Assembly: GCF_001724605.1 (NCBI RefSeq)
Contig: NZ_MEEX01000007.1
Span: forward strand, 114,560-178,559
DNA from: Phenylobacterium sp. SCN 70-31
Lineage (GTDB): Bacteria > Pseudomonadota > Alphaproteobacteria > Caulobacterales > Caulobacteraceae
Direction of reading: 5' to 3'
Length of the DNA stretch: 64,000 bases
The translations under genes were made by a program, and so were the position numbers. The notes beneath the pieces were generated by a model. That model had not been told where the DNA came from, searched no databases, and was given only the letters and a program-made list of their open reading frames with translations. Of the stretch, positions 1 to 64,000 are shown one piece after another. The stretch's first letter is position 1. The number at the start of each line of letters is the position of its first letter.

Positions 1-38
1 CAGGGCGCGGCGCAGCCCCTGGCTGCGCCGCGCTTCGC

Positions 39-965
39 TCAATCCAGATCGGCCAGGAATTTCTTCAGGCCTGCGGTGAAGTTGTCCGGATCTTCGAGGA
101 AGGGCGAGTGGCCGCCTTCGAAGAAGTCGAGCGTGTGCTTGGGAAGCCGCGTCGCCTGCGCCTTGCAGTAGTCCCAGGCCACGAGCCGGTCGTTGCGCGC
201 CCAGGCCAGCCAGGTCGGCGTCGTGACGCTCGGGACGAGTTCGCCCAGATAGGACGCCGGCTCCAGGAAGCCCGTCCAGGCGTCGGCGAGCAACGGAGCG
301 ATGCCGCGGCCGGATGCGATGATACGTTCGCGCTGGGGCGCGGCGGCGGGGGCTGGCAGCACGACGTTGCGATAGTAATTGGCGAACGCGGGCTCGAATT
401 CGGGCGAGCCCGCCACGCCGAGGTTGAACATGCCGATCATCGGCTTGACCGCCGCCTCTGTAGCTGGCGTCGGAGGGATCAGCCCGGATGGGTCGCACAA
501 CACCAGCCCCGAAGTCTTTTCCGGCGCCTGGGCGGCGACCGCGATCGCGGCGCCCCCGCCCAGCGAGTTTCCGAGTAGTACCGGGCGGTCGAGCTTCAGG
601 GCGTCTATCACATCCGTCACGACCTGCGCGTAGCCCCCGACACGCACCGGCTTGCCATCCGCCGGCGAGCGTCCGTGGCCCGGGAAGTCGATGGCGATGA
701 TCTCGCACGCGTCGCCGACGCGTTCGGCGAGTGGCTCGAAGTCGCGCGCACCATGACCCGCGGCATGCAGACAGAGAACAGGGCGGCCTTTCCCGCGGCG
801 GGTGACCGCAATCTCCCGACCGGCAGCTTGAACCCGGGTGAATGGGACTTGCGCGCCGACTTCGGCACGGGCGTCGCCGGCCTCCGCCGCCGCACTCCCG
901 ATACCAGCCGCCGTCGCAGCGGCCGCGCCTGCCGCCAGGCTCTCTCGACGAGTCATTATCCTCAT
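39..965 (-). CDS. alpha/beta hydrolase with Tat-like signal
   Basis: Predicted 308-residue alpha/beta-fold hydrolase; substrate unknown. The start is ATG at 965, with a clear AGGAG 7 bases upstream, rather than the longer reading frame that begins at 1082. The N-terminus has a twin-arginine-like segment (TRRESLAAG, residues 5-13) followed by an Ala-rich stretch, so export is likely. The nucleophile elbow GNSLGG puts Ser at about residue 134, the oxyanion region is LHAAGHG (about 66-72), and GGHSPF near the C-terminus supplies the catalytic His. It is divergent from the tetR gene at 1083, and a palindrome lies directly upstream of its ribosome site, so it is probably the regulator's target. 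Family confident, function unknown. Confidence 0.85.
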   Translation of the reverse strand: MRIMTRRESLAAGAAAATAAGIGSAAAEAGDARAEVGAQVPFTRVQAAGREIAVTRRGKGRPVLCLHAAGHGARDFEPLAERVGDACEIIAIDFPGHGRSPADGKPVRVGGYAQVVTDVIDALKLDRPVLLGNSLGGGAAIAVAAQAPEKTSGLVLCDPSGLIPPTPATEAAVKPMIGMFNLGVAGSPEFEPAFANYYRNVVLPAPAAAPQRERIIASGRGIAPLLADAWTGFLEPASYLGELVPSVTTPTWLAWARNDRLVAWDYCKAQATRLPKHTLDFFEGGHSPFLEDPDNFTAGLKKFLADLD

Positions 966-978
966 TTCGCTCTCCTGA

Positions 979-994
979 GTGATTAAAATATCAC
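979..994. promoter_or_regulatory. candidate TetR operator 1 (GTGAT-N6-ATCAC)
   Basis: The 16-bp inverted repeat GTGATTAAAATATCAC lies directly upstream of the hydrolase ribosome site. The same arms with the same 6-bp spacer recur at 1067-1082, just before the tetR start. Two matched palindromes in a 117-bp divergent intergenic region are the usual layout for a TetR-family autoregulator. Binding itself is inferred. Confidence 0.65.
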
Positions 995-1066
995 CTCCAA
1001 TCCGCGAAGCGCTGGAGATCGGGCCTCTGCGCGAGCGTTCTGGGGTTGCAAGGGGAAATCTATTCG

Positions 1067-1082
1067 GTGATATGCTAATCAC
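1067..1082. promoter_or_regulatory. candidate TetR operator 2 (GTGAT-N6-ATCAC)
   Basis: The inverted repeat GTGATATGCTAATCAC ends one base before the tetR ATG at 1083. It has the same arms and spacer length as the palindrome at 979-994, with centres 88 bp apart. Occupancy here would block initiation of the tetR mRNA, which fits autorepression. Confidence 0.65.
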
Positions 1083-1679
1083 ATGTCAAGCATTTCGGCA
1101 CTGCTTCCGGACGAGGCTGGCGCGGCGGGAACCCACGATCGCCTGCTGGCGGCTGCGGCCCGTGAGTTCAATACGGTCGGCTTCTACGGGACCAACACCA
1201 ACAAGATCGCCAGGGCGGCGGGCTTCGCGCCGCAGACCTTCTATAGGCACTTTGAGGACAAGACTGACGCCTTCATCGCCGTCTATGGCGCCTGGCAGGC
1301 GCAAGAGCGGGGCGCGGTCGGCAAGGCCGTGAGGTCTCAGGGCGGCGCGGCCGCTATCGCGCGCGGCGTACTACAGCATCATGTCGACTGGCGGATCTTC
1401 CGTCGCAGCCTGCGGCTGCTCGCGGTGGAGGACGCCCGCGTCCGCAGGGCGAGACGGGGCAGCCGGGAACAGCAGGTCGAGGCGCTTGAGCGTCTCCCCG
1501 CCAACACGGGCCGACCGCGCTGGTCACTCTATGCGGCCCTGCTGACCATCGAGCGTCTTTGCGACGCGGCGGCGGATGGCGAACTCGAGGATCTGGGTGT
1601 GGACGGATCGGAGGCTATCGCGGCGATCGCCGCGGCGATCGCAGATGTCCGTGGTGAAGGCGGGAAGGGAACGAGATGA
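1083..1679 (+). CDS. TetR/AcrR family transcriptional regulator
   Basis: A 198-residue regulator with a canonical N-terminal TetR helix-turn-helix at about residues 18-65 (AAREFNTVGFYGTNTNKIA, then FAPQTFYRHFEDKTDAF). The C-terminal half is a divergent ligand-binding domain whose effector cannot be inferred. It is divergent from the alpha/beta hydrolase, with two matching palindromes between them, and its stop overlaps the cupin start at 1676 (ATGA). It therefore probably represses both the hydrolase and its own tetR-cupin-thioesterase operon. Confidence 0.88.
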   Translation: MSSISALLPDEAGAAGTHDRLLAAAAREFNTVGFYGTNTNKIARAAGFAPQTFYRHFEDKTDAFIAVYGAWQAQERGAVGKAVRSQGGAAAIARGVLQHHVDWRIFRRSLRLLAVEDARVRRARRGSREQQVEALERLPANTGRPRWSLYAALLTIERLCDAAADGELEDLGVDGSEAIAAIAAAIADVRGEGGKGTR

Positions 1680-2008
1680 GCGAATTGACGGCGTCCAGGA
1701 TGGCGGATCGTACCTGGCGTGAGGATCGTCCCGGCGTACGCTATGCCGTCTTGCGGGCGCACGGCGAGAGCGAGGGCGCCACGCTGCTCACGCGCTTCGC
1801 GGCGGGGACAAGCGGCGGGCGGCACAGCCATCCTGGCGGAGAGGAGCTCTTCGTCCTGGAAGGCGATTGCGAAGTGGACGGGGTTCGGCTCGGGCCGGGC
1901 GACTACCTGCACACGCCGGAAGGCGAGGCGCACGAACTCATCGCGCTGAGCGATACGACCGTCCTGGTCGTGCTGCCGAAACTCCCTCTCTATGACACCA
2001 GGTCCTGA
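1676..2008 (+). CDS. small cupin-domain protein
   Basis: A 110-residue single-domain cupin. Motif 1 (GGRHSHPGGEELFVLEG) supplies His50, His52 and Glu56, and motif 2 (GDYLHTPEGEAHEL) supplies His86, so the metal site looks complete. The fold resembles ChrR-like cupins. It overlaps the tetR stop by 4 bp and is followed 3 bp later by a hotdog thioesterase gene, so it belongs to the TetR-led operon. Enzyme or binding function unknown. Confidence 0.82.
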   Translation: MSELTASRMADRTWREDRPGVRYAVLRAHGESEGATLLTRFAAGTSGGRHSHPGGEELFVLEGDCEVDGVRLGPGDYLHTPEGEAHELIALSDTTVLVVLPKLPLYDTRS

Positions 2009-2011
2009 GCG

Positions 2012-2473
2012 ATGAGCGAAGATGTCGCGCGCCGTCTGGCGCAGTTGGATTCGCCGGTCGCCCAGTTGCTGTGTCGTCGTATCGTCAGCGCCACGGCGGA
2101 CGGGAATGTCACGCTGGAGTTTGAGGCGGCGCTGGCGTTCTGCAACGAGAACGGGGCAGTGCAGGGCGGACTGGTCGCCGCCATGCTCGACGCTACCCTA
2201 GGTAACGCCGTCAAGGCGACGCTATCGCCGGGCCAGTGGCCTGCGACGCTCGAACTCAGCACGCGGTTCCTCCGTCCGGCGCAGATGGGCCGCCTCATCG
2301 GGACGGGTCAGGTAACGCATCGGTCGCGGACCCTTGCAGTCGCGCAGGCCGATCTCCGAGATCAGGACGGCCAGCTGCTGGCCCAGGCGGCCTCCACCAA
2401 GCTGATCAAGGATCGCAGACCGGGCGCGCCTGCCGGGGAGGGGAACCTGGCGCGGCCTGACGCCACGCCTTAG
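2012..2473 (+). CDS. PaaI-family hotdog thioesterase
   Basis: A 153-residue single hotdog domain of the PaaI/YigI type. The segment GAVQGGLVAAMLDATLGNA (about residues 48-66) matches the family's HGG..A..D core, with Gln at the usual His position. The C-terminal 20 residues are Pro/Gly-rich and probably disordered. It is last in the tetR-cupin operon. Acyl-CoA hydrolysis is expected from the family; the substrate is unknown. Confidence 0.8.
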   Translation: MSEDVARRLAQLDSPVAQLLCRRIVSATADGNVTLEFEAALAFCNENGAVQGGLVAAMLDATLGNAVKATLSPGQWPATLELSTRFLRPAQMGRLIGTGQVTHRSRTLAVAQADLRDQDGQLLAQAASTKLIKDRRPGAPAGEGNLARPDATP

Positions 2474-2643
2474 ATGGCGTTGGCGCCCCGTCGGCGCTCG
2501 TCCAGGCGCCGGACCTTTGTTTACGGATCAAGGCCACTTTCCGTGTGCAGATCGGGCGCAGGGATTTCGAAGCGGGTGGTAGAGCGTCGTAGAACGGAGG
2601 TCCCTGAGGTTCGCCCTTGATGTTGAAAGATCGCGAGAAATAA

Positions 2644-3687
2644 TTGAAAAAACAACAACATCTGATTTGTGTGGCCCCCATGATGGACTGGACCGACAGG
2701 CATTGTCGGGTCCTGCATCGGATGCTGTCGGCGCGCGCGATGCTCTATACGGAGATGCTGACGACGGGTGCGGTGCTGCATGGGGAGCGGGAGCGGCTGC
2801 TGGCCTATTCGCCCGTTGAGCATCCTGTGGCGCTGCAACTCGGCGGGTCCGAGCCGGCCGATCTGGCCGCTGCGGCGCGGATCGGCGCCGACCTGGGCTA
2901 CGACGAGATCAACCTCAACGTCGGCTGTCCGTCCGACCGGGTGCAGTCGGGCCGTTTCGGCGCCTGTCTGATGCGCGAGCCCGAACTGGTGGCCGACTGC
3001 ATGAGCGCCATGGGCGCGGCCGTGTCGGTTCCTGTGACGGTGAAGTGTCGCATCGGCGTCGACGATCAGGACCCCGAGGCGAGCCTGTTCGGGCTCGTGG
3101 ACCTCTGCGCCGAGGCGGGCGTGTCGCACTTCGTCGTCCATGCCCGCAAGGCCTGGCTGAAGGGGCTCTCGCCCAAGGAGAACCGGGATATTCCGCCGCT
3201 GGACTATCCGCTGGTGTGGCGGCTGAAGCGCGAACGGCCGGAGCTGACCATCGTCATCAACGGCGGAATCGGGTCGCTGGACGAGGCCGAGGCGCATCTG
3301 GCGCATGTGGACGGCGTGATGCTGGGGCGGGCCGCGTATCACACGCCGGGCCTGCTCGGGGATGTCGATCGGCGACTGTTCGGCGAGGGGACGTGCGTGG
3401 GCGCCGCGGCGGCCGTGGCGGCCTATCGGGAGTACGTGGCGTCGGAGCTCGCGCGCGGGACGCATCTGGCGGCGATGACGCGGCACATGCTGGGCCTGTT
3501 CCACGGCGCGCCCGGCGCGCGGGCGTGGCGGCGCATCCTGACCGTCGAGGGCGTGAAGCCCCGCGCGGGGCTGGAGGTGATCGACCGGGCGCTGGAGGCG
3601 GTGACGCAGGCGTCGCCCCGGACCGCGAGGTCAGGGCTCGAGGCGCAGCGTCTCGCGGGTGGCCTCGAAGCGGGTGAGGCGGCCTAG
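2644..3687 (+). CDS. dusA: tRNA-dihydrouridine(20/20a) synthase DusA
   Basis: A 347-residue FMN-dependent enzyme that reduces uridine 20/20a in the tRNA D-loop. The TIM-barrel starts APMMDWTDRHCR (residues 11-22), and the catalytic Cys95 sits in NVGCPSDRVQSGRFGACLM, both diagnostic of DusA. The start must be TTG at 2644: a stop codon immediately precedes it and the next Met lies inside the conserved APMMDW motif. The 3' end runs 57 bp into the convergent aspartic-protease gene. Ribosome site weak. Confidence 0.95.
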   Translation: MKKQQHLICVAPMMDWTDRHCRVLHRMLSARAMLYTEMLTTGAVLHGERERLLAYSPVEHPVALQLGGSEPADLAAAARIGADLGYDEINLNVGCPSDRVQSGRFGACLMREPELVADCMSAMGAAVSVPVTVKCRIGVDDQDPEASLFGLVDLCAEAGVSHFVVHARKAWLKGLSPKENRDIPPLDYPLVWRLKRERPELTIVINGGIGSLDEAEAHLAHVDGVMLGRAAYHTPGLLGDVDRRLFGEGTCVGAAAAVAAYREYVASELARGTHLAAMTRHMLGLFHGAPGARAWRRILTVEGVKPRAGLEVIDRALEAVTQASPRTARSGLEAQRLAGGLEAGEAA

Positions 3688-4188
3688 GTAGCTCATCCCC
3701 AGCAGCGAGACGTCGAGGCCGTCGGACACGACAAGGGCCTGCACGTTCTCCAGCCGGGCGCCGTCGATCGACACCGAGGCCAGGGTCACCGCGGCGGCGC
3801 GGGCCGAGCCGCCGGCCGTGGTGACGTTGTGGGCGTACTTCAGGTCCTGGGGGCGGAACCCCAGACGCGCGGCGTCCTGGGGCGTGAGGGCGACGGCGGT
3901 CGCGCCCGTGTCGACCAGGAAGCGGACCCGGGTGTCGGTGGATTGCGCCGCGCCTTGGGCGTTCCGAGCGGCCTGGGCGGCGACCTCGGCCTCGGCCCAG
4001 AAGTGGCCATCGGCGGCCTTGGCCACGGCCCCGCCGCCCGGCTTCAGCGGGCCGGCGGCGAAGCCCTGCGCGTCGAGCCGCGCGAGCCGCAGCGGTTCGG
4101 CCTGGAAGGCCTGGACCGCGCCGGCGCTGAGCGCCGCGGAGGCGGCCGCGACGACGGCCAGCTTGGCGAATGAAGACACCCGTATCAC
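3631..4188 (-). CDS. retropepsin-like aspartic protease (clan AA, TIGR02281-like)
   Basis: A 185-residue exported protein with an N-terminal signal or anchor (residues 1-28) and one retropepsin-like domain. The active-site motif is FLVDTGATAVALT (about residues 90-102), and the second hallmark is SLLGMSYLGRL near the C-terminus. Single-domain enzymes of this type dimerise to form one active site. It converges with dusA and the coding ends overlap by 57 bp. Substrate unknown; a periplasmic location is inferred from the leader. Confidence 0.85.
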   Translation of the reverse strand: MIRVSSFAKLAVVAAASAALSAGAVQAFQAEPLRLARLDAQGFAAGPLKPGGGAVAKAADGHFWAEAEVAAQAARNAQGAAQSTDTRVRFLVDTGATAVALTPQDAARLGFRPQDLKYAHNVTTAGGSARAAAVTLASVSIDGARLENVQALVVSDGLDVSLLGMSYLGRLTRFEATRETLRLEP

Positions 4189-4308
4189 CCAGGACTGCGG
4201 CCTTCTGGCCCGTCTCGTTGGGCGGACCCTAGGCGAACAGCCTTTTGATCCGGTGAACGCCCAGGGTTTACGAGGCTTGAATACGGTGGGGGCGAGCCGG
4301 GCGCCGGT

Positions 4309-4515
4309 TCAGAACATCGCCAGCTTCTCGGGCCGGATCAGGGCGCGGCGGTCCGGCAGTTCGGCCAGGATCGCGTCGCGCTCGGAGTCGGTGAGGCGCG
4401 ACCAGCCGGCCACCTCGTGCAGCCGGCGATAGCAGCCCATGCAAAGCCCGCTTTCGCCGTCGACGACGCAGACCTTGATGCAGGGTGTCTTGATAGGGGG
4501 AGGCGGGCCGCTCAT
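4309..4515 (-). CDS. DUF1289 domain protein
   Basis: A 68-residue protein with the Cys-rich DUF1289 signature PCIKVCVVDGESGLCMGCYR at residues 11-30, four Cys suggesting a metal site, followed by EVAGW and a helical tail. Its start overlaps the stop of the thioesterase gene upstream (4512-4515, ATGA), so the two are co-transcribed. Function of the family is unknown. Confidence 0.85.
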   Translation of the reverse strand: MSGPPPPIKTPCIKVCVVDGESGLCMGCYRRLHEVAGWSRLTDSERDAILAELPDRRALIRPEKLAMF

Positions 4516-4940
4516 GCCGGCAGAGCGTAGGTGACGTTGGCCTGCGCCGCCAGCCGGTCGGCCGATTCGGTCCAGATTCGCACGTCGCAGACGGCCAGGC
4601 GGCGGCCCAGGCGCAGCAACTCGGCCTCGGCCTGGAGGTCGCCCGGCCGGGCCCCGCGCAGGAAGCTCATGTTGAGCTGGGACGTGACCACCATGAGCTG
4701 GTCGCCGATATGGGCCAGGACCAGGGCGTAAGCCGCGGTGTCGGCCAGGGACATCAGCGTCGGCCCCGCGATCACGCCGCCGGGGCGCAGCATGTCCGGG
4801 CGGTAGGTCGAGGCCAGACGCACACGGCCAGGCTCCACGGCCAGCACGTGCGGGAGGCCGTGTTCGGACGCTTGCGGAAAGGCGCGGCGCAGAAGGGTGT
4901 CGACGCCCGCGGCGTCCAGCTTCGGTGTCGGCTTGACCAT
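4512..4940 (-). CDS. PaaI-family thioesterase
   Basis: A hotdog-fold protein of about 142 residues. Core features are RPGGVIAGPTLMSLADTAAYA and the strand MVVTSQLNMSFLRGARPGDL. The chosen start is ATG at 4940 (MVKPTPKLDAAG), which fits family N-termini; an ATG at 4970 would add 10 residues, and neither has a strong ribosome site. It is co-transcribed with the DUF1289 gene. Acyl-CoA thioesterase by family; substrate unknown. Confidence 0.82.
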   Translation of the reverse strand: MVKPTPKLDAAGVDTLLRRAFPQASEHGLPHVLAVEPGRVRLASTYRPDMLRPGGVIAGPTLMSLADTAAYALVLAHIGDQLMVVTSQLNMSFLRGARPGDLQAEAELLRLGRRLAVCDVRIWTESADRLAAQANVTYALPA

Positions 4941-5111
4941 GCGCCGTTCTGGCCTGGATGCATGTAACATTACAAGCTGTTTATCCGGAGACGTAACATC
5001 AATGTATCATGACTTAATATTAATCCAGAAATACTCAACATTGCGGCTTGTTCATTTGAGTTGAAGCGTTCGTTTCTCCAGCATTTGCTCATGTTTAAGG
5101 GAGACGTCTCA

Positions 5112-5459
5112 ATGAAGTCCGCCACCATCGCACTCGTCGCCGCCGGCTTCGTCGCCAGCCTGGGTGTCGGGGCCGCCAGCGCGGCCGACCGGGTCACCGA
5201 CGTCGACTTCCTGAAGGCCAACCGCTGCAAGGGTCTGGCTGCGAGTATCCAGGGCGTGGTCGATCCCGCCGCGCTCGATGCGTTCGTGAAGTCGGAGCGC
5301 AAGACCCGCGCCGCGTACATCGTCGGCCGCGGCGAAGAGGAGTTCGCCAAGGCCCGCCGCGAAGCTCGCAGCGAGGATCGGCGAGGGCGCCTGACCGCCG
5401 AGCTCAATGGGGAATGCCAGGCGTTCCTGGCCAGCCCGGACACCGTCGCGCGGCAATAG
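5112..5459 (+). CDS. small exported protein of unknown function
   Basis: A 115-residue protein with a clean Sec signal peptide (MKSATIALVAAGFVASLGVG followed by AASA, cleavage near residue 24) and a charged mature domain containing two Cys (CKG and GEC) that may form a disulphide. The start is ATG at 5112, with GGGAG upstream, rather than the longer frame from 5061. A strong intrinsic terminator follows at 5490-5523, so it is probably a monocistronic unit. No family recognised; probably periplasmic. Confidence 0.75.
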   Translation: MKSATIALVAAGFVASLGVGAASAADRVTDVDFLKANRCKGLAASIQGVVDPAALDAFVKSERKTRAAYIVGRGEEEFAKARREARSEDRRGRLTAELNGECQAFLASPDTVARQ

Positions 5460-5489
5460 ATCCCAAGCCCAACTCCGGCCTCCCAGCCA

Positions 5490-5523
5490 GGTGCGACGGC
5501 GAAAGCCGCCGCACCTTCTTTTT
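5490..5523 (+). terminator. rho-independent terminator
   Basis: The hairpin GGTGCGACGGC-GAAA-GCCGCCGCACC has 11 positions with one A-C mismatch and a GNRA tetraloop, and is followed directly by TTCTTTTT. It lies 30 bp downstream of the small exported-protein gene. Confidence 0.85.
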
Positions 5524-5619
5524 GCGCGGGCTTTTTGCGCGGGACCTCGCTTTTTTGCCCGGAACCATGGCTTCGCCGTAGGATTTGACTCCCGTGGTGG
5601 CGGTGCAGCGAGGGCGTCG

Positions 5620-7098
5620 ATGAGTTTGCTGGTCCCGGGAGACACCTGCTGGCGTATCGCGCCGGCCGACCGGGTGGCGTTCCTCATCGATACGGAGGCC
5701 TATTTCACCGCGCTGTATGAGGCGTTCCGCAAGGCGCGCCGCTCGATCCTGATCCTGGGCTGGGCCTTCGATCCCCGCACCCGCCTGTTTCCCGACGGGC
5801 ACGACGGCCCCAACGACCCGGACGAGGTGGGCCACGTCCTGCTGGACCTGGCCCGCGAGCGGCCCGACCTCGACATCCGGCTGCTGATCTGGAAGTCGGC
5901 GCTGCCCATCGCCGCCACCCAGGAGTTCTTCCCCCACAAGGCCCGCGCCTGGTTCCGCGACAGCCGGGTGCGGTTCCATCTGGACGACAAGGTGCCGCTG
6001 GGCGCCTGCCATCACCAGAAGGCGGTGGTGATCGACGACCGCCTGGCGTTCTGCGGCGGCGGCGACATCGGGGTCGACCGGTGGGACACCCCCGGTCACC
6101 TGGAGCACGACCTGCGCCGGATCATGCCCGACCAGGACTGCCACGACCCGCGCCACGAAGTGATGGTGATGGCGGACGGCGCGGCGGCGCGGACCTTCGG
6201 CGACCACTTCCGCGAGCGCTGGCGCTGCGCCACCGGCGAGACCCTGTCGCCGCCGCCCGAAGCGGGGGGCGATCCGTGGCCCGACCATATCCCGCCGCAT
6301 GTGACCGACACCCGGGTGGGCGTCGCCCGCACCGCGCCGCCCTGGCAGGACCAGCCCGACGTCCACGAGATCCGCGACCTGGCGCTGGCCAGCATCGCGG
6401 CGGCGCGCGAGACGATCTACCTGGAGAACCAGTACTTCACCTCGCCCCTGATCGCCGAGGCCCTGGCCAACCGGCTGGGCGAGCCCGAGGGCCCCGAGGT
6501 GGTGCTGATCTCGACCGGCCGCTCGCCGAGCTGGTTCGACAAGCTGACGATGGACAACGCCCGCGCCAACACCGTCTGGCGCCTGCGCGCCGCCGACGTC
6601 TTCGGACGGTTCCGGGCCTTCTATCCGGTCACGGCGGCCGGCTCGAAGATCATCGTCCACTCGAAGGTCAGCGTCTTCGACGACCGGCTGGCGCGGATCG
6701 GCTCGGCGAACCTCAACAACCGCTCGTTCGGGTTCGACACCGAGATCGAGGTGGCGCTTGAGGCCGAGGACGAGAGCGCGCGTCGCGTGGTGGCGGCCTT
6801 CCGCGACCGGCTGGTGGCGCACTTCCTGGGATACACCGGCGATGCGGTCTCGAAGGCGCGGGCCGAGCGCGGCGGCCTGATCCCGGCGATCGACGCGCTG
6901 AACCGCGAGGGCCGCCTGCGGCCCATCGAACTCACCCGGCGTTCGGCCTTCGGCGTGTTCACGGCCGCCTACCACCTGGGCGATCCGGCGTCGCCCGAGG
7001 ACGCCTGGCGGCCGTGGCGGCGGCGGGACTGCCTGTACCGGGATGCGCTGCCGGCGCGGGTTCAGAGAAGGTCGAAGTCCATCACCAGCGGCAGATGA
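5620..7098 (+). CDS. phospholipase D / cardiolipin synthase-like protein
   Basis: A 492-residue member of the phospholipase D superfamily with two HKD motifs: HQKAVVID (His132, Lys134, Asp139) and HSKVSVFD (about His347, Lys349, Asp354). Each is followed by the expected Gly-rich or GSANLNNRS segment. The start is ATG at 5620 with GAGGG upstream. There are no obvious transmembrane helices, so it resembles soluble PLD-type transphosphatidylases more than ClsA. Its 3' end overlaps the convergent EEP gene by 37 bp; PLD and EEP genes are frequent partners. Confidence 0.9.
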   Translation: MSLLVPGDTCWRIAPADRVAFLIDTEAYFTALYEAFRKARRSILILGWAFDPRTRLFPDGHDGPNDPDEVGHVLLDLARERPDLDIRLLIWKSALPIAATQEFFPHKARAWFRDSRVRFHLDDKVPLGACHHQKAVVIDDRLAFCGGGDIGVDRWDTPGHLEHDLRRIMPDQDCHDPRHEVMVMADGAAARTFGDHFRERWRCATGETLSPPPEAGGDPWPDHIPPHVTDTRVGVARTAPPWQDQPDVHEIRDLALASIAAARETIYLENQYFTSPLIAEALANRLGEPEGPEVVLISTGRSPSWFDKLTMDNARANTVWRLRAADVFGRFRAFYPVTAAGSKIIVHSKVSVFDDRLARIGSANLNNRSFGFDTEIEVALEAEDESARRVVAAFRDRLVAHFLGYTGDAVSKARAERGGLIPAIDALNREGRLRPIELTRRSAFGVFTAAYHLGDPASPEDAWRPWRRRDCLYRDALPARVQRRSKSITSGR

Positions 7099-7793
7099 TC
7101 CGAGGCCGCGCGGAAGATCGGGTCGTACGGCGCGAACACGTCGCGCACCACGACGCCCTCGCCCACGAACACATGGTCGATGCGCAGCACCGGCAGCGCC
7201 GAGGGAAAGGTCGAACTGGGCTGGCGCACCGGCGCCAGCCGGCGGGCGGGCTGTAGCTGGCGGGTCAGGGTTCGGTAGACGATCGAGCTGGCGGTGGCGT
7301 TGAAGTCGCCCAGCAGGATCGTCGGCGCGCGACAGTCGGGATGCTGGAGCCACGCCGGCCCCGCCAGTTCGGCCGCCTGGACCTGCTGCTCGCGCGGGAC
7401 CAGGCCCAGGTGGGTGTTGATGACCTGAAGCGCGCGGCCCCCGATCGTCACCTCGACCCAGACGGCGCCCCGCGGCTCGAGACCCCGCACGCGGGGGAGG
7501 CCGGGAAGGGCCGCCGCCTTGACCAGCCGCTCGGGACAGGCGGTCAGGATGGCGTCGCCGTACAGCTCCTCCTCCACGCGGAAGGCGGGATGGAAGTGAT
7601 GCGCCATCTCCAGCCGTTCGGCGATCTCGTGGGCCTGGTCCACGTGATTGGTGCGCCGGCGGCCGACGTCCAGCTCCTGAAGGGCCACGATATCGGGCGC
7701 GAGCCGGCCCAGCGCGTCGGCGATGCGGGCCACGTCGAGCCGGCGGTCGGTCCCGACGCAGCGGTGGACGTTGTAGGTGACGATGCGGGGCAT
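7062..7793 (-). CDS. endonuclease/exonuclease/phosphatase (EEP) family protein
   Basis: A 243-residue EEP-fold metal-dependent hydrolase. Visible motifs in order are TYNVHRC (residues 6-12), QELD (about 39), NTHLGL (about 124), LLGDFNAT (about 153) and SDHLPL (about 230), which include the Asn, Glu, Asp and His ligands of the family. There is no signal peptide. It is convergent with, and overlaps, the phospholipase D gene, so a role in phospholipid or phosphodiester turnover is plausible but unproven. Confidence 0.88.
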   Translation of the reverse strand: MPRIVTYNVHRCVGTDRRLDVARIADALGRLAPDIVALQELDVGRRRTNHVDQAHEIAERLEMAHHFHPAFRVEEELYGDAILTACPERLVKAAALPGLPRVRGLEPRGAVWVEVTIGGRALQVINTHLGLVPREQQVQAAELAGPAWLQHPDCRAPTILLGDFNATASSIVYRTLTRQLQPARRLAPVRQPSSTFPSALPVLRIDHVFVGEGVVVRDVFAPYDPIFRAASDHLPLVMDFDLL

Positions 7794-7945
7794 GCGGGCC
7801 TGGGCTTACGGAGGCCGGAGGTTTGGCGGCTCGCCGCCGCGGTGGCAAGGCAGGCAACACCCGAGGGGCGCATCGGGTTGCCGCCGACCGCACCCGCAGC
7901 ATCCCCATCCCGTGGTCGCGGGTCGCCGACGACGACTGACGCGAA

Positions 7946-7974
7946 GCGCTGTCCGCGGCCTTGGCGGACAGCGC
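7946..7974. repeat. perfect 11-bp inverted repeat hairpin
   Basis: GCGCTGTCCGC and its exact complement are separated by 7 bases in the 283-bp region between the EEP gene and the SOS-regulated gene. No U-tract follows on either strand. It may stabilise or end the minus-strand transcript from 8736. Nothing else was recognised in 7794-8076. Confidence 0.5.
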
Positions 7975-8076
7975 GTGCGGCCCGCGCTCCCAGCAGGAGT
8001 CGGGGTCGGGGTTGGATCGGGGGCGGGGCGCTAGGGAACAGGGCGCGAAGACGTCGTCGCGGCCGCGGAAAGGTCG

Positions 8077-8736
8077 TCAGCCGCTGCGGGGCGGGCCCGT
8101 GGCCGGGCGCAGGGTGTCGCCGGGGCCGGCGAGGCTGGCGAGGCCTGCGCCCCGCAACCATCGCGCACGGGCGCCGGGCGCCGTGGCAGGAGGCCGGGCG
8201 AGTACGGCGACGCCTGCCATGGAGCCTGTCGCTGGCCGGGACGACGTCGCCACGGGTTCGGACGGCGGCCGGGAGGATCGGGCGCCCATCCGGGCCAGGA
8301 GTTCGCGCAGGGTCGGAAGCTCGGCCGGCTGGGGACCTGGGAGGGCCTCGGCCCCGGCGACCACGCCGTCCAGGGTCTTCAGCAGGAGCGGGAGGCTGGC
8401 GGTCTCGCGGTCGCGGTCGCAATCCATCCGCTCGCGCTCGGGATGTTCACGCTCGACGGGCTCGCGTTCGGTCGGGTCGGATTCGGCGGGGTCGGCCCGG
8501 TCGCGCAGGCCTTCACCAGCTGCGACCGACGCCTCGCGCCGGGCGGCCGCCGACAGCCGCAGCTTCAGCGCGATGGACACGCGGTAGCCGTGGAAGCAGC
8601 GCTGGAAGAGGTCGAAGTAGCGGAGCATCCGCTCCTGGTCCGTCGCCGCGTTGGCCTCGCGGCCGAACGCCATGCCCAGGGCGTAGGCGCATTCGCCGAG
8701 GTCGGACAGGCCCTGCATGTCGCTGATGGCGCTCAT
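8077..8736 (-). CDS. SOS-regulated protein of unknown function
   Basis: A 219-residue cytoplasmic protein with no recognised domain. Residues 1-70 look helical (GECAYALGMAFGREANAA, then LRYFDLFQRCFHGYRVSIAL). Residues 75-105 form a highly charged Arg/Glu/Asp-rich stretch, and a Leu-rich motif follows (LPTLRELLARMG). The C-terminal 60 residues are Pro/Ala/Arg-rich and probably disordered. The start is ATG at 8736: a consensus-like promoter and an SOS box sit so close upstream that the mRNA is likely leaderless. There is no signal peptide and no operon partner. Confidence 0.7.
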   Translation of the reverse strand: MSAISDMQGLSDLGECAYALGMAFGREANAATDQERMLRYFDLFQRCFHGYRVSIALKLRLSAAARREASVAAGEGLRDRADPAESDPTEREPVEREHPERERMDCDRDRETASLPLLLKTLDGVVAGAEALPGPQPAELPTLRELLARMGARSSRPPSEPVATSSRPATGSMAGVAVLARPPATAPGARARWLRGAGLASLAGPGDTLRPATGPPRSG

Positions 8737-8739
8737 TGA

Positions 8740-8754
8740 GAACAAAGATAGAAC
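8740..8754 (-). promoter_or_regulatory. LexA (SOS) box GTTC-N7-GTTC
   Basis: GTTCTATCTTTGTTC reads on the minus strand three bases upstream of the ATG at 8736. GTTC-N7-GTTC is the established alphaproteobacterial LexA site. It overlaps the -10 element (8745-8750), an ideal position for repression. Confidence 0.75.
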
Positions 8755-8772
8755 ATTTCGTGCAACTGTCAA
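8745..8772 (-). promoter_or_regulatory. sigma-70-like promoter, probably leaderless mRNA
   Basis: On the minus strand TTGACA (8767-8772) is followed after 16 bp by TATCTT (8745-8750). Eight bases after the -10 comes the ATG at 8736, with no ribosome site between, so transcription should start at or next to the start codon. Confidence 0.65.
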
Positions 8773-8890
8773 GCCGCGCCGCTTGCGGTCGCACTGCTCG
8801 GACGGCGAGGGGCGGACGGCGAGGGATTGAGGCGAGCGACCCTCCAACCTTAAGCTCAGGCCGGGTTTGCGGGGATGGGGGCGGAAGCGG

Positions 8891-9544
8891 ATGTGGCTGG
8901 CGGCTATGCTGGTGCAGGCGGCTGCGCCGTCCTGGGCGCCCGACGACCCCAACCGGATCACCGAACCCGACTGGGACAAGCGCCCGCCGCCGGCTGTGGC
9001 GTCCCGCTACTATCCGAAGGCGTTGGCCCAGGAGGGCGGCGGCGCGAGTCTGGAGGCCGTCTGTATCGCCGGCCCGGACGGGATGCTGAACGACTGCCGC
9101 ATCGTGGAGGACAGCCGTCCCGGCCTCGGCGGCGGCGAGGCGCTGTTGCAGATCCTCGGCCTCTATCGCCTGAAGCCTGTGGATCGGTCCGGTCGCCCGG
9201 TGGCGGGGCGGCCCCTCCACTTCCGCATGCGCATGCACCCTCCGATCGTCTTCGCGCGGGCCGAGGGCGGCTGGGAGATCCTGCAGGACCCGTACGCCTG
9301 GGACGACGCGTATCCGAAGGCCGCCCTGGCTGCAGGCGTTTCGGGCGACGCCACGGTGGCGTGCCGCGGGAAGAAGGGCGCGCGCCGCATCTACTGCACG
9401 GTGGAGGCCGAGGCTCCCGAGGGGCAGGGCTTCGGCGCGGCCGCGCTCGAACTCCAGAAGCGGATACTGGTCAAGCCGCCGCGGGCGGGGGCCGGGACGG
9501 ACCTGCGAATGACCCTGTCGTTCCGCGCGCCGCCGGCGCCGTGA
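8891..9544 (+). CDS. exported protein with two TonB-C-like domains
   Basis: A 217-residue protein with a short leader (MWLAAMLVQAAAPSWA). Two copies of a TonB-C-terminal-like fold follow, at about residues 40-112 (YYPKALAQEG...LKPVDRSGRPVAGR) and 135-215 (YPKAALAAGVSGDATVACR...GQGFGAAALELQKRI). Each carries the paired Cys typical of small exported TonB-C proteins. The start is ATG at 8891 after GGCGGAAGC. Paralogues lie next door (9656 and the decayed copy at 10417). Function unknown; it is not a full TonB, because the Pro-rich linker and inner-membrane anchor are missing. Confidence 0.75.
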   Translation: MWLAAMLVQAAAPSWAPDDPNRITEPDWDKRPPPAVASRYYPKALAQEGGGASLEAVCIAGPDGMLNDCRIVEDSRPGLGGGEALLQILGLYRLKPVDRSGRPVAGRPLHFRMRMHPPIVFARAEGGWEILQDPYAWDDAYPKAALAAGVSGDATVACRGKKGARRIYCTVEAEAPEGQGFGAAALELQKRILVKPPRAGAGTDLRMTLSFRAPPAP

Positions 9545-9655
9545 GCCTGCGAACGGCGGAGGCCGGCTGGACGGCGCACCCGTCCGCCATCGGCGCCATT
9601 GGAGATTGAGGCCCCGGGTCGTTCAGCCCTAAGCTTCAGCTTGGGGAGAACCAAC

Positions 9656-10342
9656 ATGATCGCAGTTCTGGCCGCCGCGCTTCTTCAGGCGGGGTCGGCG
9701 CCGGCCGCCAGCGCCGCGTCTCAGCCCATCGCCACCGCCAACGTGGACTGGGTCCGGCGGCCCTCGGGCGAGGACATGGCCCGTTTGTACCCGGCGAAGG
9801 CCGCGCGGGAAGAGGTGGAGGGGCGGGCGACCATTTCCTGCAGTGTCTCCGGAGAGGGGACGCTGGTCGGTTGCACCGTCGTCGCCGAGGAGCCCGTCGG
9901 TCACGACTTCGGGGCTGCCGCCATGGGCCTGAGCACCTTGTTCCGGATGGGGCCTCAGACAAAGGATGGACAGCCGGTGGCCGGCGGGACCGTGCTTATC
10001 CCGATCCGGTTCATACTGCCGAAAGGTCCATCCGCGGAGGGGCCGCAGAGCGTCGAGGCCATAACGCGATGCTACCGTGTCGCCGCTGGAGATCTGGAGA
10101 AATCCCCGGCGGAACAGACCCTGCAACCGCCGTTCTTCGTGTGGCGCATGATGCTCGAACTGAGGCTCTTGTCCGAGAAGCTCTCGCCGTCGCAGATCGA
10201 CGCCCGCCTCCGGTCGCTATCGTCCGACGCCAGGCCGCCGACGGCCAGCGACCGCGCGGCCTGCGAGGGTATGCTGCCGTCCAACATGGCGGCGGGCTTC
10301 GGGTCGATGCTCGACGTCATGGGCAGGATCCCCGTGCGCTGA
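9656..10342 (+). CDS. exported TonB-C-like domain protein
   Basis: A 228-residue protein with a signal peptide (MIAVLAAALLQAGSAPAASA) and one TonB-C-like domain at about residues 38-122 (LYPAKAAREEVEGRATISCS ending in TVLIPIRFILPKG). An unrecognised C-terminal region of about 100 residues has two Cys. The start is ATG at 9656 with GGGGAG upstream, rather than the longer frame from 9599. It is a paralogue of the gene at 8891 and of the broken copy at 10417. Periplasmic location likely; role unknown. Confidence 0.75.
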   Translation: MIAVLAAALLQAGSAPAASAASQPIATANVDWVRRPSGEDMARLYPAKAAREEVEGRATISCSVSGEGTLVGCTVVAEEPVGHDFGAAAMGLSTLFRMGPQTKDGQPVAGGTVLIPIRFILPKGPSAEGPQSVEAITRCYRVAAGDLEKSPAEQTLQPPFFVWRMMLELRLLSEKLSPSQIDARLRSLSSDARPPTASDRAACEGMLPSNMAAGFGSMLDVMGRIPVR

Positions 10343-10416
10343 GCAAGCTTCGTCGCGCCATCGACACGAACTGAGCGCCGGCGGCGCGTCGCCCAAGCTC
10401 CAGGAAGGAGGCTCGC

Positions 10417-10536
10417 ATGATCGCAATCCTGGCCGCCGCAGCGCTTCAGGTCGGGGCGCCCCCGGCCGATGTGGGTTCGGCGGGCGCCGTCGGAGGGCGG
10501 GATCGTCACCGTGCCCATCTACTTCGATCCGCCGAA
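10417..10536 (+). pseudogene. decayed TonB-C-like paralogue
   Basis: The ATG at 10417 follows a good AGGAAGGAGG and encodes MIAILAAAALQVGAPPA, nearly the same leader as the gene at 9656. After about 20 codons the frame holds no domain. In the next frame, bases around 10490-10535 encode SEGGIVTVPIYFDPPKR, matching the last strand of the 9656 domain (AGGTVLIPIRFILPKG). The middle of the domain is missing and the two ends are out of frame, which is what an internal deletion leaves. Confidence 0.7.
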
Positions 10537-10543
10537 GCGAACA

Positions 10544-10569
10544 AAAATCGGAGTCATGATTCCGATTTT
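10544..10569. repeat. 9-bp inverted repeat
   Basis: AAAATCGGA and TCCGATTTT are separated by 8 bases, between the decayed gene and the acyl-CoA dehydrogenase. It could be a weak terminator of the former or an operator of the latter. Confidence 0.4.
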
Positions 10570-10571
10570 GT

Positions 10572-10591
10572 TGACGCTGACGTCAGCGTCA
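10572..10591. promoter_or_regulatory. perfect 20-bp palindrome upstream of acyl-CoA dehydrogenase
   Basis: TGACGCTGACGTCAGCGTCA is perfectly symmetric and contains nested TGACG half-sites. It lies 81 bp upstream of the dehydrogenase ATG at 10673. The most likely role is an operator for a fatty-acid or acyl-CoA-responsive regulator; which regulator cannot be told. Confidence 0.5.
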
Positions 10592-10672
10592 TCTTTTCTT
10601 CCCCGCGCGTCCATGCGTATAGGGTCGGCGAAACCGATACGGCGTAAGCCGCCCAAGCTTCCGGAGGATCCG

Positions 10673-11878
10673 ATGAACCTCGACTTCACCCCCGAAGAGA
10701 ACGCCTTCCGCGACGAGGTCCGGACGTTCATCAAGGACAACTATCCCGCCGAACTGCGCAAGGCGCAGGACGAGGGCCGGGCGCTGACCAAGGAGGAATA
10801 CCTCCTGTGGCACAAGGTGCTGGCCAAGAAGGGCTGGGTGGCGCCGAGCTGGCCGAAGGAACTGGGCGGCACCGACTGGACGCCCACGCAGAAGTACATC
10901 TGGTCGGAAGAGACCGCGCGCGCCGACTGCCTGGGCCTGATGCCCTTCGGCCTCTCGATGCTGGCGCCGGTGCTCTACACCTTCGGCACCGACGAGCAGA
11001 AGAAGCGGTTCCTGCCGGGCATCTACAACGGCGAGGTCTGGTGGTGCCAGGGCTACTCCGAGCCGGGCGCCGGGTCGGACCTGGCCTCGCTGAAGACCCG
11101 GGCCGAGCGGGTGAAGGGCGACGACGGCAAGGAATACTACATCGTCAACGGCCAGAAGACGTGGACGACCCTTGGCCAGCACGCCGACTGGGGCTTCTTC
11201 CTGGTCCGCACCGATCCCGACGCCAAGCCGCAGGCGGGCATCTCGTTCCTGCTGATCGACATGAAGACGCCGGGCATCACCGTACGCCCGATCATCACGC
11301 TGGAGGGCGGGCACGAGGTCAACGACGTGTTCCTCGACAATGTGAAGGTGCCGGTCGAGAACCGCATTTTCCACGAGAACCAGGGCTGGACCTGCGCCAA
11401 GGCGCTGCTGGCGCACGAGCGCAGCGGCATCGCCGGCGTGGCGCGCTCGAAGCGCAATCTCGAGAAGGTGCGCGAGATCGCCGGCACCGAGCGGTCGGAC
11501 ACCGGATCGGCGCTGCTGGCCGACGCCTTCTTCCGCCGCAAGGTGGCCGAGCTGGAGATCGACCTTTCGGCGCTGGAGTTCACCGAGCTTCGGACGCTGG
11601 CCGGCGAGTCGAGCGGCAAGGGGCCCGGCCCGGAAAGCTCGATCCTCAAGATCAAGGGAACCGAAATCCAGCAGCGGCTCCAGGAGCTGGCGCTGGAGGC
11701 GGTCAGCCACTACGGCGCGCCGTTCCTGCGCGACCTGCGCGGCTCGAACGTGAGCGTGGGCCCGGACTACGCCGACGGTCTCGCCGGAGAGATGTTCAAC
11801 GGCCGCAAGACCTCGATCTACGGTGGGTCCAACGAGATCCAGCGCAACATCATCGCCAAGGCCGTCCTGGGGCTCTAA
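10673..11878 (+). CDS. acyl-CoA dehydrogenase family protein (first of a pair)
   Basis: A 401-residue flavoprotein that oxidises acyl-CoA thioesters at C2-C3. The order is an N-terminal helical domain (NLDFTPEENAFRDEVRTFI), a middle beta-domain with the flavin-binding segment CQGYSEPGAGSDLASL (about residues 125-140), and a C-terminal helical domain ending in YGGSNEIQRNIIAKAVLGL. The start is ATG at 10673 with GGAGG 8 bases upstream. Its partner is at 12443; such pairs often form alpha2-beta2 enzymes, but the DUF559 unit now lies between them. Substrate chain length or type is not evident. Confidence 0.93.
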   Translation: MNLDFTPEENAFRDEVRTFIKDNYPAELRKAQDEGRALTKEEYLLWHKVLAKKGWVAPSWPKELGGTDWTPTQKYIWSEETARADCLGLMPFGLSMLAPVLYTFGTDEQKKRFLPGIYNGEVWWCQGYSEPGAGSDLASLKTRAERVKGDDGKEYYIVNGQKTWTTLGQHADWGFFLVRTDPDAKPQAGISFLLIDMKTPGITVRPIITLEGGHEVNDVFLDNVKVPVENRIFHENQGWTCAKALLAHERSGIAGVARSKRNLEKVREIAGTERSDTGSALLADAFFRRKVAELEIDLSALEFTELRTLAGESSGKGPGPESSILKIKGTEIQQRLQELALEAVSHYGAPFLRDLRGSNVSVGPDYADGLAGEMFNGRKTSIYGGSNEIQRNIIAKAVLGL

Positions 11879-11922
11879 GGCGGGTGGTCGTGCGGGCGCG
11901 GAAGATGATGCCACCCTCCAAG

Positions 11923-12020
11923 CCCCTCCCCCTTGCGGGGAGGGGTTGGGGTGGGGGTGTCGACCCCAACCTCCGCGATTGCACCCCCACCCCCGGCCCC
12001 TCCCCGCAGGGGGGGAGGGG
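11923..12020. repeat. pair of inverted palindromic repeats (REPIN-like)
   Basis: A 40-base GC-rich unit at 11923-11962 contains the hairpin CCCCTCCCC-CTTG-CGGGGAGGGG and a GGGGTGGGGGTGTCG tail. An inverted, slightly diverged copy sits at 11982-12020, 20 bp away. The first copy is identical over all 40 bases to that at 30033-30072. The second copy supplies the GGGGAGGGG ribosome site for the DUF559 gene. Confidence 0.85.
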
Positions 12021-12024
12021 AGGC

Positions 12025-12435
12025 ATGAGGTTGGAGCGCACGCCGGGAGCGATCCACAAGTCCGATCGCGCTGAAAAAGCCGCGCGTCGGATGCGCCGCG
12101 AGCCGACCTACTCGGAGCGGGCGCTGTGGAAGGTTCTGCGCAAGAGCGACCTCCATTTCCGCCGCCAGGCTCCCTTCGGCCCGTACACCGTGGACTTCGT
12201 CTGCCATCGCCACCGGCTCATTGTCGAACTGGATGGCGGCGTGCACGACCTGCCTTCGGTTGCGGCCCGCGACACGGCGCGCGAGGCTTGGCTGACAGGG
12301 CGCGGCTATCGGGTTATTCGCTTCCGGAACAGCCAGCAGCCCGATGAGATCCTTCAGGTGATCCATGCGCGGATCAGCGCGGACACCCCCACCCCTAACC
12401 CCTCCCCGCAAGGGGGAGGGGAACTCATGGAGTAA
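12025..12435 (+). CDS. DUF559 (Vsr/PD-(D/E)XK-like) endonuclease-domain protein
   Basis: A 136-residue protein with a DUF559 domain: RREPTYSERALWKVLRKS (residues 23-40), FRRQAPFGPYTVDFVCHRHR, then LIVELDGGVH (about 66-75) with the Asp...Glu-x-Asp nuclease-like residues, and GYRVIRFRN (about 95). The family is related to very-short-patch-repair endonucleases; its cellular role is unknown. Repeats flank the gene on both sides. The upstream repeat provides the ribosome site, and the downstream one encodes the C-terminal TPTPNPSPQGGG. It interrupts an acyl-CoA dehydrogenase operon, so it was probably acquired by insertion. Confidence 0.88.
   Translation: MRLERTPGAIHKSDRAEKAARRMRREPTYSERALWKVLRKSDLHFRRQAPFGPYTVDFVCHRHRLIVELDGGVHDLPSVAARDTAREAWLTGRGYRVIRFRNSQQPDEILQVIHARISADTPTPNPSPQGGGELME
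12383..12421. repeat. palindromic repeat copy inside the DUF559 3' end
   Basis: A single inverted copy of the 40-base palindromic unit; compared with the copy at 11923-11962 it differs by about one inserted base. It is translated as the last residues of the DUF559 protein, and the gene stops 12 bases later. Confidence 0.85.
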
Positions 12436-12442
12436 GCGCCCC

Positions 12443-13585
12443 GTGGATTTCAGCTTCACCGAAGAACAGTCGATGCTGCGCGACACGGTCGCCAGCTACC
12501 TGGCCGACCACTACGACTTCGACAAGCGTCGCGCCGTCGTGACCAAGGAGCCGGGCTGGCGGCCCGAAGTGTGGAAGGCCTTCGCCGAGGAGTTGGGCAT
12601 CCTGGGCGCGCCGTTCTCGGAGGACCTGGGCGGCCTAGGCGGCGGCCCGATCGAGAACATGATCGTGATGGAGGAGTTCGGTAAGGCGCTGGTCGTCGAG
12701 CCCTACCTCGGCACGGTGGTGATCGGCGGCGGCTTCCTGAAGCATTCGGGCCATGCCGGCGCGGCCGACCTGATCGGCGGCATCATCGGGGGCCAGAACA
12801 TCCTCGCCTTCGCCTACGCCGAGCCCAAGGGCCGCTACAATCTGGCGGCGCTGGAGACCACGGCCAAGAAGGACGGCGCGGGCTGGGTTCTGAACGGTCA
12901 CAAGGCCGTGGTGATCGGCGCGCCGTTCGCCACGCACCTGATCGTGACCGCCCGGACGTCGGGCGGCCCGCGCGACGCGGGCGGGATTTCGGTGTTCCTG
13001 GTCGAGAAGGGCGCCAAGGGCGTGTCGACCCGCGACTATCCGACCGTGGACGGCAATCGCGCCTCGGAAGTGTATCTGGAGAACGTGTCGGTGGGCGCCG
13101 ACGCCCTGATCGGCCCGGCCGACGGCGGCCTGCCGCTGATCGAGAAGGTGGTGGACGAGGCGATCGCCGCCACCTGCGCCGAGGCCTGCGGCGTGCTGCG
13201 CAAGCTGCACGAGGGCACGCTGGAATACACCAAGCAGCGCAAGCAGTTCGGCGTGCCGATCAGCTCGTTCCAGGTGCTCCAGCACCGGATGGTCGACATG
13301 TTCATCAACCTCGAGCAGTCGATCTCGATGACCTACATGGCCAATATCAAGGTCACGGACGACGCCGAGCGCGCCAAGGCCGTCTCCGCGGCCAAGGTGC
13401 AGATCGGCAAGGCCTGCAAGTTCGTGGGCCAGAACGCCATCCAGCTCCACGGCGGCATGGGCATGACCGACGAGATGGCCATCGGCCACTACTTCAAGCG
13501 CGCCACCATGATCGAGGGCGCGTTCGGGTCGGTCGACCACCATCTGGCCCGCTACGAGGGCCTGAGCCTGGGTCAGGCGGCGTAG
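12443..13585 (+). CDS. acyl-CoA dehydrogenase family protein (second of a pair)
   Basis: A 380-residue flavoprotein. It starts at GTG 12443 (VDFSFTEEQSMLRDTVASYL), because the upstream in-frame sequence is only translated repeat; the ribosome site GGAG lies in the last codons of the DUF559 gene. The C-terminal motif QLHGGMGMTDEMAIGHYFKR is typical. The middle domain is less conserved than in the partner at 10673, with no SEPGAGSD-type loop (AYAEPKGRYNLAALETTAKK instead). This fits a pair in which flavin and substrate contacts are divided between subunits. A terminator follows at 13608. Confidence 0.92.
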   Translation: MDFSFTEEQSMLRDTVASYLADHYDFDKRRAVVTKEPGWRPEVWKAFAEELGILGAPFSEDLGGLGGGPIENMIVMEEFGKALVVEPYLGTVVIGGGFLKHSGHAGAADLIGGIIGGQNILAFAYAEPKGRYNLAALETTAKKDGAGWVLNGHKAVVIGAPFATHLIVTARTSGGPRDAGGISVFLVEKGAKGVSTRDYPTVDGNRASEVYLENVSVGADALIGPADGGLPLIEKVVDEAIAATCAEACGVLRKLHEGTLEYTKQRKQFGVPISSFQVLQHRMVDMFINLEQSISMTYMANIKVTDDAERAKAVSAAKVQIGKACKFVGQNAIQLHGGMGMTDEMAIGHYFKRATMIEGAFGSVDHHLARYEGLSLGQAA

Positions 13586-13607
13586 GCTTCGCCACGATTT
13601 CGGACAT

Positions 13608-13646
13608 GACGGCCGTCCCGCCCGCGCGGGGCGGCCGTCTTCGTTT
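13608..13646 (+). terminator. rho-independent terminator
   Basis: A stem of 13 pairs, one G-U (GACGGCCGTCCCG / CGGGGCGGCCGTC), with a 6-base loop and then TTCGTTT. It lies 22 bp after the second acyl-CoA dehydrogenase and ends that operon. Confidence 0.8.
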
Positions 13647-13778
13647 CCGGGCCGGCGGGCTCGCCCGGGCTCCGCATGGGGCGTTCGCGACACACATGGA
13701 CCGCCTCGACACCGGCCCGGGGCGGTTCTTCCGGGCCTGAGGTTGCGGACGAGGGGGGCGGCGCCCTAGCTGGACGTC

Positions 13779-14672
13779 ATGGCCCCCCGCGACTTCGGCC
13801 TGCTCATGGCCATGTGCCTGGTCTGGGCGGTCAACAACATCGTCTCGAAGTATGTGGTCAGCATCCTGGACGTGCCGCCGCTGTTCTATGCGGCCGCGCG
13901 GTTCGCGATCCTGGCGGCGCTGCTGATCCCGTTCCTGCGCCCGGCGCCGCGACCGCTCTGGCGTCTGATGCTGGCGGCCTTCCTGATGGGCGGCGGCAAT
14001 TTCGGCCTGATGTTCGTGGGCCTGAAGTACTCCACGCCGTCGGCCGCGGCGGTGGTGTTCCAGCTCGGCATGCCGATCACGCTCCTGCTGTCGGTGGCGT
14101 TCCTGGGCGAGCGGATCCGGTGGCGCCGCGCCCTGGGGGTCGCGCTCACCTTCGCGGGCGTGCTGACGGTGATGTGGAATCCCGACGGCGTGGCGCTCTC
14201 GACCGGCCTGCTGCTGGTCGCCGGCGCCACGCTGATGTCCAGCGTGGGTGTCATCCTGACCAAGCAGATCGAGGGCATGCGCCCGCTGACGTTCCAGGCC
14301 TGGGTGGGGATCACCTCGGTGGTCCCGATGGCGGCGCTCTCGCTGATCCTGGAGCCGGGGCAGGTGGAGGCCGCGCTGGGCGCGGGCTGGACGTTCTGGG
14401 CCGCGCTGCTCTTCTCGGCGCTGATCGTCTCGCTGGGCGCCCACACCGCCTATGTGATGCTGCTCCAGCGCTACGAGGCGAACCTGATCTCGGCGTTGAT
14501 CCTGGTGACGCCGCTGGCCACTATCGCCCTGGGCGTGGCGCTGCTGGGCGACCCGTTCGGGCCGCGGATGGCGATCGGCGGGCTGCTGGCCCTGGCCGGC
14601 GTCCTGATCATCGTGCTCCGGGGCAACCGGATGATGGCCCTGCTGCTGGCGATGCGGAACCGCGACTCATGA
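13779..14672 (+). CDS. EamA/DMT-superfamily transporter
   Basis: A 297-residue integral membrane protein with two EamA repeats (about residues 7-133 and 145-280) and ten predicted helices. Examples are FGLLMAMCLVWAVNNIVSKY at the start and LISALILVTPLATIALGVAL near the end, the latter being the conserved second-repeat signature. Members export small metabolites or amino acids; the substrate cannot be told here. The stop overlaps the amidase start (ATGA at 14669), so export may be coupled to cell-wall turnover, but this is only inference. Confidence 0.9.
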   Translation: MAPRDFGLLMAMCLVWAVNNIVSKYVVSILDVPPLFYAAARFAILAALLIPFLRPAPRPLWRLMLAAFLMGGGNFGLMFVGLKYSTPSAAAVVFQLGMPITLLLSVAFLGERIRWRRALGVALTFAGVLTVMWNPDGVALSTGLLLVAGATLMSSVGVILTKQIEGMRPLTFQAWVGITSVVPMAALSLILEPGQVEAALGAGWTFWAALLFSALIVSLGAHTAYVMLLQRYEANLISALILVTPLATIALGVALLGDPFGPRMAIGGLLALAGVLIIVLRGNRMMALLLAMRNRDS

Positions 14673-15397
14673 CGACCTTCATCGAAGCCCCTTCGCCGAA
14701 CTTCGACGCGCGCACGGCGCCGCCGAGCATGATCGTGCTGCACTACACCGGCATGCAGAGCGGGGAGGCGGCGCTCGCCCGCCTCCGCGACCCCGAGGCC
14801 AAGGTCTCGGCGCACTACCTCGTGGAGGAGGACGGCCGCGTCTTCCGGCTGGCGCCCGAGGAACGGCGGGCGTGGCACGCCGGCGTCTCGTACTGGCGCG
14901 GGCGGCGCAACGTGAACGCCGACTCCATCGGGATCGAGATCGTCAATCCCGGCCACGAGTGGGGGTACCGGCCCTTCCCAGAGGTCCAGGTGGCGGCGGT
15001 GATCGCGCTGATGGCGGACATCCGGAGCCGGTGGACGATCGAGGATCGCGACATCGTGGGCCACTCCGACGTGGCGCCGGCGCGGAAGGATGACCCCGGC
15101 GAGCTGTTCCCCTGGAAGCGGCTGGCGGAAGCGGGGCACGGCCTCTGGGCCGAGGCCCCGCCCGCGCCGGGCGCGCCGATCGGCGAGGGCGAAGAGGGCG
15201 CGGCCGTCTTCGCGCTCCAGGCCGGCCTCACGCGGCTAGGCTACGACCTGCCGCCGTCGGGGGCCTTCGACGGCGACACCGCGACGGTGGTGCGCGCCTT
15301 CCAGCGGCACTGGCGGCCCGAGCGCGTGGACGGGGTCGCCGACGGCGAGACCCGGGCGCGGCTGATCGCGCTGCTGCGGCTGGCGTCGCTCCCTTAG
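14669..15397 (+). CDS. N-acetylmuramoyl-L-alanine amidase (AmiD/AmpD type)
   Basis: A 242-residue protein with an Amidase_2 zinc domain at about residues 1-150: LHYTGM (zinc ligand His25), RAWHAGVS and GHSDVAPARKDDPGELFPW (second His and Asp). A C-terminal peptidoglycan-binding repeat spans about residues 172-238 (LQAGLTRLGYDL...GAFDGDTATVVRAFQRHW). It cleaves the bond between MurNAc and L-Ala in peptidoglycan or its fragments. There is no signal peptide, so it may act on recycled muropeptides in the cytoplasm. It overlaps the DMT transporter stop by 4 bp. Confidence 0.92.
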   Translation: MTTFIEAPSPNFDARTAPPSMIVLHYTGMQSGEAALARLRDPEAKVSAHYLVEEDGRVFRLAPEERRAWHAGVSYWRGRRNVNADSIGIEIVNPGHEWGYRPFPEVQVAAVIALMADIRSRWTIEDRDIVGHSDVAPARKDDPGELFPWKRLAEAGHGLWAEAPPAPGAPIGEGEEGAAVFALQAGLTRLGYDLPPSGAFDGDTATVVRAFQRHWRPERVDGVADGETRARLIALLRLASLP

Positions 15398-15447
15398 TCG
15401 GACGGGAGGGTTGACTCCGTCATCCGGTTCTCCACTTTCCGCGACGG

Positions 15448-15842
<395 letters not shown>

Positions 15843-15845
15843 TTC

Positions 15846-16022
15846 TTTCCTTTCCCACGCAGTGAGAGCGGGGGGGGGAGGGAAAGCCTCCTCCACGAAA
15901 TTGCGATCTGATCTGCTGAGCGTGTAGGGCGATGATCTCTCCGCCCTGCCGGCCGCTTCCCCTCTCCACCACACCCTCTTCGGGGCGCGGTCCCCCTCTC
16001 CCGCTTCGCGGGAAAGGAAGGC
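15846..16022. repeat. GC-rich intergenic palindromic element
   Basis: The 389-bp stretch between rnpB and mraZ begins with TTTCCTTTCCCACGCAGTGA and contains, about 150 bp on, the hairpin CCCGCTTCGCGGG followed by AAAGGAAGG. The outer parts (CTTTCCTTTCCC / GGGAAAGGAAG) are complementary, as expected of an inserted palindromic element. Similar pieces occur at 25250-25384 and 46546-46571. The rest, 16023-16231, holds the mraZ promoter region. Confidence 0.5.
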
Positions 16023-16128
16023 GTTAACTATTCGTACCAAGTATGTTCTGTGGATAAATCTTGGACCTTCAAGATTTCCCGCTGGATCGCCTGCGAAATC
16101 CCATTCGAGGTCAGCAAGTGTCATTGAA

Positions 16129-16153
16129 ACCCATTAGGTCCCATGTTAACCCA
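16129..16153 (-). promoter_or_regulatory. MraZ box (three TGGGN repeats, 10-bp period)
   Basis: On the minus strand TGGGT-N5-TGGGA-N5-TGGGT reads through 16153-16129. A fourth TGGGA at 16099-16103 lies exactly 30 bp further in phase. TGGGN direct repeats with 5-nt spacers are the known binding site of MraZ. The box is 79 bp upstream of the mraZ ATG, consistent with autoregulation of the dcw cluster. Confidence 0.75.
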
Positions 16154-16231
16154 ATAACCATTCGCTAACCAAAGCGGCGGGTCGGGGCGCTGGCTGGCAG
16201 GGTTGGCGAGGGGCAGGGGGTCTGGGCCGGG

Positions 16232-16699
16232 ATGTTTCTCTCGACCTTCGAGAAGCAGCTGGACGCGAAGCGGCGCATCGTTGTGCCGCAGGACTACCGC
16301 GCCGCGCTCTCGGGGCCGGTGGATGGCGTCTTCCTCTTCCCCTCGATCCGCTCCGACTGCCTGGAAGGCGGCGGCCAGGCGCTGTTCGACCGCTACGGCG
16401 CGGTGGCCGACGAGCTGGAATTCGGCGACGAACTGCGCGACTCCATCGAGCGCAACGTGTTCGGTGAAATGCAGCGTCTGAGCTTCGACACCGCGGGCCG
16501 CATCACGCTGCCCGAAAGCCTGTGCGAGCAGTACGGCCTGACCGACTGGGTGGCGGTGGTGGGGCTGCGCGACCGCTTCGAGATCTGGGAGCGCGACGCC
16601 TATCGCGCCCAGCGCGCGGCCGACCGCGAGCGCGCCCGCGCCGGGCTGGCCGAGATGCGCGCCCAGCAGCGTCAGGCCCGGATCGGAGGCGCGGCATGA
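16232..16699 (+). CDS. mraZ: division/cell wall cluster transcriptional regulator MraZ
   Basis: A 155-residue AbrB-like DNA-binding protein with two swapped-hairpin repeats: [21 protein letters not shown] (about residues 6-26) and [20 protein letters not shown] (about 81-100). It binds TGGGN repeats and regulates the dcw operon; such repeats are present upstream at 16129-16153. The C-terminal 25 residues are Arg/Ala-rich. The stop overlaps rsmH by 4 bp. The ATG is taken where [10 protein letters not shown] begins, the conserved family start. Confidence 0.95.
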
Positions 16700-17640
16700 G
16701 CGCCGAGGTCCGCGCCCCCCATGTCTCCGTCCTGCTCGGCGAGGTGGTCGAGGCGCTCGCGCCCGCCCCAGGCGAGACCATCGTGGACGGCACCTTCGGC
16801 GCGGGCGGCTACGCCCGCGCGATCCTGGCGACGGGCGCGAAGGTCGTGGCTTTCGACCGCGACCCTACGGTCCGTCGCTTCGCCGCGGGATTTCCGGACG
16901 ACCGCTTCCGCCTGGTGGAAGCGCGATTCTCGGAAATGGACGCGGTGCTGGGCGAGGGCCATGCCGACGGCGTGGCCCTCGACCTCGGCGTCAGTTCGAT
17001 GCAGCTCGACGAGGCCGCGCGCGGCTTCTCGTTCATGCACGACGGTCCGCTGGACATGCGCATGGGCGGCGACGGTCCCACCGCCGCCGACCTCGTCAAC
17101 ACGGCCGACGAGGCCGAGCTGGCGCGGATCATCTTCGTCTACGGCGAGGAGCGCGAGAGCCGCCGGATCGCCCGCGCCATCGTGCGCCGGCGCGATGAGC
17201 AGGCCTTCACCCGAACGCTCGAGCTGGCCGAGTTCGTGGAACGCGCCCTGGGCGGGCGGCGCGGGGCCAAGATCCATCCGGCGACGCGCACGTTCCAGGG
17301 TCTCCGGATCGCGGTGAACGACGAACTGGGCGAGCTGGAGGCTGGCCTGGCGGCCGCCGAGCGCGTGCTCAAGGCGGGCGGGCGGCTGGCGGTGGTGACC
17401 TTCCACTCGCTGGAGGATCGCATCGTGAAGGCGTTCCTGGGCGAGCGGGCGGGGCGGACGGCCGGCGGTTCGCGTCACGCGCCGCCCGTGGCGGCGACCG
17501 CCGAACCCAGCTTCCGGCTGCTGTTCAACGGCGCGCGCGGGCCGGGCGACGACGAGGTGAAGGCCAATCCCCGCGCCCGCTCGGCCAAGCTGCGAGCCGC
17601 CGTGCGCACCGAGGCGCCGGTCTGGAGGGTGGCGGCATGA
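16696..17640 (+). CDS. rsmH: 16S rRNA (cytosine(1402)-N(4))-methyltransferase RsmH
   Basis: A 314-residue SAM-dependent methyltransferase modifying C1402 of 16S rRNA. Motifs are [15 protein letters not shown] (SAM site, residues 30-44), [20 protein letters not shown] (about 94-113), GPLDMRMG (about 118), [19 protein letters not shown] (about 197) and [10 protein letters not shown] (about 235). The start overlaps the mraZ stop (ATGA at 16696) and the stop overlaps ftsL, so it is strictly co-translated within the dcw operon. Confidence 0.97.
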
Positions 17641-18095
17641 GCGTGTTCACGCGCAAGGTCCGCGGCTTCCGCCTGATCGACCTCGTGGGCGTGGGCCTGC
17701 TGGTGATGGTGGTCCTGGGCGTCTACCTCGCCAAGACCATGGCCGGTCGCGAGCGCGCCGAGATCGCGACGATCGAGCGCCAGATCAAGGCCGAGGCCGC
17801 CCGCATCCGCCTGTTGCAGGCGGAGGTGGCGCACCTGGAGCAGCCGGGCCGCCTGGAGCGCCTGTCGGTGGTCTATCTGAAGATGGAGCCGGTCGGCGCG
17901 AACCGCGAGGCCAGCGTGGACCAGATCGTGGACGTGGCCCGCGCCGGCCCGCCCAAGAAGGCCAAGGCGGTGTCGGCGGTGGCGGCGATGGTCAACGGGA
18001 CGGGCGTGATCCCGGGCGTGCCTCCGCCCCCGCCGCCCCAGGCCTATCCCGTCCGCGTGGCCGAGGCGCCCGCCGAACCGGGCGTGGCGCCATGA
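17637..18095 (+). CDS. ftsL: cell division protein FtsL
   Basis: A 152-residue bitopic membrane protein with a short basic N-terminus, one transmembrane helix at about residues 14-34 ([19 protein letters not shown]), then a periplasmic coiled coil (about 38-75, [20 protein letters not shown]). A Pro/Ala-rich tail with six consecutive Pro follows. It bridges FtsQ/FtsB to FtsW/FtsI in the divisome. The identification rests on topology and on its position between rsmH and ftsI, since FtsL sequences diverge strongly. It overlaps both neighbours by 4 bp. Confidence 0.88.
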
Positions 18096-19849
18096 GCCTG
18101 TCGCAGAGCAGTCTGGGTCGGGCGGGTCTGCCGCGCTGGCTGATCGAGCGCGTCTGGGGCCTGGAGCACGCCTTCGAGCGGGCGCGGGCGTCGGGCAAGG
18201 CCGAGGACGACACGCGGCTGCGCATCTTCTTCGTGCTGATCCTGTTCGGGGTGGGCTTCGTGGCCCTGGCGTTCGGGGCGACGCGGGCCGCGCTGTTCCC
18301 GGATGCGGCGCATGTGGGCGGCGCGGGCGCGCCGCTGGGCGCTTCGCGCACCGATCTGGTGGACCGCAACGGCATGCTGCTGGCGGCCGATCTGCTGCAC
18401 TACGGCCTCTACATCGACCCCCGCGAGATCTGGGACCAGGCCGAGACCCGTCGCGGCCTCAAGGCGGCGCTGCCCAGCCTGGACATGAATCGCCTGGAGC
18501 GCGCGCTGCGCGGGAACCGCCGGATCTTCGTGGCCGGCGCGCTGACGCCCGAGGCGCGCAACCGCGTCCACCGCCTGGGGCTGCCCGGCGTGACGTTCGA
18601 GCCCGAGCAGCGGCGCGTCTATCCGCTCGGGACCACGGCCGCCCACTTCATCGGCTTCTCGGACGCCGGCGGCGAGGGCCTGTCGGGCGCGGAGGCCGCC
18701 CTGAACGAGGGGATCCGCGGCGCGGCCCGGAGCGGCGCGCCCGTGCCCCTGTCCATCGACCTGCGCGTCCAGGGCGCGCTGGAGGACGAACTCTACAAGG
18801 CCATCCACGAATTCCGTCCGGTGGGCGCGGTGGGCCTGGTCACCGATATCCAGACGGGCGAAATCCTGGCCCTGTCGAGCTGGCCCGTCTTCGATCCGAA
18901 CGCGCCCGGCAAATCCAGCGTCTACGCCCAGACCAATCGCGCGGCGGCCTCGGTGTTCGAGATGGGGTCGACGTTCAAGGCGTTCACCGTCGCCATCGGC
19001 CTGGACGCCGGGGTGGCCACGCCGGAGACGACCTTCGACGCCCGCGAGCCGTACAAGCTGGGCTACCGGACCATCCACGACTACCACGCCGCCCGGAAGA
19101 TCCTGACGCTGGTGGAGGTGTTCCAGCACTCGTCCAACATCGGCACCGCCCGGCTGGGCCAGGCCGTCGGCCCCGAGCGCATGGGCCACTATTTCGACGC
19201 CCTGGGCCTGACCAAGGCGGCGAAGGTCGAGCTGATCGAGAACGCCCGGCCGCTGACGCCCCGGGTGTGGAACGACGACGCCGTCGCCTCGACCTCGTTC
19301 GGCCACGGGATCAACGTCAGCCCCCTGGCGCTCGCCCGGGCGATGGGGGCGATCCACAACGGCGGCCGGATGATCCCGCTCACGATCCACAAGCTGGAGC
19401 CGGGAACGAAGGTGGATGGCCCGCGGGTGATGTCCGAGCGCACCTCGCTCCAGATGCTCTCGATCATGCGCGCCAACGTCACCGGCGGGAGCGGCAAGTC
19501 GGCCGACATTCCCGGCCTGTCGGTGGGGGGCAAGACGGGGACGGGCGAGAAGTACGACCCGGCGATCCGCCGGTACAACGGGGCCAAGCAGGTCTCGTCG
19601 TTCGCGGCCGTCTTCCCGACCTGGGGCGGCGTGGACACCAAGCGCTATTTCGTCCTGATCCTGCTGGACGAGCCCAAGGGCACCGCGCGGAGCGCGGGCT
19701 ATTCCACCGGCGGCTGGGTGGCCGCGCCGGCCGTGGGCCGGGTGATCGAGCGGATCGCGCCGTTCGTGGACGTCCAGCGCCGCGCCGACGTGGGCCAGGC
19801 GGTTCCGGTCCTGCCGCCCACGGTCGAAGACCTGGGTGAGGCGCGATGA
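18092..19849 (+). CDS. ftsI: peptidoglycan D,D-transpeptidase FtsI (PBP3)
   Basis: A 585-residue septal class B penicillin-binding protein that cross-links peptidoglycan at the division site with FtsW. It has one N-terminal transmembrane helix (about residues 46-66, IFFVLILFGVGFVALAFGAT), a dimerisation/pedestal domain, then the transpeptidase domain with STFK (about residue 292), SSN (about 346) and KTGTGE (about 480). The start overlaps ftsL and the stop overlaps murE, each by 4 bp. Confidence 0.97.
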   Translation: MSLSQSSLGRAGLPRWLIERVWGLEHAFERARASGKAEDDTRLRIFFVLILFGVGFVALAFGATRAALFPDAAHVGGAGAPLGASRTDLVDRNGMLLAADLLHYGLYIDPREIWDQAETRRGLKAALPSLDMNRLERALRGNRRIFVAGALTPEARNRVHRLGLPGVTFEPEQRRVYPLGTTAAHFIGFSDAGGEGLSGAEAALNEGIRGAARSGAPVPLSIDLRVQGALEDELYKAIHEFRPVGAVGLVTDIQTGEILALSSWPVFDPNAPGKSSVYAQTNRAAASVFEMGSTFKAFTVAIGLDAGVATPETTFDAREPYKLGYRTIHDYHAARKILTLVEVFQHSSNIGTARLGQAVGPERMGHYFDALGLTKAAKVELIENARPLTPRVWNDDAVASTSFGHGINVSPLALARAMGAIHNGGRMIPLTIHKLEPGTKVDGPRVMSERTSLQMLSIMRANVTGGSGKSADIPGLSVGGKTGTGEKYDPAIRRYNGAKQVSSFAAVFPTWGGVDTKRYFVLILLDEPKGTARSAGYSTGGWVAAPAVGRVIERIAPFVDVQRRADVGQAVPVLPPTVEDLGEAR

Positions 19850-21300
19850 GCCTGCGCCTCTCGAAGATCGTGAAGCGCGACATCGGCGCGGACCCCGAGA
19901 TCAAGGGGGTGACGGCCGACAGCCGCAAGGTGAAGCCGGGCTTCCTGTTCGCCGCCCTCCCGGGATCGAAGGCGGACGGCGCGGCCTTCGCGGCCAAGGC
20001 GGTCGAAGCCGGGGCGGCGGCGGTGATCGCCGACCAGGATCTGAACCTTTCGGTTCCCACCGTGATCTGTCGCGACCCGCGCCGTGGCTACGCCCTGGCC
20101 GCCGCGAACTTCTGGGGCCGCCAACCGCAGGTGTGCGTGGCGGTGACGGGCACCAACGGCAAGACCTCGGTCGCCAACTTCTGCCGGCAGATGTTCGCCC
20201 GCGCGGGTCACGCCTCGGCCAGCATGGGCACTCTGGGCCTGACCGTCTCCCGGCCGGACGGCACGCACGACCAGATCACGCCGCCGGGCCTGACCACGCC
20301 GGACGCCGGCGACGTGGCCGAGCTTCTCACTCGCGTCAGCCAGCTCGGCGTGACCCATTTCGCCCTGGAGGCCAGCTCGCACGGCATCGACCAGCGCCGT
20401 CTGGACGGGGTGCGGCTGGCGGCGGCGGGGTTCCTGAACCTGACCCAGGACCACCTCGACTACCATCACACCATGGACGCCTACATGAAGGCGAAGCTCC
20501 GGCTGTTCGAGCAGCTCATGCCGCGCGGCGCCACGGCGGTGCTGAACGCCGATTCCGAGGCGTTTCCGTTCTTCGCGGCGGCCTCGGTGGTCTCGGGGCA
20601 GCGGGTGATGAGCGTGGGCGAGGGCGGCCAGGCGCTGAAGCTGCTGGAGCGCACGCTGCTGCCCGACGGCCAGCGCCTGAAGGTGCGCGCCGACGGCCGG
20701 ACCTACGACGTGCGCCTGCCCCTGGCGGGCGGCTTCCAGGCCTCGAACGCGCTGGTGGCGGCGGGCCTCTGCCGAGCGGCGGGCCTGTCCTGGGACGAGG
20801 TGTTCGCCGGGCTGGAGACCCTGACCGGCGCGCCCGGCCGGCTCCAGCGCGTGGGCGCTGGGCCGCGGGGCGGCGAGGCCTATGTGGACTACGCCCATAC
20901 GCCGGACGGGCTGGAGACGGTGCTGGAGGCGCTGCGCCCCCACACGCGCGGCCGGCTGGTGGTGGTGTTCGGCGCCGGCGGCGACCGCGACCGCGGCAAG
21001 CGCCCCCTGATGGGCCGGGTGGCGGCCGAGCTGGCCGACGTGGCCATCGTGACCGACGACAATCCCCGTTCCGAGATCCCCGCGGCGATCCGGGCCGAGA
21101 TCCTGGCCGGGGCGCCGAACGCCAGGGAGATCGGCGACCGGCGCGAGGCGATCCGGGCGGCCGCGGCGATGCTGGACGACGGCGACATCCTGGTGGTGGC
21201 CGGCAAGGGGCACGAGCAGGGCCAGATCGTGGGCGACGTGGTTCATCCCTTCGACGACGTGACGGAGACGGCTCAGGCGCTGGAGCTGGTGCATGGCTGA
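19846..21300 (+). CDS. murE: UDP-MurNAc-L-Ala-D-Glu:meso-diaminopimelate ligase MurE
   Basis: A 484-residue Mur ligase adding the third stem residue. The ATP loop is TGTNGKTSV (about residues 101-109). DDNPRSE (about 404) is the signature for meso-diaminopimelate rather than lysine, and AGKGHEQGQ is near the C-terminus. It overlaps ftsI by 4 bp and murF by 8 bp. Confidence 0.97.
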   Translation: MSLRLSKIVKRDIGADPEIKGVTADSRKVKPGFLFAALPGSKADGAAFAAKAVEAGAAAVIADQDLNLSVPTVICRDPRRGYALAAANFWGRQPQVCVAVTGTNGKTSVANFCRQMFARAGHASASMGTLGLTVSRPDGTHDQITPPGLTTPDAGDVAELLTRVSQLGVTHFALEASSHGIDQRRLDGVRLAAAGFLNLTQDHLDYHHTMDAYMKAKLRLFEQLMPRGATAVLNADSEAFPFFAAASVVSGQRVMSVGEGGQALKLLERTLLPDGQRLKVRADGRTYDVRLPLAGGFQASNALVAAGLCRAAGLSWDEVFAGLETLTGAPGRLQRVGAGPRGGEAYVDYAHTPDGLETVLEALRPHTRGRLVVVFGAGGDRDRGKRPLMGRVAAELADVAIVTDDNPRSEIPAAIRAEILAGAPNAREIGDRREAIRAAAAMLDDGDILVVAGKGHEQGQIVGDVVHPFDDVTETAQALELVHG

Positions 21301-22696
21301 GCCGCTGTGGACGTCCGGCGCCATCGCGGCCGCCACGGGGGGCGTGGAGGCCGGCGGCTTCAGCGCGACCGGCGTCTCGATCGACACCCGCAGCCTGGAG
21401 CCCGGCGACCTGTTCGTCGCTCTGGCGGGCGCGCGCGACGGCCATGAGTTCGTGGCCCAGGCGATGGCGGCCGGCGCGGCGGGCGTGCTGGCCGCGCGCG
21501 AAGTGGAGGCGCCGTCCGTGCGGGCGGGCGACACGCTGAGGGCGCTGGAGGCCCTGGGCATCGCGGCCCGGGACCGGGCGACGAACGCGCGCCGTGGCGC
21601 GGTGACGGGCTCGGTGGGCAAGACGTCGGTGACGCAGGCCGTGATGGCGGGGCTGTCCCTGGCCGGCCCGGCGCATTCGTCGGTGAAGAGCTACAACAAC
21701 CACATCGGCGTGCCGCTGACGCTCGCCCGGATGCCCGCCGACACCGAACGCGCGGTGTTCGAGATCGGCATGAACCACGCGGACGAGATCCGTCCGCTGA
21801 GCGAGATGGTGCGGCCCCACGCGGCGGTGGTGACGACCGTCGGCCCGGTGCACACCGAGAACTTCGCGGACGGCGAGGCCGGCGTGGCGATGGCCAAGGC
21901 CGAGATCTTCGACGGCCTGCAGTTCGGCGGCGTGGCGGTGCTGAACGCCGACAACGCGCATTTCGGCCTGCTGGAGGCGCGCGCGGTGGCGGCGGGGGCG
22001 AAGGTGCGCAGGTTCGGCCGCGCGGCCGGCTGCGACGCGCGGCTGCTGGACTTCCAGGCCGCCGACGGGATGGCCCAGGTGCGCGCCGAACTGGACGGCC
22101 GGGGGGTGGACTTCCCGTTGTTGCAGACCGGCCTGCACTGGGGGCTGAACAGCCTGGCGGTGATCCTGATGCTGGAGGCGCTGGACGTGCGCCTGGACCT
22201 GGCGCTGACGGCGCTGTCGGGCTTTGCGCCGTTGACCGGGCGGGGCGCCGAGCACCGCGTGGAGGGGCCCCGCGGCGCCTTCACGCTGATCGACGAGAGC
22301 TACAACGCCAATCCGGTGTCGATGGCGTCGGCGATCGCCACCCTGGGCCAGCGCAGCGCGGCCGGACGGCGGATCGTGGCGCTCACCGACATGCTGGAGC
22401 TGGGGCCGGACGCCCCGGCGTTTCACGCCGGCCTCGCCGAACCTATCGAGGCTGCGACGATCGACCTCGTCTTCTGCGCGGGTCCTCTGATGAAATCGCT
22501 CTGGGACGCCCTTCCGCCGACTCGCCGCGGCGGCTACGCCGAAACGGCCGCCGCCCTCGCGCCACAGCTCTCCGAGGCGGTGCGGGCCGGCGACGTGGTG
22601 ATGGTGAAGGGGTCGAACGGGTCCAGGGCCGGGCAGGTCGTCCAGGCGCTGCTGGCGGGCGACTCCCCCCGACAGGGCCCAGGGGAGGCCGGCTGA
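21293..22696 (+). CDS. murF: UDP-MurNAc-tripeptide:D-Ala-D-Ala ligase MurF
   Basis: A 467-residue Mur ligase adding the D-Ala-D-Ala dipeptide made by Ddl. The ATP loop [12 protein letters not shown] (about residues 104-115) has the Ser-Val typical of MurF, followed by [25 protein letters not shown] (about 156) and [11 protein letters not shown] (about 331). It overlaps murE by 8 bp, and the last base of its stop is the first base of the mraY ATG. Confidence 0.97.
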
Positions 22697-23805
22697 TGTT
22701 CTACTGGCTCTACGTCCAGTTCGCTTCGACCGACTATGTGCCGGTCCTGAACCTGCTGAAGTACCAGACCTTCCGCACGGGGCTGGCGATCTTCACGGCG
22801 CAGTTCGTGGTCGTGGCCATGGGCTCGCGCTTCATCCGCTGGATGCAGGCCAAGCAGGGCAAGGGCCAGCCGATCCGCGCCGAGGGCATCGAGCGCCACA
22901 TCATCGAGAAGGCCGGCACGCCCACGATGGGCGGGGTGATGATCCTGGCCGGGCTGTTCGCCGGCACCCTGCTGTGGGCGGACCTGACGAACGTCTATGT
23001 CTGGGCGGTGCTGATCGTCACCGGCGGCTATGGCCTGCTGGGTTTCATGGACGACTACGCCAAGGTCACGCGGCAGACGACGGCGGGCGTCTCGGGCAAG
23101 GCGCGCCTGGCGGTCGAGGCCGGCATCGCGATGGCGGCCATCGCGCTGATCATCACGCTCGCGCCCAAACCACCCGAGAACGCCGAACTGCTCACCTCGG
23201 TGACGTTCCCGATCTTCAAGCAGTACTTCATCGACCTCTCGTGGGGCTATCTGCTGTTCGGGGCCTTCATCATCGTGGGGGCGGCCAACGCCGTGAACTT
23301 CACCGACGGCCTCGACGGGCTGGCCACGGTTCCGGTCATGATCGCGGCGGCGGCCTATGGCCTGATCGCCTACATCGTCGGCAACTACGTCTTCGCCAAC
23401 TACCTCCAGCTCCACTTCGTCCCCGGCGTGGGCGAACTGGCGGTGTTCTGCGGGGCGCTGATCGGGGCGGGGCTGGGCTTCCTCTGGTATAACGCCCCGC
23501 CGGCCAAGATCTTCATGGGCGACACCGGCTCGCTGGCCCTGGGCGGCGCGGTGGGCGCCATCGCGGTGGCCACCCGCCACGAGATCGTGCTGGGAATCAT
23601 CGGCGGCCTGTTCGTGGCCGAGACCCTGTCGGTGATGATCCAGGTGGCGTGGTTCAAGCGCACCGGCCGGCGAATCTTCCTGATGGCGCCGGTCCACCAC
23701 CACTTCGAGAAGCTGGGCTGGTCGGAATCCACCGTCGTGATCCGGTTCTGGATCGTGGCGGTGATGCTGGCGCTGGTGGGCCTCGCCACCCTGAAGCTCA
23801 GGTAG
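22696..23805 (+). CDS. mraY: phospho-MurNAc-pentapeptide transferase MraY
   Basis: A 369-residue polytopic inner-membrane enzyme that transfers phospho-MurNAc-pentapeptide to undecaprenyl phosphate, forming lipid I. Diagnostic motifs are [11 protein letters not shown] (about residue 75), FMDDYAKV with the catalytic Asp pair (about 117), [13 protein letters not shown] (about 197), [12 protein letters not shown] (about 272) and [10 protein letters not shown] (about 335). Ten helices are expected. The start overlaps the murF stop by one base. Confidence 0.97.
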
Positions 23806-23823
23806 GAGGCGCGTGCAGGCGGC

Positions 23824-25239
23824 ATGATCCCGGTCCGTGGCTTCGAAGGCAGGACGGTGGCCGTGTTCGGCCTGGCCCGCACGGGGCTGGCGGCCGCGCG
23901 CGCCCTCGTCGCCGGAGGGGCCGAGGCAGCGCTCTGGGACGACAACCCCAAGGCCCGGGAAGCCGCCGCGGCCGAAGGCTTCGAACTGACCGACCTGGCC
24001 GCGGCCGACTGGTCGGGCTTCGCCGCAGTCATGCTTTCGCCGGGCGTGCCCCTGACGCATCCGAAGCCGCACTGGACGGTGGAGAAGGCCCGTGCGGCGG
24101 GCGTCGAGATCCTGGGCGACATCGAGCTGTTCGCGCGCACCGTGAACGCCGCGCCCGAGCACCGGCGGCCGAAGGTGGTCGCCATCACCGGCACCAACGG
24201 CAAGTCGACGACGACCGCCCTGATCGGTCACATCTGCGCCGAGGCCGGCCGGGACACCCGCATCGGCGGCAACATCGGGGCCGGCGTCCTGGGCCTCGAC
24301 GACATGCACGGCGGCGCGGTCTATGTGCTGGAACTCTCGTCCTACCAGCTCGACCTGACGTCCAGCCTGAAGGCCGACGTGGCGATCATCCTCAACGTCT
24401 CGCCCGACCACCTGGAGCGGCACGGGACGATGGAGAACTACGTCGCCGCCAAGCGCCGGATTCTGCTCAACCAGGACAACGGCGACACCGCTGTCATCGG
24501 GGTGGACGACGCCTGGGGCCAGCAGATCTGCACCGAGATCACGGCCGCCAATCGGCGCACCATCGTTCCCATCTCGGCCAGCAAGGCGATCAGCCGCGGG
24601 GTCTACGCCCTGGACGGTCTGCTCTACGACGCCGCGGGCGAGCGCGCGGCCCAGGTGGCGGACCTGAAGCGCGCGCGGTCGCTGCCGGGCCGGCACAACT
24701 GGCAGAACGCGGCGGCGGCCTACGCCGCGGCGCGCGGGCTGGGGGTTTCGCCCGAGCTGGCCGCGCGCGCTCTGATGACCTTTCCCGGCCTCGCGCACCG
24801 GATGGAGACCGTGGCGCTGATCGGCAAGGTGCGCTTCGTCAACGACAGCAAGGCCACCAACGCCGACGCCGCGCGCCAGGCCCTGTCGAGCTATCCCGAG
24901 GTCTACTGGATCGCCGGCGGCCAGCCCAAGACGGGCGGCATCGACGAACTGGCCGACCTGTTCCCGCGCGTGATCAAGGCCTATCTCGTGGGCGAGGCCG
25001 AGACGGCGTTCGCCGCCACCCTGGAAGGCCGGACGCCGGCCCTGAAATGCGGGACCATCGAGGCGGCGGCGCGCGCGGCCTACGCCGACGCCGCGGCCAG
25101 CGGCAAGGACGCGATCGTCCTGCTTTCGCCGGCCTGCGCCTCGTTCGACCAGTTCGCCGACTTCGAGCAGCGCGGGGAGGCCTTCCGCGCGGCCGCCGGC
25201 GCGATCGCCGCCGGCCGGGTCCGGGAGGGCGCCCCATGA
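23824..25239 (+). CDS. murD: UDP-MurNAc-L-alanine:D-glutamate ligase MurD
   Basis: A 471-residue Mur ligase adding D-Glu. The N-terminal Rossmann part is VAVFGLARTGLAAARAL (about residue 11), the ATP loop is AITGTNGKSTTTALI (about 120), then ELSSYQLD (about 171), VSPDHLERHG (about 197), LAHRMETV (about 322) and NDSKATN (about 340). It starts 18 bp after mraY. The 145-bp gap to ftsW is filled by a palindromic element. Confidence 0.97.
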   Translation: MIPVRGFEGRTVAVFGLARTGLAAARALVAGGAEAALWDDNPKAREAAAAEGFELTDLAAADWSGFAAVMLSPGVPLTHPKPHWTVEKARAAGVEILGDIELFARTVNAAPEHRRPKVVAITGTNGKSTTTALIGHICAEAGRDTRIGGNIGAGVLGLDDMHGGAVYVLELSSYQLDLTSSLKADVAIILNVSPDHLERHGTMENYVAAKRRILLNQDNGDTAVIGVDDAWGQQICTEITAANRRTIVPISASKAISRGVYALDGLLYDAAGERAAQVADLKRARSLPGRHNWQNAAAAYAAARGLGVSPELAARALMTFPGLAHRMETVALIGKVRFVNDSKATNADAARQALSSYPEVYWIAGGQPKTGGIDELADLFPRVIKAYLVGEAETAFAATLEGRTPALKCGTIEAAARAAYADAAASGKDAIVLLSPACASFDQFADFEQRGEAFRAAAGAIAAGRVREGAP

Positions 25240-25249
25240 GCGCCGCCGT

Positions 25250-25384
25250 CAGCCACATTCTCCTCCCGTCGGGAGGAGCGTCGGCGAAGCCGGGAAGGGG
25301 GGCGACCCGCCCGCGCATCGCCAAAGCAGGCCCCCTCCACCGCTTCGCGGTCCCCCTCCCCCGAGGGGGGCGGAGATTCCCCGT
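25250..25384. repeat. intergenic palindromic element between murD and ftsW
   Basis: It begins with the hairpin CTCCTCCC-GTC-GGGAGGAG and ends with CCCCCTCCCCCGAGGGGGG, with CCGCTTCGCGG between. It occupies almost the whole murD-ftsW gap up to the ftsW ATG. It resembles the piece near 15950-16022 and probably provides a transcript-processing or mobile intergenic repeat. Confidence 0.6.
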
Positions 25385-26566
25385 ATGACGACCGTCGGCA
25401 GCAACAACGCCCACGCCTTCGCCCGGTCCGACCGATCGCCGCTGGGCGTCTGGTGGTGGACCGTCGACCGCTGGATGCTGGGGGTGGTGGCCATCCTCAT
25501 CGCCATCGGTGTCGTGGTGTCGTTCGCCGCCAGCCCGGCGGCGGCGGCGCGCATGAACATCGGCGACCCGTTCCACTTCGCCGTCCGCCAGTGCGTCTTC
25601 GCCGTGGCGTCCATGATCCTGATGATGGCCGTCTCGATGCTGGACGTGAAGGGCGTGAGGCGGGCGGCCTTCGTCATCTGGCTGGCCGCCATCGCGGTGA
25701 TGATCGCCCTGCCGTTCATCGGCCACAGCGCCAAGGGCGCCACCCGGTGGATCGAGTTCGGCGGCTTCACCTTCCAGCCGTCCGAGTACATGAAGCCGGC
25801 CCTGGTGATCCTGGTCGCCTGGATGTTCGCCGAGGGGCAGAAGGGCAACGGCGTGCCCGGCGTCTCGATCGCCTTCGGACTGTTCGCGGTCTCGGTGGGG
25901 CTGCTGCTGATCCAGCCCGACGTCGGCCAGACGGTCCTCATCACGGTGGCGTTCGGCGCCGCCTTCTGGATGGCGGGCGTGCCGATGAGCTGGGTGATGC
26001 TGCTGGGCGCGACGGCGCTCGCGGGACTCTCGTCCACCTACTTCATGTTCCCGCACGTCCAGAGCCGCGTGGACCGCTTCTTCTCGCCCGAGAAGGCCGA
26101 CACGCATCAGGTCGACGCCGCCGCCATCGCTCAGGCGGCCGGCGGGCTGTTCGGCCGCGGCCCGGGCGAGGGTGTGATGAAGCGCCGGGTGCCCGACCTG
26201 CACACCGACTTCGCCGCCTCGGTCGGCGCCGAGGAGTTCGGGCTGGTGTTCCTGCTGCTGGTGATCTCGCTTTTCGCCTTCGTGGTGGTGCGCGGCCTCA
26301 TGAGGGCCATGAAGCTGTCGGATCCTTTCGAGCAGATCGCGGCCGCGGCGCTGTTCGTGCTGGTCGGCCAGCAGGCGATCATCAATCTGGCGGTCAACCT
26401 GAACATGATGCCGACCAAGGGCATGACCTTGCCCTTCATCAGCTACGGAGGGTCCTCGATGCTGGCGATGGGCCTGACGATGGGACTGGCCCTGGCGCTC
26501 ACGCGCCGCCGGCCGGGCGCCTATGCGCAGAGCGAAGGCCTCGCCAAGGCCGGGACGTTCGGTTGA
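25385..26566 (+). CDS. ftsW: peptidoglycan glycosyltransferase FtsW
   Basis: A 393-residue SEDS-family polymerase that builds septal glycan strands together with FtsI. Ten helices are predicted. Family motifs include GHSAKGATRWIEFGGFTFQP (about residues 115-134), the central periplasmic-loop region with AAAIAQAAGGLFGRGPGEG (about 242-260), DFAASVGAEEFG (about 274) and PTKGMTLPFISYGGSSML (about 342-359). The ATG at 25385 directly follows the palindromic element, so translation may have been re-engineered by its insertion; no strong ribosome site is visible. Confidence 0.96.
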   Translation: MTTVGSNNAHAFARSDRSPLGVWWWTVDRWMLGVVAILIAIGVVVSFAASPAAAARMNIGDPFHFAVRQCVFAVASMILMMAVSMLDVKGVRRAAFVIWLAAIAVMIALPFIGHSAKGATRWIEFGGFTFQPSEYMKPALVILVAWMFAEGQKGNGVPGVSIAFGLFAVSVGLLLIQPDVGQTVLITVAFGAAFWMAGVPMSWVMLLGATALAGLSSTYFMFPHVQSRVDRFFSPEKADTHQVDAAAIAQAAGGLFGRGPGEGVMKRRVPDLHTDFAASVGAEEFGLVFLLLVISLFAFVVVRGLMRAMKLSDPFEQIAAAALFVLVGQQAIINLAVNLNMMPTKGMTLPFISYGGSSMLAMGLTMGLALALTRRRPGAYAQSEGLAKAGTFG

Positions 26567-26590
26567 CCGCGCACGCGAGGAGAGGTGCCC

Positions 26591-27691
26591 ATGCGTAGGA
26601 TCGCGGTCGTCGCCGCCGGGGGCACCGGCGGCCACCTGTTTCCGGCTCAGGCGCTGGCCGAGACGCTGATCGCGCGTGGCTGGGGCGTGGTTCTGGCCTC
26701 CGACGAGCGGGTGGCGGGGCTGGCCCAGGACTTCCCGGCCGAGCGTCGCATCGGGCTGTCGGCGGCCACCTTCCGGCGAGGCGACCCCATCGGCATGGTC
26801 CGCGCCGGCCTGGCCGTGATGCGCGGCGTGCTGCAGGCGCGGAGCGTCTTCCGCGAGATCAGGCCGCACGTCGTGGTCGGTTTCGGCGGCTATCCCTCGG
26901 CGCCGGCGCTGGTGGCGGCCCGGCTGGACCGGCTGCCGACCGTGATCCACGAGCAGAACGCCGTCATGGGCCGGACCAACCGGATGCTCGCGCCCCACGT
27001 GAAGACCATCGCCTGCGCCTTCCCGACGTTGCAGAAGGCGCCCAAGGGCGTGGCCGAGCGGGCCAGAGTGGTCGGCAACCCTGTGCGCCCGCCGATCCGC
27101 GCCCTGGCCGATATCCCCTACATCCCGCCCGAGCCGAACGGCCCCGTGCGACTTCTGGTAACCGGCGGCAGCCAGGGCGCGCGCCTCCTGTCCGAGCTTG
27201 TGCCCGAAGCGGTGAAGGCGCTGCCCGAGGACCTGCGCCGCCGTCTGGTGGTCCAGCAGCAGACCCGCGCCGAGAGCATGAACACCGCGCGCCGGGCCTA
27301 TCGCGACGCCCTGGTCGACGCCGAGATCGCGCCGTTCTTCCGCGACATGGCCGGCCGCCTGCGCGACGCCCACCTGGTGATCGGGCGGTCGGGAGCCGGC
27401 AGCGTCTGCGAGTTCGCCGTCGCGGGAAAGCCGGCCATCCTCGTCCCGCTGGCCATCGCCATCGACGACGACCAGGGCCAGAACGCCCGGCTCCTGGCCG
27501 AGGCCGGGGGCGCCGAGATCGCGCGCGAGAGCCAGCTCACGGTGGAATCGCTGGCCTCTGCGCTCGAGGTCCTCCTGAACAATCCGGCCCGCCTCGCCCG
27601 CATGGCCGCGGCCTCCCGCGCCGTCGCCATCCCCGACGCCGCGGAACGCCTGGCCGACGTCGTCGAGGCGACGGCGGGCGCTGCGAGGTGA
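26591..27691 (+). CDS. murG: UDP-GlcNAc:lipid I N-acetylglucosaminyltransferase MurG
   Basis: A 366-residue GT-B glycosyltransferase making lipid II. It has the N-terminal AAGGTGGHLFPAQALAE (residues 8-24), VVGFGGYPSAPALVAA (about 96), IHEQNAVMGRTNR (about 118), LLVTGGSQGARLLSE (about 188) and GRSGAGSVCEFAVAGKPAILVP (about 266). The start is ATG at 26591 after AGGAGAGG, not the GTG two codons earlier. The 3' neighbour is a toxin-antitoxin module instead of the expected murC. Confidence 0.96.
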   Translation: MRRIAVVAAGGTGGHLFPAQALAETLIARGWGVVLASDERVAGLAQDFPAERRIGLSAATFRRGDPIGMVRAGLAVMRGVLQARSVFREIRPHVVVGFGGYPSAPALVAARLDRLPTVIHEQNAVMGRTNRMLAPHVKTIACAFPTLQKAPKGVAERARVVGNPVRPPIRALADIPYIPPEPNGPVRLLVTGGSQGARLLSELVPEAVKALPEDLRRRLVVQQQTRAESMNTARRAYRDALVDAEIAPFFRDMAGRLRDAHLVIGRSGAGSVCEFAVAGKPAILVPLAIAIDDDQGQNARLLAEAGGAEIARESQLTVESLASALEVLLNNPARLARMAAASRAVAIPDAAERLADVVEATAGAAR

Positions 27692-27733
27692 AGCTGAACC
27701 GGCTATAGTGCGCTGACCACGTCGGAACTCGCC

Positions 27734-28047
27734 ATGCATGAGATCGTCGCTCAGCACGCAACCCGGATCGCTGAACTGTGCCGTCAGTTCGGCGTCGCCA
27801 GGCTGGAGGTGTTCGGTTCTGCGGGGGGCGGGGGCGCGTTCGACCCCGCGCGAAGCGACATCGACCTGCTTGTGGAATTCGCATCCCCGGGCCTCGAGTA
27901 TCGCCATTTCTTCGACCTGAAGGCGGCGCTCGAACAGGTGATCGGCCGCGAGTCGACCTCGTGGAGCGCAAGGCCGTCGAACAAAGCCGCAATCCCATAA
28001 GGCGCCGCAGCATCCTGATGGGCGCCGAGCTTCTCTATGCCGCCTGA
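27734..28047 (+). pseudogene. MntA-like nucleotidyltransferase antitoxin, frameshifted
   Basis: The minimal nucleotidyltransferase of a HepT/MntA toxin-antitoxin pair. In frame 1 the active site is FGSAGGGGAFDPARSDIDLL (about residues 31-50). After VIGRE (base 27952) frame 1 becomes nonsense and stops at 28000. The next frame resumes with VDLVERKAVEQSRNPIRRRS and runs to a stop at 28047, giving the normal family C-terminus. One missing G near 27953 explains this. The restored stop overlaps the hepT start by 11 bp, as in intact operons. A sequencing error cannot be excluded. Confidence 0.78.
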
Positions 28048-28387
28048 GCTTGGCGATCGCGACCGGGCGCTTGTCCTCGACATGATCCTGGCGGCTGAAG
28101 ACGCCCTGGGCTTCGTGGCGGGGTTCGACGTGAAGACTTTCGCGGGTAGCAAGCTCCATCAGAACGCCGCCACCATCCGTTCCATTGAGGTCGTGGGAGA
28201 GGCTGCCGGGCGACTTTCACCGGAATGCCGGCAGGCGCATGACGATGTGCAGTGGTCCGAAATCATCGGGATGCGTCATCGTCTGATCCATGGCTACGAC
28301 AAGGTCAGCCTGGATCTGGTCTGGCAGGTCCTCCAGGAAGACCTTCCAGACCTGCTGCAGGCGTTGCGCCGGATACACATTGCATAG
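28037..28387 (+). CDS. HepT-like HEPN ribonuclease toxin
   Basis: A 116-residue helical HEPN protein. The catalytic motif R-x4-H-x-Y is intact as RHRLIHGY (about residues 77-84), and the upstream helix IRSIEVVGEAAGRLS (about 47-61) is typical. In this family the partner MntA adds AMP to the Tyr of the motif to neutralise RNA cleavage. The partner gene here carries a frameshift. The pair lies between murG and murC and does not belong to the dcw core, so it was probably inserted. Confidence 0.85.
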   Translation: MPPELGDRDRALVLDMILAAEDALGFVAGFDVKTFAGSKLHQNAATIRSIEVVGEAAGRLSPECRQAHDDVQWSEIIGMRHRLIHGYDKVSLDLVWQVLQEDLPDLLQALRRIHIA

Positions 28388-28550
28388 CCGCGCGGAGCGG
28401 CTGTCCTGCCAATGACGAGGAGCACGGAGCGGCTGCAGGCGTTCTCTCTCGACCCAGCCCCTTTTCGCGTCCTCTCGTGTCTTGCGAGGTTCAAGGGCCG
28501 TCCCTTCGCGCCCCTTCCGCCGGGCCGGGAAGCGTCCTAGGACTCGGCCC

Positions 28551-29960
28551 ATGACCCGACGTCCCGTCCCCTTCGAGATCGGCCCCGTGCATTTCATCGG
28601 CATCGGGGGCATCGGCATGAGCGGCATCGCCGAGATCATGATGCGCACCGGCTATACGGTGCAGGGATCGGACGCCCGGGCCAGCGCCAACACCGAGCGG
28701 CTGGCGAAGCTGGGCGCGAAGATCTTCGTGGGTCACGATCCGGCCAACGTGGAGGGCGCCTACGCCGTCGTCTATTCGACCGCGGTCAAGCCGGACAATC
28801 CCGAGATGGTCGCCGCGCGCGAGCGGCGGCTGCCGCTGGTCCGCCGGGCCGAGATGCTGGCCGAACTGATGCGGCTCCAGTTCTCGGTGGCCGTGGGCGG
28901 CACGCACGGGAAGACCACCACCACCTCGATGATCGCCTCGCTGCTGGACGCCGGCGGCCTCGACCCCACGGTCGTCAACGGCGGCATCATCAACACCTAT
29001 GGCACCAACGCCAAGGTCGGCGCCGGCGAGTGGATCGTGGTCGAGGCCGACGAGAGCGACGGCACCTTCCTGAAGCTCAAGTCGACCTGCGCCGTGGTCA
29101 CCAACATCGACCCCGAGCACCTGGACCACTACGGCGACTTCGAGGCGGTGAAGAAGGCCTTCCAGGACTTCGTGGAGAACATCCCGTTCTACGGCTTCGC
29201 CGCGGTCTGCACCGACCATCCCGAGGTCCAGGCGATGGCCGCGCGGGTGGAGAACCGCCGGCTGGTGACCTACGGCGTGAACCCCCAGGCCGAGGTGCGC
29301 GCGGAGAGTATCGCCATGGGGCCGGACGGCGCGCATTTCGATGTCCTGATCCGCCCGCTGGAGGGCGAACCCCTGCGCTATGCCGGCCTGCACCTGCCGA
29401 TGGCCGGTCATCACAACGTGCTCAACGCCCTGGCCGCCGTGGCGGTGGCCCGCGAACTGGGGCTGGACGAGGCGGCCATACGCAAGGGCCTGAAGGAGTT
29501 CGGCGGGGTGAAGCGGCGCTTCACCACCACCGGCGTGGCGAACGGCGTGCGCGTGGTGGACGACTACGGCCACCACCCGGTCGAGATCGCCTCGGTGCTC
29601 AAGGCGGCGCGCGCCGTCACGGGGGGCAAGGTGATCGCGGTGGTGCAGCCGCACCGCTACACCCGCCTGCGGGACCTGTTCGACGATTTCTGCGCCTGCT
29701 TCGCCGACGCCGACGTGGTGCTGGTGGCCGACGTCTACGCCGCCGGCGAGGCGCCGATCGAGGGTGTGAGCCGCGACAGCCTGGTGGAAGGATTGCGACG
29801 CTACGGCCACCGACGCGCGCTGCCGCTGGCGGCTCCGGCGGATCTGGCGGTGATGGTTGGACAGGAGGCCGCGAGCGGCGACCTCGTGGTGCTGCTGGGC
29901 GCCGGCGACATCACGAACTGGGCCTATGCCCTGCCGGGCGAACTGGACGCGCTGGCATGA
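28551..29960 (+). CDS. murC: UDP-N-acetylmuramate:L-alanine ligase MurC
   Basis: A 469-residue Mur ligase adding the first stem residue. The N-terminal UDP-binding [16 protein letters not shown] is at about residues 16-31, the ATP loop [14 protein letters not shown] at about 116, then [10 protein letters not shown] (about 165), [10 protein letters not shown] (about 285) and [10 protein letters not shown] (about 340). The start is ATG at 28551. It follows the HepT/MntA insertion by 163 bp (28388-28550, in which nothing was recognised), so it may need its own promoter. Confidence 0.97.
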
Positions 29961-30032
29961 TGAACGCCTGGATCCTGGAGTCTTCCCCTCCGTCCGGGGC
30001 CTGTTGCAAAACGCGCCGCCCATCCCGGTGCG

Positions 30033-30072
30033 CCCCTCCCCCTTGCGGGGAGGGGTTGGGGTGGGGGTGTCG
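30033..30072 (+). repeat. palindromic repeat copy (identical to 11923-11962)
   Basis: All 40 bases are identical to the copy upstream of the DUF559 gene. It lies in the 337-bp gap between murC and murB, with an inverted partner at 30208-30245. Confidence 0.88.
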
Positions 30073-30207
30073 GCCTGATGTCCGGCGTTCGGCAGGGCGT
30101 CCCGCGCGACGCGTTTCAGCACGTTATACTTCCTGGCGAATCTCGGACCACCGAATTGGGAGTTCGCCGATCTTCCCTCTCGCGCACCCTGTATGCACGC
30201 CGGGACC

Positions 30208-30245
30208 ACACCCCCACCCCAGCCCCTCCCCGCAAGGGGGAGGGG
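30208..30245 (-). repeat. inverted palindromic repeat copy upstream of murB
   Basis: The reverse complement matches the 40-base unit at 30033 with about one substitution. The two inverted copies enclose 135 bp with no gene recognised, suggesting a non-autonomous repeat-bounded element. Confidence 0.85.
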
Positions 30246-30297
30246 CGGTTTGCAGTAGTCCGCCCTCGGGGAACGGGCGCAGTCTTATGGCTGTCCG

Positions 30298-31194
30298 TTG
30301 AGCTGGCGAGATGCGCCGCCCGCTGTGCGCGGCAAGCTCCTGCGCGACGAGCCCCTGGGGCCGTTCACCTGGTTCCGGGTGGGCGGCGCGGCCGAGCTGC
30401 TGTTCCTGCCCGCGGACGCCGACGATCTGGCGGCCTTCCTGAAGGCGCTGCCCGCCGAGGTCCCGGTGACGGTGCTGGGCGTGGGCTCGAACGTCATCGT
30501 CCGCGACGGCGGCGTGCCGGGCGCGGTCATCCGGCTGGCGGGGCGCGCCTTCGCCGGGGTCCACGCCGAGGGACGCCGGATCACCGCGGGCGCGGCGGCG
30601 CTGGACGCGGCGGTGGCGCGGGCGGCGGCCCGGGCCGGGATCGCGGGGCTGGAGTTCTACGCCGGAATCCCCGGCACGGTGGGCGGCGCGCTCACCATGA
30701 ACGCCGGTTGCTATGGCTCCGAGACGAAGGATGTGCTGGTGTCCGCCTGGGGATACGATCGCTCGGGCGCGCGGCAGGAGCTTGAGGTGACGGACTTCGG
30801 CTACACATACCGCCATTCCGGCGCTCCGGCCGACATTGTCTGGGTCGAGGCGGTGTACGAGGGCCGTCCGGATGCGCCCGAGGCGGTCCAGGCTCGCATG
30901 GACGAGATCACCGCGCGGCGCGAGCAGACCCAGCCGATCCGCGAGAAGACCGGCGGCTCGACCTTCAAGAACCCGCCCGGCCATTCGTCGTGGAAGCTGG
31001 TGGACGACGCCGGCTGGCGGGGGAAGCCCTATGGCGGCGCGATGTTCTCGCCCCTGCATTCCAACTTCATGATCAACACCGGCGCGGCGACGGCCGCCGA
31101 TCTCGAGGGGTTGGGCGAGGCCGTGCGGGCCGATGTGAAGGCGAAAACCGGCGTCGATCTCCATTGGGAGATCAAGCGGATCGGGAGGCCTTGA
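30298..31194 (+). CDS. murB: UDP-N-acetylenolpyruvoylglucosamine reductase MurB
   Basis: A 298-residue FAD enzyme that reduces UDP-GlcNAc-enolpyruvate to UDP-MurNAc. Motifs are [14 protein letters not shown] (about residues 22-35), [14 protein letters not shown] (about 59), [20 protein letters not shown] (about 124-143), [20 protein letters not shown] (about 220) and HSNFMINTG (about 253). The best start is TTG at 30298 ([14 protein letters not shown] fits the family), without an evident ribosome site. The repeat insertion just upstream may have replaced the original one. Confidence 0.93.
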
Positions 31195-31196
31195 GC

Positions 31197-31742
31197 ATGG
31201 CCGGCGCGTCGCTGATCCTGGTGCGTCACGGGCGGCCGCTGATCGATCCGGACAGGCCGTCCACGACCTGGCCCCTGTGCCCCGAGGGGCGCGAGGCGGT
31301 GGAGGCGCTGGCGGAGAAGATCGCCGCCTATCGTCCCGTCGCCGTGGCGACCAGCCCCGAGCCCAAGGCCCGCGAGACGGCCGAGATCATCGCGGGGCGC
31401 CTGGGCCTGCCGGTCGGCCTCGACCCGGGCCTGCACGAGCACAAGCGCCAGTCCCTGTCGTTCGGAACCGAGGAGGCGTTCCGCGAAAAGATCGCCCGCA
31501 TCTTCGAGGCGCCCGGCCAGCCGGTGGGCGGCATCGAGACGGCGGACGCGGCCTGCGAGCGGCTGTCGGCGGCGCTGGCCCAGCACAGGAGTCGCCCGCT
31601 GGTCGCGGTCACCCACGGCACGGTGCTCAGTGTCTACGTGGCCCGGCTCCTGGGCCTCGACGCCCACGACCTCTGGCGCAGCCTGCACCTGCCCGACGCC
31701 TTCGTCCTGGACGCGGACGGGAGCCTGATCGAGCGGCTCTGA
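31197..31742 (+). CDS. histidine phosphatase family protein
   Basis: A 181-residue phosphoglycerate-mutase-like phosphatase. The phosphohistidine motif VRHGRP is at residues 9-14, with TSPEPKARETAEII (about 52) and VTHGTVLSVY (about 142) supplying the second His. It starts 2 bp after the murB stop and is co-transcribed with it. Substrate unknown; a link to cell-wall metabolism is suggested only by position. Confidence 0.88.
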   Translation: MAGASLILVRHGRPLIDPDRPSTTWPLCPEGREAVEALAEKIAAYRPVAVATSPEPKARETAEIIAGRLGLPVGLDPGLHEHKRQSLSFGTEEAFREKIARIFEAPGQPVGGIETADAACERLSAALAQHRSRPLVAVTHGTVLSVYVARLLGLDAHDLWRSLHLPDAFVLDADGSLIERL

Positions 31743-31769
31743 CGCTTCCCTCCGGGAACGCCGCATCCC

Positions 31770-32195
31770 TCAGGCGGCGAGGGCCCGGCCGGCCGGGACC
31801 AGGCGGGCGCTGGCGTGGCCGCGGGCGAGCAGGGCGCCCGACAGATCCATGAGCCGGCCTTCCAGGAAGGCGATGCTCTTGCCGGCCTGGACCACCTGTC
31901 CCTCGGCGTACACCGGCCCGGGCCGCGCCGGCGCCAGGAAGCTCACGTGCAGGTCGATCGTGGGCGTGAACATCCGGCCTTCGGAGAAGACGAACATGGC
32001 GGGCCCCATGACGTCGTCCAGCATGGCGGCCAGGAAACCGCCCTGGATGAAGCCCGCGGGGTTGCAGAACGTGGGTCGCCCTTCGAAGCGCGCGCGCAGC
32101 CAGCCGTCGGCCGGCCGGGCGTCGATCAGTTCGAAGCCCAGCAGTTCGGCGCAAGGCGGGAGAGGCAGGCCATCCAGGGCGGTCGGAACAGGCAT
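31770..32195 (-). CDS. PaaI-family thioesterase
   Basis: A 141-residue hotdog-fold protein. The core is FCNPAGFIQGGFLAAMLDDV (about residues 42-61), followed by TPTIDLHVSFLAPARPGPVY. The start is ATG at 32195 with GGAAGGAG upstream, rather than an upstream frame extending to 32360. It is on the opposite strand from the dcw genes around it, between the phosphatase and the SulP transporter, so it is independently transcribed. Confidence 0.85.
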   Translation of the reverse strand: MPVPTALDGLPLPPCAELLGFELIDARPADGWLRARFEGRPTFCNPAGFIQGGFLAAMLDDVMGPAMFVFSEGRMFTPTIDLHVSFLAPARPGPVYAEGQVVQAGKSIAFLEGRLMDLSGALLARGHASARLVPAGRALAA

Positions 32196-32338
32196 CGGGT
32201 CTCCTTCCGGCCTGCACATCCTGCCGATGGCCTGCTGCCAGCATGGTGGCGACAGGTCGCAGGTAGTTGACGCGAGGGACGGCTGAAGATTGAGAGGGAT
32301 CAAGGCTAACTTAAGCGGGATCGGAGATCCTGACCGCC

Positions 32339-33619
32339 ATGCCGGACGGCGCCGCCACATCGAACCTCTACCGGCCGAAGCTCGCGACGATCCTGTCCGA
32401 GGGCTACGGGCTGGGCGACCTGCGCCGGGATGCGGTGGCGGGGCTGACGGTGGCCGTGCTGGCGCTGCCGCTGTCGATGGCCATCGCGGTGGCTTCGGGC
32501 GTTTCCCCGGAGCGGGGGCTGTACACGGCCATCGTGGGCGGCTTTCTCGTCTCGGCGCTGGGCGGCAGCCGCCACCAGATCGGCGGTCCGGCCGGGGCGT
32601 TCATCGTGCTGGTCGCGGCGACGGTGGCCGACGTGGGCCTGCCCGGCCTGTTGCTGACGGTCTTCCTGTCGGGGCTGATGCTGGCGGCCCTGGGGCTGTT
32701 CCGCCTCGGCGGCCTCATCCGCTACATGCCGCACGCCGTCACGGTCGGGTTCACCGCGGGCATCGCCCTGACCATCCTGGCCAGCCAGATCAAGGACCTC
32801 GCGGGGCTCACCCTCAGCGGCGCCGAGCCGGGACCGGTGGGCCTCAAGCTGCTGGCGCTGGCCGAGGCCGCATCCACGTTCAACCCGGCGGCGCTCGGGT
32901 TGGGGATCGGCGTGGCGGGGCTCATCCTCTGGCTGCGGCGCGTGCGGCCCGCCTGGCCGGGCATGCTGCTGGCGCTGGTGGCGGCGACCATCCTCGCGCG
33001 GTTCGTCCACCTGCCGGTGGAGACGATCGGCAGCCGTTTCGGCGGCATTCCGCACAGCCTTCCGGCGCCGGCCCTGCCTGTGGTGTCGTGGGATCTGATC
33101 GTGCGCTGCCTGCCGGCGGCGCTGGGCTTCACCCTCCTGGGCGGCCTCGAGAGCCTGCTGTCGGCCAAGGTCGCGGACGGGATGACGGGACGGGTCCATC
33201 GCTCGAACATGGAGCTGGTGGCCCAGGGGCTGGCGAACGTGGGTTCGGCCGTCTTCGGCGGCATCGCGGTGACCGGTACCATCGCCCGCACGGCGACGAA
33301 CATCCGCGCCGGCGCCCGGACCCCGGTGTCGGGGATGCTGCACGCCGTCTTCCTGCTGGCGTTCATGCTCGTGGCCGCGCCCCTGGCCAGCTACGTGCCG
33401 CTCTCGGCGCTGGCCGGCATCCTGGTGGTCGTGGCCTGGAACATGGCCGAGAAGCGGGAGTTCGCGAGCCTGCTGGGACAATGGCGGGCCGCCGCCGTGT
33501 TGCTGGCCACCTTCGGCGTGACCGTGCTGCACGACCTGATGTCCGGGATCATCGCGGGCTGCGCCGTCGCGGCGCTGCTCTGGCTGGGGTCGAGGATCGC
33601 GCGCCGCCTCGGCTCTTGA
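32339..33619 (+). CDS. SulP-family anion transporter without STAS domain
   Basis: A 426-residue membrane protein with the SulP/SLC26 transmembrane domain: [20 protein letters not shown] (about residues 28-47), [20 protein letters not shown] (about 76-95), [20 protein letters not shown] (about 268) and [20 protein letters not shown]. Family members usually end in a cytoplasmic STAS domain of about 100 residues. This one stops right after the last helix ([14 protein letters not shown]). Sulfate, bicarbonate or a dicarboxylate are possible substrates. It sits between murB and ddl. Confidence 0.88.
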
Positions 33620-33677
33620 CCCCGTCCGCGACGCACGCCACCGCGGTCTCCATTTCCCGAGCCTTCGCGAGGCGCCC

Positions 33678-34652
33678 ATGAATCTCTCCCCGTCCGGGAA
33701 TCTCCCCCTGTCCGGGCGCCATGTCGCCGTCCTCCTGGGCGGGCTGTCGTCCGAGCGCGAGGTCAGCCTCGTGTCGGGACGCGCCTGCGCCGACGCGCTG
33801 GAGCGGCTGGGCGCCAGGGTCAGCCGCGTGGACGCCGGCCGCGACCTGGCCCAGGTCCTGACGGCCCTGAAGCCGGACGTCTGCTTCAACGCCCTGCACG
33901 GGGCGTGGGGCGAGGACGGCTGCGTCCAGGGCGTGCTGGAGACATTGGGCGTGGCGTACACCCACAGCGGCGTGCTGGCCTCGGCGCTGGCGATGGACAA
34001 GGCCAAGTCCAAGGCCGTGCTGGCCGCGGCCGGCGTCGTCGTGCCCGGCGGCGGCCTCTTCGACCGCTTCGAGGTGGCCCGGGATCACGTGATCCCGCCG
34101 CCCTATGTGGTGAAGCCCAACGCCGAGGGGTCGTCGGTCGGCGTGTTTCTGGTCTTCGACGGCGCGAACCGTCCCCCCCAGGAGGTGGTTGCCCCCGACT
34201 GGACCTATGGCGAGCAGGTGATGGTCGAGCCCTATGTCCGCGGCCTGGAGCTGGCGGTCGGCGTCATGGACGGCAAGGCCATGACCGTGACGGAGATCGT
34301 GCCGAAGACGGGCTTCTACGACTACGAAGCCAAGTATGGCGACGGGGGGTCGGAGCATATCGTCCCGGCCAGAATTCCGTCCCATGTGGCGGAAAAGGCG
34401 AAGAAACTCTCAGAGCTTGCGCACGAGGCCCTGGGTTGCCGAGGCGTTACCCGGTCGGACCTTCGTTATGACGACATTAACGATGTTTTGGTCCTGTTGG
34501 AGGTGAACACCCAGCCGGGGATGACGCCCACCTCGCTCGTACCCGAGCAGGCGGCGGCGGGCGGGGTGGATTTCGACCGGCTGGTGCTTTGGATCACGGA
34601 GGACGGGTATGCCCGCGGCGCGGGGGGGATCGCCAGGCGCAGCGAAGGGTAG
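33678..34652 (+). CDS. ddl: D-alanine:D-alanine ligase
   Basis: A 324-residue ATP-grasp enzyme making the D-Ala-D-Ala dipeptide used by MurF. Motifs are [19 protein letters not shown] (residues 15-33), [16 protein letters not shown] (about 75), [15 protein letters not shown] (about 141), [17 protein letters not shown] (about 200) and [19 protein letters not shown] (about 275). The 3' end overlaps ftsQ by 44 bp in another frame. Confidence 0.97.
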
Positions 34653-35613
34653 GGCGTCCGCCGGCGTGTCCCGGGACGGCGTATCCAAGGGCGGCGCAAG
34701 GGCCGGCGCGCCCAAGGGGGCTGCTTCAAAGGCGGCGTCGACCCGACGTGCGGCGGCCAAGGCCGAAGCCGGCGGTCCGCGCCTGGCGCCCCGGCATGTC
34801 CTGGGCCTCGCCGCAGCCGTCCTGACCCTGGCCGTGGCCGCCACCCTGGCGACCGGGGGACGCGGCGCCCACATCGCCCAGACCGTCGGCCTGGGCATCG
34901 ACCGCAAGTTCGCCGCCGCCGGCTTCCGGCTGAAGGACGTCCACGTCGAGGGCGCGTCCGAAATGGCCCGTCCCGACATCCTGCGGGCCGCCGGCGTAGG
35001 CGAGGGGGCGCCGCTGCTGGGGCTCGACCTGGATCAGGTCCGCGCGCGTGTCGAGGCCGTGGGCTGGGTTCAGGAGGCGCGCGTCATCCGCCTCCTGCCC
35101 GACACCCTGGTCATCGCCGTCAAGGAACGCGGCCAGCTCGCCGTCTGGCAGCACGGCGGTCGCACGGTGGTGGTCGACGCCCAGGGGCGGGTGATTCCGG
35201 AAGCCGATCCGGCGCGTTTCGCCGACCTGCCGCTGGTGGTGGGCGCCGGCGGCGCCGAGCACGCCAGCGGCATCCTGCCCATCCTGGTTCAGCGCCCCAA
35301 GCTGATGGCGCGCCTGGAGGCGCTGGTCCGGGTCGACAACCGCCGCTGGGATCTCCGCATGAAGGACGGCGCCCTGGTCCAGCTCCCCGCCGCCGAGGAG
35401 GAGCAGGCGCTGATGAAGCTGGAGCAGCTCGACATGCGCTCGCGCATCCTGGAGCTGGGCTTCGAGCGCATCGACCTGCGCAACCCCGACACCATCGCGG
35501 TCCGTCCGCGGGCGCCCCAGGCCCCGGCCGGCCTCGCCGCCGCCGCGCCTTCGCCCTCCGACCCGTCCGCCGCCGCTTCGCCCGTCCCCCATTCGCCTGT
35601 TCAGGGCGTCTAG
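34609..35613 (+). CDS. ftsQ: cell division protein FtsQ
   Basis: A 334-residue bitopic division protein. A cytoplasmic Ala/Lys/Gly-rich N-terminus of about 60 residues is followed by one transmembrane helix (about 64-84, [19 protein letters not shown]) and a POTRA domain (about 104-175, [20 protein letters not shown] then [20 protein letters not shown]). The FtsQ domain with [20 protein letters not shown] comes next, and the tail is Pro/Ala-rich. It recruits FtsL/FtsB. The start is ATG at 34609 after GGAGGACGG, inside the ddl 3' end. Confidence 0.93.
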
Positions 35614-35632
35614 CCAGAGACCTCCGCCGCCG

Positions 35633-37084
35633 ATGCTCAAGTTCGCCGAACGCGCACCCGAGACCCAGGAAGCAGCCCAGAAGGGCCGGCTCCCGACCGA
35701 CGGCCCCTCGGGTCACGCGGATCAGGGCGGCTCGGGCCGAGACAACCGGGGCGAGGGGCGGCGCAAGGCCGAGCCGCGGCGTGACGGCCGCGACGGGCTG
35801 AAGGCGGCGCTGGCCCCGCCCAAAGTGGTGGCCGCCGTCGACCTGGGCGCCGCCAAGGTGACCTGTTTCATCATGAAGCCCGACGGCGTGCGCCGGGGCG
35901 ACCGCACGCTCACCACCTGCGGTGTCGGGTACGTCCAGTCGCGCGGGGTGCGCGGCGGCGCGATCGTCAACCTCGACGAGGCGTCCGAGGCGATCGCCCA
36001 GGCGGTGGAGCGGGCCGAGAACGTGGCGGGCGTCAACGTCCAGGGCGTCACCATCGCCACCGCCGGCGGCCAGCTCAGTTCTTCGCGGGTGATCGGCCGC
36101 GTGTCCGTCGGCGCCAGGCCCATCGCCGACAACGACCTCGTGCGGGCGATCCAGAACGCCCTGGCCCAGATCAAGCTGCCCGGCCGCCGGGCCATCCATA
36201 TCCTGCCCATCGCCTGGGCCGTCGACGGACAGGGCGGCGTGCGCGATCCGCGCGCCATGTACGGAAAGACTCTGGGCGTGGAGCTGCTGGTCGTCTCGGT
36301 GGCCGAGACGGTCTTCAACACCCTGGGCGCCTGCGTCGAGCGCGCCCACCTTCAGCTCGAGGGCGTGGTCGCCGCGCCTTTCGTCTCGGCCCTGGCCGCG
36401 CTGGAGGAGGACGAGATGGACCTGGGGTCGGTCTGCATCGACATGGGCGGGGGCTCCACATCGGCGTCGGTGTTCCGCGGAGGCAGCCTGGTGCATGTCG
36501 AGACGGTGCCGGTCGGCGGCCAGCACGTGACCCAGGACATCGCCCGGGGCCTCTCCACCTCCATCGCCGGCGCCGAGCGGATCAAGACGCTGCACGGCAG
36601 CGCCATCGCATCGGCCAACGAGGACCGCGAGATGATCGAGGCTCCGCCGCGCGGCGACGATCCGGGCGCCGGCCCGGTCGTAGCCCCGCGCAGCCTGCTG
36701 AAGGGCATCATCGCCCCGCGCGTGGAGGAGACGCTGGAGCTGCTCCGCGACCGTCTGAAGGCCGCCGGCGCGCCCATCGAGCCCGGCGCCGGCCTGGTTC
36801 TGACCGGCGGCGCCAGCCAACTCGCCGGCGTGCGCGAAGTGGCCGTCCGCGTCTTCGACCGGCCCGTGCGCCTGGGGCGCCCGCGCCGCGTGCCGCACCT
36901 GGCGGATGCGGCGTCCGGCCCGGCTTTCACCGCCGCCGCCGGCATCCTGCACCGCTCGGCGTTCGGGCCGCGCGAGGCCGTGTCGACCAAGCAACTCGCC
37001 TCATCGAAGCTCCGCCGGGAGCCGCTAGACCCCCGGGCCAATCCTCTGGCCAAGGCGGCGGTCTGGCTGCGTGACAATCTCTGA
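35633..37084 (+). CDS. ftsA: cell division protein FtsA
   Basis: A 483-residue actin-like ATPase that tethers FtsZ to the membrane. The core begins VAAVDLGAAKVTCFIMKPDG (about residues 66-85), with IDMGGGSTSASVFRGGSLVH (about 265-284) and VLTGGASQLAGVREVA (about 387) forming the nucleotide site. The C-terminal AAVWLRDNL is the membrane amphipathic helix. The N-terminal extension of about 62 charged, disordered residues precedes the core; a shorter start would need a non-ATG codon. It lies 19 bp after ftsQ. Confidence 0.94.
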   Translation: MLKFAERAPETQEAAQKGRLPTDGPSGHADQGGSGRDNRGEGRRKAEPRRDGRDGLKAALAPPKVVAAVDLGAAKVTCFIMKPDGVRRGDRTLTTCGVGYVQSRGVRGGAIVNLDEASEAIAQAVERAENVAGVNVQGVTIATAGGQLSSSRVIGRVSVGARPIADNDLVRAIQNALAQIKLPGRRAIHILPIAWAVDGQGGVRDPRAMYGKTLGVELLVVSVAETVFNTLGACVERAHLQLEGVVAAPFVSALAALEEDEMDLGSVCIDMGGGSTSASVFRGGSLVHVETVPVGGQHVTQDIARGLSTSIAGAERIKTLHGSAIASANEDREMIEAPPRGDDPGAGPVVAPRSLLKGIIAPRVEETLELLRDRLKAAGAPIEPGAGLVLTGGASQLAGVREVAVRVFDRPVRLGRPRRVPHLADAASGPAFTAAAGILHRSAFGPREAVSTKQLASSKLRREPLDPRANPLAKAAVWLRDNL

Positions 37085-37241
37085 ACGTCGGCTCCGCTGC
37101 GACGCCCGGGCCTTTCCACGTAAGGCGCGCCGTGATCGCCTGATACGCGAACCGGCTTGGCATTGGGGACCCGAAGGCCCAGTTTCCCTCGACACCCAAG
37201 GATCGGCGACGCGGGCCGGTCCCTCAGTTTCGGAGCGGGGT

Positions 37242-37646
37242 ATGAAGGCGGCTTTGGGGATGGGCCTGGCGCTGGCGTTGTTCGGCGGTGCGGCCTTGAG
37301 TGCGACGGTGGACACCACGGTTCCCGCGGTCGCGCCAGTTGAGGTTTCGTCGACCCAGACCGCGCCGAGTGAGACCGCGCTGGTCGCGCCCGAGGCGACC
37401 TTGCCGGGCGACGAGGCGGGCGACCCGTTCGCCGCCCGCGAGAAGCCGACCGACGGTCCTCTGGCCATGCTGGGTCTCGACAAATCCAGCCCACTGCCCG
37501 ATCCGGCCTCCTGGGCCATGATGATCATCGGTTTCTTCGGTGCGGGCTACCTGCTCCGCAGCGGACGCTCGGGCGGCCTGCGCGCCCTTCGCGCCGTCAA
37601 GGCCGGTCGCCAGGTCCGCGGCAAGGGCGACGCAGCGACCCACTGA
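37242..37646 (+). CDS. PEPxxWA-CTERM sorting-domain protein
   Basis: A 134-residue secreted protein. It has a signal peptide (MKAALGMGLALALFGGAALS, cleavage about residue 20), a low-complexity Ala/Pro/Thr/Glu-rich middle, and a C-terminal sorting signal LPDPASWAMMIIGFFGAGYL (about residues 86-105) followed by a basic end. The pattern PxPxxWAMMIxGF is the PEPxxWA-CTERM subclass recognised by exosortase systems in alphaproteobacteria. The start is ATG at 37242 after GGAGCGGGG. It sits between ftsA and ftsZ, where most relatives have no gene. Confidence 0.8.
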   Translation: MKAALGMGLALALFGGAALSATVDTTVPAVAPVEVSSTQTAPSETALVAPEATLPGDEAGDPFAAREKPTDGPLAMLGLDKSSPLPDPASWAMMIIGFFGAGYLLRSGRSGGLRALRAVKAGRQVRGKGDAATH

Positions 37647-37667
37647 CAGCTCCGTTCGTTCGGAGAC

Positions 37668-37686
37668 GGCCCGCGCGGCGCGGGCC
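37668..37686 (+). repeat. GC hairpin after the PEPxxWA-CTERM gene
   Basis: GGCCCGCG-CGG-CGCGGGCC is a perfect 8-bp stem, 21 bp after the stop at 37646. It is preceded by a smaller hairpin, CTCCG-TTCGTT-CGGAG. There is no U-tract, so it may slow rather than end transcription into ftsZ. The rest of 37647-37952 holds the ftsZ promoter region. Confidence 0.5.
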
Positions 37687-37834
37687 TCGGCGGGCGCCCT
37701 GCGGGGCGTCCGCGCCGCCATGTGCGGCCGGCTGTCGGCCGTCCGTAGCGTTACTGTCTATCCCGCCGTTCTTTCCTTGAGGACAAAGCGGAAAATCCTG
37801 TTCGGCCAAGCTCGACCGGGTTCCGACTCAGAGT

Positions 37835-37839
37835 ATGCG
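37835..37839. promoter_or_regulatory. GANTC (CcrM methylation) site in ftsZ promoter
   Basis: GACTC lies two bases upstream of the first CtrA box region and 114 bp before the ftsZ ATG. GANTC methylation by CcrM is known to modulate the ftsZ promoter in Caulobacter. The short motif alone is weak evidence; its position gives it weight. Confidence 0.5.
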
Positions 37840-37840
37840 G

Positions 37841-37855
37841 TTAACACTCGATTAA
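37841..37855 (+). promoter_or_regulatory. CtrA box 1 upstream of ftsZ
   Basis: TTAACACTCGATTAA is a perfect TTAA-N7-TTAA, the established binding site of the cell-cycle regulator CtrA, about 100 bp upstream of the ftsZ start. Confidence 0.82.
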
Positions 37856-37871
37856 GAGTGTCGGCGCGTAC

Positions 37872-37886
37872 TTAACGCATCGTTAC
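37872..37886 (+). promoter_or_regulatory. CtrA box 2 upstream of ftsZ (one mismatch)
   Basis: TTAACGCATCGTTAC matches TTAA-N7-TTAA except for the last base. It lies 31 bp downstream of box 1, three helical turns away, so two CtrA dimers could bind the same face. Confidence 0.65.
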
Positions 37887-37952
37887 TCGGGTGCGTCGGT
37901 CCAGGGGTGTCCGGGCGCGCCAGACCGGAAAAACGGGAAGGACAGGACGTCC

Positions 37953-39467
37953 ATGGCCATTTCTCTCTCCGCGCCGCGCGCGACCGAACTGAAGCCCAGG
38001 ATCGTCGTGTTCGGCATCGGCGGGGCCGGCGGAAACGCCGTCAACAACATGATCGAAGCGGGCCTGGAGGGGGTCGAGTTCGTCGTCGGCAACACAGACG
38101 CCCAACAGCTCCAGTTCGCCAAGACCGAGCGTCGCATCCAGCTCGGCGTGCAGGTCACCCAGGGCCTCGGCGCCGGCGCCCATCCCGAGGTGGGCATGAG
38201 CGCGGCCGAAGAGAGCATTCCCGAGATCGGCGAGCACCTGGACGGCGCGCACATGGTGTTCATCACCGCCGGCATGGGCGGCGGCACCGGCACGGGCGCG
38301 GCCCCGATCATCGCCAAATGCGCCCGCGAGCGCGGCATCCTGACGGTGGGGGTGGTGACCAAGCCGTTCCACTTCGAGGGACGTCACCGGATGCGGCTGG
38401 CCGACGCCGGGATCAGCGAGCTGCAACGCTATGTCGACACCCTGATCGTCATCCCGAACCAGAACCTGTTCCGCGTGGCCAACGAGCGCACCACCTTCGC
38501 CGAGGCCTTCGGCATGGCCGACCAGGTGCTGCACTCGGGCGTCCGTTCGATCACCGACCTGATGGTCCTGCCGGGCCTGATCAACCTCGACTTCGCCGAC
38601 GTGCGCACGGTGATGACCGAGATGGGCAAGGCGATGATGGGCACCGGAGAGGCGACCGGCGACGACCGGGCGCTGATGGCGGCTCAGAACGCCATCCAGA
38701 ACCCGCTGCTGGACGAGGTCTCGCTGAAGGGCGCCAAGGCTGTTCTGGTCAACGTGACCGGCGGCCTGGACATGACCCTGCTGGAGGTCGACGAAGCGGC
38801 CAACGCCATCGCCGAACAGGTGGACCCGGAGGCCAACATCATCTTCGGCGCCGCGTTCGATCCGACCCTGGAGGGCATGATCCGCGTGTCGGTGGTCGCC
38901 ACCGGCATGGACGGCGCCTCGATCGCCGCCATCGAGCCCAAGATCGAACGCCGATCGCTCTCGGTCGAGCCGCTGCGCGCGACGGTCACGCCCCGGGCCG
39001 AACCGACGACCGCACAGGCCGAGCCCGTCGCGGCGACGGCGATGGCGGCCGAAGCCGCTCTCGAAGCGGCGGCGGACGAGGTCGAGCAGCCCGACATCTT
39101 CGGTCAGCCGCAGGCCGTCGCGACAGCGCCGGCCGGCGTGGCGGCGGAACCGGCGACGCCGGCGCCCGTCTCGCGGATCGTCGATCCGGACGCGGTCGAA
39201 CCGGGCGACGAGCGTGACGCGCCGCTGTTCGCCGAGCCGGCCTTCGAGGCCCGGCGTCCGCGAGGCGGCTTCCTCAGCATCTTCGGCGGGCGTCCCCGCT
39301 ACGACGCGCCCGGCGCGACGGCGGCCCCCGCGCCCCGGCCCGCGCCGGCTCCGGCCCCCGCGCCCAGCCGTGGCGGCGCCCAGCCCCTGGAGGCGGTTCA
39401 GCCCGAGGCGGCCGATCCGGCCGAGGACCTGGAGATCCCGTCCTTCCTGCGTCGCCTGGCCAACTGA
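37953..39467 (+). CDS. ftsZ: cell division protein FtsZ
   Basis: A 504-residue tubulin-like GTPase forming the Z-ring. The N-terminal GTP-binding part has [15 protein letters not shown] (about residues 20-34) and the tubulin signature [10 protein letters not shown] (about 109-118). The T7 loop region is [11 protein letters not shown] (about 211). After residue about 330 comes a long Ala/Pro/Glu-rich linker of about 150 residues, as in Caulobacter, ending in the conserved peptide [13 protein letters not shown] that binds FtsA and other partners. It has its own promoter region with CtrA boxes. Confidence 0.98.
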
Positions 39468-39627
39468 CCGCCGGGCGGGGCGGCCTGCGCGCGATCGGGC
39501 AGCCCGCACGAAGATGGGCGCAGGCAAATATTCCCGGCGCCCTGCCGACAGATGGCCGTGCTAACGCCGACGTCACCAGCGTGGCGCGCCGCCAGCCTGC
39601 GCGTCGTCGCCCCCGGAAGGTGACGCC

Positions 39628-41403
39628 ATGTTCGACGCGATGAACGGCCGCGACGTCGTCCGCCATGTTCCAGGCGGCCGCGATGCGGTCGGTCGCGATC
39701 ATCGCGGTCACGATGAGGGGGGCCTGCGCCCTGCGCGGCCGATCCGGGTGTGCTTCTTCTTCAACGCCCAGCGGCATCAGATTTTGCACGGCGTCTCGAC
39801 CGCCGTGGCGCTGTCGCGCCGACCGGGCTTCGAGGTCCATGTGATGTCGCCCAGCATGGCGCACGTGGCCTATGCGGAGCAGACGGCGGCGAAGCTCGGC
39901 GGCGCGCCCATCGTCTTCTCCGGAGCCGGGTCGGCGCTGCTGACGGCGCTTCAGCGCGCGACGGGCGGTTCGGTGCCCCCCAAGGTGCTGAGCCTCGGCG
40001 TGCTGGCGCGGCGCCTGAACGGGTTCGACGCCATCGCCGTGCCCGAACGGACCTCCATCGCCCTGAAGCGGATGGGTGTGGGCGCGCCCCGGTATATCCA
40101 CCTCGATCACGGAGCCGGCGACCGGGCGGCGGGGTTCGACAAGCGGATCGGCGCGTTCGACTTCGTCCTGATGGCGGGTGAGAAGCACCGCATGCGGCTT
40201 GCGCGCGAAGGCCTGATCCATCCGGGCCGGCACGCGGTGGCGGGGTACCCCAAGTTCGAAGCGGCCGATGCGGTGCGCGACCCGCACTGGAGCCCCTTCG
40301 CCGACCGACGGCCGGTGGTGCTCTACAATCCTCACTTCTCGACCCTGGGCTCGTGGGAGCGGTTCGGCGAGCCGGTGCTGCGGGCGTTCGCCGGCCAGGA
40401 TCGCTACAACCTCGTGGTGGCGCCTCACGTGAGGATGCTGGACGCCCGTGGCCCGCAGGCGCGCTGGAGCGCCCTTGCGGCGACGTATGCGGCGTGCGGG
40501 CGCATCCACATCGACACCGGGAGCGACCGGTGCATCGACATGACCTACACCACCCTTGCGGACATCTACCTGGGTGACGTGAGCAGCCAGGTCTACGAAT
40601 TCCTGCGCACGCCCAGGCCCTGCGTCTTTCTCGACGGGCGGAACATCGACTGGGCCGTCGACGAGAACTACGCCCATTGGCGGTTCGGCCCGGTCGTCCA
40701 ATCACCGTCGGGCGTGCTGGACGCCGTCGACTCCGCCGTCAGCGGCCATTGGAGGTTCCTCGACGCCCAGATCGACGGTTTCGCCGCCACCTTCTCGCAG
40801 GGCGAGGCGCCCGCCTCTCGTCGCGCCGCCGAGGCCATCGCGGGCTATCTCGAAGCCGAAGCCGCGACGTCGGCGCCCAAGCCGGTCAGAGGAACACAGC
40901 GCCACCTGCCGCAGGCCGCAGCGCTGGCCGTCGTAGCCGCCGTGGGGGGCTGGAGCGCCAACGAAGCCGTGGACCACAGGCGGGGCGATCCCGAGTTCGT
41001 GGAAGAGGCGGTGGCTTCTCACCGCACCACGCTGATCCGGGCGTCCATGAAGTCGCAGCCCGAGGCCCACGTGCTCGATCCAGTGGAGATTCGCGCCGCG
41101 ACGGGACTGCGCGTGCCGCCGCTTTCCACCCGATGGGCTCTGACCGACGTGCAGATCTATCCCTCGGACTGGGGACCCATCGTCCAGGTCGCGGCGGTCA
41201 CAGAGCGGGGCGAGCCCGTTTCGCTGGTCGCCATGAGGATCGACGTGACGGCGGACCGGGCGCCCATCCTGCGCACCCATAAAGGCGAACGCGTGGCCTA
41301 CTGGGAAGACGGCGGCCAGGCCTATGGCGTGGTGGGGGCGATCCCGGCCAACCGCCTCCTGGGCCTGGCGGCGGAGCTGGCCCGGGCCGCGGGGCCGAAC
41401 TGA
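39628..41403 (+). CDS. CDP-glycerol-transferase-like domain fused to anti-sigma periplasmic domain
   Basis: A 591-residue fusion. Residues about 40-410 resemble TagB/CDP-glycerol glycerophosphotransferase-type GT-B proteins (VCFFFNAQRHQILHGVSTAV, LDHGAGDRAAGFDKR, VLMAGEKHRMRLAREGLI, TTLADIYLGDVSSQVYEFLR). One transmembrane helix follows at about 429-450 (AAALAVVAAVGGW). The remainder matches the C-terminal half of ECF anti-sigma factors (DPEFVEEAVASHRTTLIRAS, VQIYPSDWGPIVQVA, GERVAYWEDGGQAYGVVG). The usual zinc-finger anti-sigma domain is missing. One uninterrupted frame covers everything. Function of the composite is unknown. Confidence 0.75.
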   Translation: MFDAMNGRDVVRHVPGGRDAVGRDHRGHDEGGLRPARPIRVCFFFNAQRHQILHGVSTAVALSRRPGFEVHVMSPSMAHVAYAEQTAAKLGGAPIVFSGAGSALLTALQRATGGSVPPKVLSLGVLARRLNGFDAIAVPERTSIALKRMGVGAPRYIHLDHGAGDRAAGFDKRIGAFDFVLMAGEKHRMRLAREGLIHPGRHAVAGYPKFEAADAVRDPHWSPFADRRPVVLYNPHFSTLGSWERFGEPVLRAFAGQDRYNLVVAPHVRMLDARGPQARWSALAATYAACGRIHIDTGSDRCIDMTYTTLADIYLGDVSSQVYEFLRTPRPCVFLDGRNIDWAVDENYAHWRFGPVVQSPSGVLDAVDSAVSGHWRFLDAQIDGFAATFSQGEAPASRRAAEAIAGYLEAEAATSAPKPVRGTQRHLPQAAALAVVAAVGGWSANEAVDHRRGDPEFVEEAVASHRTTLIRASMKSQPEAHVLDPVEIRAATGLRVPPLSTRWALTDVQIYPSDWGPIVQVAAVTERGEPVSLVAMRIDVTADRAPILRTHKGERVAYWEDGGQAYGVVGAIPANRLLGLAAELARAAGPN

Positions 41404-41548
41404 GGCGAGGCGGACGGAGGGCGGTGGCGCGCGCATCGGGGGGCGCATTGGGCGCGAACGCGCCTCAGGATCGTCACGAAAGGGTCACGCCGCCCGGCGG
41501 CCGCATCGACTAGACTCGGGGCCAAGCCACCTCCGGGAGAGTTTTGTC

Positions 41549-41767
41549 GTGACCGGTCAGCGCATCATCTGGGTTTCGCCCGTCGCCGGCGGATGGGCCG
41601 TGCTGTGCGCAGGGTTGCAGCCTCTGCTGTTCCGCTCGGGCGGCCGGGCCGAAGCCCAGGCGCGCCGGCTCGCCGCCTGCCTCGCCCGCCTGGGCCGGGC
41701 GGCTCAGGTGCGCATCCTGGACCGGTCGCAGAACCTCGTGGGCGCCCAACTCTATCCTGTGAACTGA
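41549..41767 (+). CDS. small DUF2188-like protein
   Basis: A 72-residue protein starting at GTG 41549 after CGGGAGAG. The pattern (IIWVSPVAGGWAVLCAG, then FRSGGRAEAQARRLAACLAR and VRILDRSQNLVGAQLYP) fits the DUF2188 fold, in which a substrate-less domain reads W-x-V...A...A...G. Function unknown. A longer in-frame reading from 41324 is unlikely, because it has no coding resemblance before the GTG. Confidence 0.7.
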   Translation: MTGQRIIWVSPVAGGWAVLCAGLQPLLFRSGGRAEAQARRLAACLARLGRAAQVRILDRSQNLVGAQLYPVN

Positions 41768-41822
41768 ACCGATCCGTTCCGGGTCGGGCCGGCGACCGGT
41801 GTCCCTTCGGGGCCTGAGCGGT

Positions 41823-41855
41823 CGCCCGAAGGCGCGAAGGCAGGGCCTTCGGGCG
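41823..41855. repeat. perfect 11-bp hairpin upstream of lpxC
   Basis: CGCCCGAAGGC and GCCTTCGGGCG are separated by 11 bases, in the 277-bp leader between the DUF2188 gene and lpxC. Another short palindrome, GGCGATCGCC, follows near 41893-41904. There is no U-tract. It could fold in the lpxC 5' leader or end the preceding transcript. Confidence 0.45.
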
Positions 41856-42044
41856 GACAGACCGTACGCCTGCGCGGCTTCCGGAGGGTTTGGCGGCGAT
41901 CGCCAAGTCTCGGATTCCATGCGGATTTCGGCGCGAAACATTGCGAAACACGAAGTGCTTTGCTGCGGTGCATCAATCGGCTTAGCCAGACGTTGGGGCA
42001 AAGGTTCGGTCGTCGCACCGCGTATCGTTGCAGGAAGGTCCGCC

Positions 42045-42932
42045 TTGGCCGCGTTTCAACATACCCTCCGGTCTCCCGCACTGTTCGCCGGGATCGGCGT
42101 GCATACGGGCGCCTATGTCCGCGTTTCGGTCCGCCCGGCGGCCCCCGATGCGGGCGTGGTCTTCGTGCGCACCGACGTCCGGGACGCCGACAACCGGGTC
42201 CCCGTGAGCGGCGAGGCCGTGTGCCGCACCCAGTTGGGCACCGTGATCACCAACGCGGCCGGCGTCACCGTCTCGACCATCGAGCACCTGATGGCCGCCT
42301 TCGCGATGCTGGGCGTCGACAACGCCGTGGTGGAGCTGGACGGGCCGGAAATGCCGATCATGGACGGTTCGTCCGCGCCGTTCGTCCGCGTGCTGGATCG
42401 GGCGGGTCTGCGCCCGCAGGAGACGCCGCGCCGCTTCATCGAGATCCTGGAGACCGTCGAGGTGGTCGACGGCGACAAGCGCGCCGCGCTCAAGCCGGCC
42501 GACGGCTTCGAGGTGGCGTTCGAGATCCGATTCGGCAGCGCCGCGATCGGCCGTCAGGCCATCGACATGCCGATGGACGAGGCGGCGTTCCGCGCCGAAC
42601 TGGCCGATTGCCGCACCTTCGGCTTCGCGCACGAGGTCGAGGCCCTGCGCGCCATGGGGCTGGCCCGGGGCGGCTCGATGGACAATTGCATCGTCGTCGA
42701 CGGCGACCGGGTGCTGAACCCGGAAGGCCTGCGTCGGCCGGACGAGTTCGTTCGACACAAGGCGCTGGACGCCATCGGCGACCTCTATGTGCTGGGCGGA
42801 CCCATCCTGGGCCGGTTCGAAGGCGAACTGGCGGGCCACGCTCTGAACAACGCCCTGGTCCGTGCGCTCCTGGCCCGGCCGGACGCGTGGCGTGTGCGCA
42901 CCCTCGTCGAGGATCTCAAGGAAGCGGTTTAG
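42045..42932 (+). CDS. lpxC: UDP-3-O-acyl-N-acetylglucosamine deacetylase LpxC
   Basis: A 295-residue zinc enzyme for the committed step of lipid A synthesis. The start is TTG at 42045, six bases after a strong AGGAAGG, giving MAAFQHTLRSPALFAGIGVH, the usual family start; the upstream in-frame stretch has no similarity. Zinc ligands are in STIEHLMAAF (first His) and RHKALDAIGD (second His and Asp), and MDGSSAPFV is also conserved. It keeps the usual position shortly downstream of ftsZ. Confidence 0.95.
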   Translation: MAAFQHTLRSPALFAGIGVHTGAYVRVSVRPAAPDAGVVFVRTDVRDADNRVPVSGEAVCRTQLGTVITNAAGVTVSTIEHLMAAFAMLGVDNAVVELDGPEMPIMDGSSAPFVRVLDRAGLRPQETPRRFIEILETVEVVDGDKRAALKPADGFEVAFEIRFGSAAIGRQAIDMPMDEAAFRAELADCRTFGFAHEVEALRAMGLARGGSMDNCIVVDGDRVLNPEGLRRPDEFVRHKALDAIGDLYVLGGPILGRFEGELAGHALNNALVRALLARPDAWRVRTLVEDLKEAV

Positions 42933-43035
42933 CCGCTTCTCTCCCGCAGAGCGCCCGCGGCTCCCGTCGCAAAGAGACGGGAAAGTTGCGAACCGTTTGC
43001 AATCGTGTCCTAATTCCGGGCAGGGAGATTTCGCC

Positions 43036-43647
43036 ATGGCCGACGACGCCAGCACCCAGCTCGACGCGCTCTACCACCGTCCGCACCCGCTGACCGTGGC
43101 CAAGGATATCGGGGTGATCGACGCCCACGGTCGCCGCTTCATCGAACTCTCGCCCTTCGTCGCCCTGGCCAGCGTCGGGCCGGACGGGACGGTGGACGTC
43201 TCGCCCCGCGGCGGCGGGCCCGGCTTCATCCGGGTGTCGGAAGACGGTCTGAGCCTGCTGATGCCGGACCGGCCGGGCAACAACCGCCTGGATACGCTGC
43301 GGAACATCGCCGAAGGGTCCGGCGAGGTGGGGCTGATGTTCATGATCCCCGGCGTGGACGACATCTACCGCGTGAACGGGCCGGCCAGCCTGGTGGTGGA
43401 CGACGAGCTGGCGAAGACCTTCGAGGAGTTCGGCAAGCTGCCGAAGAGCCTGCTGAAGGTCGACGTGCGCGAAGCCTATCTCCACTGTCCCAAGGCCTTG
43501 ATGCGCGCCGACCTGTGGGGCGACAGCCACAGGGTGGACCGCGCCAGCCTGCCGTCGCTTTCGGACATGATCAGCGACCAGCTCAAGCTGGAGCGGCCCA
43601 AGGCGACCCACGAGCAGCAGGTCGAGGGCCTGCGTCAGACGCTCTGA
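43036..43647 (+). CDS. pyridoxamine 5'-phosphate oxidase-family FMN-binding protein
   Basis: A 203-residue split-barrel flavin protein of the PPOX class (MSMEG_1061-like). Conserved parts are PFVALASVGPDGTVDVSPRGG (about residues 38-58), LLMPDRPGNNRLDTLRNIAE (about 75-94), VGLMFMIPGVDDIYRVNG and EAYLHCPKALMRADLW. The start is ATG at 43036 after AGGGAGA. Reaction unknown; flavin binding is expected from the family. Confidence 0.85.
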   Translation: MADDASTQLDALYHRPHPLTVAKDIGVIDAHGRRFIELSPFVALASVGPDGTVDVSPRGGGPGFIRVSEDGLSLLMPDRPGNNRLDTLRNIAEGSGEVGLMFMIPGVDDIYRVNGPASLVVDDELAKTFEEFGKLPKSLLKVDVREAYLHCPKALMRADLWGDSHRVDRASLPSLSDMISDQLKLERPKATHEQQVEGLRQTL

Positions 43648-43725
43648 GCCTTCGGGCGCCGTTTGCTCGCCACAAGTGGTGGTGTAGAAGCGACTCTCCG
43701 CGTGGGGGCGCGCGCTGGTCTTGAG

Positions 43726-44727
43726 GTGAAGGTGTCTTCGGTTCGCACGTCTGCCAAGGTGGTTCTCGTCACGGCCGCCTGCGCGCTCGCCCTTTCCGCC
43801 TGCGCCGGAAACAACAAGAAGAACAGGAATCGCCTGGCGTACGAGGAGCGGCCGGTCGAGCTGCTCTACTCGACCGGCGCCGATCGGCTGGATCGCCGCC
43901 AGTGGAATCAGGCGGTGAACTACTTCCAGGAAGTGGAGCGGCAGCATCCCTATTCGGAGTGGTCGCGTCGCGCGATCCTGATGCAGGCCTACGCCCACTA
44001 CCAGGGCAACGATTACGCCGAGGCCATCGGCGACGCCGAGCGGTTCATCCAGCTCTATCCGGGCAACCCCAGCGCGGCCTACGCGCACTACATCAAGGCC
44101 ATCTGCTACTTCGAGCAGATCGTCGACGTGAACCGTGACCAGGCCGCCACGGGCCAGGCCCTGGGGGCGCTGCGCGACGTGGTGCAGCGCTATCCGCGCA
44201 CCGAGTACGCCTCGGACGCCCGACTGAAGATCGACATGGTCAACGACCAGCTCGCCGGCAAGGAGATGACCATCGGCCGCTGGTACCTGCGCAACGGGGA
44301 CACCCTGGCCGCCGCCAACCGGTTCAAGACCGTCATCGACCGCTATCAGACCACCAGCCATACGCCCGAGGCGCTCTATCGCCTCGTCGAGACCTATCTG
44401 ACGCTGGGGCTGATGGAGGAGGCGGGGCGCAACGGCGCGGTGCTGGGGCACAACTATCCGGGCGACCAGTGGTACGCCGACGCCTACAAGCTCCTGACCT
44501 CCCGGGGGCTGCGTCCGGCGACCGAGCCCGAGCCCGGCGGCCGGCGGGGAATTTTCCGCATGCCGTTCACGCGCGACAAGGAGCGGACGATCCAACCTCC
44601 GCAGGCGTCGGACCCGAACGTGGCGGTGGAGGCCAGCCAGAAGTCCGAGATGCGTTCGATCTTCCGGCTGCCGTTCGGCCGGAAGGACGAGCCGCGCCCG
44701 GCGCCTGAGCCCACGCCCGAACCCTGA
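43726..44727 (+). CDS. bamD: outer membrane protein assembly factor BamD
   Basis: A 333-residue lipoprotein of the BAM complex. The signal peptide ends in the lipobox LSAC (Cys about residue 26). Five TPR-like repeats follow, from ELLYSTGADRLDRRQWNQAV to ALYRLVETYLTLGLMEEAGR. The C-terminal 80 residues are Pro-rich and hold two similar segments (GIFRMPFTRDKE and SIFRLPFGRKDE) not present in enterobacterial BamD. The start is GTG at 43726; a second GTG lies two codons on. Confidence 0.93.
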   Translation: MKVSSVRTSAKVVLVTAACALALSACAGNNKKNRNRLAYEERPVELLYSTGADRLDRRQWNQAVNYFQEVERQHPYSEWSRRAILMQAYAHYQGNDYAEAIGDAERFIQLYPGNPSAAYAHYIKAICYFEQIVDVNRDQAATGQALGALRDVVQRYPRTEYASDARLKIDMVNDQLAGKEMTIGRWYLRNGDTLAAANRFKTVIDRYQTTSHTPEALYRLVETYLTLGLMEEAGRNGAVLGHNYPGDQWYADAYKLLTSRGLRPATEPEPGGRRGIFRMPFTRDKERTIQPPQASDPNVAVEASQKSEMRSIFRLPFGRKDEPRPAPEPTPEP

Positions 44728-44788
44728 GGATGGGGCGGCCCGCGGTGGCCTCTTCTTTCGGGGCTGATTCCCGGCGATCCTCCGGCCG

Positions 44789-46504
44789 ATGTTGATCGGA
44801 CTCCAGATCCGCGACGTGGTGCTGATCGAAAGCCTGGACCTGTCCGTCGGTCCGGGCCTGACCGCGCTGACCGGGGAGACCGGCGCGGGCAAGTCGATCA
44901 TCCTGGACGCGCTGGGCCTCGCCACCGGGGCGAGGGGCGACGCCGGCCTCGTACGGCGCGGCGCGGCCCAGGCGGCGGCCACGGCCGTCTTTGCGCCCGC
45001 GCCCAGCCATCCCGTATGGGCGATCCTGGACGACAAGGGCCTGGCCTACGCCCGCGACGAGGATCTGGTCCTGCGCCGCACGCTGAGCGCCGACGGCCGC
45101 AGCCGCGCCTTCGTCAACGACCAGGCGACGGGGGTGGGGGTGCTGAAGGAACTGGGCGAGGCGCTGCTCGAGGTCCACGGCCAGCACGAGACGGTGGGGC
45201 TGCTGGATGCGCGCACGCATCGGCCGCTGCTCGACGCCCATGGCGGCCTGGCGACCGAGGCGGCGGCCGTCGCCGCGGCCTGGCGCGGCTGGCGTGAGGC
45301 CCGTTCGCGGGTCGAAGGGCTGGAGGCCGACGCCGCCCGCTCGGCCGCCGAGATCGAGGACCTGACCTTCCGCCTCTCCGAACTGGACCGTCTGGACCCG
45401 CGGGAGGGCGAGGAGACGCGGCTGGCCGAGGAGCGTGCGATCCTGGGCGCCGCCGAAAAGGCGCTGGCCGACATCGCCGCCGCGCGCGAGGCCTTCGACG
45501 GCCTGGGCGGGCGAACCGCCCAGGCGATCCGCGCCCTGGAGCGGGCGCGCGAGCGCGCGACGACCGCCGGCGCCGCCGCGGACGGCCCGGCCGTGACCCG
45601 CCTGGCCGCCGCCGCCGAGGCCCTCGACCGGGTGCTGGTCGAGGCGGGCGAGGCCGAGGCCGCCGTCGACGCCGCCGCCGCCGCCTTCGATTTCGAGCCC
45701 GACCGGCTGGAAAAGGCCGAGGAACGCCTGTTCGACCTGCGCGGCCTAGCCCGCAAGCTGGGCGTGGCGGTCGAGGCGCTGCCCGGCCTGCGGGTCGAGT
45801 TCGCGGCGCGACTGCGCGCCATCGAGTCGGCGGACGAGACCCTGAAGGCCGCCCGCGCCGACCTGGCGGCGGCCCGCGACGCCTACGCCGCCGCCGCCGC
45901 CGCGCTGTCGTCCGCCCGGCGGGAGGCCGGGGAGGCCCTGGCCGCTGCGGTGATGGCCGAACTCGCGCCGCTCAGGCTGGACAAGGCGCGGTTCCGCGTC
46001 GCCGTCGAGCCGCTGGCCGAGGACCGGGCCGGCCCGGCCGGCCAGGATCGGGTGGCCTTCGAGATCGCCACCAATCCCGGGGCGCCCTTCGGCGATCTGG
46101 GCGCCATCGCCTCGGGCGGAGAGCTGGCGCGCTTCGCCCTGGCGCTGAAGGCGGCCCTGGCCGCCCGCGGCGGCGCGGCGCAGCCTTTGATGATCTTCGA
46201 CGAGGTGGACCAGGGCGTGGGCGGCGCCGTCGCCGACGCCGTCGGCCTGCGCCTCAAACGCCTCGCATCGTCCGAAGGGGGGAAGATGGGGGCTCAGGTC
46301 CTGGTGGTGACCCACAGCCCGCAGGTGGCGGCCCGCGCCGAGGCCCATTGGCGCATCTCCAAGGCCGGCGACGCCGACCGGACACGCACCGCCGTCGAGA
46401 CCCTGTCGTCCGCCGAGCGCGAGGAGGAGATCGCCCGCATGCTCGCCGGCGCCCAGATCACCGACGCCGCCCGCGCCGCCGCCCGCGCGCTGATGGAGGC
46501 GTGA
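44789..46504 (+). CDS. recN: DNA repair protein RecN
   Basis: A 571-residue SMC-like ATPase acting in double-strand-break repair. Walker A is LTGETGAGKSIILDAL (residues 27-42), followed by the long Ala/Glu-rich coiled coil (about 150-350) and the C-terminal ABC half with FGDLGAIASGGELARFALAL (signature) and MIFDEVDQGVGGAVADAVG (Walker B). It follows bamD by 61 bp with no separate SOS box in front, so it is probably read from the bamD promoter; an SOS box lies downstream instead. Confidence 0.97.
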   Translation: MLIGLQIRDVVLIESLDLSVGPGLTALTGETGAGKSIILDALGLATGARGDAGLVRRGAAQAAATAVFAPAPSHPVWAILDDKGLAYARDEDLVLRRTLSADGRSRAFVNDQATGVGVLKELGEALLEVHGQHETVGLLDARTHRPLLDAHGGLATEAAAVAAAWRGWREARSRVEGLEADAARSAAEIEDLTFRLSELDRLDPREGEETRLAEERAILGAAEKALADIAAAREAFDGLGGRTAQAIRALERARERATTAGAAADGPAVTRLAAAAEALDRVLVEAGEAEAAVDAAAAAFDFEPDRLEKAEERLFDLRGLARKLGVAVEALPGLRVEFAARLRAIESADETLKAARADLAAARDAYAAAAAALSSARREAGEALAAAVMAELAPLRLDKARFRVAVEPLAEDRAGPAGQDRVAFEIATNPGAPFGDLGAIASGGELARFALALKAALAARGGAAQPLMIFDEVDQGVGGAVADAVGLRLKRLASSEGGKMGAQVLVVTHSPQVAARAEAHWRISKAGDADRTRTAVETLSSAEREEEIARMLAGAQITDAARAAARALMEA

Positions 46505-48946
<2,442 letters not shown>

Positions 48947-48950
48947 GCCG

Positions 48951-50126
48951 TTGGGCGTTCCGGCGTCGGACCGGCTGCGGATCGGCTTCGACCGGCTGCG
49001 CTGCAACCTGCTGAACCTGGCCGAACTGATCTTCCTGGGCGTCCTGGCCGAGGCTCCGGACGAGCCCACGGCGCTGCGCCTGCTGGGCGTGACCCGGGCG
49101 AAGATGGGGCGGCCGGGCGCCGTGGACCATCTGAAGGCGGCTGCGGCCGCCGCGCCGGATGTCGAGGTGATCTGGAGCGACCTAGCCGTGGCGCTGCGTG
49201 ACACCGGTGACGCGGCGGGCGCCGCCGAGGCCTACGCTCGGACGCTGGCGCTCCGCGACCCGGCCGCCGGGACCCTTCCGCCGCTGGCCACGCTGTCGTT
49301 CGCCGCCGAGCGCGACGCGCACAGGTTCGAGCTGGCCGACTATCCGTATGTGGCGACCGTACGCCACGGCGCGGGCCGGCCGCCGCACGCCGCCCTGACC
49401 GCGATCCTGGAAGCCGGGCGGGCGCGCTACGCCGGACTGCTCGCCGCCATCGGCGAACTCGCGCCGTACTTCGGCGAGGTCCCGATGGGCGGGCGCTACG
49501 AGTCGGACGATCCGTTCTGGCTGAACGCCTGGTTCCCGGCGCTGGACGGGATGGCCCTGACCGCCATGCTCAAGGCCCATGCGCCTGCCCGGTTCGTCGA
49601 GATCGGGTCGGGCGTCTCGACCAAGTTCGCCCGGCGGGCGGTTCGCCACCTCGGCCTGCGCACCCGGCTGATCTCGATCGACCCCCAGCCGCGCAACCAG
49701 ATCGACCGACTGTGCGATCAGGTGATCCGCAAGCCGCTGGAACAGTGCGACCCGGCGCTGTTCGACGTGTTGCAGCCGGGGGACATCCTCTTCCTCGACA
49801 GCTCGCATCGCGCCTTCCAGGGGTCGGACGTGACCGTGTTCTTCACCGAGATCCTGCCGCGCCTGAAGCCCGGCGTGATCGTGCAGGTTCACGACGTCTA
49901 CCTGCCCGAGGACTACATCTCGGGCCACCTGCGGCAGCTCTGGAACGAACAGTACCTGCTGGCGACGGCGCTGCTGTTCGGCCCCGACCGGTTCGAGGTG
50001 CTGTTTCCGGCCTGGTGGGTGGGGCGCGACCCCGACCTGCGGGCCCAGGCGAGGGCGGCGGTGGGGCATGGGCCGTTGGCCGGCCTCGATCCCTACGGCG
50101 CCTCGTTCTGGCTGCGGATGCGGTAG
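48951..50126 (+). CDS. TPR-containing class I SAM methyltransferase
   Basis: A 391-residue protein. Residues about 18-105 form TPR-like helices (LNLAELIFLGVLAEAPDEPT, then AAGAAEAYARTLALRDP). The C-terminal half is a Methyltransf_24-type domain with PARFVEIGSGVSTKFARRAV (SAM site, about residues 202-221), LISIDPQPRNQIDRL and ILFLDSSHRAFQGSD (about 277-291). The start is TTG at 48951, 4 bp after the ligA stop, so translation is coupled. The target is unknown; related proteins modify sugars or polysaccharides. Confidence 0.8.
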   Translation: MGVPASDRLRIGFDRLRCNLLNLAELIFLGVLAEAPDEPTALRLLGVTRAKMGRPGAVDHLKAAAAAAPDVEVIWSDLAVALRDTGDAAGAAEAYARTLALRDPAAGTLPPLATLSFAAERDAHRFELADYPYVATVRHGAGRPPHAALTAILEAGRARYAGLLAAIGELAPYFGEVPMGGRYESDDPFWLNAWFPALDGMALTAMLKAHAPARFVEIGSGVSTKFARRAVRHLGLRTRLISIDPQPRNQIDRLCDQVIRKPLEQCDPALFDVLQPGDILFLDSSHRAFQGSDVTVFFTEILPRLKPGVIVQVHDVYLPEDYISGHLRQLWNEQYLLATALLFGPDRFEVLFPAWWVGRDPDLRAQARAAVGHGPLAGLDPYGASFWLRMR

Positions 50127-50966
50127 TCAGCCCGGATTGCGGGCTGTCACGATCCAGGTGGCGGAGTCGAGCTTGACCCCGTCGGGGCCGTCGTGGGCGG
50201 CCAGGGCGGCGCGCACGGCGTCGATGACGGCCTCGCGCTTCTCGGGATGCTCGCGCAGGGCGCCGCCCAGGACCCCGATCTTCAGGGCGACCTCCAGCGC
50301 GGCGTCCAGGTCGCCGGCGCCGATCTTCTCGTCATGCGGCGTGACGGCGACGTCCGCGAAGCCGGCCGAATCCAGGATGCCGCGCACCCGCTCGGGATCG
50401 GCGAAGGCGAAGGGACCCGGCGCGCCGGGCTGAGGCGGCTGGGGCGGGGGAAAGAGGTGCTGCACCGACGCCATCGGCAGGGTGAAGGCCGGGTTCTCGG
50501 CCGGCGCGCGCCAGCAGACGAAGCCCAGCCGCCCGCCGGGTCCGAGCGCGCGCCGCAGGTTGGCGAAGGCGCGCGGCGGATCGGAGAAGAACATCACGCC
50601 GAACCGCGAGAAGACGACGTCGAAGCCGGCCGTCTCCAGCGGATGTGTCTGGGCGTCGGCCTCCAGGAACGCGACGCCGGCGTGGCCCGCCGACCGGGCG
50701 CGGGCGACGTCGAGCAGCGGCATGGAGATATCAACGCCCAGCACCGAGCCTTCGGGGGCCACGGCGTCGGCGAGCGCCAGCGTGGTCGCGCCCGCGCCGC
50801 AGCCCACGTCCAGGACCCGCTCGCCCGGCCGGAGCGCGAGGGCGGCCATGACGCGCCGGCCGAGCGGTTCGAGCTGGCGGTCCATCGGGCTCTGCATGGC
50901 CGCCCAGGTGGGGCCGGCCTGTTCGTTCCAGTAGGCCGCCTGCTGGACGTTGGCGATCTCCGACAT
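50127..50966 (-). CDS. class I SAM-dependent methyltransferase
   Basis: A 279-residue UbiE/COQ5-like methyltransferase. Motif I is [20 protein letters not shown] (about residues 51-70), followed by VLGVDISMPLLDVAR, FLEADAQTHPL and FDVVFSRFGVMFFSDPPRAF. The ATG at 50966 overlaps the pepP stop by one base (TGATG), so the two genes are translationally coupled. Methyl acceptor unknown. Confidence 0.88.
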   Translation of the reverse strand: MSEIANVQQAAYWNEQAGPTWAAMQSPMDRQLEPLGRRVMAALALRPGERVLDVGCGAGATTLALADAVAPEGSVLGVDISMPLLDVARARSAGHAGVAFLEADAQTHPLETAGFDVVFSRFGVMFFSDPPRAFANLRRALGPGGRLGFVCWRAPAENPAFTLPMASVQHLFPPPQPPQPGAPGPFAFADPERVRGILDSAGFADVAVTPHDEKIGAGDLDAALEVALKIGVLGGALREHPEKREAVIDAVRAALAAHDGPDGVKLDSATWIVTARNPG

Positions 50967-52789
50967 CAGATCGCCTCCGTGACCTGGTCGAGCCAGGCCC
51001 GCACATCGGGTTCGAGCTGCGGGCCGATCACCTCGCGGACCCGGGCGTGATAGGCGTCGAGCTGGGCGCGCTCGTCGGCGCTGAGCAGATCGCGGTCGAT
51101 CAGGCGACGGTCGATCGGCGCCAGCGTCAACGTCTCGAAGCCGTGCATGGGGCGCTCGCCGCCCGGGATCGGTTCGGCCGGCGTCACCACCTGGAGGTTC
51201 TCGATGCGGATGCCGTAGGCGCCTTCCTTGTAGTAGCCGGGCTCGTTCGATAGGATCATGCCGGGCTTCAGGGCCACGCTGTTGGGCGCCTTCGAGATCC
51301 GCTGCGGGCCTTCGTGGACGCCCAGATAGCTGCCGACGCCGTGGCCGGTGCCGTGATCGTAGTCTAGGCCGTGCATCCAGAGCGCATGACGGGCCAGGGC
51401 GTCCAGGGCCGAGCCGGTCGTGCCGGCGGGAAACCGAACGGCGGCCAGGGCCAGGTGCCCCTTGAGCACCAGCGTGAAGCGTTGACGCATCTCGGCCGTC
51501 GGCTGCCCGATGGCGACGGTGCGGGTGACGTCGGTGGTGCCGTCCAGGTACTGGGCGCCCGAGTCCACCAGCAGCAGGGAGCCCGCTTCGGCCCGCTTGT
51601 TCAGACGCTCGGTGGGCCGGTAGTGAACGATGGCGCCGTTCGCGGCGGCGCCCGCGATGGTGTCGAACGACAGGTCCTTCAGCGCCCCGGTGGCCTCGCG
51701 GAAGCCTTCCAGCTTGCGGACCGCCGAGATCTCGTCGGGCGGGTTGGTCTGGCCCTCGGTGGCCAGCCAATGGAGGAAGCGGGTCAGCGCCGCGCCGTCG
51801 CGGGCGTGGGCGCGCCGGGTCCCCTCGATCTCGACGGTGTTCTTGCAGGCGCGGGGCAGGGCGCAGGGGTCCTCGCCCCGGATCACCTTCGCCCCGGCCG
51901 CCTGGAGCGTGTCGAAGTACCAGGCCGAGGACTGGGCCGGATCGACCAGCACCGAGCGGCCCTTCAATTCCGCCAGGGCGGCGGGAAGGTCTTCGGGCGT
52001 TTCGAGACGGACCTGGTTGCCCAGCCAGGCGGGCAGCTCGGGCGTGACCTTGGCGGGGTCGAGGAAGAGGCGGGCCGAGCCGTCCTTCGAGAGGATGGCC
52101 TGGCCCAGCGGCAGGGGCGAGCGGATAACGTCGCCGCCGCGCACGTTGAACAGCCAGGCGATGGAGGCGGGCGCGGTCAGCACCGCGGCGTCCGCGCCCC
52201 GGCCGGCGACAGCGGCGCCCACGCGGGCGCGCTTGGCGGCGGAGTCCTCGCCCGAGAACTCGGCCGGATGGGGAACCACGGCGGCGGCCGGCTGAGCCGG
52301 ACGCTCGGCGCCCCAGGCGAGGTCGAGCGGATTGTCGTTCACGGGGGTCAGCTCCGCGCCGGCCTTGGCGGCCGCGGCCCTGAGCTGGGCCAGGGCGTCG
52401 GGGCTGTGCAGGCGCGGGTCGTAGCCGATCTTCTGTCCGCGGGCGGTCGCGGCTTCGAGATAGGCCGGCACGCCGCCCTCCACCAGGTCGCGAATCTCGA
52501 ACAGGCCGGCGTCGACCTGGTCGCGGACCTGGAGGGTGTAGCGGCCGTCGACGAAGACCGCGGCCTTGTCCTTCAGGATCACCGCCGCGCCGGCCGATCC
52601 GGTGAAGCCGGTGGCCCAGGCCAGGCGGTCGTTGGCGGCGGGCAGGTACTCGTTCTGGTGCTCGTCCTCGTGGGGGACGAGGAAGCCGTCCAGGCCCTGG
52701 CGGGCCATCGCCTCGCGGATCAGGGGGACGTGGCGCGGGCCGAACGAGCGGTCGGTGGTCTCATCGAAGGTCTGGCGCATGGGGCGCAT
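50966..52789 (-). CDS. pepP: M24 family aminopeptidase P
   Basis: A 607-residue Xaa-Pro aminopeptidase with three creatinase-like domains, as in the eukaryotic-type large APP. Metal ligands are in LLLVDSGAQYLDGTTDVTRT (two Asp), DHGTGHGVGSYLGVHEGP (His), SNEPGYYKEGAYGIRIEN (Glu) and the final Glu in MHGFETLTLAP. No signal peptide is present, so it is cytosolic and removes N-terminal residues before Pro. Two Met, at 52789 and 52780, are possible starts. Confidence 0.93.
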   Translation of the reverse strand: MRPMRQTFDETTDRSFGPRHVPLIREAMARQGLDGFLVPHEDEHQNEYLPAANDRLAWATGFTGSAGAAVILKDKAAVFVDGRYTLQVRDQVDAGLFEIRDLVEGGVPAYLEAATARGQKIGYDPRLHSPDALAQLRAAAAKAGAELTPVNDNPLDLAWGAERPAQPAAAVVPHPAEFSGEDSAAKRARVGAAVAGRGADAAVLTAPASIAWLFNVRGGDVIRSPLPLGQAILSKDGSARLFLDPAKVTPELPAWLGNQVRLETPEDLPAALAELKGRSVLVDPAQSSAWYFDTLQAAGAKVIRGEDPCALPRACKNTVEIEGTRRAHARDGAALTRFLHWLATEGQTNPPDEISAVRKLEGFREATGALKDLSFDTIAGAAANGAIVHYRPTERLNKRAEAGSLLLVDSGAQYLDGTTDVTRTVAIGQPTAEMRQRFTLVLKGHLALAAVRFPAGTTGSALDALARHALWMHGLDYDHGTGHGVGSYLGVHEGPQRISKAPNSVALKPGMILSNEPGYYKEGAYGIRIENLQVVTPAEPIPGGERPMHGFETLTLAPIDRRLIDRDLLSADERAQLDAYHARVREVIGPQLEPDVRAWLDQVTEAI

Positions 52790-52869
52790 GTAAGCGCTTC
52801 CGTCCCGTGCGGCAAAGGGCGCCGGCGCGTGCGGTTTGACCCTCGGCGGCGGAGGGCGTAGCGGGGCGC

Positions 52870-53214
52870 ATGGACAAGACCGATCGCCGCCAGGCCGTCC
52901 GCGACTTCAAGGAGCGCAGGACCGACGCGGGAATCTACGCCGTCCGGTGCGGGCCGACGGGGGAGACGTGGGTGGCGGGCAGCCGCAACATCGACGCCCA
53001 GCAGAACAGCCTCTGGTTCGGGCTGAGGTCCGGCGGCCATCCCAACAAGGCCATGCAGCAGGCCTGGAACGCCCACGGCGCCGAGGCCTTCGCCTTCGAG
53101 GTGCTGGAGCGGATCGAGGCCGGAGACTTCACCGCCCTGGGTCTTGCCGACCACGTGAAGGCGCGAGAGCGTCACTGGCTGGCGGACCTGGACGCGAAGA
53201 AGGCGGTCGGCTGA
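52870..53214 (+). CDS. GIY-YIG-family protein
   Basis: A 114-residue protein of the short alphaproteobacterial GIY-YIG group. The GIY part is AGIYAVRC (residues 20-27) and the second part is WVAGSRNIDAQQNSLWFGLR (about 34-53), where YIG is replaced by AGS. HPNKAMQQAWNAHGAEAFAF follows, with the Glu in EVLERI. Nuclease activity is uncertain because the canonical Tyr is missing. It stands alone between pepP and prmA on the opposite strand. Confidence 0.75.
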   Translation: MDKTDRRQAVRDFKERRTDAGIYAVRCGPTGETWVAGSRNIDAQQNSLWFGLRSGGHPNKAMQQAWNAHGAEAFAFEVLERIEAGDFTALGLADHVKARERHWLADLDAKKAVG

Positions 53215-53230
53215 TCGAGACAGGTCCGGT

Positions 53231-54097
53231 TCAGGGCCGGCGCAGCACCAGCGTGGCCCAGGCGTCGCGATGGAGGCGACGCACCAGGCGGAAGCCTTTC
53301 GACGTATAGGCGGCCAGCACCCGGCGTTCCTGGGTGCGCAGCAGGCCCGAGAGGATGGTCAGGCCGCCGGGCTTCAGCGCCTGCTTGATGTCCTGCGAGA
53401 GGGCCACCAGCGGCGGGGCCAGGATGTTGGCGAAGACGAGGTCGTAGGGGCCGTCCAGCCGGACCCGCGGGTCGTTCAGGCCGAAGGCGTGGACGAAGCG
53501 GGCGTCGGCGGTGTTCAGCGTGGCGTTCTCGTTGGCGATGCGGACCGAGACCCGGTCGATGTCGGTGCCGACGGCGACGGTCGAGCCGGTGCGCGCGGCG
53601 GCGATGGCCAGGACGCCGGTGCCGCAGCCCACGTCGAGCACGCGCGGAAAGCGCCGGCGCTTGAGCAGTTCGTCGAAGGCCAGGAGGCAGCCGACGGTGG
53701 TGCCGTGGTGGCCCGTGCCGAAGGCGGCGCCGGCCTCGATTCGCAGATTCACCGTGCTGGCGGGGGCCAGCCCGCGGTCGTGGGCGCCGTACACGAAGAA
53801 GCGGCCCGCACGCACCGGCGGCAGGCCCGACAGGGCGAGGGCCAGCCAGTCGGCGTCGGCCAGGACCTCGGTCGTCACGCGCAGGCCGGGATGGCCGGCG
53901 AGCACGGCGCGCACCGCCTCTGCTTCCGAGTCGAGCGTGGGGAAGGCGTCGATGCGCCAGACGTCGCGGTCCTCGTCCTCTTCCAGGATGGAGAAGGTCA
54001 GCGCTTCGGTCTCGGGCGTCGCCTCGAGGACGGCCGCGGCGGTCTCGGCGATCGCGCGGGGTCCGCGGGCGATGATCTGGATGGCGTCGTCGCTCAT
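53231..54097 (-). CDS. prmA: 50S ribosomal protein L11 methyltransferase
   Basis: A 288-residue SAM-dependent enzyme that trimethylates ribosomal protein L11. It has an N-terminal substrate-binding half followed by [20 protein letters not shown] (about residues 122-141), [19 protein letters not shown] (SAM site, about 152-170), [19 protein letters not shown] and [14 protein letters not shown]. The AFGTGHH.TT signature is specific to PrmA. It is last of the minus-strand run uvrD, hypothetical, prmA. Confidence 0.95.
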
Positions 54098-54141
54098 GGG
54101 CGCGAGGCTCTAGCGGGGAAGCGGCGCGAAGGCGAGACCGT

Positions 54142-54672
54142 TCAGAGCGGCGAGACGTCGCTTTCGGGCGGTGACGGCGGCGCGGGCAGGTCGGCCGTGT
54201 TCCAGGCGCCGCCCTCCCGGGAGGGGTAGTGGGGCGCCGGCCTCGGCTCGTCGGCCCAGCGCGCGCGGGCGACGGCGGGGGCCTCGTAGGCCATCACGTC
54301 CGAGGCGTATTCGCTCGCGGCCTCGGCATCCGGATCGCCCGGCGCCGCGTCGTCGTGACCGTCGAGGGCCAGGAAGGTGTCGGCCGGCGGCTTCAGGCTG
54401 TCGGTGCCGACCACGTGATCGGGAAGCGTCCCACGATAGACCGCCACGCCGGGATCGGGGGCTTGCACATAGCTGCGGGGACCGCCGCCCGAGATGAGTT
54501 GCTGGGGGCCTTCCAGGGGCTCTTCGTCCAGATTGGGCTTGAGGGTCGCGCCGAGCGCCAGCCCCGCCGCCGCGGCCAGGGCGACCCCGGCGAGCAGGCG
54601 GCGCGTATCAGGGCTGCGGAGAAGCGGGGGCATCAGCGGAGATACGTGCGAGGCGGCAGATGGTTGCGCCAT
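54142..54672 (-). CDS. single-pass membrane protein of unknown function
   Basis: A 176-residue protein with one transmembrane helix at about residues 25-43 (LLAGVALAAAAGLALGATL) after a short basic N-terminus. A periplasmic Pro/Asp/Glu-rich tail follows without recognised domains (SYVQAPDPGVAVYRGTLPDH, DTFLALDGHDDAAPGD). The start is ATG at 54672 with TAGGAGA 4-9 bases upstream. It lies between uvrD and prmA, 69 and 44 bp from them, so it is probably co-transcribed. Confidence 0.7.
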   Translation of the reverse strand: MAQPSAASHVSPLMPPLLRSPDTRRLLAGVALAAAAGLALGATLKPNLDEEPLEGPQQLISGGGPRSYVQAPDPGVAVYRGTLPDHVVGTDSLKPPADTFLALDGHDDAAPGDPDAEAASEYASDVMAYEAPAVARARWADEPRPAPHYPSREGGAWNTADLPAPPSPPESDVSPL

Positions 54673-54741
54673 TCTTCTCCTAGCTCGTCCTGGCCGGGCT
54701 TGTCCCAGATGTCCGGGCGCGCGGACGACCAGAGACCGGCT

Positions 54742-57084
54742 TCACCCCTGCTTCTCCACGAAGCTGTCCAGCACCTTCTTTTCGCCGGCCTTGTCGAAGG
54801 CGACGGTGAGCTTGTTACCATCGACGCTGCGGACCGCGCCGTAGCCGAACTTGATGTGGAAGACGCGGTCGCCCCGCTTGTAGTCGCTGGCGGCCGAGCT
54901 GTCGGAGGTGGCGACGAGGCGGCCGTCGCCTTCGATCACCGCCTGGCGTCCGGGATGGCTGCCTCGGTACTGATTGGCCTGGGCGCGCCGCCAGCCGGGC
55001 GAGGAATAGCCGCCGCCGAAGCTGGGGTCCTCGTCCCAGCGGCTGCCGTGCTGCTGCATGCCCGGGCCGCCGCCGTAGTAGCCGGTCTCGGAACTGGCCT
55101 CGACGTTGGCCTGGGGCAGTTCGTCGACGAAGCGGCTGGGGAGCTGGCTGGTCCAGCGGCCGTAGACCTGGCGGTTGGCGGCGAAGCTGATCCGCGCCTC
55201 TTCGCGGGCCCGGGTGATGCCGACGTAGGCCAGGCGCCGTTCCTCCTCCAGGCCCTTCTCGCCCTTCTCGTCCATGCTGCGCTGGGAGGGGAAGACGCCC
55301 TCTTCCCAGCCGGGCAGGAAGACGAGGGGGAATTCGAGGCCTTTCGCCTGGTGCAGGGTCATGATCTGGACGCTGTCGGCCTGGGGTCCGCGCTCCAGGT
55401 CCATCACCAGGGAGACGTGTTCCAGGTAGGCCTGGAGGTCGTCGTAGCCGCCCATCGACTGGACCAGTTCCTTGAGGTTCTCGAGCCGGCCCTGGGCCTG
55501 GGGCGAGCGGTCCAGCTTGAGCATGTCGGTGTAGCCGCTCTCCTCCAGCACCGCCTCCATCAGGCGGGCGTGGTGGATTTCGCCGCTCTGGACGCGCCAG
55601 CGGTCGAGGTCGCGCAGGAAGTTGGACAGCGCCGTTCGGGTGCGGGCGGGAAGCTCGTCGGTGAGCACGAGCTGGCGCGCGGCGTTCGTGGCGGGCACGC
55701 CGTTCAGGCGGGCGATCTGCAACAGCTTCTGAACCGAGGTGTCGCCGATGCCGCGCTTGGGCTGGTTGACGATGCGTTCGAAGGCGAGGTCGTCGTCCTC
55801 GGACTGGATCAGCCGCAGATAGGCGATGGCGTCGCGGATCTCGGCCCGTTCGAAGAAGCGCGGGCCGCCGATGACCACATAGGGGATCTGGAGCAGGACG
55901 AACCGCTCTTCGAACGCCCGCATCTGGAACGAGGCCCGGACCAGGATGGCCATGTCGCGATAGCGGCGGTTCTTGCGATGCGCGCGCTCCACCTCCTCGG
56001 CGATCAGGCGGCTCTCGGCCTCGCCGTCCCAGACGCCTCGGACGACCACCTTTTCCCCGCCCTCGGCCTCGGTCCACAGGGTCTTGCCTAGGCGGCCCTT
56101 GTTGGTGGCGATCAGGCCCGCGGCGGCGGCCAGGATGTGGCTGGTGGAGCGGTAGTTGCGTTCGAGGCGCACGACCTTGGCGCCCGGGAAGTCGCGCTCG
56201 AAGCGCAGGATGTTGTCCACCTCGGCGCCTCTCCAGCCGTAGATCGACTGGTCGTCGTCGCCCACGCAGCACAGGTTGCGGCTCTTCTGGGCCAGCAGGC
56301 GCAGCCACAGGTACTGGGCGACGTTGGTGTCCTGGTACTCGTCCACCAGCAGGTAGCGGAAGCGGCCGTGGTACTCGGCCAGGACGTCGGGATGGCCGGT
56401 GAAGATCGTGATGTTGTGCAGCAGGAGGTCGCCGAAGTCGCAGGCGTTCAGGATGCGCAGGCGCTCCTGGTAGAGGCGGTACAGCGCCTGGCCCTTGCCG
56501 TTCGCGAAGGCCTGGGCTTCGGCCGGCGGAAGCTGGTCGGGCCGCCAGCCGCGGTTCTTCCAGTGGTCGATCAGGCCGGCCAGCGCCTTGGGCGTCCAGC
56601 GCTTGGCGTCGATGTTCTCGGCCTCCAGAACCTGCTTGATCAGGCGCTCCTGATCGTCGGTGTCGAGGATGGTGTAGTTCGACTTCAGGCCCACCAGCTC
56701 GGCGTGGCGGCGCAGAATCTGGGCGGCGATGGAATGGAAGGTGCCCAGCCAGCGCAACCCCTCGGCCGACGGGCCGATGATGTGCGCGATCCGCTCGCGC
56801 ATCTCGCGCGCGGCCTTGTTGGTGAAGGTGACGGCCAGAAGCTCCCACGGCCGGGCCCGGCCGGTGGCCAGGATGTGGGCCAGGCGGGTGGTGAGCACGC
56901 GCGTCTTTCCCGTGCCGGCCCCCGCGAGGACGAGAACGGGCCCCTCGACGGCCTCGACCGCCTCGCGCTGTTCCGGATTCAGGCCGTCCAGATAGTCGGC
57001 CGGGCGCGCGTCCACGCGCGCGAGGTCCGAGATACGCGGGGCGGGTGGGCCGCCGAACAGGTCCGTCGAGTCAGTGTCGGGCAT
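54742..57084 (-). CDS. uvrD: ATP-dependent DNA helicase UvrD/PcrA
   Basis: A 780-residue SF1A 3'-5' helicase for nucleotide-excision and mismatch repair. Motifs are LNPEQREAV (Q motif, 35-43), LAGAGTGKT (Walker A, Lys60), FTNKAAREM, YLLVDEYQDTN (Walker B), VGDDDQSIYGWRGA, LERNYRS, QIMTLHQAKGLEFPLVFLPG and RRLAYVGITRARE. The C-terminal segment (about 725-780, KRGDRVFHIKFGYGAVRSVD) is the Tudor-like domain that binds RNA polymerase in PcrA/UvrD. Confidence 0.97.
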   Translation of the reverse strand: MPDTDSTDLFGGPPAPRISDLARVDARPADYLDGLNPEQREAVEAVEGPVLVLAGAGTGKTRVLTTRLAHILATGRARPWELLAVTFTNKAAREMRERIAHIIGPSAEGLRWLGTFHSIAAQILRRHAELVGLKSNYTILDTDDQERLIKQVLEAENIDAKRWTPKALAGLIDHWKNRGWRPDQLPPAEAQAFANGKGQALYRLYQERLRILNACDFGDLLLHNITIFTGHPDVLAEYHGRFRYLLVDEYQDTNVAQYLWLRLLAQKSRNLCCVGDDDQSIYGWRGAEVDNILRFERDFPGAKVVRLERNYRSTSHILAAAAGLIATNKGRLGKTLWTEAEGGEKVVVRGVWDGEAESRLIAEEVERAHRKNRRYRDMAILVRASFQMRAFEERFVLLQIPYVVIGGPRFFERAEIRDAIAYLRLIQSEDDDLAFERIVNQPKRGIGDTSVQKLLQIARLNGVPATNAARQLVLTDELPARTRTALSNFLRDLDRWRVQSGEIHHARLMEAVLEESGYTDMLKLDRSPQAQGRLENLKELVQSMGGYDDLQAYLEHVSLVMDLERGPQADSVQIMTLHQAKGLEFPLVFLPGWEEGVFPSQRSMDEKGEKGLEEERRLAYVGITRAREEARISFAANRQVYGRWTSQLPSRFVDELPQANVEASSETGYYGGGPGMQQHGSRWDEDPSFGGGYSSPGWRRAQANQYRGSHPGRQAVIEGDGRLVATSDSSAASDYKRGDRVFHIKFGYGAVRSVDGNKLTVAFDKAGEKKVLDSFVEKQG

Positions 57085-57088
57085 CGGA

Positions 57089-57103
57089 ACATATGTAGCA
57101 CAG
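57089..57103 (-). promoter_or_regulatory. degenerate SOS-like box upstream of uvrD
   Basis: On the minus strand GTGCTACATATGTTC lies about 5 bases before the uvrD ATG. It matches GTTC-N7-GTTC at seven of eight fixed positions and sits as close to the start as the box at 8740. Only a candidate. Confidence 0.35.
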
Positions 57104-57159
57104 CGCGCGGCCGGCTTAAGGGGCTTCCGAGCCGGCCGGCGCGATCCGGCGTGCTCCGC

Positions 57160-58191
57160 CTACACGTCCAGACGGTAGACGCGGCGGGCCGTGCCGGCGA
57201 ACAGGGCGGCCTTCTCCTCGGCCGACGCGCCGGCGGCCAGGCGCTTGAAGGCGTTCCAGAGCGTGGGGTAGTCGCAGGCCCCGATGTCGACCGGGAAGTT
57301 CGACTCGAACATGCAGCGGTCCGCGCCGAAGGCCTCGATGCAGGTCTCGATATAGGGGCGCCACTCGTCGGCGAGTTGCTGCGAGGGCGCGCGGGGCTCG
57401 GCCAGGAACGAGGGGAAGTTGCAGAAGGCCATCGCCAGGCCGCCCAGCTTCACGGACACGTTCTCGGACTTCGCCAGTTCGCGGATGCTGTCGCGCCAGA
57501 TGGGGAAACGCTCGGACAGCCGTCCCTCGTAGACGCCGCGGCCGAGGGGCGTGCCGACGTGATCCAGGACGATGGTCGTGCCGGGGAAGGCGCGGGCGAG
57601 GTCTACGAGGTCGGGAAGCTGGGGCTCCAGCAGCCAGGCGTCGAAGCTCAGGTCCATAGGGCCGAGGTGGCGGAAGCCTTCCCGGAACGTGCTGTCGAGG
57701 TAGAGGCCCTGTTCGACCCGGTTGAGCGGCCCCAGCACATCCTTGTCCGCGTCCCAGGAGGCGCTGTTGCGGATGCCGCGGAAGCGACCGCCGCCGGCGC
57801 GGATATGAGCCTCCAGCACCGCCTTGGCTCCGTCGCCCAGGAGAAGGTCGGCCTTGCCCACGATGCCGGCGCAGGCGCGGACGTCGCCGTACATGCCGCT
57901 GGCGCTCATGGCGGCGACGCCGTTGACGAATTCGGTCTCGCCGACGGGCCGGAAGGCCTCGGGACCGTCGGCCTTGTAGAAGGCCCCGCATTCCAGGAAG
58001 ACCGTGGCGATGACGTTGTGGCCGCCGCCGGTGTCGGCCAGCAGCTCGTCCAGCAGGTAGCGGGGCGTACGCTCGATCGCGGTCATGAACGCATGCTTCG
58101 CCACCGTCGGCGTCGCATAGGTGCGCTGGTTCCACAGGTGGTGGTGGGGGTCGATGATCGGCAGTTCGGGTTCGAGGATGGCTTCCGGCAT
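57160..58191 (-). CDS. amidohydrolase-family (TIM-barrel) metal-dependent hydrolase
   Basis: A 343-residue Amidohydro_2 protein. It begins PIIDPHHHLW (metal-binding His pair, residues 11-20), followed by GGGRFRGIRNSASWD (about 135), TIVLDHVGTPLG (about 205), VSVKLGGLAMAF and CMFESNFPVDIGACDY (about 296, active-site Asp region). The start is ATG at 58191 with GGAAG upstream, not the TTG four codons earlier. Relatives include lactonases and decarboxylases; substrate unknown. It is followed closely on the minus strand by uvrD. Confidence 0.88.
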   Translation of the reverse strand: MPEAILEPELPIIDPHHHLWNQRTYATPTVAKHAFMTAIERTPRYLLDELLADTGGGHNVIATVFLECGAFYKADGPEAFRPVGETEFVNGVAAMSASGMYGDVRACAGIVGKADLLLGDGAKAVLEAHIRAGGGRFRGIRNSASWDADKDVLGPLNRVEQGLYLDSTFREGFRHLGPMDLSFDAWLLEPQLPDLVDLARAFPGTTIVLDHVGTPLGRGVYEGRLSERFPIWRDSIRELAKSENVSVKLGGLAMAFCNFPSFLAEPRAPSQQLADEWRPYIETCIEAFGADRCMFESNFPVDIGACDYPTLWNAFKRLAAGASAEEKAALFAGTARRVYRLDV

Positions 58192-58330
58192 GGCGCTTCC
58201 CAACGGTTCTGATCGTTGGCGACAGGCTTAGAGGGTGGCGGCCCGACCCTCAACCGCGGGGCGGGACTGGCGCGATGCGCGGGGGCTATGCGTGGGGGCT
58301 ATGCGCCCCGAACCGATCGAAGACGCACTC

Positions 58331-59266
58331 TCAGCACGCCGGCGCCGGCGGGGCCTCGCGGGGCGGGGTGCGGATCAGCAGGACCGAGACCGCGCGTTCG
58401 CGGGTGTCGTCGAAGAAGGCGATGACCGGCGGCGGATGCTTCTCGCCCGGCGGCTGGCTGGCCCAGGCGGTGAAGGCGGCCGAGATCATGGCCGCGCCGA
58501 GAAGGAGAGGGCCGGTCAGGCCGTCGTGCGGGGCCGGCGCGCTCATGGCGGCGACGCGTGTCTCCAGCGGATGGCGGCCGCGGGCGGGCCAGTGGCAGCC
58601 GAAGGGCAGGGCCTGGGCGGCGAGCTGGCTCTTGAGCAGGGTGCGGGCGTAGAGCGCCCGGTCGTTCGGGCGGCGCCGCAGGACGGCGGCGTCGCAGGCC
58701 AGTTCCTGGTCGGTCCGCATCAGATGCGCCGCCAGGTGGACCAGCGGATTGAACCAGCACAGGGCCTGGAAGGCGGCGGCCAGGGCGCGGGCGCGGGGGT
58801 CGCCCCGGCGGACATGCTCGCGCTCATGCGCGCGGATGAGGTCGCGTTCGACGGCGGTGTAGGTTCCGTCGTCGGCCGGCATCAGGATGCGCGGGGCGAA
58901 GACGCCCACCACAGAAGGACCGACTCGTCCGCGGCGGGCCGCGGCCATGTAGCGGGCCTGGGCCCTCGCCAAGCCGCCCGCGACGAGCCCTGTACCGATG
59001 GCCCAGGCGGCCAGAACCAAGGCGGAATGGCTCCGCGCCAGGGCGAACGGGTCGGCCGGCGGCGCGTCCAGCACCACGGGCGGCGGCATCAGGCTGGCCA
59101 GGAAGACGATCGGCGGCAGGGCCCATAGGCCGTAGGCGATCTGGGCGCCGAAGAGGCGGCGCATCGGGATGCGGGCGGCCAGGACCAAGACGACCGCGAC
59201 GGCGAGCGCGAGATTGGCCCGCAGGGCGGCCGTCAGGATGTCGCCGGCCAGGACGTCACCGGTCAT
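58331..59266 (-). CDS. BlaR1-like M56 metallopeptidase without sensor domain
   Basis: A 311-residue membrane protease with about four transmembrane helices. The zinc motif HEREH (about residue 149, in IRAHEREHVRRGD) is followed by CWFNPLVHLAAHLMRTDQEL (about 171-190), with the third ligand Glu in QELACDAAVL. BlaR1 and MecR1 carry a beta-lactam sensor domain after the last helix. Here only about 45 residues remain, so the signal sensed must differ. It overlaps the blaI-like gene by 11 bp and probably cleaves that repressor. Confidence 0.88.
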   Translation of the reverse strand: MTGDVLAGDILTAALRANLALAVAVVLVLAARIPMRRLFGAQIAYGLWALPPIVFLASLMPPPVVLDAPPADPFALARSHSALVLAAWAIGTGLVAGGLARAQARYMAAARRGRVGPSVVGVFAPRILMPADDGTYTAVERDLIRAHEREHVRRGDPRARALAAAFQALCWFNPLVHLAAHLMRTDQELACDAAVLRRRPNDRALYARTLLKSQLAAQALPFGCHWPARGRHPLETRVAAMSAPAPHDGLTGPLLLGAAMISAAFTAWASQPPGEKHPPPVIAFFDDTRERAVSVLLIRTPPREAPPAPAC

Positions 59267-59630
59267 CGCCGTCGAGCCCGTCGATCAGCGCCTTCAGCCG
59301 GGCCACCTCGTCGGGCGACAGCGGCCGGTGCTGGGCGTAGTGAGCCACCAGCGGCGCGAGCTGGCCGCCGAACAGGCGGTCGAGCAGACCCTGGCTTTCG
59401 CCGGTGACGTAGGCCTCGCGGGTGACGAGCGGGCGATAGAGGGCGCGGCCGCCCGCCCGTTCCGAGGCCAGGGCCTTCTTCTTGAGCAGGCGGTTGATGA
59501 GCGTCTTGACCGTCGCCTCGCCCCAGTCCTGGGCGGGACCGACCGTCTGGATGATCTCCTCGGCCGTCAGCGGCCCCCGATCCCAGAGGGCTTCCATCAC
59601 CTGGCTTTCGGCGCCCGAGATCCGCGACAT
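59256..59630 (-). CDS. BlaI/MecI/CopY-family transcriptional repressor
   Basis: A 124-residue winged-helix repressor with MSRISGAESQVMEALWDRGP at the N-terminus, then TVKTLINRLLKKKALASERA (recognition helix and wing, about residues 40-59) and the C-terminal dimerisation helices LDRLFGGQLAPLVAHYAQH. Family members are inactivated by proteolysis through a co-encoded M56 protease, which follows here with an 11-bp overlap. An inverted-repeat operator lies directly upstream. Confidence 0.92.
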   Translation of the reverse strand: MSRISGAESQVMEALWDRGPLTAEEIIQTVGPAQDWGEATVKTLINRLLKKKALASERAGGRALYRPLVTREAYVTGESQGLLDRLFGGQLAPLVAHYAQHRPLSPDEVARLKALIDGLDGDDR

Positions 59631-59669
59631 CTTACACCCGTAGCTTCAAGTGGACGTTACGCCTGTAAG
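59631..59669. promoter_or_regulatory. candidate BlaI operator
   Basis: CTTACACCCGTA (59631-59642) and TACGCCTGTAAG (59658-59669) form an inverted repeat matching at 10 of 12 positions, with TTACA/TGTAA ends typical of BlaI/CopY sites. It abuts the repressor start codon. A further small palindrome, GACAGGCTGTC, follows at 59669-59679. Autorepression is inferred. Confidence 0.6.
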
Positions 59670-59792
59670 ACAGGCTGTCAAGCACAGCGCCCCGCGTTCA
59701 TAGTCGCGCCGGGGCGGAGGCGGTTTTGTGGCGTGTCCGCCGCCGGCCCACACCGCCCACGACCCGCGCCGTTCACGAAAGGCCGACCCGAC

Positions 59793-60227
59793 ATGACCGA
59801 CGATCTCGCCGCCCGACGCATCGCCGTGGTCCGGGACCACATGGCGCTGGAGATCACTCACGACTGGGATGCGGTGATCGCCACCTTCGCGCACCCTCGC
59901 TACGAACTGCACGGCGGCGGCGCGGTGTTCGACGGCGAGGAGTCGGTGCGGCGCTATTTCGCCGCCTCACGCGTGCCGTTCCCCGACCAGGGCAACGAGA
60001 TCATCGCCATCGCCCACGACGGGGACACGGTGCTGGTGGAGTTCTGGCTGACGGGCACCCATCTGGGGCCGCTGAGGCTGCCCGGGCGCACGGTGGAGGC
60101 GACGGGCCGGGCGTTCCGGGTGCGGATGGCGGCGGGTTTCGAGTTCGCACCCGGCTCGGACCGCATCCTCTGCGAGCGGCCCTATTTCGACCAGGGCGCG
60201 GTGGCGCGGGCGCTGGAGTTGGCCTGA
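59793..60227 (+). CDS. SnoaL/NTF2-like family protein
   Basis: A 144-residue single-domain cone-fold protein: MALEITHDWDAVIATFAHPR (about residues 17-36), FDGEESVRRYFAASRVPFPD (about 46-65), VLVEFWLTGTHLGPLRLPG and FEFAPGSDRILCERPYFDQG. Such proteins act as ester or lactone isomerases, cyclases or ligand-binders; no specific function can be given. The start is ATG at 59793. It is divergent from the blaI-like gene. Confidence 0.8.
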   Translation: MTDDLAARRIAVVRDHMALEITHDWDAVIATFAHPRYELHGGGAVFDGEESVRRYFAASRVPFPDQGNEIIAIAHDGDTVLVEFWLTGTHLGPLRLPGRTVEATGRAFRVRMAAGFEFAPGSDRILCERPYFDQGAVARALELA

Positions 60228-60299
60228 TCGCAGGCCTGAGCGGAACCCACCCGCGTCCTGACGTGCTATGGTCGGGCGCATCTCAGCACGGAGCCCGCC

Positions 60300-60518
60300 A
60301 TGAAGCTCTCCGACGACGACCGCGACCGGCTCGCCCTGCACACGGCCTTCGCGGTGCATCAGATTTCCCGCTGGCTCGCCACGCGGGACGACGTGCCCAA
60401 GGACATCCGGGACCGCCTGCGGGGCCACATCACCGCCCTGGAGGGGGTGATGGTGACCACCGGCCACGACTGGATCCGCGACGAGATGGAAGCCACCGAG
60501 GCGGCGCTGAACGCGTAG
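60300..60518 (+). CDS. small protein of unknown function
   Basis: A 72-residue, mostly helical, charged protein (MKLSDDDRDRLALHTAFAVH at the N-terminus, then DDVPKDIRDRLRGHITALEG). There is no signal peptide or membrane helix. The start is ATG at 60300 with GGAG 8 bases upstream. It converges with the tauD-like gene, 3 bp between stops. No family recognised. Confidence 0.65.
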   Translation: MKLSDDDRDRLALHTAFAVHQISRWLATRDDVPKDIRDRLRGHITALEGVMVTTGHDWIRDEMEATEAALNA

Positions 60519-60521
60519 GGC

Positions 60522-61394
60522 CTACTCCGCCGCCAGCGCTTCGGCGGGTCTGCGCGAGCGGTGATAGGGCCGCTCGCCGAGGATCGTGGCGCGGATCATC
60601 ACCCGGCGGGCGGGCAGGTAGTCGTTGACGGCGTAGTGCTGGGTGATCCGGTTGTCCCAGAAGGCGATGGCGTTGGGCGTCCAGCGCCAGCGGACCTGGA
60701 ACTCGGGCCTGGTCACATGCTCGAACAGCATGTGCAGGATCGCGTCGCTCTCCTTGCGGCGCAGGCCCTTGATCCGCTCGGTGAAGCCGAAGTTCACGAA
60801 CAGGGCGTCCTCGCCGGTCTCGGGATGGGTGCGGACCACCGGATGCAGCACCGGGGGATGCTCGGCCAGCGCCTGGGCGTGCTTGTCGGCGCCGGCCGCG
60901 TTGGCCACGATCCCGCGCTGGGGAAAGCCGCGGGCGAAGTCGTGGACCGCGTCCAGCGTCTCCAGGAAGCTGCGCAGGGTGGGCGACAGCGCCTCGTAGG
61001 CGGCCTTCATGCTGGCCCAGATGGTGTCGCCCCCGTTGGGCGGCAAAAGGCGCGCGTGCAGGATCGAGCCCATCGGCGGGGTCTCGATGAAGGTCACGTC
61101 GGTGTGCCAGGCGTCGTTGTCGGTGGGATTGCCCGCGTGGTTGTCGAGGGTGAACAGTTCGGGCGCCTCGGGCACGCCGGGATAGAGCGGGTGGGTGTGC
61201 AGCGCGCCGAACCGGGCGGCGAAGTCGCGGTGCTGGACCGGCGTCAGGTCCTGGCCCTCGAAGAACAGCACCTGATGCTTCAGCAGTTCCTGGCGCAGGG
61301 CGGCGGCGAGGTCGGCCGACACGCCCTGGGCGAGATCGACCCCCTCGATCACGGCCCCGATCGTGGGCGTCAGCGGACGGACGTGCATGGGCAT
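60522..61394 (-). CDS. TauD/TfdA-family Fe(II)/2-oxoglutarate dioxygenase
   Basis: A 290-residue jelly-roll dioxygenase. The iron facial triad is His and Asp in DAWHTDVTF (about residues 94-102) and the distal His in ITQHYAVNDY (about 252). The 2-oxoglutarate Arg is in RRVMIRATILGE (about 264-275). It belongs with taurine or alpha-ketoglutarate-dependent sulfonate dioxygenases, but no transporter or sulfur genes are nearby, so the substrate is open. It is divergent from the acyl-CoA dehydrogenase at 61517. Confidence 0.92.
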   Translation of the reverse strand: MPMHVRPLTPTIGAVIEGVDLAQGVSADLAAALRQELLKHQVLFFEGQDLTPVQHRDFAARFGALHTHPLYPGVPEAPELFTLDNHAGNPTDNDAWHTDVTFIETPPMGSILHARLLPPNGGDTIWASMKAAYEALSPTLRSFLETLDAVHDFARGFPQRGIVANAAGADKHAQALAEHPPVLHPVVRTHPETGEDALFVNFGFTERIKGLRRKESDAILHMLFEHVTRPEFQVRWRWTPNAIAFWDNRITQHYAVNDYLPARRVMIRATILGERPYHRSRRPAEALAAE

Positions 61395-61516
61395 GGCTCA
61401 ACTCCCTGTCGCGCCATAGGAGATCACTCGGGCCTCCGCGTCAAAGCCCTTGCATACCCCCACGGCGCCGCCGCACCTTGAGACAAATTTCGAAAAGACA
61501 GTAGGGAGACGCCGTC

Positions 61517-62752
61517 ATGGCCATCGATTTCGAGATCCCCGAGGAAGCCAGGAAGGTCCGGGAGAAGGTCCGCCAGTGGGTGCACGACGAGTGTATCCCG
61601 GCTCAGGAACGGGTCACGGACAAGGCCAGCTACAAGGCGGTTCTGGACGAGCTGCGGACCAAGGCCCGCGCGCAGGGTCTGTGGATGCCCTTCGTGCCCA
61701 AGGAGCACGGCGGGATGGGGCTGGGGCCGCTGGCCAACGCGCTGGTGCAGATGGAGCTGGGCGAGAGCTACCTGGGCGCGCTCAGCCTGAACAGCCAGGG
61801 GCCGGACGACGCCACGATCCTGACCTTGCTGGCCCACGGCACGCCGTACCAGAAGGAGAAGTTCCTCAAGCCGCTGCTGAACGGCGAGAAGCGCGTCTGC
61901 TACTCGATGACCGAGAAGGCGGCGGGCGCGGACGCCACCGGCATGCGCACCACGGCCGTCAAGGACGGCAACGAGAACTATGTGCTGAACGGCGAGAAGT
62001 GGTTCAGCTCGGCGGCCTCGGCGGCGGACCTGGCGCTGGTGATGGCCCGGACCGACCCGGACGCGCCGCGGCACCAGCAGTTCTCGACCTTCATCGTGGA
62101 GCTGCCCAACCCCGGCTACCGGATCAAGCGCGACATCCCGACGATGGCCGCCGAGGGGCCGCTGAGCCACATCATGGGCGGCGGCCACTCCGAGATCGAG
62201 ATCAAGGACTTGGTGGTGCCGGCCGAGAACCTGCTGGGCGGCGAGGGCCAGGGTTTCAACATGGGCCAGCACCGTCTGGCCTACGGCCGCCTGCGGCACG
62301 GGATGCACAATGTGGCCATGGCGCAGCGGGCGCTGGACCTGGCGGCCGCGCACATCACCAACCGCGAGACCTTCGGCGGCCCGCTGCACAAGCGGCAGGC
62401 GGTGCAGTTCATGATGGCCGAGTGCGCGAGCCAGCTCTACATCGCGCGCCTGATGCTGCTGCACATCGCCTACAAGGCGGAGAAGGGCCTGGACCTGCGC
62501 CAGGAGAACGGCATCGCCAAGGTCTACCTCGCCCACATGGTGCACCACGTGGTGGACACCGCGATCCAGCTCCACGGGGCGCTGGGCTACAGCCGCGATA
62601 CGCCGCTGGCGGCCTGGTACACCCATATCCGATCGCAGCGGCTGGTGGACGGGCCGGACGAGGTGCACCGCTGGACCACGGGGCGCAACGTGATCAAGGC
62701 GTTCCAGCAGACCGGCACGACGGCGGGCGCCTGCGGCGGCGACCTGCTCTGA
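61517..62752 (+). CDS. acyl-CoA dehydrogenase family protein
   Basis: A 411-residue flavoprotein of the ACAD10/11-like group. It has an N-terminal helical domain (FEIPEEARKVREKVRQWVHD), a middle domain with TEKAAGADATGMRTTA and VLNGEKWFSSAAS, and a C-terminal domain with RETFGGPLHKRQAVQFMMAE and QLHGALGYSRDTPLAAWYTH, ending in LVDGPDEVHRWTTGRNVI. The start is ATG at 61517 after AGGGAGA. It is not closely related to the pair at 10673 and 12443 and is monocistronic here. Confidence 0.93.
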   Translation: MAIDFEIPEEARKVREKVRQWVHDECIPAQERVTDKASYKAVLDELRTKARAQGLWMPFVPKEHGGMGLGPLANALVQMELGESYLGALSLNSQGPDDATILTLLAHGTPYQKEKFLKPLLNGEKRVCYSMTEKAAGADATGMRTTAVKDGNENYVLNGEKWFSSAASAADLALVMARTDPDAPRHQQFSTFIVELPNPGYRIKRDIPTMAAEGPLSHIMGGGHSEIEIKDLVVPAENLLGGEGQGFNMGQHRLAYGRLRHGMHNVAMAQRALDLAAAHITNRETFGGPLHKRQAVQFMMAECASQLYIARLMLLHIAYKAEKGLDLRQENGIAKVYLAHMVHHVVDTAIQLHGALGYSRDTPLAAWYTHIRSQRLVDGPDEVHRWTTGRNVIKAFQQTGTTAGACGGDLL

Positions 62753-63305
62753 CGGGTGGCGCGGCGTTTCCCTGTTCCGCTGGGACGCCGCGCGCCAGTC
62801 GCTTCGCGTGAGCGGCGGCGCGGGCCTGGCGCCGGGCGTTGGCCGGGCCTGCGCGACACGTGAGTCTGCGGTCCGTTTCAGGAACGGGCGGCGGCCGCGT
62901 GGAACACCACCGTCTCCATGGTGAAGGTCTCGATGCGACGAATGATCGCAAGGGACCTTCCATGCCCCAGGCCTGGCCGCGTTCGGAGAGGGGGGGGACG
63001 CCGAAGGGAGGCTTTCGGCGCTTCGCGGCGAGAACTGCGGACCCAAGACCGCCGCGTCGGCGCTGGACGCCAATTCTTTCAAGAGACTTGGGTGGTTACC
63101 GCATCGGTCCTGGCGCTGCGCAGCAATGGGTGCAGTCCTGTATGGAGCCGTGGCGGGAGCGGGCGTCCGGCAAGAACCGGCCATCTCGCAATCGGCTGCG
63201 GCGATCTCGCATGCAACAGGCTTGGCCGTAAGTCGGTAGACAGCTGTTAACCGTCGCGACCTAACACTTCCAGAGCGTGAAAGGTGACAATCAGGAAACT
63301 CAGAG
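62753..63305. other. 553-bp intergenic region
   Basis: No convincing gene, RNA or repeat was recognised. It is less GC-rich than its surroundings in parts, and short reading frames on both strands have no coding resemblance. Near its right end TTAACCGT (63247-63254) resembles a CtrA half-site, and CAGGAAAC before the next gene could be its ribosome site. Confidence 0.5.
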
Positions 63306-63671
63306 TTGCGCCCGACCCTTCCCCTGGCCAACCACGATGTCCGCCATCTCATGCGCGCCCTCAGCGCCGACATGAAGGCCGCCCTCGCTCTGAACCGCGT
63401 AGCTCTCCAAGCCGCAGCGGCGCTGTCGCCGGCGTTCCGTGCGGCGGCGCGTGACGCGCTCGAAAGCGAGATGCTGCAGGCTCGCGGCGCCGCACGGTCC
63501 TCGCGCGCCGCCGAGCGGATCGAGGCGGCGCAGGCGGCGCTCGCCGAAGCGGCCGACGACCAGGATCCCCGACTGGCGGCGCTGGAACGGGCGCTGATCG
63601 CCGCCGCCGACGCGCTGCCGACCTTCGATCTGGACGCCGCCGAGGCGGCGGCTTCAGCCCGAGGCGGGTAG
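63306..63671 (+). CDS. Ala-rich helical protein of unknown function
   Basis: A 121-residue protein starting at TTG 63306, with AGGAAA nine bases upstream. The composition (ALNRVALQAAAALSPAFRAA, then SRAAERIEAAQAALAEAADD) indicates long helices. There is no signal peptide. It converges with the truncated gene at the right edge; the last 18 bp overlap. Function not recognised; codon pattern like the neighbours. Confidence 0.6.
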   Translation: MRPTLPLANHDVRHLMRALSADMKAALALNRVALQAAAALSPAFRAAARDALESEMLQARGAARSSRAAERIEAAQAALAEAADDQDPRLAALERALIAAADALPTFDLDAAEAAASARGG

Positions 63672-64000
63672 CACCCGCTGGCGCACCCGGCGCAGGCCTT
63701 CGAGGATCGAAGCGGCGCCGGCTTCCCCCGCCCTGTCGCCGAGAATCGCCAGCAGGCGGATTCCATCGACGTGTACGTCGATGGCCGCCCAGTTCGCCGA
63801 GCCGCCGCTCCGGAAACCGTCCGCCAGGTCGCAGAGGCTGAAGGTTGCTTCCGCGAGCGGCTGCAGGTCGAATGCGCCGGCAATGCCGAAGATCGCATTG
63901 CTGAGGTCGTAGATCCGGCCCAGCGCATCGCCGCTGCCTGCCGCGCGGCCTTCTGCGGCGAGGGCCGCCAGCGCCTCGGATTTCTGGACGAGGGAGGCGA
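63654..64000 (-). CDS. HPt-like protein lacking the His, partial at window edge
   Basis: The 3' part of a gene reading in from beyond the right edge; 115 codons are visible. The segment IYDLSNAIFGIAGAFDLQPL followed by AEATFSLCDLADG has the spacing of a histidine phosphotransfer helix pair (H..KG.A...G...L), but Asn stands where the phospho-His would be. Similar short proteins occur near chemotaxis and two-component genes in Caulobacter-type bacteria. Partial: no start visible. It converges with, and overlaps, the gene at 63306. Confidence 0.55.
   Translation of the reverse strand, partial: ASLVQKSEALAALAAEGRAAGSGDALGRIYDLSNAIFGIAGAFDLQPLAEATFSLCDLADGFRSGGSANWAAIDVHVDGIRLLAILGDRAGEAGAASILEGLRRVRQRVLPASG

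Follow-up and report, generated by a model that had tools for sequence, protein, structure and literature searches.

Why should the gene of a small DUF559 nuclease, enclosed by palindromic repeats, stand between two acyl-CoA dehydrogenase genes in Phenylobacterium sp. SCN 70-31, and what could have brought it there? The window analyzed in this study, a stretch of 64,000 nucleotides, carries the upstream dehydrogenase gene at positions 10469 to 11878 (plus strand; longest open reading frame) and the downstream one at 12443 to 13585 (plus strand; GTG start assumed). The nuclease gene between them (12025 to 12435, plus strand) encodes 136 amino acids. On its left, one end of the unit (11923 to 11962, plus strand) consists of a hairpin with a G-rich tail facing the gene. 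The hairpin itself, at 11923 to 11945, reads CCCCTCCCC-CTTGC-GGGGAGGGG, and the window copies fold only moderately better than their shuffled versions (z −1.6 to −4.3). The right end (12382 to 12421, minus strand; hairpin at 12399 to 12421) is an inverted copy of the left end and overlaps the C-terminal codons of the gene. In each end of approximately 40 bp the hairpin is outermost, and a G-rich or C-rich tail points to the DUF559 gene.

An earlier note on this DNA had described the gene as enclosed by inverted copies of one repeat of about 40 bases, and the left copy as identical over 40 bases to 30033 to 30072. Both descriptions hold, the latter with agreement throughout. The note regarded the copy at 30033 as having no gene, which is true, but it overlooked the inverted partner at 30223; together they make a complete gene-less pair (30033 to 30245) with ends at 30033 to 30072 and, inverted, at 30206 to 30245, separated by an unrelated spacer. 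Two other claims need revision. The ribosome site was ascribed to the upstream outer copy, but the ribosome-site-like stretch, AGGGGAGG, comes instead from a third, degenerate palindrome (11997 to 12019, within a feature at 11982 to 12020 on the plus strand) immediately 5' of the gene. This third palindrome is not conserved, as it was not seen in the stretches inspected of the orthologous inserts L105, L113, L115 and L123. The open reading frame does end in the repeat-coded TPTPNPSPQGGGELME, as claimed, but another reading frame is used in two of the 12 orthologues (those of G048 and G001), so that the coding of the C-terminus looks incidental and a functional role for it was rejected.

The exact 23-bp palindrome occurs in the window at 11923 (minus), 12399 (plus), 30033 (minus) and 30223 (plus). 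When up to 3 mismatches were allowed, 5 matches were found in the window where 0.01 were expected, and the strain's own 4.89-Mb genome held 14 copies and none of the reversed pattern. Three of these 14 are at the DUF559 gene, 8 form four gene-less inverted pairs (starts 97 to 190 bp apart), and 3 are single, two of the single ones being near contig starts. A second DUF559 gene in the same genome has a different hairpin, again present on both sides.

The protein matched Pfam DUF559 (PF04480) with 105.5 bits (cut-off 20.6). The only other Pfam match was MTES_1575, under its cut-off, and the HUH/Tyr transposase domain (PF01797) was absent from the window protein in this search. Residues D57, E68, D70 and H74 are invariant in alignments of 29 and 48 proteins. 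A profile search matched 3hrl ("Endonuclease-Like Protein", E 1.2e-38) and 3r3p ("Mobile intron protein", E 2.5e-4), the latter being, we presume, I-Bth0305I. The window protein is therefore predicted to have a PD-(D/E)XK, Vsr-like nuclease fold. Earlier work placed YcjD, the E. coli relative discussed below, in the PD-(D/E)XK superfamily (PMC1189080). An identity as Vsr mismatch endonuclease (TIGR00632) was rejected with 20.7 bits against an NCBIfam cut-off of 97.85, as was membership in a PADLOC defense family, since the window protein (P0001) gave no match and only the protein of L212 gave a weak one, to DpdF.

The dehydrogenase site was then compared among relatives. We examined 84 orthologous sites in the genus, of which 81 were scorable and 3 unscorable. 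As the earlier note had anticipated, the unit separates two genes that are otherwise neighbors: DUF559 lies between them at 12 sites and is missing from 69, where the gap measures 27 to 429 bp. The insert is 520 to 567 bp long at five of the 12 sites and 470 to 486 bp long at the others, and every one of the 12 has hairpins at both ends in the stretches inspected. The case that the note had named as counting against it, relatives that all possess the gene here but lack the repeat, was thus not encountered. Several of the 69 gene-free sites retain one hairpin or a fragment, and L120 retains the right end. Genome-wide, the palindrome (up to 2 mismatches) has a median of 10.5 copies in the 12 gene-bearing genomes and 0 in the 69 others (p 4e-9; kinship uncorrected and the site's own copies counted in). 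There are exceptions on both sides. In gene-bearing G014 the copies are those of the site alone, while G011 (15 copies), G030 (10) and G025, G032 and G061 (5 each) have no gene at this site. Among the 12 orthologues the median dN/dS is 0.21 (63 unsaturated of 66 pairs), with pN below pS in 66/66 pairs; the nuclease is under purifying selection.

Is this arrangement peculiar to one site? DUF559 matches (E≤0.001, some of them weak) occur in 69 of 101 genomes of the genus, with up to 11 copies, and in 114 of 149 genomes of the family sample, with up to 13. The earlier note had predicted that the repeat would be enriched at such genes elsewhere, and this was borne out at three levels. For the genus and family, the left flank was compared with the reverse-complemented right flank, and 47 of the 58 comparable loci among the best-scoring ones scored at least 15, versus 0/54 window pairs taken 700 bp farther out. 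Left/right pairs taken across genomes reach at least 15 in 18.6% of cases, because the ends of different loci resemble one another. Among named genomes, the best 80 of 554 confirmed loci were analyzed; in 61 of these 80 the inverted-end score was at least 16, compared with 2/1029 pseudo-centers within the same loci and 7/232 other open reading frames. A hairpin flanks both sides in 52/80 of these best-scoring named loci versus 0.8% of controls. Within four genomes, all 23 loci compared (8 of 11 copies in G043, 7 of 9 in G224, 5 of 13 in G201 and 3 of 10 in G177) showed inverted matches of score at least 21.

The best 80 of the 554 named loci span the alpha-, beta-, gamma- and deltaproteobacteria, Planctomycetales, Chloroflexi, Gastranaerophilales, Marinimicrobia, Rokubacteria and Binataceae. 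A DUF559 gene with matching hairpin ends thus recurs across phyla and is a general arrangement. In 19 of the 80, matching inverted ends were not found at this threshold; these include loci of two Legionella species, Serratia, Erwinia and Pseudomonas rhizoryzae. Of the five Bradyrhizobium loci one falls in this group, as does the P. haematophilum copy. A plasmid collection contained 44 DUF559 records, of which eight were examined, two of them from E. coli. Inverted-end scores were 57 for Pseudanabaena, 47 for Deinococcus, 24 for Azospirillum and 23 for Sphingomonas, with a weak 13 for Picosynechococcus; in the N. gonorrhoeae record the motif flanks DUF559 on both sides in direct orientation.

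The two ends of one locus match each other, yet they differ between loci (CCTTCTCCC, CCTCTCCCC, CCTCCTCCC and CCCTCTCTC types), a frequent form being CCCTCTCCC-loop-GGGAGAGGG-TTGGGGTGAGGG. The ends co-vary with the nuclease: end similarity correlates with protein similarity over 104 loci (r 0.46), within the genus (r 0.77, 21 loci) and in the named set (r 0.32, 61 loci), values reached in 0 of 2000 permutations each. Classified by orientation, 73 of 139 loci match better inverted, 31 direct and 9 about equally, and 26 match in neither way or have short flanks. A strict pattern of hairpin plus third strand had the expected sense in 53/138 loci on the 5' side of the gene and in 68/138 on the 3' side, and the other sense in 25 and 25. 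Direct repeats of score at least 40 occur in twenty loci, and in some of them a complete dimer stands on either side (L021, 159 bp, 99%; L018, 124 bp, 98%). Such strong direct repeats would fit either entry of the unit into a dimer with duplication of that dimer, or a use as homology arms.

Copies within single genomes bear on movement. In Caulobacter G224, L274 shares 92.9% identity with L277 (534 bp) and 91.6% with L279 (545 bp), and for L275 and L276 the value is 92.9% (549 bp); three units in G201 are about 92% alike. In both genomes the similarity ends at the outer hairpins or within approximately 20 bp of them, and the flanks are unrelated. Units have been duplicated into unrelated places, which shows that the endonuclease travels with the repeat, as suggested earlier. 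At the L277 site, two Caulobacter species (G224 and G221) carry the unit, and a third (G177) has one 21-bp hairpin, CCCTCTCTCTTAGAGAGAGGG, in flanks that share 94% and 92% identity with their G224 counterparts. Elsewhere the same site holds a dimer of another hairpin family (G152, G484) or another single hairpin (G159). Two directions are conceivable, entry of the unit into a solo hairpin or departure of the unit with one hairpin left in place; the solo hairpin of G177 may be a deletion product, and it may have arisen by plain recombination between the two hairpins of a unit.

No clean empty form was found for a second Caulobacter site (L279). At sites orthologous to it, L370 and L373 have copies of a CGTC-type REP where G224 has the DUF559 unit. 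The gene-less dimers of G011, G001, G027, G033 and G043 lie in differing flanks and have genome-specific spacers, and in G011, whose copies are the most alike, the spacer is shared. No fixed-length target duplication was evident by eye in the gene-less dimers and duplicated units.

What kind of repeat is this? The intrastrand triplex motif (BoxC/PIT/TM_ECO) has been reported in more than 260 genomes, the E. coli motif forms a triplex in vitro, and no mobility gene was found around the motif sites by those who studied them (Holder et al. 2015, PMC4666352). The DUF559-unit repeat shares with BoxC/TM the C/T-rich and G/A-rich hairpin arms followed by a G-rich third strand, the latter being present by sequence, as well as the occurrence in inverted pairs (five inverted type A/B pairs in E. 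coli K-12) and at E. coli ycjD. It differs in being tied to a nuclease gene, no mobility gene having been reported around the published BoxC/TM sites (PMC4666352). On this shared architecture, the window variant (CCCCTCCCC) probably belongs to the BoxC/TM motif, although it is not detected by the generic 21-mer motif pattern.

That generic pattern was used to scan 240 alphaproteobacterial genomes, 60 with DUF559 (E≤1e-10) and 180 without. At least 3 motifs occur in 32/60 of the former versus 11/180 of the latter (p 2e-14), and the total is 944 versus 48 for the reversed pattern. With the DUF559 limit set at E≤0.001 the counts are 35/77 versus 8/163, and with one genome per family 21/37 versus 5/102. 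There are 18 DUF559 genomes among the 60 with no generic motif, the window's own genome included, and at least 5 motifs occur in 8/180 genomes without DUF559.

In E. coli K-12, the gene ycjD stands between fabI and sapF and is annotated as encoding a DUF559 protein. Two motifs lie on its 3' side, a degenerate one at the stop codon and an intact one before fabI; no motif was found upstream within the stretch inspected. The protein of strain KE47 passes the NCBIfam YcjD-type model, and here an intact motif lies at the stop codon and an inverted one about 200 bp farther on. Relative to two strains, the motif copy at soxR constitutes an insertion of 178 bp, which goes along with a 24-bp direct repeat of a terminator hairpin, and the query for this copy was covered by at least 80% in 155 of 5371 genomes with a match. 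One low-coverage strain has efflux-pump genes upstream of fabI, in a stretch too short to judge ycjD loss. In E. coli 20.1 (L311, gldA-yijF), yijF is directly preceded by an IS621 (IS110-like) transposase gene, which is situated in the motif slot or close to it.

Taken together, the locus would be a selfish unit of about 500 bp, one DUF559 PD-(D/E)XK gene with a hairpin repeat of the intrastrand-triplex (BoxC/TM) kind on each side. We propose the following course. The nuclease would recognize the hairpin together with the G-rich third strand and introduce a nick or a cut at that point, and in the repair of this break a repeat-bounded unit or dimer would be copied in. In this way the unit could arrive either at a place where a hairpin already stands, much as in homing, or at a new one, and short gene-less dimers that share its ends could increase in number too. 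We hold it rather probable that the nuclease acts on the repeats in this way, with recognition and cutting being inferred and cutting as the presumed driver of movement. The repeat, then, may well be mobilized by the DUF559 nuclease, which is a good candidate for the enzyme behind the spread of a widely found class of bacterial repeats. Several observations speak against such a selfish nuclease: 19 of the 80 best-scoring named loci have no matching ends, E. coli ycjD has the motif on one side only, some loci match better in direct orientation, ends of different genomes resemble one another, no consistent target duplication was seen, 18 of the 60 DUF559 genomes have no generic motif, and there are repeat-rich genomes that have no gene at the dehydrogenase site (G011 and G030) or no DUF559.

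How does the unit compare with known systems? REP/REPIN sequences with their RAYT genes (REPtrons, TIRtrons) likewise have one small nuclease gene between palindromic repeats and many gene-less repeat copies elsewhere in the genome, often paired. However, the DUF559-unit enzyme is of the PD-(D/E)XK type whereas RAYT belongs to the HUH/Tyr transposases, a GTAG tag is missing from the hairpin, and the RAYT-type genes of the genus have other ends. The unit works like a REP/RAYT system but is not a member, because the search for the HUH/Tyr protein that defines such systems came out negative. Like an insertion sequence, it has terminal inverted repeats around an enzyme gene and dispersed copies in unrelated flanks. 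With the Vsr-like homing endonuclease domain (3r3p) it shares a remote sequence relation and perhaps, judging by the one L277 site, a pattern of occupied versus unoccupied sites; it differs in having no intron and in being bounded by repeats that would be both target and ends. CGTC-tagged alphaproteobacterial REPs have been reported as hairpins, mostly dimers, that lack a dedicated transposase (Di Nocera et al. 2013, PMC3733652). Both they and the window repeat are hairpin repeats of alphaproteobacteria, but tag and stem differ; at one site, two relatives have CGTC-type REPs in the place of the unit. An identity of the window repeat with the CGTC REP was rejected, as its stem base is C/G-only and has no CGTC tag, whereas the CGTC REP has an 8-9-bp stem starting with A/T pairs.

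In the open-licence literature searched, as far as its accessible parts go, no link between DUF559 and a repeat has been reported. We tentatively suggest, at somewhat less than even confidence, that DUF559/COG2852 nucleases including E. coli YcjD could form a separate class of mobile element, in which a lone PD-(D/E)XK nuclease homes into and multiplies triplex-capable hairpin repeats, these acting at the same time as its ends, its target and its arms of homology. Such an element would supply the mobilizer that BoxC/TM has so far lacked.

The most serious alternative is that the repeats owe their movement to something else, be it a RAYT-like Y1 transposase, a different transposase or host repair, with DUF559 as a passenger that sits in bounded units or insertion hot spots. 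We regard this as unlikely, if by no means far-fetched. Repeat-rich sites are common to unrelated families: at gldA-yijF and gabP-gabT in E. coli (L304-L307 versus L298 and L301), a BoxC/TM pair in one strain faces REP/BIME in others. These are alternatives rather than simple insertions, as if unrelated repeat families were using the same slots. The presence of a CGTC-type REP where another genome has the DUF559 unit, at one Caulobacter place, is of the same kind, and some genomes have many copies with no gene at the dehydrogenase site or no DUF559 at all. On the other hand, DUF559 is the gene found repeatedly inside such ends (61/80 of the best 80 of 554 versus 7/232 other open reading frames), and the ends co-vary with it. 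RAYT in particular is an unlikely mover in this genus, because Y1_Tnp occurs in 20/101 genomes, versus 69 with DUF559, and has different ends. The RAYT-like genes of the genus (L075-L097) have ends of their own, of the GGTGACA/GGGGACA type, and 13/23 score at least 20.

A second alternative is that DUF559 is a Vsr-like host repair nuclease, the hairpins acting as terminators or being tolerated, or the nuclease treating lesions there. The Caulobacter DUF559 protein VsrA has been proposed as a VSP-repair enzyme, and a methylase mutant depends on it to induce SOS (PMC12907096). The weak match to the Vsr model and the purifying selection also point this way, but the Vsr score is far under the cut-off, and the gene is patchily present, in up to 13 copies per genome, with matching ends on both sides that are duplicated along with it. 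A pure repair role is disfavored and quite improbable, because copy number, patchiness and duplicated units are left unexplained. A chance adjacency of C/G-rich repeats has practically nothing to commend it and was rejected: the motif has a simple composition and is common in certain genomes, but the window count, the genome count with its reversed pattern and the controls (distal windows, pseudo-centers and other open reading frames) all oppose it.

DUF559 is a widespread family named for its unknown function, and its link to BoxC/TM, a repeat without a reported mobility gene, makes a long-standing question directly testable in E. coli K-12 (ycjD) and in Caulobacter. If the selfish-nuclease reading is true, the set of enzymes known to spread REP-type repeats would gain a Vsr-like hydrolytic nuclease. 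Caulobacter VsrA would then merit a second look, since its SOS phenotype might reflect the activity of a mobile-element nuclease.

Two minor observations were made in the window. An Rfam identity for the repeat was rejected, the sole match at gathering level being bacterial RNase P class A RNA (15449 to 15844, 287 bits). Finally, the longest open reading frame of the downstream dehydrogenase begins within the repeat region (12365 to 12442), and the repeat can thereby mislead gene-start calls.
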